From Acidobacteriota bacterium (GTDB lineage Bacteria > Acidobacteriota > Terriglobia > Bryobacterales > Bryobacteraceae): a DNA stretch of 64,000 nt. The notes under the pieces are model-generated. The model did not search any database. It worked only from the letters and a program-made list of their open reading frames with translations, and was not told the origin of the DNA. Shown piece by piece: positions 1 through 64,000 of the stretch. The position numbers and the translations under genes were made by a program. Location of the stretch: the NCBI GenBank assembly GCA_025352795.1, contig JANXSF010000109.1:1-64000 (forward strand), read 5' to 3'. Each line of letters opens with the position of its first letter. Position 1 is the first letter of the stretch.

Positions 1-347
1 GCAAAGTACATAATTCCCAGCATGCCGAATTCGCCCAAAGATTCCTTGTAAACGCCACGGGCATTGGTTAATACAGCAGTGCCATTGACCAAATCAGGAA
101 ACAGCATTGTGTCCAGACCAGCTGACATGGAATGGACCCACTTCACGTTTTTGGTGACATGCCAGATGTCTTTCAGTGCCACGCCGGCGTTCATGCAATA
201 GAGCAACGTATCGGCTTCAGCACCCAGGTTTTCAAAGGCCTCCGGGCGGTTTCCGACGGCAATACTTGTCTCTTTGGGCAACTGGTCGAGCAGGCGCAGA
301 TAAGGGGCAGTCGGGCTTCCGACAACGAGTAAAGTTTTTCCAGGCAT
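1..347 (-). CDS. D-2-hydroxyacid dehydrogenase, N-terminal part (cut by window edge)
   Basis: Translating the minus strand from the ATG at 347 gives an open frame of 115 codons that runs off the window. It starts MPGKTLLVVGSP and contains the stretch VKWVHSMSAGLDTML followed by LTNARGVYKESLGEFGM. This matches the N-terminal catalytic half of D-isomer-specific 2-hydroxyacid dehydrogenases (phosphoglycerate dehydrogenase-like), where the 'W.HS.SAG.D' and 'LTN..G.Y...L.E' segments surround the active-site cleft. These enzymes reduce 2-keto acids with NAD(P)H in the cytoplasm. The Rossmann NAD-binding domain and the catalytic Arg/Glu/His would lie outside the window, so the substrate cannot be inferred. 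Confidence 0.8.
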   Translation of the reverse strand, partial: MPGKTLLVVGSPTAPYLRLLDQLPKETSIAVGNRPEAFENLGAEADTLLYCMNAGVALKDIWHVTKNVKWVHSMSAGLDTMLFPDLVNGTAVLTNARGVYKESLGEFGMLGIMYF

Positions 348-424
348 GAATTCACGAATTTACCATAGCGGAGAGGGGTAGAGTTGAACTTGCCGCGCGG
401 CTCACATTGAAGGACACTGGAGAT

Positions 425-1093
425 GTGCCTGAGTTTTGTAGTTGCGGAACAGAATTAGTAGAGTCGGCCCGCTTTTGTCACCGTTGCGGAAAGCCGCAAG
501 GGGATCTGATCGCCGCCGATCCTGAAGAACATATTGAAGAGGCTGCACCAGCGGCAATTGTTCAGCCTCCACCGCTTTCGCCACTGGCTGGGGTCGCGCT
601 GAGTGAAATCAGTTTTCACAACAAAGCTGCTGTGGCCGTGGCCATGTTGGTGGCGTTGGTGTTCTGGTTGATTACCTTTGTCCCGCTGCCGCCAATTGTT
701 TCCATTCCCTTGCTTTTTGTGGATTTGCTGGGCGGTGGTTTCTTTGCGGTCTGGTTTTATGCCCGCCGCACAGGGCAATCCTTGACCATCCGCAATGGTG
801 CGCACCTTGGTTGGATCACTGGCATCTTCTGCTTTGTGATTGGCATTGTAGTGGCCACCATCAACATGTTGGCCATCGCATTTTCACCCGAAATTAATTT
901 TTGGGATGCCTACAAGAAAGTGTTAATTGAAAACGGTCAGCCCGCCGGTGACGTTGAAAAGTTGATGCAGGCGATTCAGGATCCTTCCGCAGTGCTGCTG
1001 ATCGTCTTTGTATCCATGGTCGTTTTCTTTGGAATTTTCGTGCTGCTGCCGGTATTGGGTGGAATGCTGGGCGCTAAAGTTTTAGAAGACTAA
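425..1093 (+). CDS. zinc-ribbon membrane protein of unknown function
   Basis: The N-terminus carries two Cys pairs (C-S-C-G and C-H-R-C-G, about residues 5-21), a typical short zinc ribbon. An acidic, Pro-rich linker follows. The rest is hydrophobic with about four membrane segments (roughly residues 70-90, 93-113, 130-155 and 190-220). I chose the GTG at 425 because AAGGA lies about ten bases upstream. An in-frame TTG at 407 would add six residues and has no ribosome-binding site. The frame is convergent with the following minus-strand gene, 18 bases away. Function is unknown; proteins of this shape are common in Acidobacteria and are thought to be membrane-bound accessory proteins. Confidence 0.75.
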   Translation: MPEFCSCGTELVESARFCHRCGKPQGDLIAADPEEHIEEAAPAAIVQPPPLSPLAGVALSEISFHNKAAVAVAMLVALVFWLITFVPLPPIVSIPLLFVDLLGGGFFAVWFYARRTGQSLTIRNGAHLGWITGIFCFVIGIVVATINMLAIAFSPEINFWDAYKKVLIENGQPAGDVEKLMQAIQDPSAVLLIVFVSMVVFFGIFVLLPVLGGMLGAKVLED

Positions 1094-1111
1094 GCATTCC
1101 ACCGCTCACTT

Positions 1112-2275
1112 TTATTTCTGATAACTAACGTGCCAAATTTTATTGTTGGCATCTTCTGAAATCAGCAAGCTTCCGTCAGCCAGTTGCAGAATGCCCACCG
1201 GACGTCCCCAAACTTCCCGATCGCCTTCGCCTATCATGAAGCCTGTTAAAAAACTTTCTCTGGGTCCAGCAGGAGTGCCCCCTTTGAAGGGGATAAACTC
1301 AATGGAATAACCATGACGTTTGGCACGGTTCGACGATCCACGAAATGCTAAAAACGCACCGTTCTTATACTTGGCTGGAAACTGCTTTCCAGTATAGAAA
1401 ATGAAATCCATCACGGCGGAATGGGCAGGCAAAATTACATCGGGCTCAATGGTCTTGGCCACCAATTGCGGCGATTCCCCTTTACGACGTGGCTCTTCAT
1501 TCTTTCCAATGTAAGCGTAAGGCCAACCATAAAACGCGCCCTTTTTGATGGAAGTGAAGTAATCGGGCACAAGATCATCACCCAACCCATCACGCTCCTG
1601 CACAGTTGACCAAAGCACGCTATTTGCTGGATTAAAGCGAATGCTGACAGGATTACGAAGTCCGGCGGCCAGAATTTCATGCCCTGTACCATCGGGATTG
1701 TAAACGTTGATTGCAGCACGATCTGGTGGGTCACCGGCATCCACGTTTGAGCCTGACCCAATGGAGATGTACATTTTCTCGCCCTTTTTATCGAATTGAA
1801 TGGAGCGGGTCCAATGGGCCTTGCTGTAGCCTTTCAACGAAACCATTTCTTCACCTACGCCAGTTTCAAGAGTCTTGCCATTGAACTTGTAACGCTTGAT
1901 GGACTCTGCTTCGGTAACGTATAAGTAGTCCTTCCAAACTGCCATTCCAAAGGGCCGATCCAGCCCCTTAATGATTTCCTTTTTCGACTTGTCTGCAAGA
2001 ATGGCAATCACTGAACCGTTGGCCACCGCATCGGTGACAAGAACGGCTCCGCCGGATGCTTGCACCATGTAGCGAGGCTTTTTAAAGCCCTCTGCGAATT
2101 CCTCAGACTTGAATCCAGATGGCAAGGTCAACTGTTTGCCATCCGGCTGCGGGACCACCTTCGGCGCGTTGGTTGCAGAAGGAGTTTCAAAGGGGGCTGG
2201 CAGTTTGAACTTAGGCGAATCGGCGGCCAGCATTAGGCATGGCACAAGCATGGAGGCGAGAAATGACTTGATCAT
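1112..2275 (-). CDS. PQQ-dependent sugar dehydrogenase-like (glucose/sorbosone dehydrogenase family), exported
   Basis: From the ATG at 2275 the protein is 387 residues and begins MIKSFLASMLVPCLMLAADS, a clear signal peptide. An upstream in-frame start at 2362 would add 29 non-signal-like residues overlapping the VapC gene, so I rejected it. The body has repeating propeller-like blades: RPFGMAVWKDYLYV, YISIGSGSNVDAGD, LAAGLRNPVSIRFNP and RPVGILQLADGSLLISED. The last two are hallmark segments of the GSDH/L-sorbosone dehydrogenase family. Such proteins are periplasmic six-bladed propellers, some using PQQ to oxidise sugars. The true substrate is unknown. Confidence 0.85.
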   Translation of the reverse strand: MIKSFLASMLVPCLMLAADSPKFKLPAPFETPSATNAPKVVPQPDGKQLTLPSGFKSEEFAEGFKKPRYMVQASGGAVLVTDAVANGSVIAILADKSKKEIIKGLDRPFGMAVWKDYLYVTEAESIKRYKFNGKTLETGVGEEMVSLKGYSKAHWTRSIQFDKKGEKMYISIGSGSNVDAGDPPDRAAINVYNPDGTGHEILAAGLRNPVSIRFNPANSVLWSTVQERDGLGDDLVPDYFTSIKKGAFYGWPYAYIGKNEEPRRKGESPQLVAKTIEPDVILPAHSAVMDFIFYTGKQFPAKYKNGAFLAFRGSSNRAKRHGYSIEFIPFKGGTPAGPRESFLTGFMIGEGDREVWGRPVGILQLADGSLLISEDANNKIWHVSYQK

Positions 2276-2358
2276 AGAATTGCCCAGTTTATCATTGACT
2301 GGGTGATACGGCTGGGGTGAATCAGTTAGTCCTGCCTCATGTCCCGGTTTTTCGATTT

Positions 2359-2748
2359 TCACCGAATCACTTCAATGTGGATGCCAAGTGCAGGCAGGGC
2401 TCCCCAATTCCGATCTGCTGTAACCGCCGTAACCCCAAGCTTTCTGGCTGTAGCCAGACATGCCCGGTCACCAAGGGAAAGGCCATGGGTCCAACCCAGC
2501 GGACTCAAGTCGGCTGCAGCTTCGGCCAGTTCGTAATCCCAGGGAATGACGCGTAAATTCAATCCGGCAAGATTCGCCGTGGCCAACTGGAAGCTGGCAC
2601 CCATGCGAATCTGTCGTGACAGAACCTCGGAATAGTTGACGGCGGAAATGGCCGCACGGCCCAACAGACTGGTAACACGCTCATGGCCGATTTCGACGAA
2701 CAGAGCGGCCAGAAGCGCAGATGCGTCCAGTACAACTGCTGGCTTCAC
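2359..2748 (-). CDS. vapC: PIN-domain ribonuclease toxin (VapC-like)
   Basis: The 129-residue protein shows the PIN-domain acidic positions: D8 in VVLDASALLA, a Glu in the NYSEVLSR segment near residue 40, the Asp in SLGDRACLATA near residue 93, and the Asp in AVTADRNW near residue 111. These coordinate magnesium for RNA cleavage in VapC toxins. Its start overlaps the stop of the upstream AbrB-type antitoxin by four bases, the usual translational coupling of a vapBC operon. Full length for the family, with all catalytic residues present, so it is probably functional. Confidence 0.9.
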   Translation of the reverse strand: MKPAVVLDASALLAALFVEIGHERVTSLLGRAAISAVNYSEVLSRQIRMGASFQLATANLAGLNLRVIPWDYELAEAAADLSPLGWTHGLSLGDRACLATARKLGVTAVTADRNWGALPALGIHIEVIR

Positions 2749-2990
2749 TCGCTCTCAGCCTCTTGTTTACGTTCGGCCAGGAATTCGTCCACCACGCACT
2801 CTCCCGATTTTTTGAGAAGGCTCAATGCATGTTGCGCTTGCTTCAAAGCTTGCCTGGGAGTGGAAAGGCGCAGCTCTCCATCTTCCAGACGCACGATAAC
2901 TTCGGAGCCTTCCGATAATCCGAGGGACTCCCGGAAACGGTGGGGGATCATGATTCTTCCCGCTCTATCGAGTTTTGCGGCTGTTTGCAT
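2745..2990 (-). CDS. vapB: AbrB/SpoVT-type antitoxin (VapB-like)
   Basis: The 81-residue protein opens with a swapped-hairpin AbrB DNA-binding domain: LDRAGRIMIPHRFRESLGL followed by GSEVIVRLEDGELRLSTP (residues 7-47). The acidic, helical C-terminus (ALSLLKKSGECVVDEFLAERK) would wrap the toxin. It is the first gene of a two-gene toxin-antitoxin operon, overlapping the PIN toxin gene by four bases. VapB antitoxins usually repress their own promoter. The short gap to the decayed toxin at 2994 is only a few bases, so transcription may also enter from upstream. Confidence 0.88.
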   Translation of the reverse strand: MQTAAKLDRAGRIMIPHRFRESLGLSEGSEVIVRLEDGELRLSTPRQALKQAQHALSLLKKSGECVVDEFLAERKQEAESE

Positions 2991-2993
2991 TAT

Positions 2994-3236
2994 TTACCAC
3001 TTTAACATAGAAGTGGGAAGCCAGATCTTAAGAAGCAGGTTGCGGCTGGTAGAGCTTCCCTTTGATTTCACTCTTATACATTCGCGCTTGAGCCAGATCA
3101 TAAGCAGCTTGCATTCGTAGTAGTCCACCAATTCAACATCGTCCGCATTGCCGGTGGCAAAGCTGAAAATAATCCGCCAGTTGGCGCGAACTGTCACTGA
3201 CCATAGGCCCTGAAGATGAAAACTGGCCATGCACAT
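2994..3236 (-). pseudogene. degraded HigB/RelE-family toxin remnant
   Basis: The frame contains GLWSVTVRANWRIIFSF and DDVELVDYY, the C-terminal core of HigB-type toxins (which usually read 'G.WSV.V.GNWR..F.F...DV.LVDYH' and stop). Three things point to decay. The N-terminal half of a normal roughly 92-residue toxin is missing. The segment between the FHL and QGLWSV lacks the usual 'HPLKG' residues. Beyond DYY the frame runs on for about 35 unrelated residues. No HigA-like antitoxin follows; the VapBC operon begins just downstream instead. The remnant abuts the 3' end of the STAND gene (3262), so an insertion or deletion at that junction may have removed the toxin's 5' half. Confidence 0.6.
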
Positions 3237-3261
3237 TTGGTGGAAAACCGTATCATCTGGA

Positions 3262-5703
3262 TTAGGGATTGAACTTGAATTTTTTTCGGAGTTTGGCGGC
3301 TTCGTGACCTCGGCTTAGTGACTGGAGCGCGTTGTGATAGCTTTTGGCGATTCCAATGGCATCGGGATGGTCGGTCCCGTGGACCTTTTCGTAGATTGCT
3401 AGTGCACGTGCGAATAAGGGAATTGAACGAAGGAAATTGCCTCGGCTTGCGTAAAGTCCGGCGAGATTGTTTAAGCTTATGGCGGTGTCAGGATGGTTAG
3501 GTCCGAGAACCGTTTCCCTTATCTGCAGGGCGCGTTTATACAAAGGCTCGGCTTCCTTATATTGCCCTTGTTCGTGATAGTTCCCCGCGAGATTTCCAAG
3601 GCTGGTGGCGGTGTCCGGATGGTTAGGTCCGAGTGCGGTTTCCTTTATCTCCAGCGCGCGCTGGAACAAGGGTTCAGCTTCCTTGTACTGGCCTTGTTCG
3701 TGATAGTTTCCCGCGAGATTCCCAAGGCTTGTGGCGGTGTCAGGATGGTTGGGTCCGAGTGCGGCTTCCTTTATCTCCAGCGCGCGCTGGTACAAGGGTT
3801 CAGCTTCCTTGTACTGGCCTTGGGCACGATAGTTTCCCGCGAGATTGTTTAAGCTTGTGGCGGTGTCCGGATGGTTAGGTCCGAGTACCTGTTCTCTTAT
3901 CCGAAGCGCACAATGAACCAGCGGCTTAGCCTCTGCGTACCGTGCCCTGTCGCCGAGATACCAAGCAGTTTGATGGAGCAAATAGGCTGAACCTTTAGAC
4001 TCGATAGGAAGACTCACAATATCCGCAGCCAGGATTTTAGCGTGCGGCAGAAGTCGCTCACATGCTGCCCAGTTATTGAACTCGACTTCCTCCGGGAAGC
4101 ACTTGGCAATGGCTTCGGCATTTCGCTCAATCCATCGTTTACTGGCCTCATCATCCAGCGTGTCTTTCACAACAAGCTGAACCAGTCGATGGATGCTGAC
4201 GGTCCCTGTACTGGGATTGCGCCAAATCAGAGAGTAGCGGATGGCATTCGTTACAGCGTCTCGAAATTCTATAGGTGACTCGCCGTCGGCAATTAGCATT
4301 TCCTCAGGAATCGCATCCGGTGCCAGGAAAGCGGCCATACGAAGGATTTCTTTGGCCCGTTCGCCTAATTTTTCCAGGGCGAGCGTGAAAGTGCGGGTTA
4401 CCGTACCTTGTTCACCATTGGCGCGTAACGTCTTTCCGTCGCCCTTGTAAAGCTTGAGATACTCGGCAGGGGACAACTTTGACTCATCAATGTAGGCCCC
4501 GGCTTGTTCCAATCCAAGAGGGAGCCCCTCGAATTCTACGGAGATATCTTTTGCGGTTGCTAGGTCCTCAGCGCTTGGATTGTCGCACTTAACGCGCTCC
4601 AATAGGAATTTTGCGCCTTCGTCGGGAGTCATCCGGGGAAGTTCCAATCCCTGGGCGTAATTTCCGGTGTGTTGTAACTGCGTGGTGATCAGCACGTGGC
4701 CGGTTTTGCTGGTGGGGATCCAATCGTTGGCTACCTCCCAGTGATCCACGTTGTCCAGAATGAGTAACCAATTCCCGTTGGACTCGAACCAACGCTTGGC
4801 CGCTGCGGCTGCTTTGGTGATGTCCTTTTCCTCTCTCTGCGGGAGGTTGAGGAGCCCGGCGAATGAGGCGAAGCCGGAAATCAGATTGTCTCTGGAATCG
4901 GCGACGGTCCAGAAACCGGTGGTGTATTCGTTCCGGTAAAGGTCGGCGTACTTTAAGGCTGTCTTGCTCTTGCCCAGGCCGCCCAGGCCTTTGATGGATT
5001 GCGTGAGAGCGGCGGGCTGATTGTTTTTCGTGAGCGCCGTGCGCAGGTTTTGGATGTACTCTTTGCGACCGAAGAAGTTGGGGTCGGACGGAGGGATGTT
5101 CCAGATGGGCTCTGCGGGGTTGGGCTCGCTGGTTGATTGCGGCGGTGGTGCCGGTTGGGCTTGAACATCCAGAAAGCGGCGCAAGTCCGCTATAGCTTGA
5201 GTGGCCTTTGTAGCGAATTCTGCTGCGCCGTTGAATGTGGCATAGACTCGATTTGCTTGCGTGCCCGGCTTCATCGGTTTCGCATTTTCACGAAAAGCGT
5301 TTAGCTTTTCTGATTTGATATCCGTTTCACGGTCCGCCTTACGCACAGGATGATCGTCTCCCATGATGAAAACCAGGATAGGCCGTCCAAGCCGCTGAGC
5401 CTCGTTGAATTCGAGTTCCGTAATGGAAAGCTTGTCGGGATTGCGCACCGGACACTCTGGAGTTTGACCGTACCTCGAACCAATGACCGCGCAATAGGCT
5501 GATGAATTCTGCACCATTTGCAGCGAGGAAGCCACCACATCTACATCTGCTTTTGCTGAATCGTTTTCCATCGCGATATCCGATAGGCCCTGGCCTTTGA
5601 TGGCTCGAATCAGCGCGGCGCGGTGCTCCTGCAAATCGGTGAAGGTGCTGGAGACCATGACGCCTGGATATAGGCGCGGTGCCGGATTGGGATCGTTTGG
5701 CAA
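3262..5703 (-). CDS. STAND NTPase: DUF4062 + NB-ARC + TPR repeats, candidate immune sensor
   Basis: The 813-residue protein has three parts. Residues about 12-115 form a DUF4062 domain (VMVSSTFTDLQEHR, IGSRYGQTP, LSITELEFNEA). Residues about 205-400 form an NB-ARC NTPase with P-loop GLGGLGKSKTA (about 239-249), Walker B LLILDNVD (313-320), a VLITTQ sensor strand and the GLPLGL motif (393-398). From residue 599 come four to five 42-residue kinesin-light-chain-type TPRs. This is the layout of bacterial STAND proteins, several of which sense phage proteins and trigger cell death. The start must be the TTG at 5703: a stop lies two codons upstream, and the next ATG (5658) would remove the first strand of DUF4062. 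It neighbours toxin-antitoxin genes. A role in defence is inferred, not shown. Confidence 0.88.
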   Translation of the reverse strand: MPNDPNPAPRLYPGVMVSSTFTDLQEHRAALIRAIKGQGLSDIAMENDSAKADVDVVASSLQMVQNSSAYCAVIGSRYGQTPECPVRNPDKLSITELEFNEAQRLGRPILVFIMGDDHPVRKADRETDIKSEKLNAFRENAKPMKPGTQANRVYATFNGAAEFATKATQAIADLRRFLDVQAQPAPPPQSTSEPNPAEPIWNIPPSDPNFFGRKEYIQNLRTALTKNNQPAALTQSIKGLGGLGKSKTALKYADLYRNEYTTGFWTVADSRDNLISGFASFAGLLNLPQREEKDITKAAAAAKRWFESNGNWLLILDNVDHWEVANDWIPTSKTGHVLITTQLQHTGNYAQGLELPRMTPDEGAKFLLERVKCDNPSAEDLATAKDISVEFEGLPLGLEQAGAYIDESKLSPAEYLKLYKGDGKTLRANGEQGTVTRTFTLALEKLGERAKEILRMAAFLAPDAIPEEMLIADGESPIEFRDAVTNAIRYSLIWRNPSTGTVSIHRLVQLVVKDTLDDEASKRWIERNAEAIAKCFPEEVEFNNWAACERLLPHAKILAADIVSLPIESKGSAYLLHQTAWYLGDRARYAEAKPLVHCALRIREQVLGPNHPDTATSLNNLAGNYRAQGQYKEAEPLYQRALEIKEAALGPNHPDTATSLGNLAGNYHEQGQYKEAEPLFQRALEIKETALGPNHPDTATSLGNLAGNYHEQGQYKEAEPLYKRALQIRETVLGPNHPDTAISLNNLAGLYASRGNFLRSIPLFARALAIYEKVHGTDHPDAIGIAKSYHNALQSLSRGHEAAKLRKKFKFNP
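3406..3909 (-). repeat. four 126-bp tandem repeats encoding TPR units
   Basis: Four consecutive 126-bp units encode 42-residue TPRs, each containing LGPNHPDTA.SL.NLAG and, in three of them, GQYKEAEPL. The second and third units are nearly identical even at the DNA level, and the first is close, whereas the fourth is more divergent. The similarity suggests recent duplication or gene conversion within the sensor part of the STAND protein. Confidence 0.9.
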
Positions 5704-6137
5704 TTGTCAGTGGACGGAGACCGCTCAACGACCGCCCCGATTCAACATATCATAAGCTCCCAGGGTTCGTTCTTCCAGGTGACGGTGCAGTTCTCCATGC
5801 CCTTTCAGGATCACGAATCTCCAACGTCATCGGGGCTGCACTTCCAGACGCAGGATCGGATGCTTGAATCTGCGAGACACTTTCAGTGCCGCGTCGGAAT
5901 CTTCGGTGTTGCATGGACAGCAATATCGATCGGGTGCTGATAGGCTATGCCTCCTGTAGGATAGCCGTAGCCTTCCCCTTCACAGTCGGCACCCATGGGG
6001 CATTGGTTTCTTGCGCAGGTTCACGAAGTCACCTGACTGGCGACGGAACAGATCATTCCTGCGAGGCACCATTTTAGGTTCTGCCAGAATACCGTGTTTG
6101 CGTGAAAAAAGAACCACCTTCCGAACAAGTGGATCCG
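5704..6137. other. 434-bp intergenic region upstream of the STAND gene
   Basis: I find no convincing gene. The minus strand shows short frames, including an Arg-rich 55-codon one starting near 5912 and a 30-codon one near 6070, neither recognisable. They could be decayed coding sequence. The promoter of the STAND gene should lie here, since the upstream gene (6138-7346) has the same direction, but I see no clear -35/-10 pair or terminator. Confidence 0.4.
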
Positions 6138-7346
6138 TTAAAAGCTATAGCGCAAGCCCAACAGAGCGTGCGAATTTCGCCGGTACTGGCCCAAAAAATC
6201 AGTTGCCGTTCCGCGAATCCAACTAAATGCTGCGACAGCTTTCCAATGCTGGTTGAGCGATTGCGTATACTCTGTCTTCAACCAACTGCCATCGCCGTTT
6301 TGTCGCACAGCACCTTCAAAGGCAAGGGTGCGGTACGGATCAATGGTCAAAGATGCTCTTCCTACAAACGCTTTGGCCAATCCCCGATCTGGTGAAAATC
6401 CCAATGAATTGCGGCGTTGCGTGACCACTTCACCAGCGTATCCACCAACAAACGACCACTCCCCCAATTGCCGTTCCAGTTGGATTACGTACTGCATGTA
6501 ATTATCGGCGGACTTGGTGGACGACGTGAAATAAGCCGATTCCCCTTTCACCGTAAACCAGCGCAAGGGCACCGCCGCCGTCGCCCCGTACATGCGCATT
6601 TGAGCAAAGTATTTGTTGATGTTCACCGTCAGTGTTTGAGAGAGCGAGGCATTGAACAATGGCAGGTTGTTGCGACCTTCATAGAACGCCACAGAATATT
6701 CGTAGCCCTTCCCTGAATGGTTCCAACGGACGCCACCCGCACCACCGCCTGGGAAATCGGTTGTGCCATTTCGAAACACAAACCCTTGTGGCAGCACCGC
6801 CCAACGTTGATTCAGAAGTGGTGTCCGGCTGGGCGTGAACCGCAACTGCCAGACAAGATCCAGCGTATCCGAGCCTTTCTCCAGGGAAAGCCGCGCAGCA
6901 GGCACACCCAGAAAATCACTATCCACCACGTTCAGAAAATCCTTCGGTGCAAAGCGATCCATAGGATTGAACACATCGGCCTTTCCCCATCGGATAAACT
7001 GCTTACCGAATTCAAACGTCAACGGACCTTTGTGTGCCACCGCGCTTAGCCTGCGCAATCCAAAGGCAGGGCGCAACAAACTACGATCTTGCCAATCAAA
7101 ACGCCATTCCCGTTCGGTAGTGCGGTGCGAATCGGTACGCAAGTCAACGGCACCATGAATCCGCAACCAGGGGAGCAGTTTTTGAGAAGCTTCATAACGC
7201 AACAAGCTATCTACAACCGCTTGGCCGCTATCCCCTGGTGCAGTTTGTGGAAATACAATCAGTCTGGTTTCAAAGTAGCCGCGCTGCTGAAAATCCTGGC
7301 CATTCAGTAAATGGCCAAGCAAAACAATTGGGATAAGAAGTTTCAT
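6138..7346 (-). CDS. outer-membrane beta-barrel protein (DUF1302-like) of an ABC export operon
   Basis: The 402-residue protein begins with a signal peptide (MKLLIPIVLLGHLLNGQ) and ends in an aromatic residue (LLGLRYSF), typical for insertion by the BAM machinery. Alternating short strands fill the rest. The segment FGKQFIRWGKADVFNPMDRF (residues about 110-130) resembles a motif in DUF1302-type barrels. The start codon overlaps the stop of the LolA-like gene by four bases, placing it last in an operon with a LolD-like ATPase and a permease. It may be the outer-membrane acceptor or exit of that transport path. I could not assign a ligand. Confidence 0.7.
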   Translation of the reverse strand: MKLLIPIVLLGHLLNGQDFQQRGYFETRLIVFPQTAPGDSGQAVVDSLLRYEASQKLLPWLRIHGAVDLRTDSHRTTEREWRFDWQDRSLLRPAFGLRRLSAVAHKGPLTFEFGKQFIRWGKADVFNPMDRFAPKDFLNVVDSDFLGVPAARLSLEKGSDTLDLVWQLRFTPSRTPLLNQRWAVLPQGFVFRNGTTDFPGGGAGGVRWNHSGKGYEYSVAFYEGRNNLPLFNASLSQTLTVNINKYFAQMRMYGATAAVPLRWFTVKGESAYFTSSTKSADNYMQYVIQLERQLGEWSFVGGYAGEVVTQRRNSLGFSPDRGLAKAFVGRASLTIDPYRTLAFEGAVRQNGDGSWLKTEYTQSLNQHWKAVAAFSWIRGTATDFLGQYRRNSHALLGLRYSF

Positions 7347-8107
7347 TCCCCGCGTCGCAATGCATCTAGCGTGAAGCGGTCCGGCTTAAGCGTGGTGTTG
7401 TATTCCAGCTTTTCAGTTTTCAAAATTGTTTTGGACTTCTTTTTCAAGTCCGCCATTTCCAGTTCCAGCGGAGTCCAAATGTTCTGCATCTTTTCAATTT
7501 TGCGATACTCCAGCCTGCGCACCAATTCATTCTTAGCGTACATTTCCATTTTGACGGCAACGTAAATATCCTGACGAATCCAGGTGACAACCTTTGCATA
7601 CTGTGACGATTTTGTTTGCTTGGGCTTCGATTCAATCTTCCAACATGGCTTGCCTTCCATGGCTTCTTCACCCAGCAGAGTGTAATCGTTCTGGTTCAGG
7701 TCGCGTTCTTCCAAATCCTCAAAACTGAAGTCCGTACCAAAGAATCGTGTGGACCGGTCCTGCAAAGCAATTCGCCGATCCCGTGCCAGCTCCGGCGTCC
7801 ACATCCACTGGTCCGAAGCTCTGTCTGGATGGTTGACGATCAACAGTGCCACGCCTTTTACTTCCGCCGGAGCAACAAAACGCAGCAAAGATTTGGATTC
7901 ACCAAATGCGCCGTTTCGTTCGTAGGTCCAGCGCTTAGACGACTTCTTGCCGGTCGCCTGGGTCACTTCTAAAACACCTTCGTATCGTTGTGACTGGCTT
8001 TGCTGGCGCTTTTGCGACTCTTCAACAATCTGCCGGGCATCCGCGCCACGTAAATCCATGCCAAACAAACAAGCTGCAGAGCTAACAACAAGCAACACCC
8101 TATTCAT
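7343..8107 (-). CDS. LolA-like outer-membrane lipoprotein-sorting protein (COG2834 type)
   Basis: Starting from the ATG at 8107 the protein has the signal peptide MNRVLLVVSSAACLFGMDL. An earlier start at 8158 would add 17 residues encoded inside the permease gene. The mature part resembles COG2834 proteins: ARQIVEESQKRQQ, RWTYERNG, LLRFVAPAEVKGVALLIV, DQWMWTPELARDRRIA and FFGTDFSFEDLE. These fold as an open half-barrel that carries lipids or lipoproteins across the periplasm. It overlaps the permease by eight bases and the outer-membrane barrel gene by four, so the three are translated together. The proteins form a plausible inner-membrane-to-outer-membrane relay. Confidence 0.85.
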   Translation of the reverse strand: MNRVLLVVSSAACLFGMDLRGADARQIVEESQKRQQSQSQRYEGVLEVTQATGKKSSKRWTYERNGAFGESKSLLRFVAPAEVKGVALLIVNHPDRASDQWMWTPELARDRRIALQDRSTRFFGTDFSFEDLEERDLNQNDYTLLGEEAMEGKPCWKIESKPKQTKSSQYAKVVTWIRQDIYVAVKMEMYAKNELVRRLEYRKIEKMQNIWTPLELEMADLKKKSKTILKTEKLEYNTTLKPDRFTLDALRRGE

Positions 8108-10652
8108 ATTCAAGAGCCTCCACCAGCGAACCACGGACGGCAGATTCCGCCGGTCCAATGGCGGCTAACAACGCTGACCCAAGAATCACAGGCAACAGAA
8201 AGGCAGCCATGGCCCATGGGTATTTATATTCCAGACGCATGCCCGCAAAATCACGCGCCGTGAATTCCAAACTGTAATACAGCGCAATTGCCCCCAGGCC
8301 TAAACCTAGCGCCAGACCAACCAAGCCAATGGCGATGGCCTCCAGCCACACCGTCTGTCGAATCTGATTGCGCAGCGCGCCGACAGCCTGCAGGACACCC
8401 AATTCGCGTCTACGATCTGTGATGGACACGGTGAGTGTATTGACGATGCCTAACACCGCCACAAGCACTGCCACCGCCAGTTGAATGTAAGTCAGACCAA
8501 ACCACTGATCGGTAATCTTCACCACATAATCGCGAATATCTTTGTTCGTGAAAACGAAAACTTTCAGGCCAGAGGAAAACCGTTCCAGCAAGGCCTGACG
8601 CACTGTAACCACATCGGCACCGGGTTTCAAATAGATTCGGATCACGTTATAAGTGTCGTCCTTCCACTTTTCCATGTACACTTTGCGATCAATCAACACA
8701 GTCCCTTTTTGATCGGAATAATCCAAAACAATTCCCACGATGGGAAGCCGCAACGGTCCATTGGGCGATTCCAGCTCCATCATCTCTCCCAGTTTCAGCT
8801 TCTGTAAATTCGCCAGATTGTCCGATAAAATCACCCCTTCACCGGCTGCTGCTTTGGGATACATATCTTCATGCAGACCAGCCGTTGCGGGCAACTTTGC
8901 TTCACCAGAAATCGCGGCAACGTCCGCCGTAACAATCATAATGGGCTCATTGCGATAATTCACACGAACGGTGCGGACCCCTTGGGCAGTGCGCACTCCG
9001 TCAATGGCCTTCACCTGATCGACAATTTCTGCAGGGAAGTGATAGCTGCGGTCGGAAATGGATTGCGATGGCGATAGAAACAGATCTGGATTGAGCCCGA
9101 CAGACATCCACTGGTTCAATGAATCGTAACTGGCTCGCGTCAAACCGCCAAGGGAAATAACCAGGGCCAACGACAACATTAATGCCGCCACCGTGCCTGA
9201 GGTGCGGCGTGGTGATTGAATCAAACTATCCACAGCAAGTGCACCCTCCACCGGGCGAATCAAACGCAGCAAAGGGCGCAGCATCCAAGAAAGCCAAACT
9301 GCTGCCCAGGGCGTGACCATGAGAGCCGCCACCACTGCACTTAAATATCCACCGTAAAAGAAAAATGGTCCGCCGCCAACCATGGCAAGCCCAATGGCCA
9401 ATGCTGCGAAGACAACTGCGGCCACCGCGCGCACTCGATTTTCACCAGTAGTCAACTGCTGGTAGCGCCCTTTCTGCAACGCCTGCACCGGATCAACACG
9501 AGCTGCGGAACGGGCCGGAATCCAGGCTGCAATCAGACTGGTGAGCACTCCTAAAGCCAGCGAAAATGCTAGCAGCCGGGTATCTGTAGAAAGTTCGTCG
9601 GCACGCTGGGCCACACCGTAAATCTCGCCCAGAAAATCGCCCAGACCCCTGGCCATACCGCGTGCGATCAGTACCCCAAGGGCCACACCTGCTACCGATC
9701 CAAACAAGCCCAGGATGGCACTTTCAATCAAGAAGAGAGTTTGAATCTGACCTTGGGTGGCACCCAGAGCGCGCAGAATACCAATCTCTTTCCTACGTTG
9801 CGTAACGGCAATCGCAAAAGAATTGTAGATGATGAACATGCCGATAAATAGTGCGAACAAACTGGTAAGGTTGGCCATCATTCCGTAGACACTGCTCAAC
9901 GATTCAAACTGTTTTCCACGAGCCGCTGGCGTTTCCACTTGAAAACCTGGGCCTAGAATTTGTTCCAGTTTTTTGCGACCAACATCTACCCCGATCCCTT
10001 CCTGCAATGCCAGATCAATGCGGTCGAACCGACGTCCACGCCCAAATACTTTCTGCGCCGCGTAGACATCCATCACCGCCAAATTACCACCGAATGCCGA
10101 CGTCAATCCGCCACTTTTCATGATGCCGCGCACGGTAAACGTTTTGGGCCCCTGCATGGTTTCCATGGATACTTTGGAATTGATGGCAAGGCCATTGGCT
10201 TTGGCAAATTCACGGGTAACCATTAGCGAATCAGGTTGCGCAAGAAATATCAGGGGATCGTCAATCACTGCTTCCCCACCGTCATCCAAATCGTAATCGC
10301 GCAGGCTGCTATCGCCGGTCATATCCACGGCCAAGACCAGAATGTTGCCAGGAGTTTTCAACTTGGGGTTGATGCTGGCTTCAATCACCGGCACCGCCAC
10401 ACGCACTTCTGGAATGGACTGCACCTTTTCCAGAATCTCTTCGGCAAAGCCCGGCTCACCGGCTGTGATTTGTAGTTCCGTTGCACCGGCAATGCGATTC
10501 ACAGTCTTATGAAAAGCTACCAGCACAGATTGATTCGCAGTATGCATTCCAACAAACACAGCCACACCCAACACAATGCCCACCATAGTTAGCACCGTGC
10601 GCAACCCATGTTTGCGCGTATATTGCCAACTAATGAGATGCAGGAGTTTCAT
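8100..10652 (-). CDS. ABC transporter permease, double FtsX/MacB-PCD type
   Basis: The 850-residue protein starts with an N-terminal membrane segment (TVLTMVGIVLGVAVFVGMHTA) followed by a periplasmic MacB-like core domain. Then comes an FtsX domain of three membrane segments (about residues 255-390, containing ITQRRKEIGILRALGATQGQI-like sequence). Further membrane segments, a second periplasmic core and a second FtsX domain follow, the last holding ITDRRRELGVLQAVGA. The duplicated layout resembles fused LolC/LolE-type permeases or the large permeases of family 3.A.1.122. It overlaps the ATPase gene by four bases. The substrate is probably a lipid, lipoprotein or other hydrophobic molecule extracted from the inner membrane, judging from the LolA-like neighbour. 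Confidence 0.9.
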   Translation of the reverse strand: MKLLHLISWQYTRKHGLRTVLTMVGIVLGVAVFVGMHTANQSVLVAFHKTVNRIAGATELQITAGEPGFAEEILEKVQSIPEVRVAVPVIEASINPKLKTPGNILVLAVDMTGDSSLRDYDLDDGGEAVIDDPLIFLAQPDSLMVTREFAKANGLAINSKVSMETMQGPKTFTVRGIMKSGGLTSAFGGNLAVMDVYAAQKVFGRGRRFDRIDLALQEGIGVDVGRKKLEQILGPGFQVETPAARGKQFESLSSVYGMMANLTSLFALFIGMFIIYNSFAIAVTQRRKEIGILRALGATQGQIQTLFLIESAILGLFGSVAGVALGVLIARGMARGLGDFLGEIYGVAQRADELSTDTRLLAFSLALGVLTSLIAAWIPARSAARVDPVQALQKGRYQQLTTGENRVRAVAAVVFAALAIGLAMVGGGPFFFYGGYLSAVVAALMVTPWAAVWLSWMLRPLLRLIRPVEGALAVDSLIQSPRRTSGTVAALMLSLALVISLGGLTRASYDSLNQWMSVGLNPDLFLSPSQSISDRSYHFPAEIVDQVKAIDGVRTAQGVRTVRVNYRNEPIMIVTADVAAISGEAKLPATAGLHEDMYPKAAAGEGVILSDNLANLQKLKLGEMMELESPNGPLRLPIVGIVLDYSDQKGTVLIDRKVYMEKWKDDTYNVIRIYLKPGADVVTVRQALLERFSSGLKVFVFTNKDIRDYVVKITDQWFGLTYIQLAVAVLVAVLGIVNTLTVSITDRRRELGVLQAVGALRNQIRQTVWLEAIAIGLVGLALGLGLGAIALYYSLEFTARDFAGMRLEYKYPWAMAAFLLPVILGSALLAAIGPAESAVRGSLVEALEYE

Positions 10653-11338
10653 TTGCGCACATTCTCCCGACGTAGGTCCTCAATGACCAGGCCATCGCGC
10701 AGAGAGATTTGCCGACTACAACTATCGGCAACTCCGCGATCGTGCGTCACCACCAACACCGTCGCACCCAGACGCTCGTTCACATCGCGCATCAGTTTCA
10801 GGATCTCAGCACCAGTGGCCGAATCCAGATTGCCAGTTGGTTCATCGGCCAACAAAACTGGCGGATAAACACTCAGTGCCCTGGCGATGGCCACACGCTG
10901 CCGTTCCCCGCCGGACAGCTCTTCGGGCAAGTGGTCCAGCCGATGGTTAAGGTTCACCAGACCCAATAATTCCAACGCCCGTTCGCGGATTTTTGTGGAG
11001 GGCCAATTGCGAAGATGCAAGGGCAATGCGACGTTTTCAATGCAGGACAATGTGGGCAGCAGATTGAAGAATTGGAAAATGAAGCCGATTTTGTCACGCC
11101 GTACGCGGGTTAAATCGTCGTCATTCAGTCCGCTCAGAAGTTGACCATCCAAGCGGATATCTCCAGCAGTGGGCCGATCCAACCCGCCGATGAGATTCAG
11201 CAAAGTGGATTTGCCTGAGCCAGACGGACCAACCAGGGCAACCATTTCGCCCTTTTCAATTTTCAAATTAACTCCAGCAAGAGCAGTCACACGCTTCTTG
11301 CCTTCAAAGTGCTTCTGCACCCCTGTCAGCTCAATCAT
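10649..11338 (-). CDS. ABC transporter ATP-binding protein (LolD/MacB-type)
   Basis: The 229-residue ATPase shows Walker A GPSGSGKST (37-45), the Q-loop in FIFQFFNLLPTL, signature LSGGERQRVAIARAL, Walker B VLLADEPTGNLD and the H-loop in VVTHD. The sequence around the Q-loop and the 'EPTGNLD' segment are characteristic of the LolD/MacB/FtsE family, which powers mechanotransmission rather than channel transport. It is the first gene of the four-gene operon. A divergent mechanosensitive-channel gene starts 75 bases away, so both promoters lie in that short interval. Confidence 0.92.
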   Translation of the reverse strand: MIELTGVQKHFEGKKRVTALAGVNLKIEKGEMVALVGPSGSGKSTLLNLIGGLDRPTAGDIRLDGQLLSGLNDDDLTRVRRDKIGFIFQFFNLLPTLSCIENVALPLHLRNWPSTKIRERALELLGLVNLNHRLDHLPEELSGGERQRVAIARALSVYPPVLLADEPTGNLDSATGAEILKLMRDVNERLGATVLVVTHDRGVADSCSRQISLRDGLVIEDLRRENVRK

Positions 11339-11413
11339 AAGAATTTTGGAGGGGACCCTAATTCAATAGGATGACACAAAGGCCGCGAAAGGCTCATAAT
11401 TTAGGTTGTCAGT

Positions 11414-12403
11414 ATGGATCGGTTCACTCAATCTGCGCTTCTCATTGCCTTGACTACAGCGGCGGCTTTAGCCTTGCGGCAATGGTGCATTCATGTACTG
11501 AAAAGCAATGCCATGAGTGAATCTTCCCCAGCGGCATTGCTAGCACGTGCCCTGAAAACGCCTTCTCTGCTGTGGTGTTTTGCTGCGGCATTGGACCTTG
11601 CAGCGCACATGGGCGATTTCAGTGAGCAGCATTTAAGCTGGATCAGGTTGAGCATCGCCGCGTTCCTCATCATCAGCCTTACGTTGGTGGTTGCCTCTGC
11701 TGCAATTCAGATTCTGGCAAATTATGGGCGCGATGAAAACCTGCCCATTGCCACCGCAGGAATGTCCAGAGCGCTGATCCGTGTCTTTGTATTCGGCGCA
11801 GGAACAGTGGCCCTGCTGCGAGCTTTGGGAATGGATGTTACGCCAATGCTGACCGCATTAGGAGTGGGCGGTTTGGCAGTGGCCCTGGCCTTAAAAGATA
11901 CTCTGGAAAACTTTTTTGCCGGCCTGCACATCATGGTGGAAACGCCAATTTCTGTGGGCGATTACATCCGAATTTCACAGGAAGAAGAGGGAACAGTAAC
12001 GGATATTGGTTGGCGCACAACGCGTTTGCTGACCACTGGCAATTCCACAGTGGTAATCCCAAATTCAAAGATCACCTCAGGGACTTTGTTGAACTTCAAC
12101 CATCCCAGTCAAATGACTGCAGTATTTATCCCCATCTGTGTTTCCGCAAGATCGGACCATAATGCAGTGCGCAAGTTAGCTTTGGAAGCAGCACTGGCAA
12201 CTGACGGCGTGCTCAGAGAGCCGATGCCCATGGTATTGGCCGACCCCGGTCTTACGCCAACTCATCTGGAATTGAAGTTAGTCATCTGGTGTGAAAAGCG
12301 ATTGGGAAGCGGGTTAACCAAGTCGGCAGTTACGTTTCAGGTGCTGGATCGAATTAAAGCCGCTGGCATTGAACCAGCCAGTGCCCCGTTTCCTGTTAAA
12401 TAA
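11414..12403 (+). CDS. MscS-family mechanosensitive ion channel
   Basis: The 329-residue protein has four predicted membrane helices (about residues 5-20, 48-65, 72-100 and 115-135). They lead into the MscS pore helix and beta domain: PMLTALGVGGLAVALALKD, FFAGLHIMVE, ISVGDYIRI, GTVTDIGWRTTRL and VVIPNSKI. These are the family's most conserved stretches, with the Gly/Ala-packed pore helix and the 'V.DIG.R.T....G....IPN' surface. Such channels open under membrane tension and release solutes on osmotic downshock. It is a small-type channel without extra periplasmic domains. Confidence 0.92.
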   Translation: MDRFTQSALLIALTTAAALALRQWCIHVLKSNAMSESSPAALLARALKTPSLLWCFAAALDLAAHMGDFSEQHLSWIRLSIAAFLIISLTLVVASAAIQILANYGRDENLPIATAGMSRALIRVFVFGAGTVALLRALGMDVTPMLTALGVGGLAVALALKDTLENFFAGLHIMVETPISVGDYIRISQEEEGTVTDIGWRTTRLLTTGNSTVVIPNSKITSGTLLNFNHPSQMTAVFIPICVSARSDHNAVRKLALEAALATDGVLREPMPMVLADPGLTPTHLELKLVIWCEKRLGSGLTKSAVTFQVLDRIKAAGIEPASAPFPVK

Positions 12404-12405
12404 CT

Positions 12406-12705
12406 TTACTGAACTGCGGTGCCGGTTGTTTGTTGTGGTTCCAGTTTAATTTCGCCGAAAGTAGCTTCGTACTGTTGCACATTTTGCAGCAACACATTCG
12501 ATAGCATCTTGGCCTGCTGAGGCGAAAGATAAATCCCTTCGAAGTTGTGGATGGTGACGGAATCTGGCGCGGTCTGGTTCACCGTTCCAAACAGCAGAAA
12601 CAGATCCCACAAGCTGGTGCGGATCTGGACGCTGTTGGAATAATGTTCGCGATACTCTGGCGAATTCACCAAAGTGATCTTAGGTTGTTGCATGGCGTGC
12701 ATCAT
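12406..12705 (-). CDS. DUF3467 domain protein
   Basis: The protein, 99 residues from the ATG at 12705, matches DUF3467: ITLVNSPEYREHYSNSVQI, DLFLLFG, IHNFEGIYLSPQQAKML and LLQNVQQYEATFGEI. GGAGG lies nine bases before this ATG. An upstream start at 12762 would include the terminator-like hairpin in the coding sequence, so it is unlikely. The family is small and cytoplasmic, and its function is not established. The gene converges on the MscS gene, with stop codons two bases apart. Confidence 0.85.
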   Translation of the reverse strand: MMHAMQQPKITLVNSPEYREHYSNSVQIRTSLWDLFLLFGTVNQTAPDSVTIHNFEGIYLSPQQAKMLSNVLLQNVQQYEATFGEIKLEPQQTTGTAVQ

Positions 12706-12728
12706 AAACGGGAACCTCCGAAAATAGC

Positions 12729-12755
12729 GAAAGGGAGCAATTGGGGCTCCCTTTC
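12729..12755 (-). terminator. hairpin between tRNA-Asp and DUF3467 gene
   Basis: A perfect 10-bp stem (GAAAGGGAGC / GCTCCCTTTC) with a 7-base loop sits downstream of tRNA-Asp on the minus strand. The following tract is only moderately U-rich, so it may be a weak terminator or a processing signal for the tRNA transcript. Confidence 0.55.
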
Positions 12756-12786
12756 GTTTCAAAATTATCCGGACTTTGAGAAGTTA

Positions 12787-12863
<77 letters not shown>

Positions 12864-12966
12864 TGACTTCCAGGTCCGTTTTCCTAGAATAACACGCGTC
12901 CCGGAAAATGCAACATTCGGCGAGCCCATCGCGTGTCACAATTAGATTTTTTGAGAGGAGATCACC

Positions 12967-14373
12967 ATGAACAATGAATCGCGACTTGAGCTTGCCCCCG
13001 AACAAATGCGACGGCTTGGCTATCGTGTTGTGGATCTTCTAGTCGAACATTTCACCAACCTCCGTCACAAACCTGTGGGGGCGAAGGCATTGCCGCAACA
13101 ACTGCATGGCCTGTTACACCACCCGCCTTCAAACGAACCATCCGACCCGCATCAGTTGCTGGACTTTCTGGATCGTGAAATATTTCCCAACTGTCTGCAT
13201 GTAGATCATCCGCGCTTCTTTGCATTTGTGCCATCGCCCAATAATTTTGTCAGCGCCATGTCCGATGCCCTTGCCTCTGGTTTGAATATTTTTAATGGGA
13301 CGTGGTTGGGCGGGTCGGGGGCAGCAGCGCTTGAGGCAACGGTCATTGATTGGCTGCGTGGCTTTTGCGGCTTGCCGGAAACCGGTGGCGGCATTCTGGT
13401 AAGCGGTGGCTCCGTCGCAAATCTCACGGCGTTAACTGCGGCCCGACATGCGATTCTGAATGACCGCACTGAAGGTGCCGTTGTGTATCTATCGGACCAG
13501 ACTCATTCCTCTGTAGATCGGGCACTGGCCGTGATCGGATTCAAGCCCGATCAGATTCGTCATCTGGAAAGTGATTCGCATTTTCGCCTTCCTGTTGAGG
13601 CGTTGCAGCAGGCTATCCAACAAGACAGAAACGCTGGCCTGCGACCATTCTGCGTGATCGCCAATGCCGGTACAACGAATACCGGCGCGGTGGATCCATT
13701 GAATGAGCTGGCAGACATTTGCGCCACTGAAAAGCTGTGGTTTCACATCGACGGGGCTTACGGTGCTGCGGCCGTGATTTGCGATCAGGGTCGACAGTTG
13801 TTGCACGGACTGGAGCGCGCCGATTCGCTTTCTTTAGATCCGCACAAATGGCTGTTCCAATCGTTTGAATGCGGGTGCGTGTTGTTGCGGGATGCTCGTC
13901 AGCTTAAGGCCACCTTCCTAGTAATGCCGGAATATTTACGCGACGTTCGTAAAGGCGATGAAGAAATCCATCCGTGTGATTACGGCATTCAGCTGACCCG
14001 CGGCTTTCGTGCATTGAAGGTTTGGCTTTCGCTCAACACATTTGGAATGAATGCTTATCGGCTGGCTGTCGCGCGGGGCTTCGCACTAGCCGAATTCGCC
14101 GAACAGGAACTGCGAGCCATGCCCGATTGCCAAGTAGTGACTTCCGCACAAATGGGAATTGTGTGTTTCCGCTTTGCCGAAGGCGATGCCGCGCAAAGCT
14201 ATGTGATAGACCAAATGTTGCAGGAAGGATATGCATTTCTGACATCCACGCGGCTTCGAGGGGAAGCTTGTTTAAGGTTGTGCACCATCAATCCCCGGAC
14301 GTCGGAACAGGACATTAGCGAAACAATACGAAGAGTAGCAACGTTTGCCCGGCACTTCCAGTTGCGAACATAA
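12967..14373 (+). CDS. PLP-dependent group II decarboxylase (aromatic-L-amino-acid decarboxylase type)
   Basis: The 468-residue protein has the full fold-type-I decarboxylase set. The PLP lysine is K294 in DPHKWLFQSF, the Asp that pairs with the pyridine nitrogen is in FHIDGAYG (about residue 262), and the ring-stacking His is in LSDQTHSS (about residue 180). The N-terminus (MRRLGYRVVDLLVEH, HPRFFAFVPSP) resembles aromatic amino-acid and tyrosine decarboxylases more than glutamate decarboxylases. It converts an amino acid to an amine plus CO2 in the cytoplasm; the exact substrate is unclear. A strong GAGAGGAG ribosome-binding site precedes the ATG. It stands alone between tRNA-Asp and a repeat element. 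Confidence 0.9.
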   Translation: MNNESRLELAPEQMRRLGYRVVDLLVEHFTNLRHKPVGAKALPQQLHGLLHHPPSNEPSDPHQLLDFLDREIFPNCLHVDHPRFFAFVPSPNNFVSAMSDALASGLNIFNGTWLGGSGAAALEATVIDWLRGFCGLPETGGGILVSGGSVANLTALTAARHAILNDRTEGAVVYLSDQTHSSVDRALAVIGFKPDQIRHLESDSHFRLPVEALQQAIQQDRNAGLRPFCVIANAGTTNTGAVDPLNELADICATEKLWFHIDGAYGAAAVICDQGRQLLHGLERADSLSLDPHKWLFQSFECGCVLLRDARQLKATFLVMPEYLRDVRKGDEEIHPCDYGIQLTRGFRALKVWLSLNTFGMNAYRLAVARGFALAEFAEQELRAMPDCQVVTSAQMGIVCFRFAEGDAAQSYVIDQMLQEGYAFLTSTRLRGEACLRLCTINPRTSEQDISETIRRVATFARHFQLRT

Positions 14374-14449
14374 ACCTGAATTCCGGCCATGTAGTTTTTC
14401 CGAAAATCGGAATGAAAACTTCGCTCGCAAGCGAGCTGTCGGAATCGCC

Positions 14450-14596
14450 CAATGTCACTTAGTTTTCCCAAATCCCTGTAGAATCTCTAACTTTTTTAGG
14501 TATAACTTTTGGTTAAAAAGACCGCTCCCTTGCGGTCTTTCAAAGGCCTGATACGCTTCACTCCAACACTTGAACCTCTCCAAGGATGCCTGTCCT
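14450..14596 (+). repeat. palindromic repeat element, family A, copy 1 (short inner palindrome)
   Basis: The copy reads AATGTCACTTAGTTTTCCC at its left end. It holds the hairpin AAAGACCGCTCCCTTGCGG-TCTTT (14517-14540) and then the segment CAAAGGCCTGATACGCTTCA. The same order of blocks is found at 25287-25476, 49593-49772 and 52565-52803. It lacks the ACGGCTCGG extension in the inner palindrome. A separate hairpin (CTCGC-AA-GCGAG, 14424-14435) lies just upstream, after the decarboxylase stop codon. No gene is seen in this interval. Confidence 0.8.
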
Positions 14597-14623
14597 ACTC
14601 AACTCTCAACTTCGGAATTCAGC

Positions 14624-15214
14624 TCAAATAGTCAATCCCGTTAGCCAGAACGTATACCCCACTGCTTGCCTTAAATAGAGCCACCAGTCGCGCCATGAGC
14701 CTTTGCTGGTACCTGGACGTGGCGAGCCGAATGCCACCACGCCCTGCGCTTCCAGCAATTTCTTGGTTCGAAACAAATGATAGCCATCGCTGACCGCAAT
14801 GCAGGTTTTCAAATTCATCCGCTTCATGATCTCAGCGGCCGCCACTACCGAATGGACGGTGCTTTCCCCTTCAACTTCCAAAATAATCTGTTCGCTGGGG
14901 ACACCTTTCTTGATTAGATAATTGCGGGCCACGCCGCCTTCAGTGAAATCGGGGTCGCCTCCGGCGCCGCCGGTTGTCATCATCATTCCCGCGAATCCCT
15001 TGCCATACAAGGTTAGGCCGTGATCCAGTCGGGCCTTCAAAACCGGTGAAGGTCGTCCTCGATATTCAGCAGCGCCCAATACTAAAATCACATCAGCTGG
15101 CTTCGCCTCATCCACTGTCGATTGCCGACGAATTTCATCGCAAAGGCGTATTAACCATGCACCCCAGCCAACCAACAAACCAACGAAAATGACCACAAAT
15201 ACCCGTCGCATCAT
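14624..15214 (-). CDS. YdcF/ElyC-type DUF218 membrane protein
   Basis: The 196-residue protein has one N-terminal membrane helix (residues 4-24) and a DUF218 domain. The domain shows ADVILVLGAAEYRGRPSPVLKAR, MMMTTGGAGGD, ARNYLIKKGVP, EGESTVHSVVAA and AVSDGYHLFRTKKLL. The family (YdcF, SanA, ElyC) acts at the envelope, and ElyC affects peptidoglycan precursor use. The ATG overlaps the stop codon of the sialidase-like gene, so the two are translationally coupled. It is the last gene of a three-gene run with that protein and polyphosphate glucokinase. Confidence 0.88.
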   Translation of the reverse strand: MMRRVFVVIFVGLLVGWGAWLIRLCDEIRRQSTVDEAKPADVILVLGAAEYRGRPSPVLKARLDHGLTLYGKGFAGMMMTTGGAGGDPDFTEGGVARNYLIKKGVPSEQIILEVEGESTVHSVVAAAEIMKRMNLKTCIAVSDGYHLFRTKKLLEAQGVVAFGSPRPGTSKGSWRDWWLYLRQAVGYTFWLTGLTI

Positions 15215-16197
15215 GGGTTCAATTTGATCTTTGCCAGATAGATGCTTGTCTTGCCTTCATGCGAAGAATAGTAACTCATCCACAGCATGCCTTTGTACCA
15301 AACCATGCCAGGGTAACTGGTATCTCCGCTGGAGGGCAAAGTAAGTTTAGGGGTGTAACCGTCTTTGGTTAGAAATCCAACAGCCGTTGTATATTTGGGA
15401 ACTTGACGGGAGTCGCGACCGGCCGCGATCATCCGGCCATCTTTGAGAACAATAAAATTGGGCCCACCAATGGAATGATTGGCGCTGGTCCATTGCCATT
15501 CCTTGTAAGGCGGTTTGCTGACCCCGATTCTTGCTTTGTTCTCTGGACCATCACGACGCATCAACAGCATGGCGTCGCCATTTTTCAAGAAGCGTAAAGT
15601 GGATTCATTGGGATGACCTGGAACATCGAGAGTGGTGAGTTTATTCCAGGAAATGCCGTCGGCTGAATCAAACAGAGTCACAATCCAGTTCACTTTATTG
15701 GCAGGTGACGAATTGTAGCTGACCCCGTAAGCGTGGCCTTTAAACCAAGTAACACGCCACAGCCATTCCCCATCGGTCAACACTTTTTGTGGCGAAGTCC
15801 ACTGCTTACCGTCTTTCGAAAACAGCACGCGTGGTTGCTTGCCCTTTAAGACTCTGGTGCCTTCATAGATTGACCCGCCCGCAACCATCATCAAACGGCC
15901 ATCCCCGGTTATAGAGAGTTTAGGATCGCGAAGGTCGATACCGGTTTCTTCAATCAGCGCCGCCGATTCCCACTTAGCTCCGTCCTTCGATTCCAGCACA
16001 CGGAGTTTTCCGTTACCACCCACATGAGCTTCAGATTCACGAAAAGTGCAATAAAATCGGCCTTTGTAGCGGATCAGGTCAGTGAATGCATTGTGATTCC
16101 CTTTATCCCAAATCTTTGTATTGGATTGCAGTTCCAGCTTTGCCGCAGGACTGGGCAGGCAACAAATTGCACTTAAAAACAGGGAGGCTAATTTCAA
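15211..16197 (-). CDS. exported sialidase-fold (BNR-repeat) protein
   Basis: From the TTG at 16197 the protein starts MKLASLFLSAICCLPSPAA, a signal peptide. The motif GGGAGGA lies six bases before this TTG, and TTGA overlaps the stop of the glucokinase gene. An ATG at 16212 would only add five residues. The body is a six-bladed sialidase-like propeller with Asp-box-like turns (LESKDGAKW, FSKDGKQWTSP, DSADGISWN). An Arg-rich active-site pattern is partly visible: CTFRES near the first blade, LMRRDG, and AAGRDSR. True sialidases have an Arg triad, which I could not verify. It is probably a secreted glycan-binding or glycan-cleaving protein. Confidence 0.75.
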   Translation of the reverse strand: MKLASLFLSAICCLPSPAAKLELQSNTKIWDKGNHNAFTDLIRYKGRFYCTFRESEAHVGGNGKLRVLESKDGAKWESAALIEETGIDLRDPKLSITGDGRLMMVAGGSIYEGTRVLKGKQPRVLFSKDGKQWTSPQKVLTDGEWLWRVTWFKGHAYGVSYNSSPANKVNWIVTLFDSADGISWNKLTTLDVPGHPNESTLRFLKNGDAMLLMRRDGPENKARIGVSKPPYKEWQWTSANHSIGGPNFIVLKDGRMIAAGRDSRQVPKYTTAVGFLTKDGYTPKLTLPSSGDTSYPGMVWYKGMLWMSYYSSHEGKTSIYLAKIKLNP

Positions 16198-16925
16198 TAG
16201 GAGTCCTCCCATAGCTTGACGCCGCCGTAGATGCCATTGGTGTTGGGTGTTATTTTTGAGTTCACAGGAAGCTCGCCCTTAATGTGCTTCGTGTTGCCGC
16301 CGCCTATGTAAAGTTGATCGTAATGAAACAGGTTGAACCAGTTTTCAATAGCCTCGCGCAGAGCCTTGTTCCAATCCTTTGCCCCGTACTTATCCAACGC
16401 TTTCTTACCTAATAAATCTTCATAGGTTTTCCCTTTGCGGAAAGGGTGATGAGCCATCTCTAAGCTGGCCGCAAGTTTGCCGTGTTGAAACAACGATGAT
16501 CCCAAACCAGTGCCCAGGGTGATTACCAATTCCAGCCCAATCCCATCCACTGCGCCATAACCTTGCACTGCTGCGTCGTTCGCTACTCGTGCAGGCTTAC
16601 CGAACTTTTTCACCAACGCTTCTTCCAAAGGAAAGTTCTTCCAGGATTTATGCAGGTTCGGTGCCGTAAGCACAACCCCCTTCTTCACTACCCCAGGAAA
16701 ACCCACCGCAATGCGATCAAACGGTCGTTCCTTTTTGGCGAGCTCTTCAATCACTGCAAGAATGTTTTCAGGCGTTGCTGGACGGGGCGTTGCTTTGCGT
16801 TGGAATGCCGCACTGGGGCGGCCATCGTCATTCAGCGAGTCCAGCTTAATTCCAGAGCCTCCGATATCGACAGCCAAGGTAAGCGGGTGTTTAATTGGTT
16901 TAGTTGGTTTGGTGCTCATCAGCAT
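16194..16925 (-). CDS. ppgK: polyphosphate glucokinase (ROK family)
   Basis: The 243-residue protein matches PPGK along its full length: TLAVDIGGSGIKLD (ATP/phosphate-binding loop), ATPRPATPENIL, IAVGFPGVVKKGVVLTAPNL, RVANDAAVQGYG (catalytic Asp), LVITLGTGLGSSLF, HHPFRKGKTYEDLLG and DQLYIGGGN. These enzymes phosphorylate glucose with inorganic polyphosphate and/or ATP in the cytoplasm. The 'HHPF.KG..YE..LG' stretch is specific to PPGKs rather than sugar-regulated ROK repressors. It is the first gene of the run with the sialidase-like and YdcF genes, possibly feeding released sugar into glycolysis. Confidence 0.9.
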   Translation of the reverse strand: MLMSTKPTKPIKHPLTLAVDIGGSGIKLDSLNDDGRPSAAFQRKATPRPATPENILAVIEELAKKERPFDRIAVGFPGVVKKGVVLTAPNLHKSWKNFPLEEALVKKFGKPARVANDAAVQGYGAVDGIGLELVITLGTGLGSSLFQHGKLAASLEMAHHPFRKGKTYEDLLGKKALDKYGAKDWNKALREAIENWFNLFHYDQLYIGGGNTKHIKGELPVNSKITPNTNGIYGGVKLWEDSY

Positions 16926-16956
16926 TCATTGTCTGACATTTTTAAAGACAAAAATA

Positions 16957-17000
16957 TCCGGATGCTTCCACCCCTAAACATAATGGGGAAAGCTTCCGGA
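16957..17000 (-). terminator. rho-independent terminator after the HtrA gene
   Basis: On the minus strand an interrupted hairpin with outer stem TCCGGA and inner stem CCCC/GGGG lies about 20 bases after the htrA stop codon. It is followed by TATTTTTG. It would end htrA transcription before the glucokinase gene. Confidence 0.75.
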
Positions 17001-17020
17001 TTCGAGTGGGAAAGACTGGT

Positions 17021-18445
17021 TTATTGCAATGTGACAAAGAAGCTTTGGCCGCCACGGTTGACTAACAACACCGCTTCACTGCCTGCGCTCTTCATTTCCC
17101 TGCGGAACGCATTCACCGAAACAACCGGCTTGCGATTCACTTGGACAATCACATCGCCTTTGCGTAATCCGGAGTGCGCCGCAAAGCTATCCGAATCAAG
17201 GTTGCGAATCACTACGCCCTTGGTTTGTGGAGACACATCCAAACGCTGGGCTGCATCGGGGGTCAATTCCTCAACATCAATCCCACCTGCGGCTTGCTCC
17301 TTACTTTCCGATTCCTGATTTAGACGACTGTTCTTCGCCGTTAGTTCACCCAATTTAACCGCGATCGATTTCGCCTGGCCGTCACGGATCAGTTCCAGTT
17401 CAACTTTTGATCCAGGCTCGGTCATAGCAATGCGATTGCGCAGTTGGTTGTTATCGTCCACCGGCTTGCCGTTCATGCTGGTGATTACATCGCCTGCTTT
17501 TATGCCAGCTTGTGAAGCTGGACTATCTGGTGTGACGTCGCCAATCAGCGCGCCCTTTGTGTCTTTCAATCCGAAGGTCTTGGCCAATGCGGGAGTCACG
17601 GCTTGTACCACTACGCCCAGTTGCGCCCGCTTCACACTTCCGTTCTTTAACAGCTGATCCATTACACCTAACGCCATGTTGCTGGGAATGGCGAAGGCCA
17701 CCCCGTTATTGCCGCCAGAACCCGACATGATGGCGGTGTTGATGCCCACCAGGTCGCCGTTGCTGTTCACCAACGCTCCACCAGAATTTCCTTTATTCAC
17801 TGCCGCGTCTGTTTGAATAAAATCTTCGTAATCTTCAATCCCCAGATTAGAACGACCCGTTGCACTTACGATTCCCTGGGTCACGGTTTGACCGATGCCG
17901 AAGGGGTTACCTACGGCCAGCACAGTATCGCCCACTTCAAGCGTGGAAGAATCAGCGAACTTTAAATACGGCAAGCCGCTGGCTTCAATCTTGATTACGG
18001 CGATGTCTGTTTTTGGATCGGTACCAAGCACTGTTGCCTTGAATTCGCGCTGATCGCGCAAGCGAACTCGAATATCCGTGGCCCCTTCCACGACATGGTT
18101 GTTGGTCAGCACATAGCCGTCTTTATTGATGATCACGCCGGAGCCAGACCCTTGCGAACGTCGATTGGGCTGCTGTTGCTGCGGACCATCCGGCCCAAAG
18201 AATCGGCGGAAGAAAGGGTCCATTTCCGGGCCACTTTCGTTCGATGCTTTCACTACCTTGGTGACGGCAACGTCAACCACGGCTGGAGTTACGCGCTTCA
18301 CCACATCACGGTATCCAGCCGTTGGCGCGGGGCCACTTGCAACAGTGGCCACAGTGGAATGTTGTTGAACCGCTGTTGCGGCAATGGCCGCAGTAACGCC
18401 CACAGCGAGGGCAAGAACCATTGATTTTGTCTTTGTGAGAGTCAT
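17021..18445 (-). CDS. DegP/HtrA (Do-like) serine endoprotease with two PDZ domains
   Basis: The ATG at 18445 gives 474 residues with a signal anchor (SMVLALAVGVTAAIAATAV). The trypsin-like domain has H117 in LTNNHVVEGA, D147 in KTDIAVIK and S221 in NKGNSGGAL. PDZ1 follows (QLGVVVQAVTPALAKTFGL, DSPASQAGIKAGDVI), and a second PDZ ends the protein (RNLDSDSFAAHSGLRKGDVIVQVN). HtrA proteases degrade or refold misfolded periplasmic proteins. The LA loop between residues 68 and 95 is Gln-rich. An in-frame start at 18478 lacks signal character. It is divergent from the histidine-kinase gene, so the two may share envelope-stress control. Confidence 0.95.
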   Translation of the reverse strand: MTLTKTKSMVLALAVGVTAAIAATAVQQHSTVATVASGPAPTAGYRDVVKRVTPAVVDVAVTKVVKASNESGPEMDPFFRRFFGPDGPQQQQPNRRSQGSGSGVIINKDGYVLTNNHVVEGATDIRVRLRDQREFKATVLGTDPKTDIAVIKIEASGLPYLKFADSSTLEVGDTVLAVGNPFGIGQTVTQGIVSATGRSNLGIEDYEDFIQTDAAVNKGNSGGALVNSNGDLVGINTAIMSGSGGNNGVAFAIPSNMALGVMDQLLKNGSVKRAQLGVVVQAVTPALAKTFGLKDTKGALIGDVTPDSPASQAGIKAGDVITSMNGKPVDDNNQLRNRIAMTEPGSKVELELIRDGQAKSIAVKLGELTAKNSRLNQESESKEQAAGGIDVEELTPDAAQRLDVSPQTKGVVIRNLDSDSFAAHSGLRKGDVIVQVNRKPVVSVNAFRREMKSAGSEAVLLVNRGGQSFFVTLQ

Positions 18446-18522
18446 AACAATCACAGAATAAACTTTACTGGCAAGCATTCCTATACCGGCGTGGCTGTAG
18501 ATTCGTCTACTGCCTTGCCGGT

Positions 18523-19917
18523 ATGGTGGTTGGCAGAAGATCCGCTACACTGGCTCAGGGAATGACAAATTTGGTTAGTAGCGCAAAGCGGGTCAGTGAA
18601 CGTACTGGGAGGCCCAACGGATCACGATGGCTGCTGCTGGCGGGCTTCGGAGGCATGGCGCTGTTGATGGCACTTGCTGGCATCTATGCCATTGCCGCCA
18701 TCCGACAGGTTCAGGAAAACGACGTCAACATTTATGGCGGCTTTCTACAACGCAACATTGCCTTAGAGCGGATTCGCTGGTCTATTGTGCTTTCCGCCGT
18801 GTACGCGCGCGATTACCTGGTTGACCCTGATCCACAAAATGCCGCCGATCATTTGCAAAATCTTCTAAAGACGAAAGCGGAAATCGACGTGGCGTTGCAG
18901 TATCTTCATGGAGCAGTACCGGAAGCGGAACGGGCGTTGCGCATCAGCATTTCAGAATATTGGAACGGTCTGCTGCCAGTGTTTGATTGGACCCCACTGG
19001 AACGTCGCCAATATGGTTATGAGTTTCTGGCACGCCGCTTATTGCCCCAGCGGGCGCGGCTTCTGAGTGTTGCTGATACGGTGGGCGCGCTCAATGGTCA
19101 GCAACTGGAAGCGGGTCGGGTGCAGTCCGAACAACTGTTTGCCGATTTCACACGTCGCATGTTTTGGCTGCTCGGTGCCACTTTGGGATTGGCATTATTC
19201 CTGGGGCTTTGGACCAGTCGCAGCATTTTAAGTCTGGAACAGAATTTAGCGCGTCGCTATCAGGAAATCCAAGTGGCACAGGAAAATTTGGAAGCCTTGT
19301 CCAAGCGGTTGGTGGATGCGCAGGAAGAGGAGCGTCGGAACATTTCGCGCGAACTGCACGATGAAGTAGGCCAGACTCTTTCGGCCTTGTTAGTGGAATT
19401 GGGCAACGTCGCGGCTGAGGTTCCAGCGGAGCAGCAGGTATTGGCCGCGCGGTTGCAATCGGCAAAAACTTTGGGAGAAAGCAGTGTGAACGCGGTGCGC
19501 AACATGTCGCTCTTGTTGCGTCCATCCATGTTGGATGACTTCGGCCTGGTTCCGGCATTGCATTGGCAGGCGCGAGAAATGAGCCGACGAACCGGGATGA
19601 ACGTCACCGTGGATGCGGAGGATTTGCCCGACACATTACCCGACGAGCACAAGACTTGCATCTACCGCTTAGTGCAGGAGGCGTTGAACAATGCTGCCAA
19701 ACATTCCGCTGCGACCAGCGTGAAGATTCGTGTGGAAGAGCAGCCAGAGCGGCTTCGTGTGAAGATTGAGGACAACGGCAAAGGCTTCGATACCAGCACG
19801 ACTCGCGGTATGGGACTGGTTGGAATGGAGGAACGAGTGCGACACTTGAAAGGCATTCTCCGAGTGGATTCAATAGTGGGCCAAGGCACCAATATCGCAG
19901 TGGAGTTACCACTTTGA
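18523..19917 (+). CDS. NarX/DesK-type sensor histidine kinase
   Basis: The 464-residue protein has two membrane helices (about residues 36-60 and 212-232) flanking a periplasmic sensor region of about 150 residues with a four-helix-bundle look. The HisKA_3 domain holds the phosphoacceptor H279 in NISRELHDEVGQTL. The HATPase domain has EALNNAAKHS, EDNGKGFD and GMGLVGM. It would autophosphorylate on a membrane-proximal or chemical signal and pass the phosphate to the response regulator encoded immediately downstream with a 4-base overlap. A downstream ATG at 18562 is an alternative start. The ligand is unknown. Confidence 0.92.
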   Translation: MVVGRRSATLAQGMTNLVSSAKRVSERTGRPNGSRWLLLAGFGGMALLMALAGIYAIAAIRQVQENDVNIYGGFLQRNIALERIRWSIVLSAVYARDYLVDPDPQNAADHLQNLLKTKAEIDVALQYLHGAVPEAERALRISISEYWNGLLPVFDWTPLERRQYGYEFLARRLLPQRARLLSVADTVGALNGQQLEAGRVQSEQLFADFTRRMFWLLGATLGLALFLGLWTSRSILSLEQNLARRYQEIQVAQENLEALSKRLVDAQEEERRNISRELHDEVGQTLSALLVELGNVAAEVPAEQQVLAARLQSAKTLGESSVNAVRNMSLLLRPSMLDDFGLVPALHWQAREMSRRTGMNVTVDAEDLPDTLPDEHKTCIYRLVQEALNNAAKHSAATSVKIRVEEQPERLRVKIEDNGKGFDTSTTRGMGLVGMEERVRHLKGILRVDSIVGQGTNIAVELPL

Positions 19918-20564
19918 GCAAGATTCGCATTCTGCTGGTGGATGATCATACGGTGATCCGCGTGGGGTTGAAACTGTTACTGGAACGCCAAACTGATTTC
20001 GAAGTGGTGGGCGAAGCAGAAGATGGCCGCAAGGCAATTCAGCTTGCTGGCGAGTTACAACCCGATGCAATTGTGATGGACGTAGCTATGCCAAATCTAA
20101 ATGGCATTGAAGCTACGCGGCAGATCACCGCAGCACTTCCGAAAATCGCGGTGGTGGTGCTGAGCATGCACTCCGATGAAAGCTATGTAATGCGGGCGCT
20201 GAAAGCCGGGGCTCGTGGATATCTGCTGAAGGATTCCGCGGAGGCAGATCTGATTCAAGCGATTCGCATGGTAGTTACAGGGAAGTCTTTTTTTAGTCCA
20301 GCGGTGAGTAAGATGTTACTGGAAGATTACGTTCACAATTTACGACAACGGGGCATTGAAGATAGCTACGACTTACTGACACCACGCGAGCGGGAAGTGT
20401 TGCAGCTAGCGGCCGAAGGGAAATCGAATAAGGAAGCAGCGGCGTTGCTGAATCTAAGTTCGTATACGGTTGAAACGCATCGCACCAATTTGATGGGGAA
20501 ATTGGGTCTGCATTCGGTGCCGGAGTTGATTTTATATGCTGTGAGGAAGGGGATTATTGGGTGA
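19914..20564 (+). CDS. NarL/LuxR-type response regulator
   Basis: The 216-residue protein begins at a TTG overlapping the kinase stop codon (TTGA). The receiver domain shows D10/D11, the phosphoacceptor D56 in IVMDVAMPN, S84 in VVLSMHS and K106 in YLLKDS. The C-terminal LuxR helix-turn-helix has LTPREREVLQLAAEGKSNKE and SSYTVETHRTNLMGKLGL. It is an activator or repressor working with the upstream kinase. Its 3' end overlaps the 3' end of the convergent MFS gene by 33 bases, so antisense interference between the two transcripts is possible. Confidence 0.95.
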   Translation: MSKIRILLVDDHTVIRVGLKLLLERQTDFEVVGEAEDGRKAIQLAGELQPDAIVMDVAMPNLNGIEATRQITAALPKIAVVVLSMHSDESYVMRALKAGARGYLLKDSAEADLIQAIRMVVTGKSFFSPAVSKMLLEDYVHNLRQRGIEDSYDLLTPREREVLQLAAEGKSNKEAAALLNLSSYTVETHRTNLMGKLGLHSVPELILYAVRKGIIG

Positions 20565-21827
20565 GTCAACATCCAGAGTGAGTGGGATCAACGGTTGGGT
20601 GGGATCAATCTTCAACCACAGTGCGGAACCAAGCAGAAGCAGTGTCGCCATGGGGATGAACGGCACATTGTAACTGCCGTAGCGATCCACCAGATATCCA
20701 AACGCCACCGAAGATATAAACGCGCCACTTTGCGCCGCAGTGTTCATGGCTCCAGCCATGGCCCCAGCATATTCGCCGCCAATATCCAGACACACTGCAA
20801 ACATGGTCGGCTGTTGGAAAGTAATTCCACCGAACATAAGCGATAGCAGAATTAGCGCCCCAAGCCAGTGCTGAGTGAACATCACTCCAATCGTGCAAAC
20901 CGCCGCCATTCCCAAACCCACTATGCCGATGGAGCGGCGTCCCCACTTAAGCCCCAGTTTTTTCACCAGCGCGTTACTCACAAGTCCACCAGTCAGGTTT
21001 GCGAAGGCACCTACTAGAAAAGGTAACGAAGACAACAGCAGATCATTTTCGCTGTATCCGCGTTCCTTCATCAAGTAGGTATGAAACCACGATTGGTAAA
21101 AATACAATGTGTACACGTAGCAGAAGGCCACGCCCAAGGTGGCCCACAGATTTTGGGAGCGCAATGCGATCATCCAGGGAAGTCCCCGATGTGCAAGTCT
21201 AGGATGCTGGGCCTTGGCAACTAAGTCGCGAGTCTCTTCCAACTCCTCTTGACTGATTCCCGCTTTCTGTTGCGGTGAATCACGAAACCACCAATACCAA
21301 ACGGCGCTCCAGGCTACTCCCAAAATTCCAAAGAGATAAAAAGAGGCACGCCATCCGTAGTGAACCTGGATAGGTACTACAAGTAAAGGCGCAATCGCGC
21401 CGCCCAATTGACTGGCCATCAATACAACACCAAAAGCTCGCCCACGCTCATGCACAGGGAACCAGCGAGATACTGCAACGGCAGTGTTCGGGAACGCGCC
21501 TGCTTCACCCATCCCGAAGAAAAATCGAATGAACAAGAGCGGATAGTAACCCGTCACTAAACCAGTCAAGAAAGTGAATCCAGACCACCATAGTACGATC
21601 CGGGTGAGCACAAGACGCGGTCCAATACGGTCCCCCAAGGCACCGCTGGGGATCTCAAACGCGGCGTAAGAAAGAGTGAAGATGCCAGTCACCCAACCCC
21701 AGGCAAGTGGGCTGATGTTGAGGGCTTCCTGCATGCGTGGCCCAGCCACTGAAATGCAAACGCGATCCAGGTAAGTTATGATCAGCAGCAAGGACAATAG
21801 TCCAAGCACGCGATTCCGATATTTCAA
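20532..21827 (-). CDS. MFS transporter, anion:cation symporter family
   Basis: The 431-residue protein has about 12 membrane helices. The loop between helices 2 and 3 shows GALGDRIGPRLVL, the MFS signature. FGMGEAGAFPNTAVAVSRWFP is typical of the ACS family that imports hexuronates, galactonate, glucarate or phthalate. It starts two bases after the DUF2891 stop codon and is last in the pckG-DUF5990-DUF2891 run. The solute is probably an organic anion, but the sequence alone does not settle which. Confidence 0.9.
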   Translation of the reverse strand: MKYRNRVLGLLSLLLIITYLDRVCISVAGPRMQEALNISPLAWGWVTGIFTLSYAAFEIPSGALGDRIGPRLVLTRIVLWWSGFTFLTGLVTGYYPLLFIRFFFGMGEAGAFPNTAVAVSRWFPVHERGRAFGVVLMASQLGGAIAPLLVVPIQVHYGWRASFYLFGILGVAWSAVWYWWFRDSPQQKAGISQEELEETRDLVAKAQHPRLAHRGLPWMIALRSQNLWATLGVAFCYVYTLYFYQSWFHTYLMKERGYSENDLLLSSLPFLVGAFANLTGGLVSNALVKKLGLKWGRRSIGIVGLGMAAVCTIGVMFTQHWLGALILLSLMFGGITFQQPTMFAVCLDIGGEYAGAMAGAMNTAAQSGAFISSVAFGYLVDRYGSYNVPFIPMATLLLLGSALWLKIDPTQPLIPLTLDVDSPNNPLPHSI

Positions 21828-21828
21828 G

Positions 21829-22893
21829 TTACTCGCCCCGATTCGTTAGAAGGTAAATCGCAAAACTTCCTAACCAATGACCACCTTCGTAATGCTCCCC
21901 TGTCACCGATTTCAAACCATCAGTGGCATGGGCACGGCTGGCTGCAAGTAGAGTCTTGCCTAGCGGCAGCGTGGCTGGCAAGGCCGCAGCAATGTGCTTC
22001 ATCATCCAGGCACGACTCAGATTCAGTCCATCGAGATGAGCCAACTTGCCATCGGTAGGATCGAGAGAAACTGCTGGGGCAAGTGAGAAATTGGCGGGGA
22101 AAAAGTTCTTAGCCCAAGCAGCAAATTCCACACGCGGCAGCACACGACGCATGACGTCGGCTTCAGCCAAACATGGGGAAAGAAAATCCTCGCCAGATGG
22201 TTCGTAGGCAAAGGGGCACGCCCGATCATTCCTATAAAATGAGATGGCGCGTTTTTCGAGTAAGTCACGAAATTGCTTGTTCCCAGAATCGCGTGCATAG
22301 TCCAGCATCAGTCCCAGCGCGAAAGCAGTGTTGGAATGCTCGCCTGACCTTACGGGATAGGGCAATTTCAGAATCCAGGCTTCCACCCGCTTCACCACGG
22401 CAGTTTCCAGCGGGGCTAAGTTAGCGGCCCAATGCTGAGCATCTTGATCTTTCCAGGTATGAAGTTCAGCGGCCAGTTGCAACAGCCAGGCAAGCCCGTA
22501 GGGTCGTTCAAACGAAGTGCGACTGGGGTAACCCAAGTAAGCCGCTTCCCTTTTTAAATTCTCCGCAGTAAGGCTTTTTCCAAGTGCCGCCATAGCCTGC
22601 TTAGCGAACGGCTCTTGCGGAAAAGTGCGGGCCACGCGAGCCAGCAGCCAGTGCCCATGCACAGACGAATGCCAATCGAAACATCCGTAGAAAACTGGCG
22701 TAAGTTCACGCGGAGGACGGGCGTCCTGATCGGAACTCATCACGTGGGCGATCTTGTTAGGATACTCACGATGAACGCAGTTCAGAGCAAGCGCGGCGAA
22801 CTTCTCCGCTTCTTTAACATCCAAACCTTCGCCGTGCAAAAGTGGCAAAATCATTGGGAAAACCAGTGTCCAAAGTGCGAAACGATTCGTCAT
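21829..22893 (-). CDS. DUF2891 family protein, exported
   Basis: The 354-residue protein matches DUF2891: CVHREYPNKIAHVMSS, PVFYGCFDWHSSVHGHW, RPYGLAWLLQLAAEL, YPVRSGEHSNTAFALGL and the EHYEGGHWLGSFAIYLLT ending. The family is all-helical and resembles glycoside-processing (alpha/alpha)-barrels, but no activity is known. A short hydrophobic N-terminus (FALWTLVFPMILPLLHG) suggests export. The ATG at 22893 overlaps the stop of the DUF5990 gene (ATGA), which decides the start over a TTG at 22899. Confidence 0.88.
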   Translation of the reverse strand: MTNRFALWTLVFPMILPLLHGEGLDVKEAEKFAALALNCVHREYPNKIAHVMSSDQDARPPRELTPVFYGCFDWHSSVHGHWLLARVARTFPQEPFAKQAMAALGKSLTAENLKREAAYLGYPSRTSFERPYGLAWLLQLAAELHTWKDQDAQHWAANLAPLETAVVKRVEAWILKLPYPVRSGEHSNTAFALGLMLDYARDSGNKQFRDLLEKRAISFYRNDRACPFAYEPSGEDFLSPCLAEADVMRRVLPRVEFAAWAKNFFPANFSLAPAVSLDPTDGKLAHLDGLNLSRAWMMKHIAAALPATLPLGKTLLAASRAHATDGLKSVTGEHYEGGHWLGSFAIYLLTNRGE

Positions 22894-23285
22894 TTCCAAC
22901 CATCAAAGGGCTTTACAGTTGCGCAATTTGGTCCACCATCTTTCGCAGTCCCTGGCACGCGAGCTTCCAGCAATCGATTGGTCATTTCTGTTGTTATACC
23001 TCGTAACGGGATCTTCAAACGGCGCGACCAACAGGAACCGTGTTGACCGGCAGCGGTCCCAATATCAATGTAGATGAACCGCTCATCGCGTGGACCATGC
23101 ACCAGCGGACCAGTAAAATCAGGGCCCACTTTCAGTCCAATAGTAAATTCAAAGGAGAGGTCTTTACCTGTTGACCGTTGCTTTTGGATGGTCTCATAAG
23201 GTATACCTTTGCCCTTTTGCAATCCAAAATCCACATCTGCGGGTGGGCTTGCCAATACGACCCGCAGTGTCAATTCGCTGTTCAT
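22890..23285 (-). CDS. DUF5990 family protein
   Basis: The 131-residue protein shows the family's consecutive blocks: [66 protein letters not shown] and [18 protein letters not shown]. It has no signal peptide and no known function. Its ATG overlaps the pckG stop codon by four bases, and its stop overlaps the DUF2891 start. It is thus strictly coupled to gluconeogenic PEP carboxykinase, a link of unknown meaning. Confidence 0.85.
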
Positions 23286-25102
23286 AATCGACAAATCAGC
23301 AGTTCGCGTTCGTAAATCATTTCCGGTGGTAAATGATCGTGCAGTTCAATGAACAGTTCTTCGTGCTGAATCACTTCTGCGCGCCACGCGGCTCTATCAA
23401 AGTGCTGTAGCTCTTCAAATTTCGCCCGTGGGAAATCCAGGCCATTCCATTCAATGTCTTCGTAACGGGGCGTCCAACCAATCGGCGTTTCCTGGCCGGA
23501 AGTACGTCCGTGCGCACGATCCACAATCCACTTCAGCACACGCATATTCTCGCGAAAGCCAGGCCACAAAAATTTACCATCGGCACCCTTGCGGAACCAG
23601 TTCACGTGGAACACGCGCGGAGTCTCGCTCAACGAGCGCTGCATCTTCAACCAATGTCGGAAATAGTCGCCCATGTGGTAGCCGCAAAAAGGCAGCATAG
23701 CCATAGGGTCGCGACGCACTTTGCCGATAGTTCCAGCAGCAGCAGCAGTCATCTCTGAACCAACAGTGGCCCCCATGTAAACACCAGAACTCCAGTTGAA
23801 AGCCTGATAGACAAGGGGCATGGTGGCTGCGCGTCGACCACCGAAAATGATAGCGCTGAGAGGCACTCCGTCGGGCGCTTCCCATGCCGGGTCGATGGTT
23901 GGGCATTGCGAAGCAGGGGCAGTGAATCGTGCATTTGGATGCGCCGCTTTAGCACCGGTCTCCTTGGCAATCGCCGGTGTCCACTTATTCCCCTGCCAAT
24001 CCAGACACTCGGCGGGAGGCTGTTCGGTCATGCCTTCCCACCACACACCGCCTTCGGGAGTAAGTGCCACGTTCGTGAAAATACTATTAGTGGCAAGGGT
24101 TGCCATGGCGTTGGGATTCGTTTGTACGGAAGTGCCTGGTGCCACACCAAAGAATCCTGCTTCGGGATTGATCGCCCTCAGGTGACCGTTCTTATCTGGC
24201 TTGATCCAGGCAATGTCATCGCCAACGGTCCAGACCTTCCAACCTTCAAAACCTTCCGGTGGAATCAACATCGCGAAATTGGTTTTGCCGCATGCACTGG
24301 GGAATGCTGCAGCCACGTAGGTCTTTTCACCCTTGGGATCTTCCACACCCAGGATCAGCATATGCTCAGCCATCCAACCTTCATCGCGTGCGATGTTCGA
24401 AGCAATGCGCAAGGCAAAGCATTTCTTACCAAGCAGCGCATTGCCGCCGTAGCCCGAACCATAAGACCAGATCTCACGAGTTTCAGGAAAATGGACGATA
24501 TACTTTTCCTTATTACAGGGCCACATCACGTCTTTCGCGCCTGGAGGCAGCGGCACGCCCACCGAGTGCATGCAAGGCACAACACGTTTTTCGGCCTTGT
24601 CGATTTCCGCGTAGACAGCTTTGCTGACACGCGCCATAATGCGCATATTCACCACAACGTAAGGCGAGTCAGTCAACTGCACGCCGATTTGTGCCATGGG
24701 CGAATCAATGGGTCCCATGCTGTAAGGCAGCACATACATTGTGCGACCTTGCATGCAGCCATCGAACAGTTCTTTGAGCTTGCGCCGCATGGTAAACGGG
24801 GCCACCCAATTGTTAGTGGGGCCAGCACTATCTTTCGAAAGTGAGCAGATGAAGGTGCGGTCTTCCACTCGAGCAACATCGTTAGCATCGGAGCGGGAGT
24901 AGTAACATCCCGGCCACAGATCCTGATTGAGCTTGATGAAAGTGCCGCTATCGACAAGCTGTTCGCAGAGCGAATCGTATTCCTGCTGAGAACCATCTAC
25001 CCAATGAATTGCGGCGGGCTTTGTGAGCTTGGCCATTTTTTCCACCCAGCGGAGCAGATGATTATTTTCGCTGAGCGGTTGATCGGATTTGTAGCTTGCC
25101 AT
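23282..25102 (-). CDS. pckG: phosphoenolpyruvate carboxykinase (GTP)
   Basis: The 606-residue protein is the GTP-type PEPCK. The kinase-1a P-loop is [13 protein letters not shown] (267-279), followed by [10 protein letters not shown] (metal-binding Asp pair). [40 protein letters not shown] and the guanine-binding [15 protein letters not shown] are family signatures. The active-site Cys lies in the P-loop. It interconverts oxaloacetate and PEP, the entry to gluconeogenesis. It is the first gene of the pckG-DUF5990-DUF2891-MFS run. The upstream 400 bases contain a repeat element, so the promoter must be between it and the ATG. Confidence 0.97.
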
Positions 25103-25509
25103 CGTGAAGTCTTTTGATTATCGCGCGTTCGACGGTGGGGTGTGGTGATGGTGACTTGGGAAAGAAGCGCAGGGCCTGAGATTACTGGAAAGACGTCCGC
25201 AGAGGGGTAGCTTCACCATGCTCAATGCAATCAGCAGCTAGTTGCTCGAATCTAATTCTTAGTTGCACAAGTTCCCACCAGTAAAACCGGCAGGCTGAAT
25301 GCCTAGTGCCGCATAGATTTTCCGCAAGCGGACAGCTTCAAGTGTTGAAGCGAAGTATGTTACAGAGCCCTGACCTTAAGGGAGCGGTCTTTTAACCACA
25401 GATTATCCCAACAAAGATTGGAGATTCTCCAGGGATGCGGGAACACTAAGTGGCATTAGGCTGTTTCGCCTGCCGCGCGGATTTTCACAATTAAGCTCTA
25501 GTAAAAGTC
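25103..25509. other. 407-bp intergenic region upstream of pckG
   Basis: No gene is visible. The middle is occupied by a family A palindromic element (25287-25476). The 180 bases next to pckG hold its promoter, which I cannot pinpoint. Confidence 0.6.
25287..25476 (-). repeat. palindromic repeat element, family A, copy 2 (reversed)
   Basis: Relative to the other copies this one lies in the opposite orientation. Its ends are related terminal inverted repeats: CCGGCAGGCTGAATGCCTAG at the left, and GTGGCATTAGGCTGTTTCGC followed by CTGCCG at the right. Inside are the blocks CTTCAACACTTGAAG, CTTAAGGGAGCGGTCTTTTA and the segment reading TTTGTTGGGATAATCTGTGG on the minus strand. The inner palindrome has decayed on one side (AGGGCTCTGTAAC). 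Confidence 0.8.
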
Positions 25510-26862
25510 CTAACCCCACAACTCATTAATCGGCCCATACACATCATTCCCCGATTCCGGCACATACTCATAGCCCTTGCCGAACCGGTTATCCCGCACT
25601 AACTTAGTCCAATCAATCCCTAACGCCGAATAGATTGTGGCCTCCACGTCCTCTGTCCGAATCACCCGTTCCCGCGACCAGCCTGGTTCCGCTGTCTGCG
25701 CGCCCACCGCGTCCGTTGCCCCAATCGCCCGACCACCCTTGATCCCAGCGCCTGCAAACAGCGCCGCTTGTTGACCAAAGTGATCCCGACCCCTATTGCC
25801 GTTCAGCGCCACCGTCCTGCCGAACTCACCGTGGGCCACAATCAGCGTTTCAGCCATTAACCCATCGGCCTTCAAGTCTGTAAGTAGTCTGGCTAACCCC
25901 GAATCGAAAATACCGCCCATTGTCGTGATGGTTGGGTACAGATTCGCATGATGATCCCAGCTTCCGTAAGTGATCTGAATGAATCGGGTGCCTAAGTTAG
26001 CACGAAGCAAGTTACGCGCCGTCAGGCAGGCGTCACCAAAACCACTTAGTCCGTATTGAGTGCGGTCACCTTGATCCAGCTTGAAGATACGATCCACCTG
26101 ACTGTTATACATCAACAATTGCGAGCGTAACTTCCATTCAGCAATCTCTTCGGGCAATGCACCCAGCACACCCACAGCACTTTCCGATTCGTCAAGCAGA
26201 CTTTTACGCGTGGCAAAACGCTGTGCACCATCGGGGTGAGCTGTGTTGGGAAGTCCGCCACCAGCGGTGAGCAGGAAAGGAGCATTGGCTACAGGCAGAA
26301 ATCCGGCAGACACTCGCGGGGTGCCGTTTAAGGCCATGAAAGTGGGCAAAATCCCACCTTTCTTTGCCAGCTCCATAGACACTACCGAACCTACATGGGG
26401 GCTGATTTTAGCCAACGGCGTTGTCGGATTTCTACCCATCTGCACCCAACTCTGCATCACCCCGTGGACATTCGCCCAGGCTCGCATGGAGCGTACCAAG
26501 GCGATGGAATCAAACTGTTCAGCAAGCTTCGGCATCAATCCCTGGGGGAACAACACGCCGTTATACTTCGTAGGATTGAACTGTTCCACCGGCATGCCGT
26601 TGGCTGGCTTCAGGTCGAACGTATCAGTATGGCTGGGCGCACCTTGCATCATGATGAAGATGCAATTTTTCGCCGTGCCCTTGGTCTTCACTGCGGCTGA
26701 GGCCACAGACTCCATCGGACCGCCGGGCAACAGCATGTAACCACCCACTGCCGAAGCAACGTGCCGAAAAAACATACGGCGTTCCAGTTGCGGCTTCTTC
26801 CAGTAAGGGGTGCCTTGCAGCTTTGTCCAATCGAATCCGAAACGGTCTTTCATCGCATTCAT
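25510..26862 (-). CDS. DUF1501 protein, Tat-exported
   Basis: The 450-residue protein begins with a cytoplasmic tail and then ERRMFFRHVASAVGGYMLLPGG, a twin-arginine-type signal. The mature part is a DUF1501 (alkaline-phosphatase superfamily, sulfatase-like) domain: NCIFIMMQGAPSHTDTFDLKP, VRSMRAW, SVVSMELAKKG, ETLIVAHGEFGRT and NRGRDHFG. The last two match the family's metal-ligand region. DUF1501 genes almost always sit beside a DUF1549/DUF1553 gene, as here, with eight bases between them. The pair is expanded in Planctomycetes and Acidobacteria and is thought to act on polysaccharides or sulfated material. Confidence 0.92.
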   Translation of the reverse strand: MNAMKDRFGFDWTKLQGTPYWKKPQLERRMFFRHVASAVGGYMLLPGGPMESVASAAVKTKGTAKNCIFIMMQGAPSHTDTFDLKPANGMPVEQFNPTKYNGVLFPQGLMPKLAEQFDSIALVRSMRAWANVHGVMQSWVQMGRNPTTPLAKISPHVGSVVSMELAKKGGILPTFMALNGTPRVSAGFLPVANAPFLLTAGGGLPNTAHPDGAQRFATRKSLLDESESAVGVLGALPEEIAEWKLRSQLLMYNSQVDRIFKLDQGDRTQYGLSGFGDACLTARNLLRANLGTRFIQITYGSWDHHANLYPTITTMGGIFDSGLARLLTDLKADGLMAETLIVAHGEFGRTVALNGNRGRDHFGQQAALFAGAGIKGGRAIGATDAVGAQTAEPGWSRERVIRTEDVEATIYSALGIDWTKLVRDNRFGKGYEYVPESGNDVYGPINELWG

Positions 26863-26870
26863 TCTCCGAC

Positions 26871-28736
26871 TTAGTAACTGAACATGAACTCGGTCTTATT
26901 AATACACATCCACGCCAAATCTTCCACGGCACTATTGCGATCCGCAGCCTTCGCCAGGAACACAACTCCGGCTGATCGTTCTGTGCCAGTGGGCATGCGC
27001 GATAAGAACGTCAGGTACATTTCATCAACCAGATCTTCTGATTTTTCCATTTGCGCCAGTGCTCGAAGTTTCGGCGAACGCCCAACCTTAATTCGATTTC
27101 CCACAAAGCCGTCATTCATCAAAGTAAGTTGCTGTTGGATAGAACCAGACTGGCTGCGCCCTTGCGTATCCCGGTCCCCACGTAGAAAAACATTCAGGAA
27201 GTTATTCACTGCCGTGTCGCTTTGCGGCTCCACCGTTTCAGGTAACTGCATGGCCCAGGTCACACGGTCGGCAGAACCTTGAACTGCATAATCCCCCAGC
27301 ACTGCCGTCGATTTGGCAATGGCATCATGCACCTCTTCAGCCTCCATCCGTCGAGCAAAATGGCGGGCAAAAAGGGACACATATTCTTCCTTCAATTCGC
27401 CTTCGTAGCGGGAACTCATTTGATACGCAGTCGATTGCACCAACGTCTTCAAGAAGGGCCGAATCCGAAACTCACTCTTCCCCAATTCAGCGGCCAGCTT
27501 CTCTAATAGTTCAGGATGCGTTGCCTGTAAATCCCAAGGTGCAGGCGGCGGATTTGCAGGATCGAGTCTCGCCGGATCCAGCGAATCCACCGGATCAACC
27601 AAGCCCAATCCAAACATTTGCTGCCACAATCGGTTGGCCATGTTGCGACGAAACATCGGGTCTGCCACCATCGATTCGGCAAACGCCACGCGCCAATTGT
27701 CATTCCTTGGCCCCCCATCAAATTCACGATATGTAGGAGTAATCGTGCTGATGGAACCAACAGGAATGCGGTTGGGGCGATTTCCGGAATCTGTATTTAG
27801 GTTATAACCGCCAGAAGCGGCGTCAGTAACATTAAAGCTTTTGGCCGGTGATGAAGCTGGTGTCAATGCCATGCGTGAGAAGAATGCCGCCATCTGTTGC
27901 GCACCCAATCGGGTTTGTCCAGTGCCCCAGGCACTAACCAGATTCAGATGTCCACGTCCGTTGTGGCACAGCAGGCAATCGTAACTGCTGATGCCCAAAA
28001 ATGTCGCCGTGGTCTTGGCTAGCATCGTGTCGTAAGTATCCTGCTCCGGCCCCATGGCCGTACTGGCACCCATCGGGAAATTAGCGGCACCGTTCGCCGG
28101 ATCGTAGTTGTTTCCGGACCCGGAAATCACTTCTATCGCCAATTTGCTTAGGGGTTTGTCCGTGGCCACGGAATCTTTTATATACGCGTAAAACGCATTA
28201 CGACCTTGTGGAGCCCGGTTCACCGCAGCGTTAGCCAGGGTGGCAGTGTTCTGCAACAAATCGCCCAGCCACATGGTCCAACGGTCTGTAAATTCGGGCG
28301 AAGCCAGCAGCTTGTCAATGATCGCATCGCGCTTGTCTTTACTGGTGTCGGCCAGGAAACCGCGCACTTCTTCAGACGAAGGAATTCGACCTGTAAGATC
28401 CAAATTAATGCGACGAAAGAATTCCTCGTCAGAAGTCATCGGTGCCGATGGAACATTCTGCTTCAACAGTTTTCCCAGAATTTCCTGATCAATGAAGTTT
28501 CGCTGCGGAAGAGAATCGGCACTGACAACGGGGACACCTTTACGACCCACAGCGGAAGTCAGTTGCTGAGTCCGATGAAACATGTCACGACGGATACGCG
28601 TCGAACGGGCCAGGAACTCATCGGGGTTCGCCGCAAACTGACAATCCGCTACAGAGACTTTCTTTTCTTGCGCAAGGCTGACGGAAACAGAAATCACCGC
28701 GACAGAAATAGCTATTAAATAAGCACGCCCAACCAT
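26871..28736 (-). CDS. DUF1549/DUF1553 protein with c-type heme motif, exported
   Basis: The 621-residue protein has a signal peptide (AYLIAISVAVISVSVSLAQ). The DUF1549 part contains SDEEFFRRINLDLTGRIPSSEE, DKLLASPEFTDRW and the heme-binding motif C-L-L-C-H in SYDCLLCHNGRGHL. The DUF1553 part holds NMANRLWQQMFGLGLVDPVD, HPELLEKLA, RIRPFLKTLVQSTAYQMSSR, VHDAIAKST and TFLSRMPTGTE. It is the partner of the DUF1501 gene downstream. The heme motif suggests electron transfer at the cell surface. Confidence 0.92.
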   Translation of the reverse strand: MVGRAYLIAISVAVISVSVSLAQEKKVSVADCQFAANPDEFLARSTRIRRDMFHRTQQLTSAVGRKGVPVVSADSLPQRNFIDQEILGKLLKQNVPSAPMTSDEEFFRRINLDLTGRIPSSEEVRGFLADTSKDKRDAIIDKLLASPEFTDRWTMWLGDLLQNTATLANAAVNRAPQGRNAFYAYIKDSVATDKPLSKLAIEVISGSGNNYDPANGAANFPMGASTAMGPEQDTYDTMLAKTTATFLGISSYDCLLCHNGRGHLNLVSAWGTGQTRLGAQQMAAFFSRMALTPASSPAKSFNVTDAASGGYNLNTDSGNRPNRIPVGSISTITPTYREFDGGPRNDNWRVAFAESMVADPMFRRNMANRLWQQMFGLGLVDPVDSLDPARLDPANPPPAPWDLQATHPELLEKLAAELGKSEFRIRPFLKTLVQSTAYQMSSRYEGELKEEYVSLFARHFARRMEAEEVHDAIAKSTAVLGDYAVQGSADRVTWAMQLPETVEPQSDTAVNNFLNVFLRGDRDTQGRSQSGSIQQQLTLMNDGFVGNRIKVGRSPKLRALAQMEKSEDLVDEMYLTFLSRMPTGTERSAGVVFLAKAADRNSAVEDLAWMCINKTEFMFSY

Positions 28737-28820
28737 TCCAACCCCTCCTGAATCCGATTACCTTATTGAAACCCGGTTTGTAGCGCGCGCGATCAGGAAA
28801 ATTGTAAAATCTTCATCTGC

Positions 28821-30194
28821 CTATTCCGGCAACTTCATTTCACGCTCCCACGCTTTAATCTTTTCTGTCAGCATTCGAACGCGCGCCACTTCCGACGCGG
28901 CCAAATTCTTTTTCTCAGAAGGGTCTGCTTCCAGATTCGAAAGCCACGGTTCATCGGGTACCGATTCGCCAGGGTAACCGGGCGGATGCAGAATCAGTTT
29001 CCAATCTCCAAAACGCACAGCACGGCTCTTACCGTGACTCCAAAATAGGTACTCGTGAGAGGGCTTTTTGCCTTCCAGTACCGGACGCAGATCCTGACCA
29101 TCAATATCGGCAGGTGGCCTAGCCGTAGGGTCGGCCATTGCCAAAAAAGTAGGCAGCAGATCCATGGAAATCATCGGACGATTCGATACTTGACCAGCGG
29201 CAATTCCCGGAGCGCGCAACATGGCTGGCACGTGCATGCCACCATCGAACAGACCAAGCTTGTACCCACGATAGCGCCCGTTGTTGCCGCCCTCCGCAGG
29301 CTTGCCCAAGCTGGAAGCACGTTCCTCGCGGGTGGCCCCGTTATCAGCCTGAAAGAACACCACCGTTTCTTGCTCTACACCCATGCGTTTCAATTGATCC
29401 AACACGGAACCAACTACATCGTCCACCGCTGCCACCATCGCCAAATGTGTGCGGCGATCACGATCCATGCTGCTCGGAAAACGGTCCAGATATTTCTTCG
29501 GTGCCATCATCGAATAGTGCGGCGCACCAAAGGCAAGATACAGCAAGAATGGTTGAGCTTTCTTCTGCTTTGACAAAAACGCCTGCGCTTCGCGCCCCAG
29601 CAGTTCCGTCATATAGGCGGGCTCTTCAAACACTTCCTGATCGTTGCGCCACAGGTCGTGAAAAATCTTCCCAGGGGGTCCGCCTAGCTGATAATAGCGA
29701 TGCGAGTAAGCATCGAGCCAGCCAGAATACCAGCCGAAAAATTCATCGAAACCCTGAGCCTGCGGACGGCTATGTGGCGCACTCCCCAAGTGCCATTTGC
29801 CGATGGCCGCAGTTCGATAACCCAAGTTTTTCAAAAGCCCTGGCAGCGTAGTTTCACCCTGCTTCAACCCAGGCACATCGTAAGTTGGTTGGGATGGCAG
29901 CGCCCCCTGCACACCGGCCCTATCTGGATACTTGCCAGTCATAATCGCCGCCCGCGAAGCGGAACAGACCGGAGCATTGGCATACCATTGCGTAAACCGC
30001 ACACCCGATGCCGCCAACCGATCCAAATTCGGCGTACGCACTTCCTGATGACCATAGCAACCAACATCGCCAATGCCATGATCATCAGTAACAATGATCA
30101 CGAAGTTAGGTCGTTTGGTCTGCGCAGGGCTAGGCAACGCGACCGCACTGGTAGCCAACAATTTCAAGAATTCACGCCGCTTTGAAGGATGCAT
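28821..30194 (-). CDS. sulfatase (arylsulfatase type), Tat-exported
   Basis: The 457-residue protein has a twin-arginine signal with KRREFLKLLATSAVALPSPA. Metal ligands include the DD pair in FVIIVTDDHGIGD. The formylglycine site is C77 in VCSASRAAIMTGKYPDR, fitting the C-x-A-x-R rule for aerobic FGE maturation. Downstream come TAAIGKWHLG, FFQADNGATREE and LWSHGK. It cleaves sulfate esters from carbohydrates or aromatics in the periplasm. It sits near a sialate O-acetylesterase and DUF1501/1549 genes, consistent with breakdown of decorated polysaccharides. The active-site Cys needs a formylglycine-generating enzyme encoded elsewhere. Confidence 0.92.
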   Translation of the reverse strand: MHPSKRREFLKLLATSAVALPSPAQTKRPNFVIIVTDDHGIGDVGCYGHQEVRTPNLDRLAASGVRFTQWYANAPVCSASRAAIMTGKYPDRAGVQGALPSQPTYDVPGLKQGETTLPGLLKNLGYRTAAIGKWHLGSAPHSRPQAQGFDEFFGWYSGWLDAYSHRYYQLGGPPGKIFHDLWRNDQEVFEEPAYMTELLGREAQAFLSKQKKAQPFLLYLAFGAPHYSMMAPKKYLDRFPSSMDRDRRTHLAMVAAVDDVVGSVLDQLKRMGVEQETVVFFQADNGATREERASSLGKPAEGGNNGRYRGYKLGLFDGGMHVPAMLRAPGIAAGQVSNRPMISMDLLPTFLAMADPTARPPADIDGQDLRPVLEGKKPSHEYLFWSHGKSRAVRFGDWKLILHPPGYPGESVPDEPWLSNLEADPSEKKNLAASEVARVRMLTEKIKAWEREMKLPE

Positions 30195-30249
30195 AGTGGA
30201 CCTTCATCATAGAACAGGATGAAGGGCGACGCGCGATTCGCAAAGCGCA

Positions 30250-30579
30250 TTAATCGACAATGAACAACTTGGCCCCAAGGGTGGTTGATGAGCGATGAGC
30301 GGGTTCGCCATCACCCACGTGATAACTCTGCCCTGCTTTTAGCGTCAATCGTTTCCCATCGGCCAATTCAATGTCAAATGCACCTTCCAGGCAAAGAATC
30401 ACATGACCCTTGGAACACCAGTGATCGGCAGAATAACCTGGGGAGTACTCAACCATTCGAACTCGAATTTCGGCAAAGGTTTGAGTGCGCCAACTGGCAA
30501 CACCGGAATCGCCGGGATGGTCAACTAGTGGTACTTGTGTCCAATCGGTAACAGACATGGCCAACGCAGTCATCTTCAT
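30250..30579 (-). CDS. DHCW-motif-like cupin protein
   Basis: The 109-residue protein has one cupin barrel: VRMVEYSPGYSADHWCSKGHVILCLEGAFDIELADG, then AGQSYHVGDGEPAHRSST. The D-H-W-C segment and the following KGHV resemble the DHCW-motif cupin family, with His/Cys positions that could bind a metal. AGGG lies seven bases before the ATG at 30579. No substrate is known. It is flanked by tRNA-Phe on one side and the sulfatase on the other, all on the same strand. Confidence 0.8.
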   Translation of the reverse strand: MKMTALAMSVTDWTQVPLVDHPGDSGVASWRTQTFAEIRVRMVEYSPGYSADHWCSKGHVILCLEGAFDIELADGKRLTLKAGQSYHVGDGEPAHRSSTTLGAKLFIVD

Positions 30580-30609
30580 TTAAATGCCCTTAACAAAAAT
30601 GGTTGTGGA

Positions 30610-30685
<76 letters not shown>

Positions 30686-30744
30686 GTTCTAGGTGGGTGC
30701 ACACAAAATCTGTGCTTATTTCAAGAGTATAACACGCTGCATTT

Positions 30745-31137
30745 CTACTTCGCTTTGGGATAAACCAAATCGTACCCCTTAGCCTTGTATTCTTCCATGG
30801 CGCACAACGTGATTTGCGTATAGCCATGCTTCTCTAGGATGACGGCAGCCTTGGCTGCCCGAACGCCTCGGGCACAGGCGCTTACGATGGCCACATCTTT
30901 GGGGATTTCATTCACCCTGGCTTCTAATTGACTCAATGGAATGTTGACGTGACCTTGAATGGTCCCACGTTCTTCCAGTTCGCGCGGTTCGCGAACATCA
31001 AGGAAGAAGAACTTTTGCTTGGCATCAATCATCTGCTTCAATTCTTCTGGAGTTAGCTTTTTAGGCGCGGAACCGCCCGCTGGCTGGGCAAATGTGAATG
31101 CCGCCGCAATTGTGACGAATAACAGAAGAAGCTTCAT
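30745..31137 (-). CDS. exported rhodanese-domain protein
   Basis: From the ATG at 31137 the protein is 130 residues with signal peptide MKLLLLFVTIAAAFTFAQPA. An upstream in-frame start at 31218 is not signal-like. The rhodanese domain shows KFFFLDVREPRELEERG, HVNIPLSQLEARVNEIP and the active-site Cys in IVSACARGVRAAKAA, followed by GYTQITL. The loop C-A-R-G-V-R fits sulfur-transferring rhodaneses, so it may be active. Periplasmic single-domain rhodaneses move sulfane sulfur or detoxify cyanide. It is divergent from a sigma-54 activator. Confidence 0.9.
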   Translation of the reverse strand: MKLLLLFVTIAAAFTFAQPAGGSAPKKLTPEELKQMIDAKQKFFFLDVREPRELEERGTIQGHVNIPLSQLEARVNEIPKDVAIVSACARGVRAAKAAVILEKHGYTQITLCAMEEYKAKGYDLVYPKAK

Positions 31138-31223
31138 GCGGTTAGTATACCCCGAGGGTAAAGCGGTCGGAAAGATCTTAGGTAAAGCTGGCGGCTGAAG
31201 GAGACGATGGTAAATCAAGGCGA

Positions 31224-32636
31224 ATGAACGGCGAACTCATAACAAGCGGGATCTCTACACCGTTTCACATACACTGGCTGACTGCCCATGTTCGGCGCAA
31301 ACCGGATGTGGAGCATCTTTGCAACAAGCTATCCGGCTTGGCCGTGACCTTATTTCACACAATGAAAGGGCTTGGTGAAGCTGCGCAATTGGTAATTGTG
31401 GAACTGCCCAACGAAAAGCAGCCCAGCTCTATTTTGACCTCTATCCGGGAGCGTTCACCGGAAGCATTAGTGATTGTTTGGAATCCAAGAGGGTCCATCA
31501 AAGAAGCGGTTGAATTGATCAAGCTGGGGGTATTTCATTATATGGCTCACCCAGAGCACTTGCCGTTGGATGAATTGGCACATTGGATTAGCGCGGCAGC
31601 CCAACAAATCTCTGCGGGCCTGGTATCGGACAGGGCTCCAATCCAGAAAGCGGAAGAACCTTGGCGGCGATTCCTCATCGGAAACAGCCCTCCAATGGAG
31701 GCCTTGGCGGCCACCGTGCGATTATTGGCCGTCCGCCGCAGTACAGTTTTGATCACAGGCGAAACAGGCACAGGCAAGGAGGTGTTGGCCAAAGCGTTGC
31801 ACTTGGCCAGTACTCGAGGACATCTTCCGATGGTTGCGGTCAACTGCACCGCCCTGCCGGAAACCTTACTGGAATCAGAATTGTTTGGGCATACCAAAGG
31901 GGCATTCACGGGGGCAGTCCAGGGGCGGGCGGGTCGCTTTGAACAGGCCCACAAAAGCACCATTTTTCTGGACGAAATCGGCGATATGCCGTTGGAAACG
32001 CAAGCCAAGCTATTGCGAGTCTTACAGGAAAAAGAGATTCAAAAACTGGGAAGCTCGGAAGTCCAGAAAGTGGATGTGCGAGTAATTGCGGCCACCAATG
32101 TAGATTTGCAGGCCAAAACCAAGGAAGGTAAATTTCGCGAAGACCTGTTTTATCGTCTCAATGTGGTGCCAGTAGAATTGCCTGCCCTTCGACACCACTT
32201 AGAAGACATTCCTCAATTGGTGGAACATTTCCTGGTAAAGATCGCCGCGCAGGAAGAAATGGAGCCCAAGCGGATCGCTGAGCAATCCCTGGAAAAACTG
32301 ATGGGCTACCACTGGCCGGGGAATATCCGGCAGTTGGAAAATGCAGTGGATCGAGCGATTACGTTCAGCGGGGATCGGATGGTGTTGCTGCCTGCCGATT
32401 TTCCGATTGCAGTCAACGAGGTTCCCGCAATACCTGTTGGCCCAGTAGCGGCAGACCTCGTTTTATCGGAAAGCGGCATTGATTTCGAATCCATTGTAAG
32501 TCGGCTGGAACGATCCTTGATTGATCAGGCATTGCGACGTTCCATGGGCAACAAGAAGAAGGCGGCAGATATTTTGGGTCTGAAACGCACCACTTTGGCG
32601 GCTAAGTTGAAGACTCTGGAGGCAGCCGCCTCTTAA
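31224..32636 (+). CDS. sigma-54-dependent transcriptional activator with degenerate receiver
   Basis: The 470-residue protein has a receiver-like N-terminal domain of about 130 residues. Its usual phosphoacceptor position reads LVIVELPNE (E60 instead of Asp), and the switch Lys is replaced (YMAHPEHL). The AAA+ domain is complete: Walker A GETGTGKE (179-186), GAFTGA loop (226-231), Walker B IFLDEIGD, and sensor segment VRVIAATNVDL. The Fis-type helix-turn-helix ends the protein (NKKKAADILGLKRTTLAAKL). It remodels sigma-54 RNA polymerase. The Glu may mimic phosphorylation or the domain may bind another signal. The target genes are not evident. Confidence 0.92.
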   Translation: MNGELITSGISTPFHIHWLTAHVRRKPDVEHLCNKLSGLAVTLFHTMKGLGEAAQLVIVELPNEKQPSSILTSIRERSPEALVIVWNPRGSIKEAVELIKLGVFHYMAHPEHLPLDELAHWISAAAQQISAGLVSDRAPIQKAEEPWRRFLIGNSPPMEALAATVRLLAVRRSTVLITGETGTGKEVLAKALHLASTRGHLPMVAVNCTALPETLLESELFGHTKGAFTGAVQGRAGRFEQAHKSTIFLDEIGDMPLETQAKLLRVLQEKEIQKLGSSEVQKVDVRVIAATNVDLQAKTKEGKFREDLFYRLNVVPVELPALRHHLEDIPQLVEHFLVKIAAQEEMEPKRIAEQSLEKLMGYHWPGNIRQLENAVDRAITFSGDRMVLLPADFPIAVNEVPAIPVGPVAADLVLSESGIDFESIVSRLERSLIDQALRRSMGNKKKAADILGLKRTTLAAKLKTLEAAAS

Positions 32637-32644
32637 TTCGCCCT

Positions 32645-34006
32645 CTAGTGCAATAGGACAGGTAGCTTTAGCGGACCCATCACGGGCAATGCCAAATCCG
32701 CTGTATCTGTAAGATTACAAATTGGATCCAAGCCGTATCCATACCAAAGATACAGCCATTCCGGGAGAGGCTTTTGGTGGATCAGGTACAGCAGCACCGA
32801 GTTGTTGGATGCATCAACAGCCGCCCGATAGATAATTTTCAAATCCTGACCCGCCTCATTACGCAACGAAAATCCCGTCAAACGACCACCCGACGTCGCC
32901 AGCTTGCCTGTTATTCCCTCAAATTCGACACGAATCTGGTACATATTGTCCCATTTAGACGTCGAAAAGCGCGGTTTTGCACCATCCATCACCAGTTTGG
33001 CGAAACGCATTCCAAGGCGCTGCAGGCTCGCTCGATTTGCGTGGATCAAATCGTCCAGTTCCAGGTCAATCGTGGCCACCATTCCGACTTTCGCTATGCC
33101 TGATTCCGCGAGTCGCTGCTCTTCCTGCACTTGATTCCAACCTTCATAAGCAGGTTCCATGGCAGCGGCGTAACGACCGATTTGCGCATAGTAAAACGGC
33201 AGATCGGGCTGAGCAAAATCGGTCCGGACTTCAGCTACAAACTTCCTGAACTTTTCCCCGAAAATGGCGGCGGCCTCGGGTTTGGCATCGGATTCTCCCT
33301 GATACCAAAGGAGCCCGGCAGCTTTGCCCCCAGCATCGCGAAAACGGGCCAGCATATTCCCATAAAGCGCTTTTCGACCTTCGGATTTCAATGCAGGGTC
33401 CCATTGCGCCATGGAAGTGCCACCTTTTGCACAAGGAACAAGACCAACAGGAACACCGGTGCGTCGAACCATTTCCTTAGCGAATGGCAAACCCAATCCA
33501 GTACCGCGCAGCACGTCATTCAACCCCTTGGTCAATTCATGCAGAGGCTCTTTTGCGATATCCCACTTACCTTCCATATTGAAAACTTTCACTTTGGGAT
33601 GCGGCGTTTCGGGATTTTCCATACGCGCCCGACCCACCATATTCGATTGGCCGGAAAGAATGTAAATGTCCCCCACAAACAGGTTCTCCATCCTTTCCAA
33701 CTGCCTTCCGCCCGATTTGGGAGTGAAGCGAAGTTCTATTGCGTAGGGGCCACCGGTTTTGAGTGGGGGCCCGACGGCAGTCCAGGGTCCAGCATTGATC
33801 GTCATCAAGCGAGTGAAACCGCCCTTGTCCACGCGACCTTCCAGCAGCCCATCGACCAAGGCTGTCCCTGAAAATGCCGTCTGCGCAACTCCCTCTTTCG
33901 ACCGTTGCAAAACTTGATGGGGTTGCGGTCCAGAGGTCACAGTGAAACTATCCGCCGCGCCCAAAGAGGCTGCCCACAAAATGGTTAAAAGTATTGTCCG
34001 CATCAT
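32645..34006 (-). CDS. sialate O-acetylesterase-like SGNH hydrolase
   Basis: The 453-residue protein has a signal peptide (ILLTILWAASLGAADS). The SGNH block I is YILSGQSNMVGRARM, with catalytic Ser. Block III-like LLWYQGESDA and the C-terminal DLELDDLIHANRASLQRLG (Asp-His dyad) match the SASA (DUF303) family. These esterases remove O-acetyl groups from sialic acid or plant polysaccharides. It is downstream of a strong terminator for the giant gene on the same strand, so it has its own promoter within about 10-80 bases of that terminator. The stop codon is eight bases from the sigma-54 activator stop. Confidence 0.9.
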   Translation of the reverse strand: MMRTILLTILWAASLGAADSFTVTSGPQPHQVLQRSKEGVAQTAFSGTALVDGLLEGRVDKGGFTRLMTINAGPWTAVGPPLKTGGPYAIELRFTPKSGGRQLERMENLFVGDIYILSGQSNMVGRARMENPETPHPKVKVFNMEGKWDIAKEPLHELTKGLNDVLRGTGLGLPFAKEMVRRTGVPVGLVPCAKGGTSMAQWDPALKSEGRKALYGNMLARFRDAGGKAAGLLWYQGESDAKPEAAAIFGEKFRKFVAEVRTDFAQPDLPFYYAQIGRYAAAMEPAYEGWNQVQEEQRLAESGIAKVGMVATIDLELDDLIHANRASLQRLGMRFAKLVMDGAKPRFSTSKWDNMYQIRVEFEGITGKLATSGGRLTGFSLRNEAGQDLKIIYRAAVDASNNSVLLYLIHQKPLPEWLYLWYGYGLDPICNLTDTADLALPVMGPLKLPVLLH

Positions 34007-34017
34007 ATATTTTGGCT

Positions 34018-34053
34018 AAAAAAACTCCCACCAGTTGGAGGTGCTGGTGGGAG
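34018..34053 (-). terminator. strong rho-independent terminator after the giant propeller gene
   Basis: A perfect 10-bp GC-rich stem (CTCCCACCAG / CTGGTGGGAG, 9-base loop) is followed on the minus strand by seven U residues. It begins about 37 bases after the stop codon at 34091. Confidence 0.92.
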
Positions 34054-34090
34054 ATGGGGATACTACTTTACTACTAACTAACTGACTTCT

Positions 34091-37000
34091 TTACTGAATG
34101 CTGGCGATCGACGAACCTTGTCCGTAGATCAGGTTTCCATTGCCGCCATCGAGCGCAAGCGCAAGAGAGCGGAAAGTTCCGGTAGCGGTATCGGACGGGA
34201 CCTCGAAATCAACTACATAAAGTCCAATCATACCCAGCATGTAGGATGCACCTACAACCCGCACGCCACCGTCGTTAACCCCGACAATCGTTGAGACAAC
34301 CACGTTTTGTCCAGCGACACCAGCACGATTGGTATCGGTTGATGGGCTAACAGCACCCAAACCGGTAGCAAACATCCGCAACACCTCGCCGCGGCGAGCC
34401 GCATTGTTTGGAGTTACGTAGCTGCCATCGGAACGAAGTAGAACAGCATAACGACGGCCCGTAGCGGCGTCGCTAGTCTCAAAAATACCCGGTTGGACAC
34501 GACTGACGGGCACGCCGCTGACGGAAGTTAAGCCTCCGTTACGGATGGTGACCGAAGTGGTACCTGGGGCCAACGAACATGGTGCCTGAACGGTAATCTG
34601 TTCCTGCCCATTGACGTTGGAGACTGCGTAGATTGGAGCGTTGGTGGTATCGAACAGCACCTCAACGCCTTGCAGAATGGTGGGGAGCGGTCCACCAAGG
34701 ATGAAGTTCGCCAAAACCGTACCCTGTACCCGAGGCACAAGATTGGTTCCGAAAATATTCACCAAGCCACAAGGGGCAATTCCAGGAGTGTTGCTGGCGG
34801 CATTCACAATTGAGTTAGCCGTAAATACCGGACCCAGTAATCGGACGCTCAAGTTGAATGAGGTAGCCAAGTTGCTATAGCTGGCACGAACGGTGAGGGC
34901 TCCTGCTTGCGCGCCCGCCGTTACATTCACCGAAGCAATGCCGTTGGTATCCGTATTGGTGGTTGCAGAGGATAGCGTGCCCGAACCGCTGGATATCGAC
35001 CATGCAACACCGGCATTTGCTACCGGTGCGTTGCCGTCATCGAGCAATTTGACGCTGAGTGACTGGGTGAAAGCGGAACCGACTGTGGCAGTCTGGCCAT
35101 CCCCAGTGACGGCGGTGAGCTGTGTCACATTGACGTTAACAGTAAAGGTGAACGCGGCAGTGATGGTGCCCGATCGCACGCGGAGTAAGTGGGGTCCGGG
35201 TGCGTTACCCAGGGTACCCAGAGCGGAGATTCGACCGTTAGCATCGGCCACCGTGATTTGATTTCGTAGCGTAATCGATCCGGCGTCGACAATTTCAAAC
35301 TGAGCAGTTTGGCCGGGGAGCACGTTACCGAAAGCATCATTGATTTCAGCCAGGAAGGCCAAGGGTAGCTGAGCTCCTGGGTTTCCGCTTTGGTTGTTGC
35401 CTTGGCGCAGAGTGATGCGCGATGGCAGACCAGGCAGAACCCGCAAGTTAATACCAGCACCGCCTAAGCTAAGTGCTGAACCGATGGAGACCCTCAGTTG
35501 GTCAACACCAAGTTTGCCACCTAACACCAAGTCACAGGTGGCCAATCCGGTTGCATCCGTTAAAGCGGCACCACCTGCGCAACTTGCCGTGGGTCCAAGT
35601 AGCGGGTCGTTGAGGGCAGTCTTTACCGATAGCCCAATATTCGGGATCGGTTGACCTTGCTGCTGACCACCGCTGGCTACCACGCGAATCTGAATAGCAC
35701 CCTTAATGGTGCTGCCAGCGGGTCCAGACAGTTCCACTCCATCCTGGGGAGCAATGCGTACTGCAGTTGGATTGACGCCGGTAACTGTGGTGACAACGAA
35801 GTTCACCGAAGCGGTTCCGTTGGTCGCAGATACCGTAGTCTGCGAATAAGAATTCCCGGGGAGAACCAAAGAGGCTAACATGCCAGCCTGGGCAATGCCG
35901 TTGACATCAGTGACCGATGTGCAAGTGATTCCCGCACAGACGGCGTTAATGCTATTGCCATTGACATTGGGCAGCATGGTTCCAGAGCCCTGTGTAATGG
36001 TGTAGGTCACTGTTTGACCGGAGACCGGGTTCCCTTGCAGGTCAACCACCTTTGTGGTTAACGGAACCGCAAGAGGGAAATTTTCCAGAGCGAATTGTCC
36101 GTTTCCATCAACTATAACTAGCGAAGCGACAGTACCGCCGCCACCGCCACCGGTAGATCTGCCGACGCTCAATGTGAAGTCCTGTGTCAAGGCCCCACCC
36201 GCTGCGGTGGCAGTAACCTTGAAAGATGCTCCCGATGTGGAAGGTGCAATCACCGTCGTTTGGGCGTAGCCGAAGCCATTCGTTTGAACCGATGCCCCTT
36301 GGATGGTTGCTCCGGAATTATCAGAGGAGAAAGTGATGGGCACGTTCTGCAAGGGACGTCCAGTGCTATCCAGAGCGCGGATGATCAGCGGAGTATACGT
36401 CCCGCCGATACTGGTCGATTGCAGAATGTTGTAGCCAATCAGCTTGGTTGGAGTGCCAGTTGCTGTTTGCGCCGCAAATGTAAGGCCACCGATATTGGAG
36501 GTGATGTTCAATTGGCCCGCGCCGTTTGGAGGATTGCTTTGCAGATCTATTCGATACAGGGAAGTGGGGGTTGTTACGAACATGTATTTCGGACTGGGCA
36601 GCTCATTGGTTGCGGCAATGTAGCTCACATTGTTAATGGTGCCGATGGAACCGAACTGACCCACATCAATATTGAAGGGGTTCAAACTCATGACGTAGAT
36701 TTGTTGCGTCGCGTTGGAGAGACCATAAACCCGATTGTCGGATGCGACCACCAGTGAGGACAGCGCCGGGTTCAAGGGGGCGATATTCGGGATCGTAGAG
36801 GAAAGTGAATTAGAGGCCAGGTCAAACAGCAGCGCGGTGGAACCCGTTAGAGGAGTTTCATTCACGGCCACTGCGTAACGGCCATCGGAGGTAAACACCA
36901 CCTTACCGGGACGTGCGTTCAGCGGGATCTCATTGCGAATGGTCATCGCCTTGCCGTCAATCACAAACAAGCGGTTTGTGGCCGACACATAGACGAATCC

Positions 37001-37582
37001 GTTCGGTCCAACTGCCACCCCATTGCTGTTCCCAGAGATGGCCACTGTACTACCAACCACTGTGTTGGTGTTCAAATCAATGGCGGTCAGACGATTGGAA
37101 ACGGAACTGAGAACAAAGGCTCTGCTTCCATCCAGACTCATGGCCACATCAATCGGAGAAGTACCAGTATCGGTGATGGTAGCGATGACAGTGTCAGTCG
37201 CCGTGTCAATAATGTAAGTACTGTCGCCGACAACCACCAGACGTCGGCCATCGGGCGAGATGGCAAAGGCTTGGCCTTGCCCCAAATTTAATCGCTTGGT
37301 GACGTTGGAGAAGTTAGCACCATCCACAACAATCACAGTGTCACTGGCAGATTTTGCAAGAATATAGTACTTATTCAAAGTTGGATGTGAAAGAACAGCC
37401 GACGCCGCACTTTGCGCGGTGAAAGTTGTGGTCACAATATTCGATTCAGGTTGAATCACGCTCACCAACGGAGAGGTGGACGATGAGTTCGGCAGTAGGA
37501 AAACGTTACGGGCAGAAACGCTTCCAGCGAATAACAAAACAGGTAATAAACAAGTCAGGAGTAGGCGTGGCTTTCGAAGCAT
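34091..37582 (-). CDS. giant exported protein: YVTN-like propeller, Ig-like/invasin repeats, Solibacter C-terminal domain
   Basis: Starting at the ATG 37582, with GAGGG five to six bases upstream, the protein is 1163 residues with signal MLRKPRLLLTCLLPVLLFAG. The first 380 residues have propeller blades (FAISPDGRRLVVVGDSTYI, VAMSLDGSRAFVLSS, VAVGPNGFVYVSA, VVFTSDGRYAVAVNE). Next come several Ig-like (Big_1-type) domains, for example PLQNVPITFSSDN, VSGQTVTYTITQGSG, LPGQTAQFEIVD and PVANAGVAWSISSGSG. The last 220 residues are the Solibacter C-terminal domain (SIVNAASNTPGIAPCGLVNI, FGTNLVP, GEVLRMFATGLGAVSP). It is probably a surface adhesin or structural protein. An in-frame start at 37669 is rejected because it adds non-signal sequence. 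Confidence 0.88.
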   Translation of the reverse strand: MLRKPRLLLTCLLPVLLFAGSVSARNVFLLPNSSSTSPLVSVIQPESNIVTTTFTAQSAASAVLSHPTLNKYYILAKSASDTVIVVDGANFSNVTKRLNLGQGQAFAISPDGRRLVVVGDSTYIIDTATDTVIATITDTGTSPIDVAMSLDGSRAFVLSSVSNRLTAIDLNTNTVVGSTVAISGNSNGVAVGPNGFVYVSATNRLFVIDGKAMTIRNEIPLNARPGKVVFTSDGRYAVAVNETPLTGSTALLFDLASNSLSSTIPNIAPLNPALSSLVVASDNRVYGLSNATQQIYVMSLNPFNIDVGQFGSIGTINNVSYIAATNELPSPKYMFVTTPTSLYRIDLQSNPPNGAGQLNITSNIGGLTFAAQTATGTPTKLIGYNILQSTSIGGTYTPLIIRALDSTGRPLQNVPITFSSDNSGATIQGASVQTNGFGYAQTTVIAPSTSGASFKVTATAAGGALTQDFTLSVGRSTGGGGGGTVASLVIVDGNGQFALENFPLAVPLTTKVVDLQGNPVSGQTVTYTITQGSGTMLPNVNGNSINAVCAGITCTSVTDVNGIAQAGMLASLVLPGNSYSQTTVSATNGTASVNFVVTTVTGVNPTAVRIAPQDGVELSGPAGSTIKGAIQIRVVASGGQQQGQPIPNIGLSVKTALNDPLLGPTASCAGGAALTDATGLATCDLVLGGKLGVDQLRVSIGSALSLGGAGINLRVLPGLPSRITLRQGNNQSGNPGAQLPLAFLAEINDAFGNVLPGQTAQFEIVDAGSITLRNQITVADANGRISALGTLGNAPGPHLLRVRSGTITAAFTFTVNVNVTQLTAVTGDGQTATVGSAFTQSLSVKLLDDGNAPVANAGVAWSISSGSGTLSSATTNTDTNGIASVNVTAGAQAGALTVRASYSNLATSFNLSVRLLGPVFTANSIVNAASNTPGIAPCGLVNIFGTNLVPRVQGTVLANFILGGPLPTILQGVEVLFDTTNAPIYAVSNVNGQEQITVQAPCSLAPGTTSVTIRNGGLTSVSGVPVSRVQPGIFETSDAATGRRYAVLLRSDGSYVTPNNAARRGEVLRMFATGLGAVSPSTDTNRAGVAGQNVVVSTIVGVNDGGVRVVGASYMLGMIGLYVVDFEVPSDTATGTFRSLALALDGGNGNLIYGQGSSIASIQ

Positions 37583-37662
37583 TGAATCCCTCATAAAAGG
37601 TTGGAATGGCGGTGCTGGACGTGCACCAAAGTGATTGGACGTGGGATTGGACAACCAATAAT

Positions 37663-37682
37663 GTACCACTAAATAGTACTAC
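37663..37682. promoter_or_regulatory. partly palindromic GTACCACTAAATAGTACTAC site upstream of the giant gene
   Basis: It lies about 80 bases upstream of the ATG at 37582, in the promoter region. It shares the core ACTAAA with the 14-bp tandem repeats upstream of the next exported gene (39793-39840). The arrangement suggests a common transcription-factor site, but no regulator can be named. Confidence 0.4.
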
Positions 37683-37705
37683 TGGGAAAGGGTGAATACG
37701 TAAAA

Positions 37706-37739
37706 GAAAAGGGGAGAAGCCGAAGCTTCTCCCCTTTTC
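37706..37739 (-). terminator. rho-independent terminator after the exported protein gene
   Basis: A perfect 14-bp stem (GAAAAGGGGAGAAG / CTTCTCCCCTTTTC, 6-base loop) lies about 20 bases after the stop codon at 37759. On the minus strand it ends in a run of T residues. It separates this gene from the giant gene downstream. Confidence 0.92.
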
Positions 37740-37758
37740 GGACTAACAGCAGTTCAGT

Positions 37759-39612
37759 TTAGTGGCCTAAAGATTCAGACGTGAAGCCCGTACGTGAGCT
37801 TGTTGGCGAATCCATGGTCAGAGCCAAATACGCTTCCGAGATCTTCTGCGCACCGACGTCGCTGATGAAAGCGAAGCCATGAGCATATTGGAAGCCGCAC
37901 TGGGCGATCATGTAGCCTTGGAAGCCGGGGGTTGCCGCGAGTCCAAGATTACCACCACTGGACAATGTGAAGAGTAACTGTTGACCGGTAGCAACAACCT
38001 GGGAGGTTTGCGCAGCCGGAGCAGCGCCACCGCCGGTGGTTCCACCGTAGTAGTTAAGCTTACATGAACCAGCCTGAGGAGACGTGCCAAACGGATCGGT
38101 CGAAGTGTTGCTGATTGCAACGCCCGAGTCAAAGCCGAGTTGGTTTGTCAGGAAGGGGAACAGGATGTTTGTGGTACAGCTGTTGATCGGCACCAGGTTG
38201 TTGCTGGTGGATGTATCAGCGAACCGAGGAAGCGGAGCCGAGGACGAAGCCGTGGACACCGTGCTGATTGGAGCAAAGTTCAGGTTGACTGTTGGGGTAC
38301 CAAGACCTGGCAAGCTAGCCGAGGTATTAGCAGCATAGGCCAAGATAACTGCCACTTTCACAGTTTCCTGTGCAAGCGGATCAGCGTTCATGACTTCCCA
38401 AACTGCAACGCCGGAACCGTTAGACAAGCTAACAGGAGCGATTGCACCAGTGGAGCTGGAAGTAATCGTAGCAGCCGAGAAAGAGCCTGCACCGTTAGCG
38501 TCTGTGGAGACCAAACGTACTACAGGGCCATTCGCGAGACTGATCGAATTGCCGTTGAAGAAGCTGATCACGTTGTCGTTGCTATCTGTGGTAACAACAC
38601 TGTCAACTGAAACATACAAGCTAACGCCCGCTGGCACGTTGTTGAAACGAGCCATCAGACGAGTTCCGTGGTCAGCCAAACCAGCAGCGTTGAGGCCATT
38701 GGTGGATGGGAAACCCGAATTGTAGAATCCAGTTTCTGTGTTGTAGATGGAGCCAGGGGAATTCTGATTAGACGGAGTTGGTGAAACATCAGCCGAGGTA
38801 CCCAAAGACGCGTTGCGGCGTTTGAATGAGCTGGCAAATCCTTCACGGAACCGTAGAACCGAAGTTGCTGAGTTCTGAAGCGCCCTGGAACTATCTGTGG
38901 ACAAGTTCCTGTTTTCGTTAACGCACTGCAGAAGAACCTTACCCGATGTGTTGACACGAGAAACAACCATTCCTGGCTGAATGAAGGCGACTGTCTGCTG
39001 TGGGTTGTTGATCGGCACTGAGGTGGTACCTGTTGCCGAAACATACATCACGATCTGGGTTGGAATCAATGTGGATGAAGTTCCCAATTGGTTCGCATTT
39101 GCACGCACATTGGTGATGCGGATAATACGAGTACCAGTGGTGCCAGGAGCTTCGATCGGAACACCGAGCCATACCAGTGTGTTAGGACCGGATTGACGGC
39201 CCTGGAATACGTTCTGGTTAGGACCGTTGAGGTAATTCACGCCTGTGCCTGTCCCGACTAAAGGGCAAACAGCAATTGTGCAAGGGTTCTGCTGAGCGGC
39301 GTTTGGTTCGTCGATCATCAGCAATGCTTCAGAGAAAGGGTCACTGACCAGACGGCTGGTGACATTGGTGTTCAAAAAGATTTGAACGTTAACTTGGGGC
39401 ACTGTGCCGCCGGCGACCGTCGAAACGCCACCATTGCAGTTCAGCACCAAATCACCAACTAGTTCCGCCAAACCTTCGGCGCGGACTAGTGGTGGGACAC
39501 CAGCATTCGATGTACAGCTGAATGCAGGGTTAGACTGGGCATTAACAGCGGAAGCCGAAATAATTAGGGCCGCTACTGCGAATACCGGAAACAACTTGCG
39601 AAAATCTGCCAT
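37759..39612 (-). CDS. exported protein of an acidobacterial family, function unknown
   Basis: The ATG at 39612 has GGAG upstream and gives 617 residues with signal MADFRKLFPVFAVAALIISASAVNA. A start at 39711 would add 33 non-signal residues. The N-terminal part reads VPPLVRAEGLAELVGDLVLNC and PQVNVQIFLNTNVTSR. The C-terminal part reads ILFPFLTNQLGFDSGVAISN, GYMIAQCGFQYAHGFAFISD and ends TSESLGH. Such proteins recur in Solibacter-type genomes, but no domain name or function is established. It is Ser/Thr-rich and cysteine-poor in the middle. It has its own promoter region and terminator, so it is a single-gene unit. Confidence 0.8.
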   Translation of the reverse strand: MADFRKLFPVFAVAALIISASAVNAQSNPAFSCTSNAGVPPLVRAEGLAELVGDLVLNCNGGVSTVAGGTVPQVNVQIFLNTNVTSRLVSDPFSEALLMIDEPNAAQQNPCTIAVCPLVGTGTGVNYLNGPNQNVFQGRQSGPNTLVWLGVPIEAPGTTGTRIIRITNVRANANQLGTSSTLIPTQIVMYVSATGTTSVPINNPQQTVAFIQPGMVVSRVNTSGKVLLQCVNENRNLSTDSSRALQNSATSVLRFREGFASSFKRRNASLGTSADVSPTPSNQNSPGSIYNTETGFYNSGFPSTNGLNAAGLADHGTRLMARFNNVPAGVSLYVSVDSVVTTDSNDNVISFFNGNSISLANGPVVRLVSTDANGAGSFSAATITSSSTGAIAPVSLSNGSGVAVWEVMNADPLAQETVKVAVILAYAANTSASLPGLGTPTVNLNFAPISTVSTASSSAPLPRFADTSTSNNLVPINSCTTNILFPFLTNQLGFDSGVAISNTSTDPFGTSPQAGSCKLNYYGGTTGGGAAPAAQTSQVVATGQQLLFTLSSGGNLGLAATPGFQGYMIAQCGFQYAHGFAFISDVGAQKISEAYLALTMDSPTSSRTGFTSESLGH

Positions 39613-40036
39613 TTCCTTCTCCTTGTGGAAATCAAATTGAATTGAGGGAAGTATTGTTTTAACCTTAGTGGTTAGACTTGCTGTTCTACGTACGGCTGGT
39701 CCGCTGAACACCGAACTGCTTGGCGTTCATTTTTTCGTAACCAACTGTGTATCGTGTGCAAGTTCTTCTTTTTATTCTGAATACTGCTTACTACTAAACC
39801 TGTATTACTAAACCTGTATTACTAAATCGGTACAACTAAAATCTTAAAGCCTGAGTGGCCGAAGCCAGTACAATTCATAGCATCACGACCACGGCTAAGT
39901 CAAGTTTACAATCCTGACTCAAGGGAGGCCACCATCACTACTTGGTACCATAGACTGGTAGGCCTATGATCACCAACTAGTACTGTACCTCATTTTTCCT
40001 TCCAGATGCAAGAATCTTTTAGCCTATTAACCATAA
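39613..40036. promoter_or_regulatory. 424-bp upstream region of the exported gene, with repeated motifs
   Basis: No gene is seen. On the minus strand it is the 5' region of the 37759-39612 gene. It contains the tandem repeat at 39793-39840 and two short near-palindromes (GGTACCATAGACTGGTA, 39951-39967, and ACTAGTACTGTACC at about 39977-39990). The long leader suggests a regulated promoter. Confidence 0.5.
39793..39840. repeat. 14-bp tandem repeat (ACTAAACCTGTATT), two exact copies plus degenerate ones
   Basis: Two identical units (39793-39806 and 39807-39820) are followed by ACTAAATCGGTACA and a partial ACTAAA. A 14-bp period is about one and a third helical turns. The position is about 180-230 bases upstream of the ATG at 39612. 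It could be an array of transcription-factor sites. Confidence 0.75.
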
Positions 40037-43000
40037 TTACTGAACCGAAACATCCACCGGCAGGCTGACTGCGCCGCCTTGACGTAACGAAAGCGGCAAG
40101 TCCAACCCAGGCGGCATACTCACCGGCAACATCACATTCACCTGATACAGCCCAATAAAATTCGGCGTCAAACCGGCAAAGAAAGGATTCAATGCTGTCC
40201 CATTCAAAGTTACCGTCACCGGTCTCACCGTGACATTCAAACTTCCCGATGCCGTCACCGAGCCCAGCCCTGTGCAATATATGACAATCGCCTGACCCCG
40301 TCGGCCCGGCGTGGATGACGAATTAATCCGCCCATCCTGATTCACAATTGCCCCTTGCCTTGCGTCCAAACGAAACACCGCTGGCGCATTTTCCAACACC
40401 GATATTTGCGATTCCCCAACTCCAAACGGCGAACGCAATTGCAATGTATGCGAGCCCGGCGGCAGATCCAGCGGAATTTGCGCGTTCACTTGAAACGGCG
40501 TGGCGATCAATACCGGCGCATCCACTCCGCTCACCGTCACGGTAGTCTTGCCACCATCACGAGCCAGACCGATTCCGAAAATTGACACCAGGCCGCCAGG
40601 AGCGATATCGGTGGTGAAGCTGGCCGCACTAACCACGGATTCCGTCCTAAAACTGGCCTCCAGCGGCGAAGGCTCCCATTGGGTACCCGGTCGGGCAATG
40701 CGGAAGGCACCGGCTTTGCTACCGTTTAGATCGGTACGACTGGTAGGAACGCCCAGGTCCGTCACCGAACCCTGATAATTATCGGCAGCCGTCAGATTCA
40801 GTTGATACAGCGATTGCACCCCATCGCAGTATCGAAAGTGAAGATTGCCCGCAGCACCGGGCACATCGAAATTAGCGCCACAAGTTCCGGATGGCGAAGC
40901 GATTTGCACTTCGGCAGAAGTGACCACCAGAAATCCAGGTTCAGCAGGAGTGCGCGGCAATATGCGCAGCGCTCCGGCCAGGGTCGCCTTGTAACTTACA
41001 CCCGCCAGCGAAAATCCGTTGACGTAATCATTCAGGTTAGTCCGTGAGTAGGCGGCGCTGGGGTCCAAAATAGTCACTCCACCATCGGAGGCCAAGCCTG
41101 TGGCCACTACAGAATGATATTTCCCGGCACCCATGGAAAGCGATATCAACAACGGATTGCCTTGGCCCAACTGGTCACGAATAGAACTGATCGTAGCGGG
41201 AACCGCTGCAAGTTCCAGATTGCCAGAAACCAAATTGGCTAACCGCCATAAGTTGGGGACGGTGGTGCTGGCATCTGGACGAATGACGCCATCGCACAAA
41301 TCGGCACCTTGGTTATCTACGGAACAGAATCCTTTTAAGTAGTTTTCCAGCAGAGAAGTGGTGAACACTCCGTTTGTGGTGGTCAGTTCGCCACGATCCT
41401 GATAATACTTCAGCAGCATGGCGGCACTGGCGTACAGCGGATCTCCAGTAGTGGTCTGCCGGGTTAATCCAGTAAGGGTAGACGGGATGGAAAGGGCGCT
41501 AAAAGTCACAATTTGCCTCAATGCTTCTGCTGTGGCACGCGCTACACCTTCACTGGACGGCAGGCGCAATAAGGCAGATGCAGATCCGTCGATCCCCGTA
41601 ATTACCGTCGCTGGAGAAATGCTGGAACCAGGGGAGGCAATGAAAGTGACTGAAACGCCGGAAAGCGGATTGCCGGAATCGTCATGCAGAATCACCCGTA
41701 ACGGGGAGGCCAGCACGGAACCGGGCAGCCCGGTTTGCCCATCTCCCGATGCTTTTTGCAGAATCAGCTTGGCATCGGCGGTGGCTTTAATGTTGTACAG
41801 GCCATCGGCAATTGTAGTGGCACTGGCGGTATCCACCACGTGGACTCGAACTATGGAAGTGGTGGCTGTGGAGGGGACATATACGTCCCAAGTGTAGGCA
41901 CCTGTATCGGTTCTAACAGTGAAGTCCTGTTGACCAGTAACAGAAATGCGCAAATTAGCCCCAGCGCTGAAACCACCCACGGAAAGACGAACTCGACTGC
42001 CCGCCACCACTGTGGATGGAGTGGCCAGCACGTTCGGCTTACGAGGATTTTCAATGGCTTTGGCCGCCTGATCCGTAGCGGCATACTGCATGTAGCCGCC
42101 CTCAAAATCCTGACGTCGAATTCCAGCGCTAGTGAATTCATCGTTGGTGGGTGCTCCAAATTTACCGTTAGCCCCACCTAGCGATTCATAAAAGGTATTG
42201 ATCAATCCGGTGGTCACGCGACTGGCAGCAGCGTTTTGAGCCAGGTACAGCGAGCCATTGCGAAAGGTCTGACGGACTCCAGAAGTTGCGGCGAAGGTAA
42301 AGAAGGAGGTGGCTTCGGCCAGCGGCGCGCCCAGAATTCCGGTTTCGTAACCAAGGATCGCCCATTTGGAAAGAATCGACCCACTGACCAGGCGAACCGG
42401 TGTACCGGCCAACGCCCCACCCTCGAAATTCTGTCGACCGTTCGGGGTAGCGTCGGCCGCTGGATAGGCCAAAGTTCCCGTACCGCCGCCGCGCGCTTCC
42501 CAACCTGCAAGTAAATTCCCGCTGACCACGTAAGCCTGGGCTGAACGGTCTGGCAATGCCAACACTAAACGAGCCCCGCTATCTAAGATGGCAAATTCCT
42601 GTAAATATCCTGTTCCAGAACGGCGCACAGGAGTTGCCGTGGGCAATTTCAAACTCAGCCGATTGCGGGAAACCGCATCAATAAAGGATTGCGAAATGGT
42701 GGAGGACGGCGCGCCTTCTCCTACCTGGCAGCAAGGCGCACTGACAAAAACCGTTATCTGCTGGCTCAATTTGCCTTCACTGGTAGCGTTGATAGTAGCC
42801 ACACCGCCACTGAGGGCTTTCAAGGTCGCAGAGTAACCGTTGGGCTGAATAGACACCACCCGTCCGTTGGTGGTGGTCCAATTCACTACCCGATCGGTAA
42901 GTTCATTGCCATTCACTGCTTTGACGGTGGCTGTTAATTTGTAGCTATCGTTGAGGTTCAAACGGACGGTGGCGGTGGAAGGCGTTACGGTAATCAGACT

Positions 43001-43825
43001 CACTGGCAGGCGTAACGATGCGGAATTGGAAGGGTCGTACTCAATGGAACCGCCCTCAAACGATTGCCGCTTGTTTCCGTTAGGAAGCACCAGCACATCG
43101 CCCGTAGGCAGACCCAAAATACCGGTGATGCCGCCATTGGCAACATAAATATCGTAAATCGGCTGGCGAACAGACATCAACTTGCCGCTAAATTGCCCGG
43201 CAGTGACATTAAAAAGAGCGCCTTGGGAAAAATATTGCCCGGTGGCCACACTTCCGCCCGTTGAAGTCACAACTGCTTCCGCCGATGCCGCCGCGCCGAA
43301 AACAGTCACCCCGCTTTGGCTCAGCCAATAGCTATAGAAAGGATCGCGAACGGTGTAATTCACACCAGAGGCATAGGCGAACAGGGCATATTTCTTATCG
43401 AACATCTGGAACGTACAACTGCCGCTGGAAGCAGGACAAATGGCGGTATCCATAATAGGATAGCCCGCCGTACCCACGCCAACGGTATTGAAATAGCTAT
43501 ACAAAGCCGACTGCATTTGAAAAGTATCAATAGAATCGTCGGCAAGTACCGTGCTGAGGCTGGCCTTGACGATGGCCAATTTTACGCCGGAGGTTTTATT
43601 GGGGTCGTTAAATTCCTGAACATAGCCGGTGGTCCCCAGCTTTTTTACATCGGCGATGGGCGGCAGTGAGACTAAGGTATAGAAAGCGTTGCGAAAGTAG
43701 GCGTTGATGAACCGCTGCCGGATAGCCTCATTCGGCGCCCCCGTGCCCACGTCAGTAGTGGTCGATTGGCTATAGGCAACCAGCAAGGCGCAAGAACAAA
43801 GTAGGAATGGGCGAAGAATCTTCAT
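40037..43825 (-). CDS. giant exported protein: LGFP-like repeats, Big domains, C39-like domain without Cys, Solibacter C-terminal domain
   Basis: The 1262-residue protein has a signal peptide (FLLCSCALLVAYSQS). LGFP-like repeats (SGVTVFGAAAS, GGITGILGLPTGD, GGGTGTLAYPAAD, GYETGILGAPLAE, GGANGKFGAPTND) occupy residues 165-245 and 440-560. A Big_2-like domain spans about 278-362, and a Big_1-like one about 690-780. Residues about 786-945 resemble a papain-like C39 peptidase (DPLYASAAMLLKYYQ, NPLLISLS, KYHSVVATG, ILDP), but Pro sits where the nucleophile Cys is expected. Residues 1060-1262 are the Solibacter C-terminal domain. LGFP repeats often bind cell-wall polymers, so this is likely a wall- or surface-associated binding protein. 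Confidence 0.85.
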   Translation of the reverse strand: MKILRPFLLCSCALLVAYSQSTTTDVGTGAPNEAIRQRFINAYFRNAFYTLVSLPPIADVKKLGTTGYVQEFNDPNKTSGVKLAIVKASLSTVLADDSIDTFQMQSALYSYFNTVGVGTAGYPIMDTAICPASSGSCTFQMFDKKYALFAYASGVNYTVRDPFYSYWLSQSGVTVFGAAASAEAVVTSTGGSVATGQYFSQGALFNVTAGQFSGKLMSVRQPIYDIYVANGGITGILGLPTGDVLVLPNGNKRQSFEGGSIEYDPSNSASLRLPVSLITVTPSTATVRLNLNDSYKLTATVKAVNGNELTDRVVNWTTTNGRVVSIQPNGYSATLKALSGGVATINATSEGKLSQQITVFVSAPCCQVGEGAPSSTISQSFIDAVSRNRLSLKLPTATPVRRSGTGYLQEFAILDSGARLVLALPDRSAQAYVVSGNLLAGWEARGGGTGTLAYPAADATPNGRQNFEGGALAGTPVRLVSGSILSKWAILGYETGILGAPLAEATSFFTFAATSGVRQTFRNGSLYLAQNAAASRVTTGLINTFYESLGGANGKFGAPTNDEFTSAGIRRQDFEGGYMQYAATDQAAKAIENPRKPNVLATPSTVVAGSRVRLSVGGFSAGANLRISVTGQQDFTVRTDTGAYTWDVYVPSTATTSIVRVHVVDTASATTIADGLYNIKATADAKLILQKASGDGQTGLPGSVLASPLRVILHDDSGNPLSGVSVTFIASPGSSISPATVITGIDGSASALLRLPSSEGVARATAEALRQIVTFSALSIPSTLTGLTRQTTTGDPLYASAAMLLKYYQDRGELTTTNGVFTTSLLENYLKGFCSVDNQGADLCDGVIRPDASTTVPNLWRLANLVSGNLELAAVPATISSIRDQLGQGNPLLISLSMGAGKYHSVVATGLASDGGVTILDPSAAYSRTNLNDYVNGFSLAGVSYKATLAGALRILPRTPAEPGFLVVTSAEVQIASPSGTCGANFDVPGAAGNLHFRYCDGVQSLYQLNLTAADNYQGSVTDLGVPTSRTDLNGSKAGAFRIARPGTQWEPSPLEASFRTESVVSAASFTTDIAPGGLVSIFGIGLARDGGKTTVTVSGVDAPVLIATPFQVNAQIPLDLPPGSHTLQLRSPFGVGESQISVLENAPAVFRLDARQGAIVNQDGRINSSSTPGRRGQAIVIYCTGLGSVTASGSLNVTVRPVTVTLNGTALNPFFAGLTPNFIGLYQVNVMLPVSMPPGLDLPLSLRQGGAVSLPVDVSVQ

Positions 43826-43901
43826 TGAAATCGGAGCCGGCTCAAAGAGATTTTAACCCGGTATGGGCTGGCAAGTCTCGAAAAGGTGCATTTTCGAAGT
43901 G

Positions 43902-43923
43902 GGACAGGCATCCTTGCCTGTCC
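43902..43923. repeat. short hairpin repeat, family B, copy 1
   Basis: GGACAGGCATCCTTGCCTGTCC folds as a 9-10-bp hairpin. It sits between the stop of gspD and the start of the giant LGFP gene. A near-identical hairpin is at 47568-47590, and a half-site (GGATGCCTGTCC) at 14584. On the minus strand it follows gspD and could end its transcript, although the adjacent T-run lies on the other side (TTTTAAAA, 43925-43932). Confidence 0.7.
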
Positions 43924-43979
43924 TGTTTTAAAAATATATGAGCATTTGGCAGTGATGCAATGAAAGACAGTCAAGGTTA

Positions 43980-46244
43980 TTATTCCGTCACGTATCGTTT
44001 TAGCCGCTTCAGCCTGGACTTCAGTTCTTCACTGGCTTCTGAAATCTCATTGGTGTCATAGATGACCCTAGCCGTCATGAAGAGAATCAGCTCCGTCCGT
44101 TCCTTACTGTAAGACCGTCCACCGAAGGCTGCCCCGATGATCGGTAGCCGATGCAAACCTGGAACTCCACTAGTGATAAAGGTGTTCGATTCGTTGATAA
44201 TGCCGCCGATGGCAATGGTATCGCCATCCTGAACGGTCACTTGCGTATTGACGCTGCGTTTGGCGAATGAGGGCGATTGAATCCCGGTGGAGGCGGCAGC
44301 TTGAGGCGAACTCACTTCCTGATTAATCAGCAACGTAACAATCCCACTAGGATTCACACGAGCCGTGATAGACAGCGTGACGCCCGAATTGCGGTTGGAA
44401 ATTTGATTGGCAAACAGAGAACTGCCGCCACTTTGCACGCCAGTAATAGCTTGTGCCGTAAGGGTCGGGACTTCCGTACCCACGTTGATGGATGCCGCGA
44501 TGGAATCCGTGGCGATAATGCTGGGTGCGGAAATCACCCGGCTCTTCGATTCATTTTCTGACGCGGTGACAAAAGCAAGTAATTCCCGACTCTTTGAAAC
44601 CAGTGCGCCTGTAGTAAGCGCCACTCCGGCAGAAGTGAAACTACTGACCAGGTCGCGCGTGGAAAGCTTGGGACCATCTGTCGATCCCCGTTTTTGCAGG
44701 TATGCGGAAACGCCGCTGGCCAGCGCTCCGGTAAGCGTCACTTCGTAGATCTTTGCTTCAATCAAAACCTGCCGAGGAGGTACATCCAGTTCCCGCAACA
44801 GTTTCAAAATTCCTTCATATTCCGTTGCCGTAGCTTGAATCAGCAGGCTATTGTCCATGGGGTTGGGAACAATGCGAGGAATGCGCATACCATTGGGTCC
44901 CATGCCATTCATAGATGCCCCGAGCATGGTTCCAGTCTGGTCGAAGCCAAATTGTCCACCGGTTAGGGAAGGCGCACCATTCGGATTCGCACCGGCCAAC
45001 TGTTGTTGAGATGCACTGGGTGGACCCACAGCTCCACCACCATACTGGCCACCACCTCCGCCATATTGACCACCACCGTACTGGCCTCCGCCGAATTGAC
45101 CGCCACCGTATTGACCACCGCCGCCGCCGAACTGACCGCCGCCGTACATCCCACCGCCGCCACCATACATTCCACCACCGCCGTACTGACCGCCTCCATA
45201 AAGACTCATAATGGCCCCGGCCATCATCTGGGCATTGCCATACTTCACCCGATACACATGGTTATCAATGGACCCGGCAGTGACCTTCACCGCAATATCC
45301 AACTTGTCCACCCATTTACCAATCTCCTCAAAAGCACCGGGATTGGCCGCTACCGCAATCACCGTGTTGATTCGATCCACAGCAATGAACTTCACCGGCG
45401 AAGTTTTCTCATTCAAGGAAATGGATTTCATAATCCCTTCCAGTTCCTTGACCAAGTCCGAGGGACGCCCATTTTTCACTTCATACAACTTCACCCGTTG
45501 CGATGTGAAACTGTCGTTGTCAAACAGGGCAATCAGTTCCATGGTCCGGCGCATGTTGCGACCAGAATCCAGAATCAGCAGCAGGTTCGAAGGCGGGTAA
45601 GCCCAGGTCTTGGAATTTTCCCCAATAAATGGATCAAGCAATTTTGCCAACTCTTCTACGCTGGCGTATTTCAAAAAGACCAGGTTCAGCAGCACCTGAT
45701 CATTTTCAGGAATGTCTTTTTGCGTCTTGTTGACATTAGGAGTCAGCGGCTGCCGTGCTGCGTCGGCCATAGGAAGAATACGATATACATCGCCGGTTTG
45801 CACCATGGCGAATCCATTGATTTTCAGAATCATGTCCAGCAGGGAACGTTGATCCAACTGCTTGGTTTCCCCATACGTGTTCAAGACCACAGATCCTTTC
45901 ACTTTGGGGTCCAGAATATAATTGATCTTCAACTGTCGGGCAAGAATGTCGATCACTGTGGTCAGCGAGGCGTTGTCCAGATTCAAGCCACCCGTTGGCG
46001 ATGGCGCAATGGGAGGAACAGGAGCGGTGCGGATAGGTTCCGGCTGAGCACCTTGGGCCGTTGCTTTCGCTGGATCTACTGTAGGAAGGGGCTTTGGCGG
46101 CTCAACTTGTGGGGGTGCCTGGTCTGCCCTGGGACCGAATCCGGGAGGCAACGCAGGCGGCTTCACCTGTGCGCTGGCCAATGTGATGGCGAGGGTGCAT
46201 AGAATCCCCCACTGCAAGAAAACAACAATTGGCCGATTGCGCAT
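43980..46244 (-). CDS. gspD: type II secretion secretin GspD
   Basis: The 754-residue protein has a signal peptide (VVFLQWGILCTLAITLASAQ). A Pro-rich linker, then N0 (LDNASLTTVIDILARQLKINYILDPKVKG, about 88-155), N1 (LNLVFLKYASVEELAKLLDP), N2 (VKLYEVKNGRPSDLVKELEG) and N3 domains follow. N3 holds a 55-residue Gly-rich loop of GGGQYGGG-type repeats (about 350-404). The C-terminal secretin domain reads VGTEVPTLTAQAITG, VTLSITARVNPSGIVTLLI, QDGDTIAIGGIINES and VPGLHRLPIIGAAFGGRS, the last two being secretin signatures. It forms the outer-membrane channel. The ATG overlaps the upstream stop codon by one base. It is the last gene of the operon. Confidence 0.95.
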   Translation of the reverse strand: MRNRPIVVFLQWGILCTLAITLASAQVKPPALPPGFGPRADQAPPQVEPPKPLPTVDPAKATAQGAQPEPIRTAPVPPIAPSPTGGLNLDNASLTTVIDILARQLKINYILDPKVKGSVVLNTYGETKQLDQRSLLDMILKINGFAMVQTGDVYRILPMADAARQPLTPNVNKTQKDIPENDQVLLNLVFLKYASVEELAKLLDPFIGENSKTWAYPPSNLLLILDSGRNMRRTMELIALFDNDSFTSQRVKLYEVKNGRPSDLVKELEGIMKSISLNEKTSPVKFIAVDRINTVIAVAANPGAFEEIGKWVDKLDIAVKVTAGSIDNHVYRVKYGNAQMMAGAIMSLYGGGQYGGGGMYGGGGGMYGGGQFGGGGGQYGGGQFGGGQYGGGQYGGGGGQYGGGAVGPPSASQQQLAGANPNGAPSLTGGQFGFDQTGTMLGASMNGMGPNGMRIPRIVPNPMDNSLLIQATATEYEGILKLLRELDVPPRQVLIEAKIYEVTLTGALASGVSAYLQKRGSTDGPKLSTRDLVSSFTSAGVALTTGALVSKSRELLAFVTASENESKSRVISAPSIIATDSIAASINVGTEVPTLTAQAITGVQSGGSSLFANQISNRNSGVTLSITARVNPSGIVTLLINQEVSSPQAAASTGIQSPSFAKRSVNTQVTVQDGDTIAIGGIINESNTFITSGVPGLHRLPIIGAAFGGRSYSKERTELILFMTARVIYDTNEISEASEELKSRLKRLKRYVTE

Positions 46245-46759
46245 TACTGTCCTTTATTTTGTTTAGCGGCTGGCTGAGTGGGATCAGCTTCCACTTTGAT
46301 CGCAGGATCCGCGTGCCCCATTGCCTTTGATTGAAAGGTCTGATAAGCAGCCTGTTCCGATTCGTCCACCTCTGTCTTCTTCTTCACCCACGTGTAGTTG
46401 CCAAAAGGACCAGGACGGACAAATTTCAGGGAATCGCCCTGTTCGGTGACTTGGGTATCGGGAACTTGGGCGACAATTTTGGGATCTAAAGCAGCCTTTT
46501 CGGTGGTTTGTTCAAAGCGTGAAACTCCGAACGGATTCTTCTGATAAAACCAGACCTTGCCGGTTTTATCGGCAAGCTTGTAAAGATTGGAACTCACTTC
46601 CACGGCACCGGCAGGTACGCCAGCTTTTGCATCATTTAAGGCAGAGGCTAATTTGGCAGTGGGCTTCACTGCCTTGGCCGGAGCTGCATTGGCGGCCACG
46701 GGCTTGGGCTGCGCACAGACGGGCAGCAAAAATAGGGCAATCGCTAAATATTGTTTCAT
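46244..46759 (-). CDS. small exported protein with two PFG motifs, co-operonic with gspC/D
   Basis: From the ATG at 46759 the protein is 171 residues with signal MKQYLAIALFLLPVCAQ. An upstream GTG at 46780 overlapping the previous stop is an alternative. It carries VWFYQKNPFGVSRFEQ (about 69-84) and LKFVRPGPFGNYTWVKKK (about 111-128), both of the form F-x4-PFG-x3-[FW]. The second motif is also found at the C-terminus of the upstream GspC-like protein. No database family is recognised. The signal, place in the operon and shared motif suggest a periplasmic part or chaperone of the secretion machine. Confidence 0.75.
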   Translation of the reverse strand: MKQYLAIALFLLPVCAQPKPVAANAAPAKAVKPTAKLASALNDAKAGVPAGAVEVSSNLYKLADKTGKVWFYQKNPFGVSRFEQTTEKAALDPKIVAQVPDTQVTEQGDSLKFVRPGPFGNYTWVKKKTEVDESEQAAYQTFQSKAMGHADPAIKVEADPTQPAAKQNKGQ

Positions 46760-46776
46760 TGTGATTTGTTTCCTAC

Positions 46777-47541
46777 TCACTTCTTTTTCTGCGAACCATC
46801 CAGCAGAGCTTTCTCAGCATCAGTGAGTTCATTTTTATTTTTGGTCCAGGTGTAATTACCGAACGGACCAGGCCGGACAAACTTTACAGAATCGCCCGAA
46901 CTGGTGGCGGTGGTGGCAGGCTCACCATTTGAGGTTGGCACCTGCTCCGCCTTTTCTTTTTCACCAAGCACAGTGGAAGATTTTGAAGCGGCTGCTGCAG
47001 GCGCAGAGGAAGCAATTGCTTGTTCCACCACCGGCCCCACACGATCGCGTAACTCTTCCATCATTTTGGTGACCACTTTTCCGTTCCATTCAAATTGGAT
47101 TTGCGTATTATTAAAACCAAGTAGTTTGAACTCACCCACCTGATCGCCAACACGAAACCCTTTCTGTGATGCTCCGCGCCGATCGCTTAACATCACCAAG
47201 GGAACATCCCCTAAAGAGAAGACGCCGTACACCAGTGGTAAAGACGGCATGGGCTTCTCAATTATTTCTTTGGGCGGTGGAGGAGGGGGCGGCGGCTCTG
47301 GAATGGGGTTGCGGTCTTTGGCCAAAACAAGACGTTGAATCGCTTCGCCATACATTTCCGGCGCCACCACCCCAACCAATGGGAGCGGCGCCGGGCGGGC
47401 GGGAGCGGACGGCAAAGGATATTTATCAAGCACAATTGCATGGCGTTTGGCAGCCTCGGCCACCAATTCGCGCAAGTGCAGCGCAGCAAAAATCACGGCG
47501 GCCAAAAGCAGCATATTTAACAGCATCAACTTCTGCTTCAT
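46777..47541 (-). CDS. gspC: GspC-like inner-membrane protein of the type II secretion system
   Basis: The ATG at 47541 gives 254 residues. One membrane helix (LMLLNMLLLAAVIFAALHL, residues 5-23) is followed by a Pro-rich linker (PIPEPPPPPPPP). An HR-like domain follows (LVYGVFSLGDVPLVMLSD, GFRVGDQVGEFKLLGFNNTQIQF), as in GspC, which binds the N0 domain of GspD. The C-terminus carries VKFVRPGPFGNYTWTKNK, shared with the next protein instead of the usual PDZ domain. Sequence upstream of the ATG (47542-47601) is a family B hairpin and was excluded. Assignment rests on topology and the HR-like region, so some doubt remains. Confidence 0.75.
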   Translation of the reverse strand: MKQKLMLLNMLLLAAVIFAALHLRELVAEAAKRHAIVLDKYPLPSAPARPAPLPLVGVVAPEMYGEAIQRLVLAKDRNPIPEPPPPPPPPKEIIEKPMPSLPLVYGVFSLGDVPLVMLSDRRGASQKGFRVGDQVGEFKLLGFNNTQIQFEWNGKVVTKMMEELRDRVGPVVEQAIASSAPAAAASKSSTVLGEKEKAEQVPTSNGEPATTATSSGDSVKFVRPGPFGNYTWTKNKNELTDAEKALLDGSQKKK

Positions 47542-47567
47542 GGTTGACGCTCCATGGCTGCACACGT

Positions 47568-47590
47568 GGGACAGGCATCCCTGCCTGTCC
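47568..47590. repeat. short hairpin repeat, family B, copy 2
   Basis: GGGACAGGCATCCCTGCCTGTCC is a 10-bp stem with a 3-base loop, between gspM-like and gspC-like genes. It is nearly identical to 43902-43923. Its place in the middle of the operon argues against it being a full terminator. It may instead affect mRNA stability. Confidence 0.7.
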
Positions 47591-47610
47591 TCTTGAGGCA
47601 CCCATTCAAT

Positions 47611-48204
47611 TTAGTACTCAACATTCTTTTTCTCTGGCACCAATTTCTTCGGTACAATCCCGCTGATCATCACTCGCGTACTCATGGTCTTATCTTTGCT
47701 GCTAGCTTGACCCATACGAATTTCATTCGTTGCCAGCAACTCTGGTTGCGACCCTAAGGCGGCTAGAAAACTTACGATCTGGCCCATGCTGGCATCCATT
47801 TGCACGGTGACGTTCACCTCACCATAGTCTTTCCCAAAAGGCGTGATGCGACCTAATTCAGATGGGCGGACATCCACCGGTGGAACCACCGAACGTCCAA
47901 TGCTGCGGGCAATTTTCATGAGCTCACCCTGAGCCTGTGCTGCGGTGTCCCCTTGCAGCATTCCCCGTTCACGAGTTTTCAATTCATCTTTCACTTGCTC
48001 CAGAATTTTTAGCTTCGCCGGAGCCTCAGCCGCCAGCGAACGCATCCGTAGCAACCTGTCTTCCAGCATCTGCGGAGGCAATGCAGCAATTGGATTCGCG
48101 TCTGAAGTGCTGGAACTGCCGGTCCAATATTGCGCGATGAAAAACAGCACCACGGCAACTCCCAAGAAGGATAGTGCGCGACGATTCCGATCCGATAAAT
48201 TCAT
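47611..48204 (-). CDS. gspM: GspM/PilO-like inner-membrane protein
   Basis: The 197-residue protein has a short cytoplasmic N-terminus, one membrane helix (ALSFLGVAVVLFFIAQYW, residues 10-27), a coiled-coil-like region (RLLRMRSLAAEAPAKLKILEQVKDELKTRE) and a ferredoxin-like C-terminal domain (GEVNVTVQMDASMGQIVSFLAALGSQPELLATNEIRM). This is the GspM/PilO plan, which pairs with GspL/PilN to link the ATPase to the pseudopilus. The ATG overlaps the gspL-like stop codon by four bases. Sequence identity to GspM is low in general, so position in the operon is the main support. Confidence 0.78.
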   Translation of the reverse strand: MNLSDRNRRALSFLGVAVVLFFIAQYWTGSSSTSDANPIAALPPQMLEDRLLRMRSLAAEAPAKLKILEQVKDELKTRERGMLQGDTAAQAQGELMKIARSIGRSVVPPVDVRPSELGRITPFGKDYGEVNVTVQMDASMGQIVSFLAALGSQPELLATNEIRMGQASSKDKTMSTRVMISGIVPKKLVPEKKNVEY

Positions 48205-49580
48205 CGTCGGCCTGCTGGGTTTGGAGTTGCCATGGGGTAAATGTTCAATGGTGGCACAGGTTGCGGCACTTGCACTGGTGGAGTCTGCACTGCAACTTGA
48301 GGTGCTGCGGTTTGACCAGCCAACAGCACCGGAAACTTTCGTTGACTCCGAATGCGGAACGCTTCCCCATTCAACATACGCATGATCCCCATTTGAAATT
48401 CCGAGTTTTTCAAATAAGGGGAGGCATCCAGAATCCGCAGCAGCGGCGCAGCCTGATCCGCCTCGCCACCAAGCGTTGCCGTGTCTCGGTTAGATTCGTA
48501 ATAAGTCAAAAAAGCGGGCCCCTGTATGGTGTTGGTTACGTTTAGTAACAAATCCAGATCAGACTTTGTGCGACGGCGAAAATCATCCAGCAGCATGGTA
48601 CGGGCGCGTTGCGCTTCAATATCCTGATCCAGCTTGGCGATGGCCGCAGCCTTTTTATCCACCAAGCCCATCTGTTGTTGTAAAGCCTTGACGTACTTGC
48701 CAGTGTCGTAAGGTTCATGCAGCCAAATGGCCGCTAGCAAGGCGCACAATGCGGCGGCAAGAACGCCAGTGGGAATATAACGAACTATGGAAGTGTTGCG
48801 TCGCTGACTTTCCGGCAACAAATTCACCGTCATTCCAAGATAGGGAACTGCTCCAGTGGCCGCTGCGGCAAAGGCTGGAGTGGGGAACGGAGTACGCGGA
48901 GTCACTTCACCCGCCAGCCGCAATTCAGCCGATGCCATGGCCACTGCTTTTTCCGCAGGCAAGTCCCAGATGGCTGAAAACAGGGGCTTCGAGCCACTTT
49001 CGCCATAGACTTCCAAGCCGCTTAACGTATTCTCCAAAGCGACGAAATCTTTCGGCGCTTCATTGACCAATCGCAGGCTGGAATAAAATACAGCAGCAGA
49101 AAAAGTGAAGTTGGAAACTTTGATGCCAGCTTCAGCGAACAAGCCGGCGTAGGCATCGAAAACAACTTTGCGGGCCACACCCACCAACACTTCCGGCGAA
49201 TTTTCCAAGCGTCCCCAGGCCGCCACAGCATCATCGTCAGTGTAAGGATGCAGGGTGTCCAACTGATATCCCACAGCGGCTGCCAAATCATTTTCGGCCA
49301 CACCTGGCAGATGCACCAATCGAACAATCACATCCTGACGGGGCAATAGAGCCACTGCCGGAAGATGAGCCACGCCGTACTTTTTCAAAAAGTCGTTGTA
49401 TTCCCTGCCCCACTCTGCGGCGGGACGCTCGCGGAAATCTTCGATCACAAAAACGGCAGGTTCAGTGATGGCCGAGGGTCGTACTTTAGCCAGGGAAACT
49501 TTCAGTTGATTGGAACCGATCTCAATGCCCACACCAGTGCCCCAAGCCAGGTAGCGCTTCCAGTTATTGCTTATTGGCAT
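48201..49580 (-). CDS. gspL: GspL-like (PilM/PilN fused) secretion protein
   Basis: The ATG at 49580 gives 459 residues. The N-terminal half is an actin-like PilM/GspL cytoplasmic domain (GVGIEIGSNQLKVSLAKVRP, HLPAVALLPRQDVIVRLVHLP, LAAAVGYQLDTLHPY). A membrane helix (VLAAALCALLAAIWL, about 283-298) leads to a coiled-coil and a ferredoxin-like domain, as in PilN. GspL recruits the ATPase GspE to the inner membrane. An in-frame start at 49604 would read into the adjacent repeat element, so I did not choose it. Its 5' flank is the family A element (49593-49772). Confidence 0.82.
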   Translation of the reverse strand: MPISNNWKRYLAWGTGVGIEIGSNQLKVSLAKVRPSAITEPAVFVIEDFRERPAAEWGREYNDFLKKYGVAHLPAVALLPRQDVIVRLVHLPGVAENDLAAAVGYQLDTLHPYTDDDAVAAWGRLENSPEVLVGVARKVVFDAYAGLFAEAGIKVSNFTFSAAVFYSSLRLVNEAPKDFVALENTLSGLEVYGESGSKPLFSAIWDLPAEKAVAMASAELRLAGEVTPRTPFPTPAFAAAATGAVPYLGMTVNLLPESQRRNTSIVRYIPTGVLAAALCALLAAIWLHEPYDTGKYVKALQQQMGLVDKKAAAIAKLDQDIEAQRARTMLLDDFRRRTKSDLDLLLNVTNTIQGPAFLTYYESNRDTATLGGEADQAAPLLRILDASPYLKNSEFQMGIMRMLNGEAFRIRSQRKFPVLLAGQTAAPQVAVQTPPVQVPQPVPPLNIYPMATPNPAGRR

Positions 49581-49592
49581 GGAGTCACCACC

Positions 49593-49772
49593 ACCCAATG
49601 CCACTTAGTTCTGTGGTTGAAAAACCGCTCCCTTGCGGTCACGGCTCGGTCACATACTGACGCTACCGAGCCGTGACCGCAAGGGAGCGGTTTTTCAAAA
49701 GCCTGATACGCTTCGCTCCAACACTTGAAGTTGTCCAAAGGCTGAATAGTTAAGTGACAGGCGGAATCGCCT
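49593..49772 (+). repeat. palindromic repeat element, family A, copy 3, inside the secretion operon
   Basis: The left edge reads CCCAATGCCACTTAGTTCTG. The inner palindrome is nearly perfect over more than 30 bases per arm (49618-49650 against 49665-49697). Then come GCCTGATACGCTTCGCTCCA, ACACTTGAAGTTGTCC and an edge hairpin GACAGGCGGAATCGCCTG. A second related hairpin (GGAGGCGATTCCGTCTGCC) follows at 49811. The element separates gspK (stop at 49855) from gspL-like, where the other genes of the operon overlap. Confidence 0.85.
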
Positions 49773-49854
49773 GCACCACAAAGGCAAGTCTCAGCGTGTG
49801 TGTATGTGGGGGAGGCGATTCCGTCTGCCAGCTCCATTCGTCGCATCAAGATCA

Positions 49855-50892
49855 CTAGCGATTCCCCGCATTATCGTACCAACGAAGAATATAATACGGC
49901 CGATCCGCCGTCGAATTCTGAGGGAACTTTGCCAGCGCCGCAACGGATCTTCGCACGTCGCTCAACTGTCCATTCGCACTCCGCACTGTAGCCGTCGCCC
50001 GAACAGTCCAGGCGTATTCTCCGCCCACTCGTAAGCGCCCCGCAGCCGCATTGCCTTGCATCATTTCCGTCACTTGGTTCATGGTCTTGAAAGGAGCACT
50101 GGCCCGCCGCGCCAGAATCGCCGTGATCAAATCATCAGGCATACCCAAAAACTTAAAGATCGCTGGAGACGCCGTATTCACATCGTACTGCGACCCTTCT
50201 CCGTGAACCGTGGCCACATCTTTCACCCCTGGAACTTGCACGTACTGCCCTTCCGCAGTGCGTCGCCAACTGCCGTGAAAGATTTCTGGAGTCATACCTT
50301 GAACCATCATTAATTCTTCGATCTCTTCAAAAGACGCATGCTGCGCACGAAAAGACGGCTGACGGTTGAGATAAAACTGATCGAAGGGGCTCAACTGCTC
50401 TGGAGGCAAGCCCGTGCGCCAATCAATAACCGCAGCCGTGATGCCCGCAGCCTGCTCTGGCACAAGTCCCAACGCAATAAACAACTTCAAAATATCTTCG
50501 CGAGGTGCCTGGTTGATGTTTAGTTTAGAAGCTTCCGGAATCAGCTCCACCACAACTTCCCCAGCCGGGTAAGAGTAACGAAATCCCGACATGCCCGGCG
50601 CGTAATACTTGGGCGACCCGTCCGGGTTGCTGGCTCCAACCCAACTCATCCACTGCAACGCCCGCTCCACGGAACCTGCTGCAAGATAGTATGCACGAGT
50701 TCCATCGGCAGCAAAGGAGGCACGTTCCGTTTCCGCCCTCACAGAATTCGCCAGTCCAAAGGCAATGGCCGTCAACCCTGCCGATAGCCACAGTACCGTC
50801 AGCAACGCTCCGCCTTTTTCTGCAACACACTTTAAACGCACAAAACGGAGTTCCCCTTTGCTCTCCGGATTTGAAATAGTCGTTTTTCTCAA
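49855..50892 (-). CDS. gspK: type II secretion minor pseudopilin GspK
   Basis: The 345-residue protein has a long basic leader and then GGALLTVLWLSAGLTAIAFG, a prepilin-type helix without Glu5, as is usual for GspK. The large C-terminal domain contains SKLNINQAPREDILKLFIALG, DWRTGLPPEQLSPFDQFYL, SFEEIEELMMVQGMTPEIF and the helix-hairpin-helix-like DVNTASPAIFKFLGMPDDLITAIL. GspK caps the pseudopilus with GspI and GspJ. The start overlaps the gspJ stop by four bases. Confidence 0.9.
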   Translation of the reverse strand: MRKTTISNPESKGELRFVRLKCVAEKGGALLTVLWLSAGLTAIAFGLANSVRAETERASFAADGTRAYYLAAGSVERALQWMSWVGASNPDGSPKYYAPGMSGFRYSYPAGEVVVELIPEASKLNINQAPREDILKLFIALGLVPEQAAGITAAVIDWRTGLPPEQLSPFDQFYLNRQPSFRAQHASFEEIEELMMVQGMTPEIFHGSWRRTAEGQYVQVPGVKDVATVHGEGSQYDVNTASPAIFKFLGMPDDLITAILARRASAPFKTMNQVTEMMQGNAAAGRLRVGGEYAWTVRATATVRSANGQLSDVRRSVAALAKFPQNSTADRPYYILRWYDNAGNR

Positions 50893-51638
50893 AACGTATT
50901 CTTCCTCAACGGATCAACCGTCAGTCGTATTGACGATGTAACCGTCATCACATGCAAGCTGCCCGGACCAGATTCCAGAGGCATCATTTCCACTCGGATG
51001 GCCGATGGCAAATCTGTCTTCTCCCAAAACGGAGTCCATTTTTCAGGACTGGTCCCAGCCGGTGGATTCTGAATCAGTTCACGATACAAGAAGCGGCACG
51101 ATGCCAACTTATCAGCCAGCACAAAAGATTGTGGCGTGGGTACAATTGGTCGGAATCGGGGACGTGGCAGAATAGCTGGCGGATCAATTCCAACCCCTAA
51201 ACATAGGCCTCCGGTGCTGCGCAGACCCGAATACAGCAGTTCATTCACAATCAATCGCACGCCGCGATTTTGCTCGCCGGGCATCACACTAAATTCCAGA
51301 ATCTGCGGGTAGCCGCGTTGTGCTTCAGCCAGCGAATAGGATGAGGCAAAGCGCATGGCTTGGGGATCGCCCTGGAAGAAAGCGATTTGCTGCACAGGGG
51401 CTGTGGGGTTGGAACGACATTCGCCGACAACCGGCATCAGATTCGCAATCTGTTGCTGCAGAATGCGCTCCGCTCCAGCAACGCGACGGTTCGACATCAT
51501 CTTGGCATTCGCTCGTTCCTGGCTGTTCAACCCCAGGCGCATGGCGTAGAGAATGGCTACGGAGAGCAGGCTCATCAGTGCAATGCCGATCAGCAACTCA
51601 ATCAACGTGACGCCCGCTTGTGTATTGCGTCGAATCAT
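50889..51638 (-). CDS. gspJ: type II secretion minor pseudopilin GspJ
   Basis: The 249-residue protein starts MIRRNTQAGVTLIELLIG: a prepilin leader cleaved after Gly9 (QAG^VTLIE), with conserved Glu5 of the mature protein. A helix (ALMSLLSVAILYAMRLGLNS) and a beta-rich domain of about 200 residues follow. Its length, roughly twice that of GspH or GspI, fits GspJ. It overlaps gspI and gspK by four bases on either side. Confidence 0.88.
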   Translation of the reverse strand: MIRRNTQAGVTLIELLIGIALMSLLSVAILYAMRLGLNSQERANAKMMSNRRVAGAERILQQQIANLMPVVGECRSNPTAPVQQIAFFQGDPQAMRFASSYSLAEAQRGYPQILEFSVMPGEQNRGVRLIVNELLYSGLRSTGGLCLGVGIDPPAILPRPRFRPIVPTPQSFVLADKLASCRFLYRELIQNPPAGTSPEKWTPFWEKTDLPSAIRVEMMPLESGPGSLHVMTVTSSIRLTVDPLRKNTF

Positions 51639-52063
51639 TGTGCTATATCCCGCTGATCCAAAACTCCTCGTCGAATGCCTTCAATAGCAAAGGTGCGAGT
51701 CTTCTCATTCAGCTTCCACCAAACCGTGAGATCGACGCGATCCATAGCCACAGCACCTGCGGAAGCACCGGGCGGCAGATCGAGCAGCGTCACAGTAGCT
51801 CGCCAACCAGATTCGATTCCGCCAGTGATGGAAGGGTCAAAGCGGCCTTCCATGATTTGATTGCGCGGCAACTTTGCGGCTGTGATCAGTTCATCCATCT
51901 TCTGCCGGGCCAGCATCACTCCGCGATCATGTTCCGTGATGCGTGCCACGTTGCTCAAAGACTGGGTCAGGTTGCTCATCAAACCAGCCACAGCGATGCC
52001 CAGGATCATGGTTGCTACCAATACTTCAAGAAGCGTGAATCCGGCTTGGCTGTTCGACCTCAT
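51635..52063 (-). CDS. gspI: type II secretion minor pseudopilin GspI
   Basis: The 142-residue protein starts MRSNSQAGFTLLEVLVATMI: leader cleaved after Gly8 (QAG^FTLLE) and Glu5. The body has SNVARITEHDRGVMLARQKMDEL, the GspI-type segment in which the second helix carries 'A..KM.E'. It ends in a small beta domain (VDLTVWWKLNEKTRTFAIEG). It overlaps gspH and gspJ by four bases. Confidence 0.88.
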   Translation of the reverse strand: MRSNSQAGFTLLEVLVATMILGIAVAGLMSNLTQSLSNVARITEHDRGVMLARQKMDELITAAKLPRNQIMEGRFDPSITGGIESGWRATVTLLDLPPGASAGAVAMDRVDLTVWWKLNEKTRTFAIEGIRRGVLDQRDIAQ

Positions 52064-52614
52064 GGTTGCGAAATCTCCCCTTTTTCAATCACAGGAACTC
52101 CAGTGATCGGATCTACGCGGACGAATCGACGTGACCCACGACGGTTCACCAACTCCACTCCAATGCGCGGTGCCGAACCTCCTGGATAGACGAAAAAGGT
52201 GCGCGGATTCGCAGGGTCCAGCCCTTGCACTTCCGGTGCGATTCGGGAGATGCTGACACCTTCTGGCAATTGCAATTCCCGCATAAAACCAGGCTCCGGA
52301 GATCGTACCAGCAGTTTCGATTCGCGAGGAAGCAGAATAACTTCGGTCATCATCTGCTTGCGATCCGCCCGAGTCAGCGCACCGTCCAGAAACGCCACCA
52401 CCGATTCAGCAGCAGAGTTCAGCCGGATAGTTTCCAGACCAGAACTGATGGCCGGGTAAGAGATGCTAATCATGATGGCGATGAGCGTAACGACAACCAG
52501 CATTTCAAGCAGCGAGACACCTTTTTCAGAAGATCGATCTCGGGGCAAGCTGGTGCCATTGTGGGGCAGGCAGTTTTGCCTAATGCCGCATAGTTTTCCT
52601 TCATCCATATACAA
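52060..52614 (-). CDS. gspH: type II secretion minor pseudopilin GspH, 5' end inside a repeat element
   Basis: The conserved part starts SSEKGVSLLEMLVVVTLIAI: cleavage after Lys-Gly and Glu5, followed by ISYPAISSGLETIRLNSAAE, as in GspH/FimT. The open frame reaches an ATG at 52614, giving a leader of about 31 residues before the cleavage site. Much of that leader (KLCGIRQNCLPHNG) is encoded by the left terminal repeat of the element at 52565-52803. Other possible starts are the ATG at 52608 and a TTG (LPRDRSSEKG) near 52545; none has a clear ribosome-binding site. Which is used is uncertain, but the pseudopilin domain is intact. Confidence 0.82.
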   Translation of the reverse strand: MYMDEGKLCGIRQNCLPHNGTSLPRDRSSEKGVSLLEMLVVVTLIAIMISISYPAISSGLETIRLNSAAESVVAFLDGALTRADRKQMMTEVILLPRESKLLVRSPEPGFMRELQLPEGVSISRIAPEVQGLDPANPRTFFVYPGGSAPRIGVELVNRRGSRRFVRVDPITGVPVIEKGEISQP

Positions 52615-52803
52615 GCTCCAACTGTTGTTGGGATAACCTGTGGTTAAAAGACCGCTCCCTTGCGGTCACGGCTCGGTAACGGACTGATTCGACAGAGCCG
52701 TGACCGCGAGGGAGCGGTCTTTCAAAAGCCTTATAGCTTCGCTTCATACTTGAAACTGTCCGATTCCAGGAAAACTATGCGGCATTAGGCAGTTTTGCCT
52801 GCC
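52565..52803 (+). mobile_element. MITE-like palindromic element, family A, copy 4, with 35-bp terminal inverted repeats
   Basis: The ends 52565-52599 and 52769-52803 are inverted repeats of 35 bases that match except in the central six (GGCAGGCAGTTTTGCC block and GCATAGTTTTCC block). The inner palindrome has arms of about 30 bases (52646-52674 and 52695-52724). The body has no coding capacity. It resembles a miniature inverted-repeat transposable element. No transposase is encoded in the window, so the source of its movement is unknown. Its left end forms part of the gspH 5' sequence. Confidence 0.85.
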
Positions 52804-52837
52804 TTTTTCAAAAGGATGGGAGCGAGACCCTGCTAAC

Positions 52838-52932
52838 AATCGGGGACTGACCACTGTGTCCCAAGCTACGGTGCGGCCCGCAGTAACGCCCGAATCCACC
52901 AAGCGGGTGGACATAGCGGTCTGTCCCCAATT
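52838..52932. repeat. second palindromic element between gspG and gspH (family C)
   Basis: Imperfect inverted repeats of about 25 bases (52838-52862 and 52908-52932) share GGGGAC..ACC.CT.TGTCC. The 45-base centre is GC-rich. It lies next to the family A element, so the 378-base gap between gspG and gspH is mostly repeat sequence. An 82-codon frame across it (52744-52992) overlaps both elements and is not considered a gene. Confidence 0.7.
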
Positions 52933-52992
52933 GTTCCCCACCACGTAAGACTCCACCGCATCCAGCCAAGGAGCCCGGTGACAGATGTCCAT

Positions 52993-53439
52993 CTACTTCG
53001 CCTTCCAACTGACAATATCCTCGTTCAAACCGGTCCCGCCTGGTTGCCCATCGCCGCCGTAACTCACAATGTCCGGTTCATCGCCGTGATCACCAGGAAA
53101 CTTATAAACGTATGGATTTCCCCAAGGGTCCATCGGCAATTCCATGGTCAAATACGGTCCGTTCCACTGGTTGATATTCCCGGGCTTTTCACGAAGCGCA
53201 TGCAACCCCTGCTCCGTAGTGGGAAAGAGTCCCGTGTCCAACTTATACATTGCCAGCGTCTGCGAAATTTGGTTGATTTGCTGACGGGCGGCCACTTTCT
53301 TGGCTTCATCGGCTTTGCCCAGCAACTTGGGTCCAACCACTGCCGCAAATAGCGCGATGATCGTCACCACCACCAGCATTTCAATCAACGTCACACCGGC
53401 TTGTAAACTACGCCTGTATCCACTTCTTTGCAATCTCAT
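52993..53439 (-). CDS. gspG: type II secretion major pseudopilin GspG
   Basis: The 148-residue protein starts MRLQRSGYRRSLQAGVTLIE: leader cleaved after Gly15 (QAG^VTLIE) with Glu5. The core is typical of GspG: MLVVVTIIALFAAVVGPKLLGKADEAKK, QISQTLAMYKLDTGLFPTTE, GPYLTMELPMDPWGNPYVYKFPG and an acidic C-terminal loop (GGDGQPGGTGLNEDIVSW) where GspG binds calcium. It polymerises into the pseudopilus. It overlaps gspF by four bases. Confidence 0.96.
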   Translation of the reverse strand: MRLQRSGYRRSLQAGVTLIEMLVVVTIIALFAAVVGPKLLGKADEAKKVAARQQINQISQTLAMYKLDTGLFPTTEQGLHALREKPGNINQWNGPYLTMELPMDPWGNPYVYKFPGDHGDEPDIVSYGGDGQPGGTGLNEDIVSWKAK

Positions 53440-54644
53440 AATGCCACCTCATTGATACTTGTAATCGCCAGCAACATACTCAACACCAGCGCGCCAACCA
53501 TGATACCCATGATCAGAATAATCAGCGGTTCAAACAACGTCGTCAACCGCTTAATAGAGGAACGAGTCTCATCCTCATAAATATCCGCCATGCGATTAAA
53601 CATCTCATCTAGCCGACCCGTTTCTTCCCCTACGCTCAACAAATGGGCTGCTAACGGAGGAAACTGGCCACACTTACGTAACGGTCCGGCAATGCCTTCG
53701 CCACGCTTCACACCTTGTTCCACACTGATCAACCCTTTCGCAATTTGCCGATTCATCAACGTGGCTCCAGCAATTTGAATCGACTGCACCAGCGGTACTG
53801 AGTTCGCGACCAGAGTTCCCATGGCCCTTGCAAAGCGAGCTGTTTCAGCCTTGCGCAACGCTTCCCCAAGCAAAGGAATGGTCAGACGAAAACGATCCCA
53901 CCACATGCGCCCTTCTGCCGTCCGAATGTAACTGAGGAAGATGGTGATGCCGACAATCAACAGTCCAATCGTGACCGGGCCATAGGTGGTTGTGATGCGG
54001 CTAACTTCCAACATGATCTTGGTCGGCGTGGGGATGGGCATCCGTGACTGGGAAAATACTTGGGCAAATCGTGGGACCACAAAAGTCAGCATCAATAGAA
54101 TGGAACCGAGCCCTACCAGCGCCAACAATGCCGGATAAACGCTGGATGAAATAATGTATCCGCGCAGTTCATCGCGTGTTTTTTCAAACTCGCTCAAACG
54201 CGTAAACACCGTGGCCAGCGAACCCGATGCTTCCCCTGCGCGCACCATGTTGATGTAGAGATTGCTGAAGTAATCAGGATGCGTGGCCAGACTGTCCGCC
54301 AATGTGCGACCACCCTTCAGCACCCGCAATACATCCAGAATCACCATGCGAAACGTGGCCCGCTCCGTCAACTCTGTAGCAATGCCGATGGCCCGGTCAA
54401 TGGGCACGCCAGCGTTCAGCAGCGTGGCCATCTCCTGCGTGAAATACAGCACATCTTTCTTCTTGCCACCGCCGAACGATGGCATTTCAAACTCAAAGCC
54501 TTTCTTCTGTTCCAGTCCCACATAAACCGGAGTCAGCCCTTGCCGACGCAGTTCCCTCGCAATGTCCTTATCGCTTTCACCACTCAGTGAACCTGATCGA
54601 ACTTTGCCATCGCTGGCCACGGCTTTGAAGAAAAACGTTGTCAC
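53436..54644 (-). CDS. gspF: type II secretion inner-membrane platform protein GspF
   Basis: The 402-residue protein starts at a GTG two codons after the gspE stop. It has two T2SSF domains: LYFTQEMATLLNAGVPIDRAI with GGRTLADSLATHPDYFSNLYI, and FARAMGTLVANSVPLVQSI with GIAGPLRKCGQFPPLAAHLLSVGEETG. Three membrane helices (about 170-195, 222-242 and 372-395) match GspF. It anchors the ATPase GspE and turns ATP hydrolysis into pilus assembly. Confidence 0.96.
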   Translation of the reverse strand: MTTFFFKAVASDGKVRSGSLSGESDKDIARELRRQGLTPVYVGLEQKKGFEFEMPSFGGGKKKDVLYFTQEMATLLNAGVPIDRAIGIATELTERATFRMVILDVLRVLKGGRTLADSLATHPDYFSNLYINMVRAGEASGSLATVFTRLSEFEKTRDELRGYIISSSVYPALLALVGLGSILLMLTFVVPRFAQVFSQSRMPIPTPTKIMLEVSRITTTYGPVTIGLLIVGITIFLSYIRTAEGRMWWDRFRLTIPLLGEALRKAETARFARAMGTLVANSVPLVQSIQIAGATLMNRQIAKGLISVEQGVKRGEGIAGPLRKCGQFPPLAAHLLSVGEETGRLDEMFNRMADIYEDETRSSIKRLTTLFEPLIILIMGIMVGALVLSMLLAITSINEVAL

Positions 54645-56282
54645 TTAAAATTCCTGCGTCACACGCATCACTTCTTCGGCAGTGGTCGTACCGTTTTCAA
54701 CTTTCATCCAACCATCTTCACGTAATGTACGCATGCCGTTGGCCTTGGCCCCGGCAGTGATTTCCATGGCGTCGGCGTTGCGCATAATCATCTTGCGAAT
54801 GTCGTCGTTCAACTCCATCATTTCGAAAATTCCCACGCGCCCTTTGAACCCGGCTCCAAAGCATTTGGCACAGCCCGCACCTTTGAAACAAGCCACCGTG
54901 CGACCATCGTGTGAAATGCGTGTACCATCGCTAACACGGCACTCCGGGCAGATTACCCGCACCAAACGTTGCGCCAATACACCTACTAAAGAAGACGAGA
55001 TCAGGTAGCTTTCCACACCCATATCAGCCAGGCGAGTAATGGCGCTGGGAGCATCGTTGGTATGCAGCGTGGAGTACACGAAGTGACCTGTCAATGCCGA
55101 ACGAATAGCAACGTCGGCTGTTTCCCGATCGCGAATTTCACCCACCATGATCACGTCTGGATCCTGACGAACAATGTGCCGTAAGCCAGCAGCGAAGGTC
55201 AGCCCGATCTGTGGATTCACGTGGATCTGGTTGATGCCGTCCATCTGATATTCCACTGGATCTTCAATGGTGATGATCTTTTTATCGGGTTGATTAATGC
55301 GCTTCAACGCCGAATAGAGCGTGGTCGATTTGCCGCTACCCGTCGGACCAGTAACCATGAAAATGCCGTGCGGCAAGTGAGTATAAAACTCCATACGCTC
55401 CAGCATATGATCGTTGAAACCTAGTTTACGCAGGTCGTAGAAATCACCCGCAGACCGGTCGAGAAGGCGCATTACAACACTTTCGCCGAACAATGTGGGT
55501 AAAGTGGAAACACGTAAATCGACTTCCCGTCCCATGGTCTTAATTTTGATACGACCATCCTGCGGCAGTCTGCGTTCAGCAATGTTCAACTTCGCCATCA
55601 GCTTCACGCGCGATACTAGAGCCGCTTTCATTTCCTTGGGAGGCGGTTCCTGTTCATACATCACGCCATCAATGCGGTAGCGGATGCGGAAAATTTTATC
55701 GAACGGCTCAATATGAATATCACTGGCACGCTTTTCAACAGCCTGCGCAATGATGGAGTTGACCATGCGAATGACAGGCGCTTCCGATGCCATGTCGCGC
55801 AAGTGTTCCAGATCTTCATTCGCTCCACCATCGCCAAGATCAGCGTCGCCTTCGGGCCGTGCCTGTTCGCCGTAGTAACGATCAATGGCATCGACAATTT
55901 CCTGCTCCGCAGCCAGACGCGGCGTCACTTTCAGACCTGTGAATCCACGTACCGCTGCTTGAGTTTCAAAATCCAGCGGATCAGCCATAGCCAGTTCCAA
56001 ACCGGATTCCGTTAACCCAATGGGCAGGCAACGAAACTGTCGCAGGAAGCGTGGGGAAAGCCCTTCGGCTTCGGGAATTGCTGGTGGTGGCCCATCAATA
56101 GTAACCAGCGGAATCTTCAGTTGTTCACTGAGCGCAGCCAGCACATCGCGCTGCGAAATGAAGCCCAAATCCACAAGAATGCGGCCTAACTTTTCACCAC
56201 GATCCTTCTGTAATTCCAGGGCCTGCTGTAGTTCCGCTTCGTTGATCAGCCGCTTACTGACGAGTAGTTCACCCAACCGCAT
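54645..56282 (-). CDS. gspE: type II secretion ATPase GspE
   Basis: The 545-residue protein begins with a MshEN-type domain (LGELLVSKRLINEAELQQAL, LGRILVDLGFISQRDVLAAL). The ATPase core has SDIHIEPFDKIFRIRYRIDG, Walker A GPTGSGKST (312-320), Asp box ITIEDPVEYQ, Walker B DPDVIMVGEIRD and the His box GHFVYSTLHTND. A zinc-binding tetracysteine motif is formed by C445/C448 (CPEC) and C471/C474 (CAKC). It powers pseudopilus assembly at the cytoplasmic face. It begins six bases after the stop of the preceding small exported protein gene. Confidence 0.97.
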   Translation of the reverse strand: MRLGELLVSKRLINEAELQQALELQKDRGEKLGRILVDLGFISQRDVLAALSEQLKIPLVTIDGPPPAIPEAEGLSPRFLRQFRCLPIGLTESGLELAMADPLDFETQAAVRGFTGLKVTPRLAAEQEIVDAIDRYYGEQARPEGDADLGDGGANEDLEHLRDMASEAPVIRMVNSIIAQAVEKRASDIHIEPFDKIFRIRYRIDGVMYEQEPPPKEMKAALVSRVKLMAKLNIAERRLPQDGRIKIKTMGREVDLRVSTLPTLFGESVVMRLLDRSAGDFYDLRKLGFNDHMLERMEFYTHLPHGIFMVTGPTGSGKSTTLYSALKRINQPDKKIITIEDPVEYQMDGINQIHVNPQIGLTFAAGLRHIVRQDPDVIMVGEIRDRETADVAIRSALTGHFVYSTLHTNDAPSAITRLADMGVESYLISSSLVGVLAQRLVRVICPECRVSDGTRISHDGRTVACFKGAGCAKCFGAGFKGRVGIFEMMELNDDIRKMIMRNADAMEITAGAKANGMRTLREDGWMKVENGTTTAEEVMRVTQEF

Positions 56283-56288
56283 GGCGGT

Positions 56289-56822
56289 TTAGAACTCCTT
56301 CATTTTGATTGCCGCAGCCATGGCCGCTTTGTCTGGCTGCTTTTGCAACGCCATTAAAGTCCGGCGTGAAGCTTGCATTACGATTTGCTTGGGAAGCCCA
56401 TGGGCATCTTCATAAGGATGATGAAACAACGCCACGCTGTACACCATTTGTTCATCCAATGGAATGGTTTCAAACAGGCCTGCGGCAAGCATCATGGAAT
56501 GACGCATAGAATCGCGCACAACCGGTAAGCGCTCTAATTTACGATCGCGAATGCTCTTCAGCTCTTCCGGTTTGAGAGCCGGACGAAAGATCATCAACCC
56601 TGGCGCTTCCACCAGATTCACACGGGCCGTAAACACCAGACCGAAACCATCAATATAAACGCCTTGCGGAGAATCCAACAGACCAAAGAGTTGATCTGAA
56701 GTGAACAAATGTTGCAGATCACCGCGAAATAAAGTTTCCACCGCGCCAATCATAGGACGAGTCACAACGGCACCGAAGAGCAGCGTACTGAGTAGGACCG
56801 TGCCAAGCATCAGACGTTTCAT
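56289..56822 (-). CDS. small exported protein of unknown function, between anti-sigma factor and gspE
   Basis: The 177-residue protein has a signal peptide (LMLGTVLLSTLLFGAVV). The mature part reads DQLFGLLDSPQGVYIDGFGLVFTARVNLVE, then LERLPVVRDSMRHSMMLAAG, MVYSVALFHHPYED and LPKQIVMQASRRTLMALQ. I do not recognise a family. The start overlaps the anti-sigma stop codon by four bases, and gspE follows six bases after its stop, so it is embedded in the operon. It may be a periplasmic part of sigma-factor control or of the secretion machine. Confidence 0.75.
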   Translation of the reverse strand: MKRLMLGTVLLSTLLFGAVVTRPMIGAVETLFRGDLQHLFTSDQLFGLLDSPQGVYIDGFGLVFTARVNLVEAPGLMIFRPALKPEELKSIRDRKLERLPVVRDSMRHSMMLAAGLFETIPLDEQMVYSVALFHHPYEDAHGLPKQIVMQASRRTLMALQKQPDKAAMAAAIKMKEF

Positions 56823-57409
56823 TTAACGCCACCGTCGTAAGAAGCAAGGTTCAAGTAACGCTGGCTCATTCTACTTTGCAAAATGTCGAAGTTGGCACGC
56901 ATCACGGCAACGTCAAGCTCGCGCTCCTGCTCATACTTCTTCTCAATCGAAGCCACTGCTGTATGCACTTGTGCCAGATTTTTCTCTTCAGCGACCGACA
57001 CTGCCTTGGCCACTTCCACCGGGATCTGCCGCGACACTTCTTCACGAACCCTGGCTTCAATGGCCCCATAGTTCACGTTGGAATATTGAACCACAGGCGC
57101 AGGCCTGGTCAGCGCGTTGACCAATAATCCAGCGGTGACCATGGCCGCTGATGCGAACCCCAGCTTAGCCCCTGATTGCCAAAAACGCTGCCACATTGTT
57201 GGAGCAAATACCTTGTCTGATACAAAGGCAATGCGCCGTGGCGGCTCTTCCTGCGGCAGTTGCAGCAGTACCACGCGGGTTACGTCTAACTGCGAAAGCT
57301 CCATCTGGCAGGCTTCGCACGCAGCAAGGTGCAATTCAACTTGCTTTGCTTCCGCCGACTTCAACTCGGCGAAAAAATAATCCCGTAAATCAAACGGTGC
57401 GCAATTCAT
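56819..57409 (-). CDS. anti-sigma factor with zinc-finger (zf-HC2) domain
   Basis: From the ATG at 57409 the protein is 196 residues. The ATG overlaps the sigma-factor stop codon (ATGA), so this start is preferred to one at 57508 inside the sigma gene. The N-terminus has MNCAPFDLRDYFFAELKSAE and the HLAACEAC motif, a zf-HC2-type zinc-binding anti-sigma domain. One membrane helix (KLGFASAAMVTAGLLVNAL, about residues 83-101) leads to a periplasmic coiled-coil-like part (EARVREEVSRQIPVEVAKAVSVAEEKN). It would hold the ECF sigma factor at the membrane until a signal releases it. Confidence 0.85.
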   Translation of the reverse strand: MNCAPFDLRDYFFAELKSAEAKQVELHLAACEACQMELSQLDVTRVVLLQLPQEEPPRRIAFVSDKVFAPTMWQRFWQSGAKLGFASAAMVTAGLLVNALTRPAPVVQYSNVNYGAIEARVREEVSRQIPVEVAKAVSVAEEKNLAQVHTAVASIEKKYEQERELDVAVMRANFDILQSRMSQRYLNLASYDGGVK

Positions 57410-57984
57410 ACTCTCCGTTCCTTCCATCTGGTATCGGCTGGAGCCAATACATCTTTTAAGATCTCGAATGCGGAGTACACGCGGGACTTCACAGTCGACA
57501 CGGGACACTCCAGAATCTGAGCCATTTCCTCGAATTTGAACCCTTGATAAACTTTCAGCAAAACGGCCTCGCGCTGCTCTGGGGTAAGCTTTGTCAGCGC
57601 CGCCGTTACCGCCAGCGACGTTTCCACCGGCAGCATACGACCGCTTACCGAAAGAGCATCGCCTAAGTCGTAACTGGACCCAGGGTCATCAATGGAAGCA
57701 GTTTCCCGCTTCGGCTTGCGCAGCATGGAATAAGCTTCGTTATGAGCGATGCGAAACAACCATGCACCAAACCGCTCTGGATCATCCAGCTTCTTCAGGT
57801 TCTGATACGCCTTAAGCATTACATCCTGGGTCAGGTCCAGCGCATCTTCACGCTCCCCCACTAACCGCAGCAGATAATTGAAGACGCGCTTTTCCCAGCG
57901 CGAGACCAATTTGTTATAGGCCTCCACATCGCCCTTACAAGTCTGGGCGATTAGATCGCGGTCTTCTACTTCTCGAAATATCAC
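57406..57984 (-). CDS. ECF-family RNA polymerase sigma factor (sigma-E type)
   Basis: I chose the GTG at 57984 (VIFREVEDRDLIAQTCKG), which gives 192 residues, normal for the family, with GGA five to six bases upstream. The in-frame ATG at 58158 would overlap the PIN-toxin gene. Region 2 reads YNKLVSRWEKRVFNYLLRL, DALDLTQDVMLKAYQNL and RFGAWLFRIAHNEAYSMLRK. Region 4 reads LTPEQREAVLLKVYQGFKFEEMAQILECPVSTVKSRVYSAF. It is followed with 4-base overlap by its anti-sigma factor and then by the secretion genes, so it may direct their transcription. Confidence 0.92.
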   Translation of the reverse strand: MIFREVEDRDLIAQTCKGDVEAYNKLVSRWEKRVFNYLLRLVGEREDALDLTQDVMLKAYQNLKKLDDPERFGAWLFRIAHNEAYSMLRKPKRETASIDDPGSSYDLGDALSVSGRMLPVETSLAVTAALTKLTPEQREAVLLKVYQGFKFEEMAQILECPVSTVKSRVYSAFEILKDVLAPADTRWKERRV

Positions 57985-58048
57985 GAATTCCGGCTCTGTT
58001 TCTAAGGACGAACTAGGAAGGATAAAAGTCTGCTTACATTTTAGAGGA

Positions 58049-58474
58049 CTAAAAGGGCGGGCGCCATCGTAGCCCAGGGAAACGGCTGAAATCGGAATTG
58101 GTGGTGACCCATTCACATCCCCATTCCATGGCCAACGCAGCCAACCAGGCATCGGCAACTTGATTCCCCTTGGCCTGGCTTTTCAAACACAAGTCATTAA
58201 ATATGGACCAATGCTTTTGGCCGGGCTGGATGATTTGGCAATGCTCTGGTGCCGTCACGTCGCGACAGAATTGCAGCACCTCTTCCAGTTGCGCAGGCTT
58301 CGAATAAATGGCCCGATTCGTTGCAATCCGCACCACCGTACTGAGCACTTGCGGAGAAATCCCATAGGGCTGGTCGCCATTCAGAACGGCTTCCAGCCAG
58401 GAACCGTAACGCGCATATCCGGGCGAAGCATCGTTGAAAGCGTAAAGCAGAACAGCAACGTCTGGCAGAATCAT
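58049..58474 (-). CDS. vapC: PIN-domain toxin (VapC-like)
   Basis: The 141-residue protein starts MILPDVAVLLYAFND with the first acidic residue (D5). The Asp in NQVADAWLAALAME (about 107) and the Asp in VTTNSDFSRFPGL (about 127) complete the metal site together with a Glu in the middle (LEEVLQFC). These features fit PIN-domain toxins of the TA class that cut tRNA or rRNA. It overlaps the antitoxin gene by four bases. Its 3' end lies 64 bases upstream of the sigma-factor start. Confidence 0.88.
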   Translation of the reverse strand: MILPDVAVLLYAFNDASPGYARYGSWLEAVLNGDQPYGISPQVLSTVVRIATNRAIYSKPAQLEEVLQFCRDVTAPEHCQIIQPGQKHWSIFNDLCLKSQAKGNQVADAWLAALAMEWGCEWVTTNSDFSRFPGLRWRPPF

Positions 58475-58722
58475 TTCACTCGTTCCATGGCGTCAGAAAT
58501 TTGAGAATTGCTATTTAAATTGACGCCGGATTGCGGCAGACCCTGTTCGCTGTTCCGCTGAAAGGTGTATTTCGTGCGCTCAGCCGCTGGTCGTTCGTTC
58601 TTCGAAAGCAGCAGCCGCAACCCTTCTTCAATCAAGGTTGTGAAGGTCTTCCCGCTGCGGGATGCCTCCTCTTTGGTGCGTATCAGAAGCGATTCAGGGA
58701 GCCTTACGGTGGTTCTAGACAT
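58471..58722 (-). CDS. vapB: ribbon-helix-helix antitoxin (VapB-like)
   Basis: The ATG at 58722 gives 83 residues beginning MSRTTVRLPESLLIRTKEEA, a ribbon-helix-helix DNA-binding domain (strand, then SGKTFTTLIEEGLRLLLSK). The flexible C-terminus would bind the PIN toxin. A start at 58737 would include operator sequence as codons; I prefer 58722, which lies inside the palindrome TAGACATATTATGTCTA. The antitoxin is likely to bind its own operator. Confidence 0.85.
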   Translation of the reverse strand: MSRTTVRLPESLLIRTKEEASRSGKTFTTLIEEGLRLLLSKNERPAAERTKYTFQRNSEQGLPQSGVNLNSNSQISDAMERVK

Positions 58723-58752
58723 ATTATGTCTAGACATATCACGTAATATGTC
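58716..58752. promoter_or_regulatory. double palindromic operator over the vapB start codon
   Basis: Two palindromes lie side by side: TAGACAT-ATT-ATGTCTA (58716-58732) and GACATAT-CACGTA-ATATGTC (58733-58752). Both carry the half-site GACATA. The first covers the antitoxin ATG at 58720-58722. Ribbon-helix-helix antitoxins typically bind such repeated half-sites to repress their operon, so autoregulation is very likely. Confidence 0.75.
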
Positions 58753-58758
58753 TGTATG

Positions 58759-60954
58759 TCAATTTTTCGTAACTCTAACAAATAAAGTGACAAGTCCAGC
58801 AAGTGCGCCAACCAGCGACACGGCACCCAGAAAAAGCGGCTGGTTATGATATTGAAACTCCACTCGATGCATTCCAGCAGAAAGTACCACCCCACGCACC
58901 GCGCCGTAGACTTCCAGCACCGGTTGGCTCTTGCCATCCACCAGTGCGACCCACCCTGGAAAGTAGGTATCGGCCAAAACCAGAACTCCGCCGCAGGTCA
59001 TTTCCGCTTCGGCGACTACGCGAGTCGGTTCGTAGTTCATGAGCTTGGTTGTATCATTCCCGCAAGTACCGCCGGAGGGAATTGCCGGTGCCTTGCCCAA
59101 AATAAACATCAGCTTATGAACATCCATGTCTTTGTGATTCAAAACATGCCGAGCGTCAGTTTCTTTCTCCAAAGCCATAATAGTACGCACCGTCCAAATA
59201 CGCGGGGCAGCTTTCGGATTGCGGTAAACATTCACACCAGAAGTTCCAGTGAAGACCAGGGGCCAATCGGGCTGCACGGGGTTTTTGCCAATAGAATGGG
59301 TGACCGCAAACAGATCGCGAACATGCTCCGTACCCAGATCAAGCCGCAGCAGGTTGCTGGTAAGACTGGCCAGGTATCCGCCCATCTGGCTGATGCCATG
59401 CTGATCACCGAAATTGTAAGGGACCAGCTTGTCATCCACTGCCACCCGGATGGGTTGCCCAGCTTGAGTTTTTAAGTAAGCGGCAATATCATCGTGAGCA
59501 GTGGTTACCTTCAGAGCCGATACATGGTTCGGCTCCAACTGATTCGGCAAACCATAGGTAGCTTCGTTACTCAGCTCCGTTAGCACCAGAATAATCAGAA
59601 TCGCTGCAAATGCCGGTCGACTGAACGAACCATTTCGAAAAGCCATCAATGCGCCGCATACAAGAAGTCCAATGAAGGCGGCCAGAATGGGACGATCATC
59701 GGGATGCGCATCCATTCCCCGTAACAAAGTAGATGCGGAGAAGGCGAGCAGGACCAGGATCGTAACCGCAGTCAGAATCCAGATGCCGCGTTGCACCCAT
59801 AGATGCTGGCGCTCTTCAACGACTGCATCAAACCCGCAAGCGGCAAGCACTGCGAACGCCAGACTGAACAGGACGATTGCAGCGTGCGGGGATCGGGCCT
59901 TTTCGATCAGCGGTGCCCATGTGTATAGGATTCCGTGAAGCAGGCTGCTACCACCCATCGCCAACAGGATTCCGCCAAATCCGATGAATGCAAAAATCCT
60001 CATCCGAACATCCGCACGCCAGGCAAGAGCAATGCCGAGCAGAGCCAGTGTAAGACCGGTGAATCCTAGCAGTGGACTGGATTGCCGATGCACTCCGGGG
60101 ATCAGAATGCCTAACAAGGATGCGGGTCCGAAACTGAAATTGCGATGAATGAAATAGGGGACTTGGGTGGCCCAATCAATGGGGTCCTGTTCGGAACCTA
60201 CCCAGCGGCGGGCAAGCTTTCCGTATTCGAGTGCAGGGAAAATCTGCAATCCTGCGGTAGCGATGAAAAATATGCCGAACAGCACGGCGAGCTTGGCTGT
60301 GGAAGGTTTCTTCCAAATGAAATAGAGCCAAGTGAACGCCACTGCGTAGGTGACGAAGGTGGGCCCCTGATGATGACCCGACAGCCAGCAAAGTCCCAGG
60401 AAAAATCCCGAACAGGCGGCGCTGAAAGCGGGCTGAATTCCGCTAGTCGCACGCAGTAGGAAGAGAAAAACCAGCGGTGCCCAGATGACACCGTTGATCA
60501 TTTGTGGCCAGTCGATATTGCCGACGTAGCCGCCAAAAGCAAAGAGGCAACCAGAGAGGATTGCAGCAAGCCGGGATCGACCAAGGTAGCGACAAAGTAA
60601 AAAGCAATTTAGGGCAGCAATGAAGTGGATAAAGATGAAGTAAGCATTCAAATAGAACGGTCGAAGTTGTCCATCTTTCAGCCTGGTGAGGAATAGAACC
60701 CAGTTCAAAGGATAAACAGCACCGGGTTGGGCTTGGCCCACTAACGGCTGACCGCCCCAGAGGTTGGGATCCCAATTAGGAAAGTTGCCGGAATGCCATT
60801 GCCGTGCCTGCTCATTCCACCAGGGCAGCACTTGATTGGCGAGGTCTGAAGAATCGAGCCAAGTGTATTGCGAAGTAAGGGTAAGCTTCCAGTAGAAAAG
60901 TATGGTTAACAGAAGAAGGAGTGTAGGAGCAGCGGCGCGTCGCAAGACTGGCAT
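58759..60954 (-). CDS. YfhO-like multi-spanning membrane protein (glycosyltransferase-like)
   Basis: From the ATG at 60954 the protein is 731 residues. A GTG at 60975 is an alternative. It begins with a membrane helix (PTLLLLLTILFYWKL) and the luminal-type loop TWLDSSDLANQVLPWWNEQA, PNWDPNLWGGQPLVGQAQPG, as in YfhO and related GT-C enzymes. About 12 more membrane helices follow. The C-terminal periplasmic domain has ILVLADTYFPGWVALVDGKSQ and LSAGMHRVEFQYHNQPLFLG, then a last helix. YfhO-type proteins transfer lipid-linked sugars. No acceptor is known here. Confidence 0.85.
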   Translation of the reverse strand: MPVLRRAAAPTLLLLLTILFYWKLTLTSQYTWLDSSDLANQVLPWWNEQARQWHSGNFPNWDPNLWGGQPLVGQAQPGAVYPLNWVLFLTRLKDGQLRPFYLNAYFIFIHFIAALNCFLLCRYLGRSRLAAILSGCLFAFGGYVGNIDWPQMINGVIWAPLVFLFLLRATSGIQPAFSAACSGFFLGLCWLSGHHQGPTFVTYAVAFTWLYFIWKKPSTAKLAVLFGIFFIATAGLQIFPALEYGKLARRWVGSEQDPIDWATQVPYFIHRNFSFGPASLLGILIPGVHRQSSPLLGFTGLTLALLGIALAWRADVRMRIFAFIGFGGILLAMGGSSLLHGILYTWAPLIEKARSPHAAIVLFSLAFAVLAACGFDAVVEERQHLWVQRGIWILTAVTILVLLAFSASTLLRGMDAHPDDRPILAAFIGLLVCGALMAFRNGSFSRPAFAAILIILVLTELSNEATYGLPNQLEPNHVSALKVTTAHDDIAAYLKTQAGQPIRVAVDDKLVPYNFGDQHGISQMGGYLASLTSNLLRLDLGTEHVRDLFAVTHSIGKNPVQPDWPLVFTGTSGVNVYRNPKAAPRIWTVRTIMALEKETDARHVLNHKDMDVHKLMFILGKAPAIPSGGTCGNDTTKLMNYEPTRVVAEAEMTCGGVLVLADTYFPGWVALVDGKSQPVLEVYGAVRGVVLSAGMHRVEFQYHNQPLFLGAVSLVGALAGLVTLFVRVTKN

Positions 60955-60980
60955 TCGCGTTATGGTAACGCACACCGATA

Positions 60981-61070
60981 CCGAGACGTGACCGCGAGGG
61001 AGCGGATTTTGACATATAACTAACTCTCTTCGCGTGCGACAGCTATCGCTCCCTCGCGGTCACGGCTCGG
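60981..61070. repeat. palindromic repeat element, family A related, copy 5 (rearranged)
   Basis: Arms of 24 bases (60981-61004 and 61047-61070) built on CCGAG.CGTGACCGCGAGGG and its complement surround a 42-base centre. The same sequence forms the inner palindrome at 49618-49697 and 52646-52724, but here the arms are in inverted order and the outer blocks are missing. It lies between the divergent YfhO-like and SDR genes. Confidence 0.8.
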
Positions 61071-61158
61071 CATCGAATGCTCGTTCTTCTCCGCAGAGAT
61101 AAAATATTTTAAGCTAAGCATATAACTACACCATCGAACCGTAAATAAGGAAGGCATC

Positions 61159-61920
61159 ATGAATAGCAAAGGCAACACAATCTTGATCACCGGCGGCGGA
61201 TCAGGGATCGGTCAGGGTCTGGCCGAAAGATTCCACGCGTTAGGCAATCAGGTAATCATTTGTGGCCGAAACAAGAAGACTTTAGACCAGACCACGGCAG
61301 CCAATCCGGGTATGCAGTCGCTTACATTGGATATTGAAAACGTCGATGAAATCCGGTCATTCGCAGCGCGGATTACGAAGGATTTCCCTACTCTGAATGT
61401 GGTGGTTCACAATGCGGGCATCATGCGGGTTGAAAATTTGAAGGATCAAACTCAAGATGTTTCCGATTCCGAAGCAATGATAGCGACCAACTTGTTGGGT
61501 CCAATCCGGCTTAACGCGGCCCTGCTGCCTCTGCTCAGATCGCAGGCAAAGTCTACGATTATGATGGTCTCATCGGGCTTGGCCTTTGTGCCTTTGGCCA
61601 TCACGCCTACGTACTGCGCAACAAAAGCGGCCATCCATTCCTATACGCAATCGCTGCGACTTCAGCTAGCAGGAACCACAACCGAAGTGATGGAACTGAT
61701 CCCGCCCTATGTCCAAACGCAACTGATGGGCAAGCATCAAGAGGAAGATCCACATGCCATGCCGTTAAAAGAATTCCTGGATGAAGTGATGCACATCGTT
61801 ACGGATCAGCCATCGGCTATGGAGATCTGTGTGGAACGCGTGAAGCCCCTGCGTTATGCGTCCGAAGGGGGCAATTTCGAAAACGTATTTAAGGGACTCA
61901 ACCAAGCATTCGCCGGTTGA
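61159..61920 (+). CDS. short-chain dehydrogenase/reductase (DltE-like)
   Basis: The 253-residue protein has the NAD(P)-binding glycine motif ILITGGGSGIGQGL (8-21), LTLDIENVDE, the NNAG-like VVHNAGIMRV, catalytic Ser in IMMVSSGLAFVP and the Y-x3-K active site in PTYCATKAAIHSYTQSL. The C-terminal VMELIPPYVQTQLMG is typical of the DltE-like subgroup. AAGGAAGG precedes the ATG. The substrate is unknown. It is a single gene, convergent with the cytochrome P460 gene six bases away. Confidence 0.93.
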   Translation: MNSKGNTILITGGGSGIGQGLAERFHALGNQVIICGRNKKTLDQTTAANPGMQSLTLDIENVDEIRSFAARITKDFPTLNVVVHNAGIMRVENLKDQTQDVSDSEAMIATNLLGPIRLNAALLPLLRSQAKSTIMMVSSGLAFVPLAITPTYCATKAAIHSYTQSLRLQLAGTTTEVMELIPPYVQTQLMGKHQEEDPHAMPLKEFLDEVMHIVTDQPSAMEICVERVKPLRYASEGGNFENVFKGLNQAFAG

Positions 61921-61925
61921 AAACT

Positions 61926-62450
61926 TTATTTATCCCGCAGCACTGGATAAAACTGAACGAACACGTTGTCCACGGTGGCGTGCTCATTATGGCAACTCCA
62001 GCATGATTCTTTAGGGAATGCTTTGGCGCTGTCCAGAGCCTTACCGCTGCCGATGAAGTTGTAATATGCCCACTTTTCCTCAGGAAATTTGGATTCATCT
62101 TTCACTGCTGCTTCAATGCCTAGAAACTTTTCCTCGAATCGACCAGTCTTGGCTGGCGACGCTTTTTCCCCTGATGCGAAAACTTCCATCACCAGAACGG
62201 TTTTATCGGGGAACTTGCCGTTGGCCTTGAATGCACGAAAGGCGTCGGGTTGAATGTAGATATTTTTGAACGTTGGTGGACGCGTGTTCCCTGCAGTTGG
62301 TTCTGTATAGCCGATGCCCATGTTGGAACCTACGAATTGCCACTGGCGATAATCCACTGGAATCAGCATTTCACCGTTGGCCGCATAGCGAGGTTTGTTG
62401 GTCTCATCGGCAAGAAGCAGTGAAGCGCAAAGCAGCAGGAAAAGTCGCAT
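61926..62450 (-). CDS. cytochrome P460 family protein, exported
   Basis: The 174-residue protein has a signal peptide (MRLFLLLCASLLLAD) and the cytochrome P460 pattern: NGEMLIPVDYRQWQFVGSNMG, FKNIYIQPDAFRAFKANGKFP, VLVMEVFASG, and KWAYYNFIG. The heme motif C-W-S-C-H is in KESCWSCHNEHATVDNVFVQFYP near the C-terminus. P460 proteins oxidise hydroxylamine in nitrifiers, but homologues in other bacteria have unknown substrates. The Lys that cross-links to heme could not be confirmed. It follows the M1 aminopeptidase gene on the same strand, 20 bases apart. Confidence 0.9.
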   Translation of the reverse strand: MRLFLLLCASLLLADETNKPRYAANGEMLIPVDYRQWQFVGSNMGIGYTEPTAGNTRPPTFKNIYIQPDAFRAFKANGKFPDKTVLVMEVFASGEKASPAKTGRFEEKFLGIEAAVKDESKFPEEKWAYYNFIGSGKALDSAKAFPKESCWSCHNEHATVDNVFVQFYPVLRDK

Positions 62451-62470
62451 GCCTCAATTATACTTCGAAG

Positions 62471-64000
62471 CTATTTTCGGATGGCTAACACAGATCCCGT
62501 AGGATCTAAAACTAACTTCGATGGGGCCGTGGCCACCTTGAATTCAAACTCGGCATCGGCGCCATCGGTACGAATCCATTCTGTGCGACTTTTCACACCG
62601 CGCGCAAACTGCACTTCAACAGGCACTAACGTTGTAAAGGTCTCTTCTACGTGCTTCTGATGAATTGTTCCGACAACTTTCAGCGCCGCGCCCTTGCCTT
62701 CCAACTTCCACTTTAGTTCCAACTCAGGAATGCCGGTGCCGTAGATCCAATGCTCAAAAAAGTCTTCTAATTTGGAGTCGGCCATCTGCTTGGGCATATA
62801 TTTGGCGGCGACCAAGCGCAGGTCCGATGTGGACAACGGCTTCGATTCAAAATTAGCGCAAACGTCTTTTAGCATGGCGAAGAAATTCTGATCCCCAAGC
62901 CTACGGCGCAGCATATGAAAGATCCAGGCACCCTTTTCGTAAGTGATGGTGCGCCAAGCTTGTGGTGCCTGAGAAGTCTCCAGGCGCAGACCTAATTTAA
63001 TGGGCCCCATGCTTTCTAAAGTCTGACCGCTGGGCAACTTTGCCAACAGTCGTTTCTTGTAATCTTCCAGTACTGAATCAAATGCCTTGGTGCCTTTTTT
63101 GCGCTCCAGTTGCAGCAGGGCGGAATAACTGGCCAAGGCCTCCATCATCCATTCATCATTCGCCCCAATGGCCACTACACGATTTCCCCACCACTGATGT
63201 GCCACTTCGTGCGCATGGAGCAGTTCAGAATAGAACAGTTGTGACTGCTGATCGCGCACTGCTGCAGGCATTTCACTGGCTGTTAAATACGATAATGTCG
63301 ACAAATAAATCATCCCCGGAAAGCCTTGCCCGAAGTTTCCAGGGACTGGTGAAATTTCTAGTTGTGGCACTGGCGGAGGTCCAAACTTTTCCCGAAACAC
63401 AGAGAAAATGTCCACAATTTCCGTTGCCAGTCGTTCCGCCCTTTCCGCTGCGTTGGCCCGTGGCGGAGCAGCTTCAAGCGGTGGTATCTGCTGCTCACCC
63501 ACTCTGGTGCGCCGGGGAAACTGCGAGACCGGCGGCGGCATTTCATTTGCCCGGCTACGATTAAGAAATGGCTCCAACTGTTTGTTGGCGAAGACGTCCA
63601 CCGTCAACCCGGCGCGCGTTGTAGTGGCCTTGCCATAGTCACCCAGGTTGAATCCCACCATGCGCACCGGTTGGGCCACACGACGCTTGGTAATGCGCAC
63701 GTTCTCATCGGTACGCTCTTCTATGGTTGTGCCCGCCGTAACAATTTGCAGGTTTTTGGGATAGCGAAAAGTTAAGTCATACGGTGCAAATTGAATGCCA
63801 CTTTGCGGATACCAGGATCCACGTGCCCCCACGAAATACACCCCATTTCCGGCAGGCCGAATCACGTCCGCTTCATGTTCAAATACAACTTCTGCAATTT
63901 GTCCCGCTGCCAATGGTTCCCTAGGAATCACCAGAAAAACATCGCCATCGCGTCCGCGGATCAAATTGGAACGAAGACTTTCGCGCTGGAAAAATTCCAC
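62471..64000 (-). CDS. M1-family metallopeptidase, C-terminal part (5' end outside window)
   Basis: The visible 509 residues contain the zinc site HEVAHQWWGNRV followed by the third ligand Glu in NDEWMMEALASYSALL, the M1 signature. Before it lie a beta-rich N-terminal part (FAPYDLTFRYPKNLQIVTAG) typical of M1 enzymes and QGFPGMIYLSTLSYL. After it come ITYEKGAWIFHMLRRRLGD and a final Ig-like segment. The GAMEN motif is not visible, and the region before the zinc site carries a Pro/Arg-rich insertion, so substrate preference may differ from ordinary aminopeptidase N. The N-terminus, including any signal peptide, is outside the window. Confidence 0.9.
   Translation of the reverse strand: MEFFQRESLRSNLIRGRDGDVFLVIPREPLAAGQIAEVVFEHEADVIRPAGNGVYFVGARGSWYPQSGIQFAPYDLTFRYPKNLQIVTAGTTIEERTDENVRITKRRVAQPVRMVGFNLGDYGKATTTRAGLTVDVFANKQLEPFLNRSRANEMPPPVSQFPRRTRVGEQQIPPLEAAPPRANAAERAERLATEIVDIFSVFREKFGPPPVPQLEISPVPGNFGQGFPGMIYLSTLSYLTASEMPAAVRDQQSQLFYSELLHAHEVAHQWWGNRVVAIGANDEWMMEALASYSALLQLERKKGTKAFDSVLEDYKKRLLAKLPSGQTLESMGPIKLGLRLETSQAPQAWRTITYEKGAWIFHMLRRRLGDQNFFAMLKDVCANFESKPLSTSDLRLVAAKYMPKQMADSKLEDFFEHWIYGTGIPELELKWKLEGKGAALKVVGTIHQKHVEETFTTLVPVEVQFARGVKSRTEWIRTDGADAEFEFKVATAPSKLVLDPTGSVLAIRK

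What the first reader, a model, noticed from the sequence alone, without database searches (positions are those of the whole stretch)
3262..5703. DUF4062/NB-ARC/TPR STAND protein as candidate anti-phage sensor
Seen: a complete DUF4062 domain, an NB-ARC ATPase with intact P-loop and Walker B, and tandem TPRs. Known: many bacterial STAND proteins with this domain order of effector, NTPase and sensor repeats defend against phages. Inference: DUF4062 may be the effector and the TPRs the sensor. It stands next to a VapBC operon and a broken HigB toxin, as in a defence hotspot. It is not among the well-described Avs types I can name.
Basis: partly seen in the sequence, partly recalled or inferred. 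Interest (0 to 1): 0.68.

Follow-up and report, generated by a model that had tools for sequence, protein, structure and literature searches.

The report
Bacterial immune-receptor-like protein with NADase cassette
This bacterium (relatives point to Acidobacteria) carries one intact gene built like a plant or animal immune receptor, whose front end belongs to a family recently shown to kill phage-infected cells by destroying NAD+, and related sequences show that this front end and the receptor body are each swapped between proteins.

Summary
Window 3262-5703 (-) encodes an intact 813-aa protein: DUF4062 (aa 15-102), proline-rich linker, NB-ARC (P-loop aa 239-246, Walker B 312-320), DUF7779 and a kinesin-light-chain-type TPR array. 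DUF4062 is no longer of unknown function: a 2026 preprint (PMC13174449) shows it is a TIR-like NADase used against phages (Swarozyc) and in human TEP1. Here the predicted fold matches TIR domains and nucleotide N-glycosidases, and the catalytic Glu of KpSwz (E97) aligns to E98, invariant in 41 aligned sequences. The receptor body resembles Apaf-1 (Z 27.9).
New here: the protein is a chimera. Its DUF4062 cassette is mostly 46-68% identical to cassettes in several phyla, but all readable ones carry other C-termini (six types). Its NB-ARC/TPR body is 26-51% identical to proteins carrying SEFIR, TIR or SIR2 instead. The gene sits in an accessory 3.8-kb insert absent from a same-genus genome.
One caveat: the sensor-1 arginine of all nine relatives is Gln (Q342).
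Verdict: probable NLR-like NADase immune receptor; new variant of a known kind; phage defence untested.

The parts
3262..5703 (-). DUF4062-NB-ARC-DUF7779-TPR STAND protein, 813 aa, TTG start
5149..5703 (-). DUF4062 TIR-like cassette plus helical tail (aa 1-185); candidate catalytic Glu98 at 5410-5412
4129..5118 (-). NB-ARC/STAND NTPase region (aa 196-525); P-loop 4966-4989, Walker B 4744-4770, GLPL 4489-4527, IHR 4177-4200, sensor-1 Gln342 codon 4678-4680
4147..4380 (-). DUF7779 (aa 442-519), follows the NTPase core in this protein family
3265..3945 (-). kinesin-light-chain-type TPR array (aa 587-813), candidate sensor; 126-bp units at 3475-3886
2994..3260 (-). probable HigB toxin remnant (last third only), no recognisable HigA
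2745..2990 (-). AbrB/MazE-type antitoxin
2359..2748 (-). PIN-domain (VapC-type) toxin
2298..6137 (.). accessory insert holding all of the above; in the same-genus genome G001 the same flanks enclose 0.73 kb with a different gene

Best explanation
It is a bacterial NLR-like immune receptor. The TPR array senses an infection cue (most likely a phage protein; inferred). Binding releases the NB-ARC switch, which oligomerises (inferred from Apaf-1 and plant NLRs). [quoted passage not shown] Shown here: intact domains, TIR/N-glycosidase fold by prediction, invariant Glu, Apaf-1-like body by prediction, exchange of cassette and body between proteins, accessory location.
For: Catalytic Glu aligned to KpSwz E97, which is E97A in the solved chain; invariant in 41 aligned sequences. 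Model pLDDT 85.7 matches DNPH1 Z 13.3, RUN1 TIR bound to NAD Z 12.3, SPARTA TIR 11.7, SARM1 TIR 11.5. Body model matches Apaf-1 Z 27.9 over 445 residues and the STAND-TPR protein 6mfv as top Foldseek hit. The same body in relatives carries SEFIR, TIR, SIR2 and Mrr, several scoring on PADLOC bSEFIR, ThsB and ThsA models. Body relatives occur in four viral contigs, two beside a portal-like gene. Published: DUF4062 NADase and abortive infection; TPR-type sensors in Avs5.
Against: Not in a defence island, and relatives are not clearly enriched near PADLOC genes. Human NPHP3, with the same domain order, showed no NADase activity in vitro. The sensor-1 Arg present in all nine relatives is Gln. One body relative carries a DNA-binding regulator domain instead. 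No cassette found in phage or viral collections.
Confidence: 0.6

Rival explanations
1. Same machinery (TPR-triggered NB-ARC oligomerisation driving a TIR-like NADase) but the trigger is not a phage: a stress, self/non-self or programmed-death receptor.
For: Many cassette relatives lie among housekeeping genes such as uvrA, secA and mutL-like genes rather than defence genes. No phage or viral copy of the cassette found. A body relative carries Trans_reg_C, so the body also serves regulation.
Against: Characterised DUF4062, SEFIR, TIR and SIR2 effectors in such settings are antiphage (own knowledge); patchy, exchange-prone distribution resembles defence genes.
Confidence: 0.2
2. The DUF4062 cassette cleaves another nucleotide (a nucleotide N-glycosidase like DNPH1 or MilB) rather than NAD+.
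For: Top structural matches are DNPH1 (Z 13.3) and MilB (Z 12.4), level with TIR domains.
Against: Two DUF4062 members tested biochemically (KpSwz, TEP1) hydrolyse NAD+, and this cassette aligns with KpSwz around the catalytic Glu.
Confidence: 0.1
3. The receptor is degenerate or locked off: the NTPase switch no longer works because sensor-1 Arg is Gln342, so the gene is a relic or a regulator of other receptors.
For: Arg in 9/9 relatives, Gln here; the same genome holds another DUF4062 gene that looks truncated.
Against: The whole 813-aa frame, P-loop, Walker B and catalytic Glu are intact; no frameshift; the tandem TPR units are complete.
Confidence: 0.07
4. It belongs to the FxSxx-COOH RiPP system, as the NCBIfam best hit says.
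For: NF040586 scores 342 bits, above its 300 cut-off.
Against: The hit covers only the shared NB-ARC/TPR body (aa 203-807, profile 1-622 of 830), and the FxsB maturase TIGR04269 is absent above cut-off from the genome.
Confidence: 0.03

Closest known systems
Swarozyc (KpSwz, PDB 10wc; PMC13174449)
   Same: DUF4062 TIR-like domain with the same catalytic Glu position; alignment E 1e-5
   Different: Swarozyc ends in an HTH/winged AUX domain that binds phage portal; this protein has NB-ARC, DUF7779 and TPR instead
Human NPHP3 / TEP1 / NWD1
   Same: DUF4062 beside a STAND NTPase; the TPR array hits the Pfam TPR_NPHP3 model (153.6 bits, cut-off 100), so the domain order is that of NPHP3
   Different: NPHP3 was inactive on NAD+ in vitro; homology of the whole architecture was not tested
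Avs/AVAST STAND proteins (e.g. Avs5, PMC12931631)
   Same: Effector-NTPase-repeat sensor plan; TPR or Sel1 sensors
   Different: nSTAND3 NTPase and another N-terminal effector in Avs5; no Avs PADLOC model hits this protein
SEFIR/TIR-NB-ARC-TPR proteins of related bacteria (L016, L018, L020)
   Same: Body 34-51% identical
   Different: N-terminal effector is SEFIR or TIR, not DUF4062
DUF4062-STAND proteins of several phyla (L068, L070, L072 ...)
   Same: Cassette mostly 46-68% identical
   Different: A different, unnamed P-loop NTPase and C-terminus, about 1050 aa

Membership tests
DUF4062 (PF13271) TIR-like NADase family | Pfam score above cut-off | tested here: met
   63.8 vs 24.7 bits
DUF4062 (PF13271) TIR-like NADase family | catalytic Glu equivalent to KpSwz E97 | tested here: met
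   E98, invariant in 41 aligned sequences
DUF4062 (PF13271) TIR-like NADase family | TIR/NDT-like fold | tested here: met
   predicted model, Z 11-13 to TIR, DNPH1 and NDT
DUF4062 (PF13271) TIR-like NADase family | NAD+ hydrolysis | not testable with these tools
   needs biochemistry
Swarozyc | C-terminal HTH/winged AUX domain binding portal | tested here: not met
   C-terminus is NB-ARC/DUF7779/TPR; the KpSwz match ends at aa 142
STAND / NB-ARC NLR-like receptors | P-loop, Walker B, GLPL and MHD-type His motifs | tested here: met
STAND / NB-ARC NLR-like receptors | Pfam NB-ARC cut-off | tested here: inconclusive
   22.7 vs 23.5 bits alone; the family profile hits NRC1 at 69.6 and Apaf-1 at 59.3 bits
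STAND / NB-ARC NLR-like receptors | sensor-1 arginine (TTR/TSR) | tested here: not met
   TTQ342; Arg in nine relatives. A frequent motif, not required for membership
STAND / NB-ARC NLR-like receptors | Apaf-1-like architecture | tested here: met
   model Z 27.9 over 445 residues, rmsd 6.3
Avs (AVAST) types 1-5 | match to Avs models | tested here: not met
   only a generic TPR model in PADLOC
FxSxx-COOH system TPR protein (NF040586) | model score | tested here: met
   342 vs 300 bits
FxSxx-COOH system TPR protein (NF040586) | FxsB-family maturase in the genome | tested here: not met
   best 26.7 bits vs cut-off 370
Defence-island gene | other defence systems close by | tested here: not met
   only a VapBC pair and a toxin remnant adjoin; the other PADLOC hits in the window are eight models on one gene each, mostly generic domains, not localised further
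Antiphage system | protection against phages | not testable with these tools
   no experiment

The most novel reading that the evidence does not exclude
The roughly 180-aa DUF4062 NADase cassette is an interchangeable effector part that has moved between at least seven receptor types (unnamed STAND NTPase, NACHT-FGE, AAA-TPR, TPR without NTPase, Sel1, SDF symporter, and here NB-ARC-TPR) in several phyla, mostly outside defence islands. That would make it a large, largely uncatalogued class of bacterial NLR-like receptors, of which this protein is an NPHP3-ordered example.
Probability: 0.5. Interest if true: 0.66.

Novelty: new variant of a known kind. Interest (0 to 1): 0.52.

Why it matters
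The DUF4062 NADase paper tested bacterial proteins with short HTH-type sensors; in its main text DUF4062 beside a STAND ATPase is described for human proteins. Bacterial proteins with that effector on an NLR-like body give a simple, testable model of how a NACHT/NB-ARC switch could control such a NADase, a question left open for TEP1, NWD1 and NPHP3. The cassette swapping also gives a way to find receptors that defence-island searches miss.

Tried and rejected
Defence-island enrichment: 10 cassette loci (123 genes) against 10 control regions on the same contigs (122 genes) gave 74 versus 10 PADLOC models at 1e-15. In the genes rescanned one by one, many models fall on one kinase (18 models, L104) and on a type II methyltransferase; the two methyltransferase genes counted probably come from Chlorobiaceae loci that share a neighbourhood. 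The rest was not resolved gene by gene, so I claim no enrichment. FxSxx RiPP system: rejected. Cassette in viruses, phages or plasmids: none in viral contigs or INPHARED; the plasmid hits listed are DUF4062 genes at about 30-32% identity. Full-length alignment for one structure model: body rows were aligned onto the DUF4062 columns (A6), so the cassette and body were modelled separately. Diversity-generating retroelement beside the Chlorobi DUF4062-NACHT-FGE genes: a simple motif search for a reverse transcriptase found no convincing one. Direct repeats of 9 bases or more at the edges of the 3.8-kb insert: none found in the stretches compared. KpSwz itself did not appear in the fold search; its entries may post-date that library.

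Full report
Observation. The minus-strand ORF 3262..5703 is intact and 813 aa long. Pfam finds DUF4062 (aa 15-102, 63.8 bits), NB-ARC (22.7 bits, 0.8 under the cut-off), DUF7779 and a strong TPR array, including the nephrocystin-3 TPR model (153.6 bits, cut-off 100). The TTG start is supported by the relative L017, whose ATG aligns to it. The TPR units are 126-bp tandem repeats with 87% matches, and their closest solved relatives by sequence are kinesin light chain TPR domains. Overall GC shows no sharp break between cassette and body (0.53 and 0.52-0.55; window 0.525), though third-position GC is higher in the NB-ARC part (0.69 against 0.51-0.56 elsewhere outside the linker).

What DUF4062 is. 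A 2026 preprint (PMC13174449) reports that DUF4062 is a TIR-like NADase: KpSwz (Swarozyc) protects E. coli by abortive infection, senses phage portal with an HTH-type AUX domain and needs E97; human TEP1 is active; NWD1, NWD2 and NPHP3 were inactive in vitro. Sequence comparison with the solved KpSwz chain, which carries E97A, puts its mutated residue against our E98. E98 is invariant in 41 aligned sequences. An AlphaFold2 model of aa 1-185 (pLDDT 85.7) matches nucleotide N-glycosidases and TIR domains at similar level: DNPH1 Z 13.3, MilB 12.4, RUN1 TIR with NAD 12.3, SPARTA TIR 11.7, NDT 11.6, SARM1 TIR 11.5. These enzymes cleave N-glycosidic bonds with a catalytic Glu (my own knowledge, except where the preprint says so). 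NADase activity is therefore likely but not shown here.

The receptor body. A profile of the NTPase region hits AfsR, the plant NLRs NRC1 and NRC4, and Apaf-1. A model of aa 196-813 (pLDDT 83, pTM 0.62, four-sequence alignment) matches full-length Apaf-1 at Z 27.9 over 445 residues and KLC1 TPR at Z 26.5; by Foldseek E-value the top hit is a STAND protein with TPR sensor, 6mfv. P-loop, Walker B, GLPL and the IHR motif are intact. The sensor-1 arginine, Arg in all nine relatives compared, is Gln342 (codon CAG) here. From my own knowledge the corresponding Apaf-1 residue is Arg265, and the top structural match 3shf is the R265S mutant; I could not confirm its functional effect from the held papers.

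A chimera of two exchangeable parts. A scan of one genome for each of 84,980 species with the cassette found 51 loci. Of the 40 relatives aligned in A2, 39 are 46-68% identical to our cassette and one is 30%. Record titles name Acidobacteria, Planctomycetes, Chlorobi, Verrucomicrobia, Proteobacteria, a Cyanobium and Eremiobacterota; many are metagenome bins whose titles may be wrong. None of the proteins whose C-terminus could be read matches our NB-ARC/TPR body. Their C-termini form six types: an unnamed P-loop STAND-like NTPase (23), NACHT plus FGE-sulfatase (11), AAA/TPR (2), TPR-like without an NTPase match (2), Sel1 repeats (1) and a sodium:dicarboxylate symporter domain (1). Our body, in turn, is 26-51% identical over the NTPase region to proteins bearing SEFIR, TIR, SIR2 and a weak trypsin-like domain, and further relatives carry Mrr or a transcriptional-regulator DNA-binding domain. 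Several of these effectors score on PADLOC bSEFIR, ThsB and ThsA models. On the cassette tree our protein lies in a weakly supported group (SH-aLRT 80) of seven rows with four architectures; the tree needs six architecture changes, the fewest possible for seven labels. Searches of 101 relatives, 396 genomes of the phylum and 399 of the class (sets that overlap) found no other protein matching the whole aa 1-560 stretch.

Genomic setting. In a genome of the same genus (G001) the same two flanking genes enclose 0.73 kb with a different gene; in the window they enclose 3.84 kb with VapBC, the HigB remnant and the receptor. So the locus is accessory. The receptor's 3' end overlaps the open frame of the remaining third of HigB on the same strand, as if the gene had replaced the toxin's front; this is inference. 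No other multi-gene defence system is visible in the window. For relatives, PADLOC hits near the cassette do not resolve into clear gene-level enrichment, and many neighbours look like housekeeping genes. The preprint reports about 20% of bacterial DUF4062 genes in defence islands, over half with at least one defence neighbour. Body relatives do occur in four viral contigs, two of them beside a portal-like gene and one beside a SIR2-like gene.

Mechanism and limits. Best-supported reading: TPR sensing, NB-ARC oligomerisation, NAD+ hydrolysis by clustered DUF4062 domains, arrest or death of the infected cell. Shown: parts, folds by prediction, catalytic residue, swapping, accessory location. 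Inferred: activity, trigger, oligomerisation, antiphage role. It is not a Swarozyc in the strict sense (no AUX domain), matches no Avs model and is not an FxSxx system.

Novelty. DUF4062 antiphage NADases, STAND receptors with NAD-directed effectors and TPR sensors are all known. The DUF4062/NB-ARC/TPR combination, and the extent of cassette exchange, I did not find described in the papers searched, which hold open-licence papers only; the preprint's supplementary figures, which show DUF4062 architectures, could not be read.

Noticed in passing
L153 (G000 C116) 6832-7305 (-): A second DUF4062 gene in the same genome, 157 aa, strongly like KpSwz (E 8e-38) but ending after the TIR-like domain; no intact AUX-like frame follows. 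Possibly a truncated Swarozyc.
   Followed up: partly
L068, L070, L072 and 20 other loci: DUF4062 fused to an unnamed NTPase family, mostly about 1050 aa (motif like GG[AS]GKSMLTW), with no Pfam or PADLOC name for the NTPase in the members scanned, found in several phyla.
   Followed up: partly
L120 and L121 (viral contigs): An NB-ARC/DUF7779 protein directly beside a phage portal-like gene and a MuF-like gene, as phage cargo.
   Followed up: no
L119 1261-4850 (viral contig): TIR-NB-ARC-TPR gene followed with overlap by a SIR2-like gene that matches ThsA models.
   Followed up: partly
L118 4362-7355 (viral contig): Weak trypsin-like domain fused to NB-ARC/TPR, near integrase-like and terminase-like genes.
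   Followed up: partly
L098 9992-12118: DUF4062 fused to a sodium:dicarboxylate symporter domain, an odd membrane-bound arrangement.
   Followed up: no
L074, L079, L087, L094, L100: Chlorobiaceae DUF4062-NACHT-FGE genes in what looks like a shared, variable locus, with a 1722-aa WD40 protein (L074), an Mrr-NACHT protein (L087) and a type II methyltransferase (L087) in some strains.
   Followed up: partly
plasmid search: 156 of 164 plasmids with a DUF4062 gene are from Staphylococcus, many of them about 20 kb; about 31% identity to this cassette, so a different subfamily.
   Followed up: no
window 2994-3260: HigB remnant whose open frame runs on into the receptor gene's 3' end, suggesting the receptor gene landed in a toxin gene.
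   Followed up: partly
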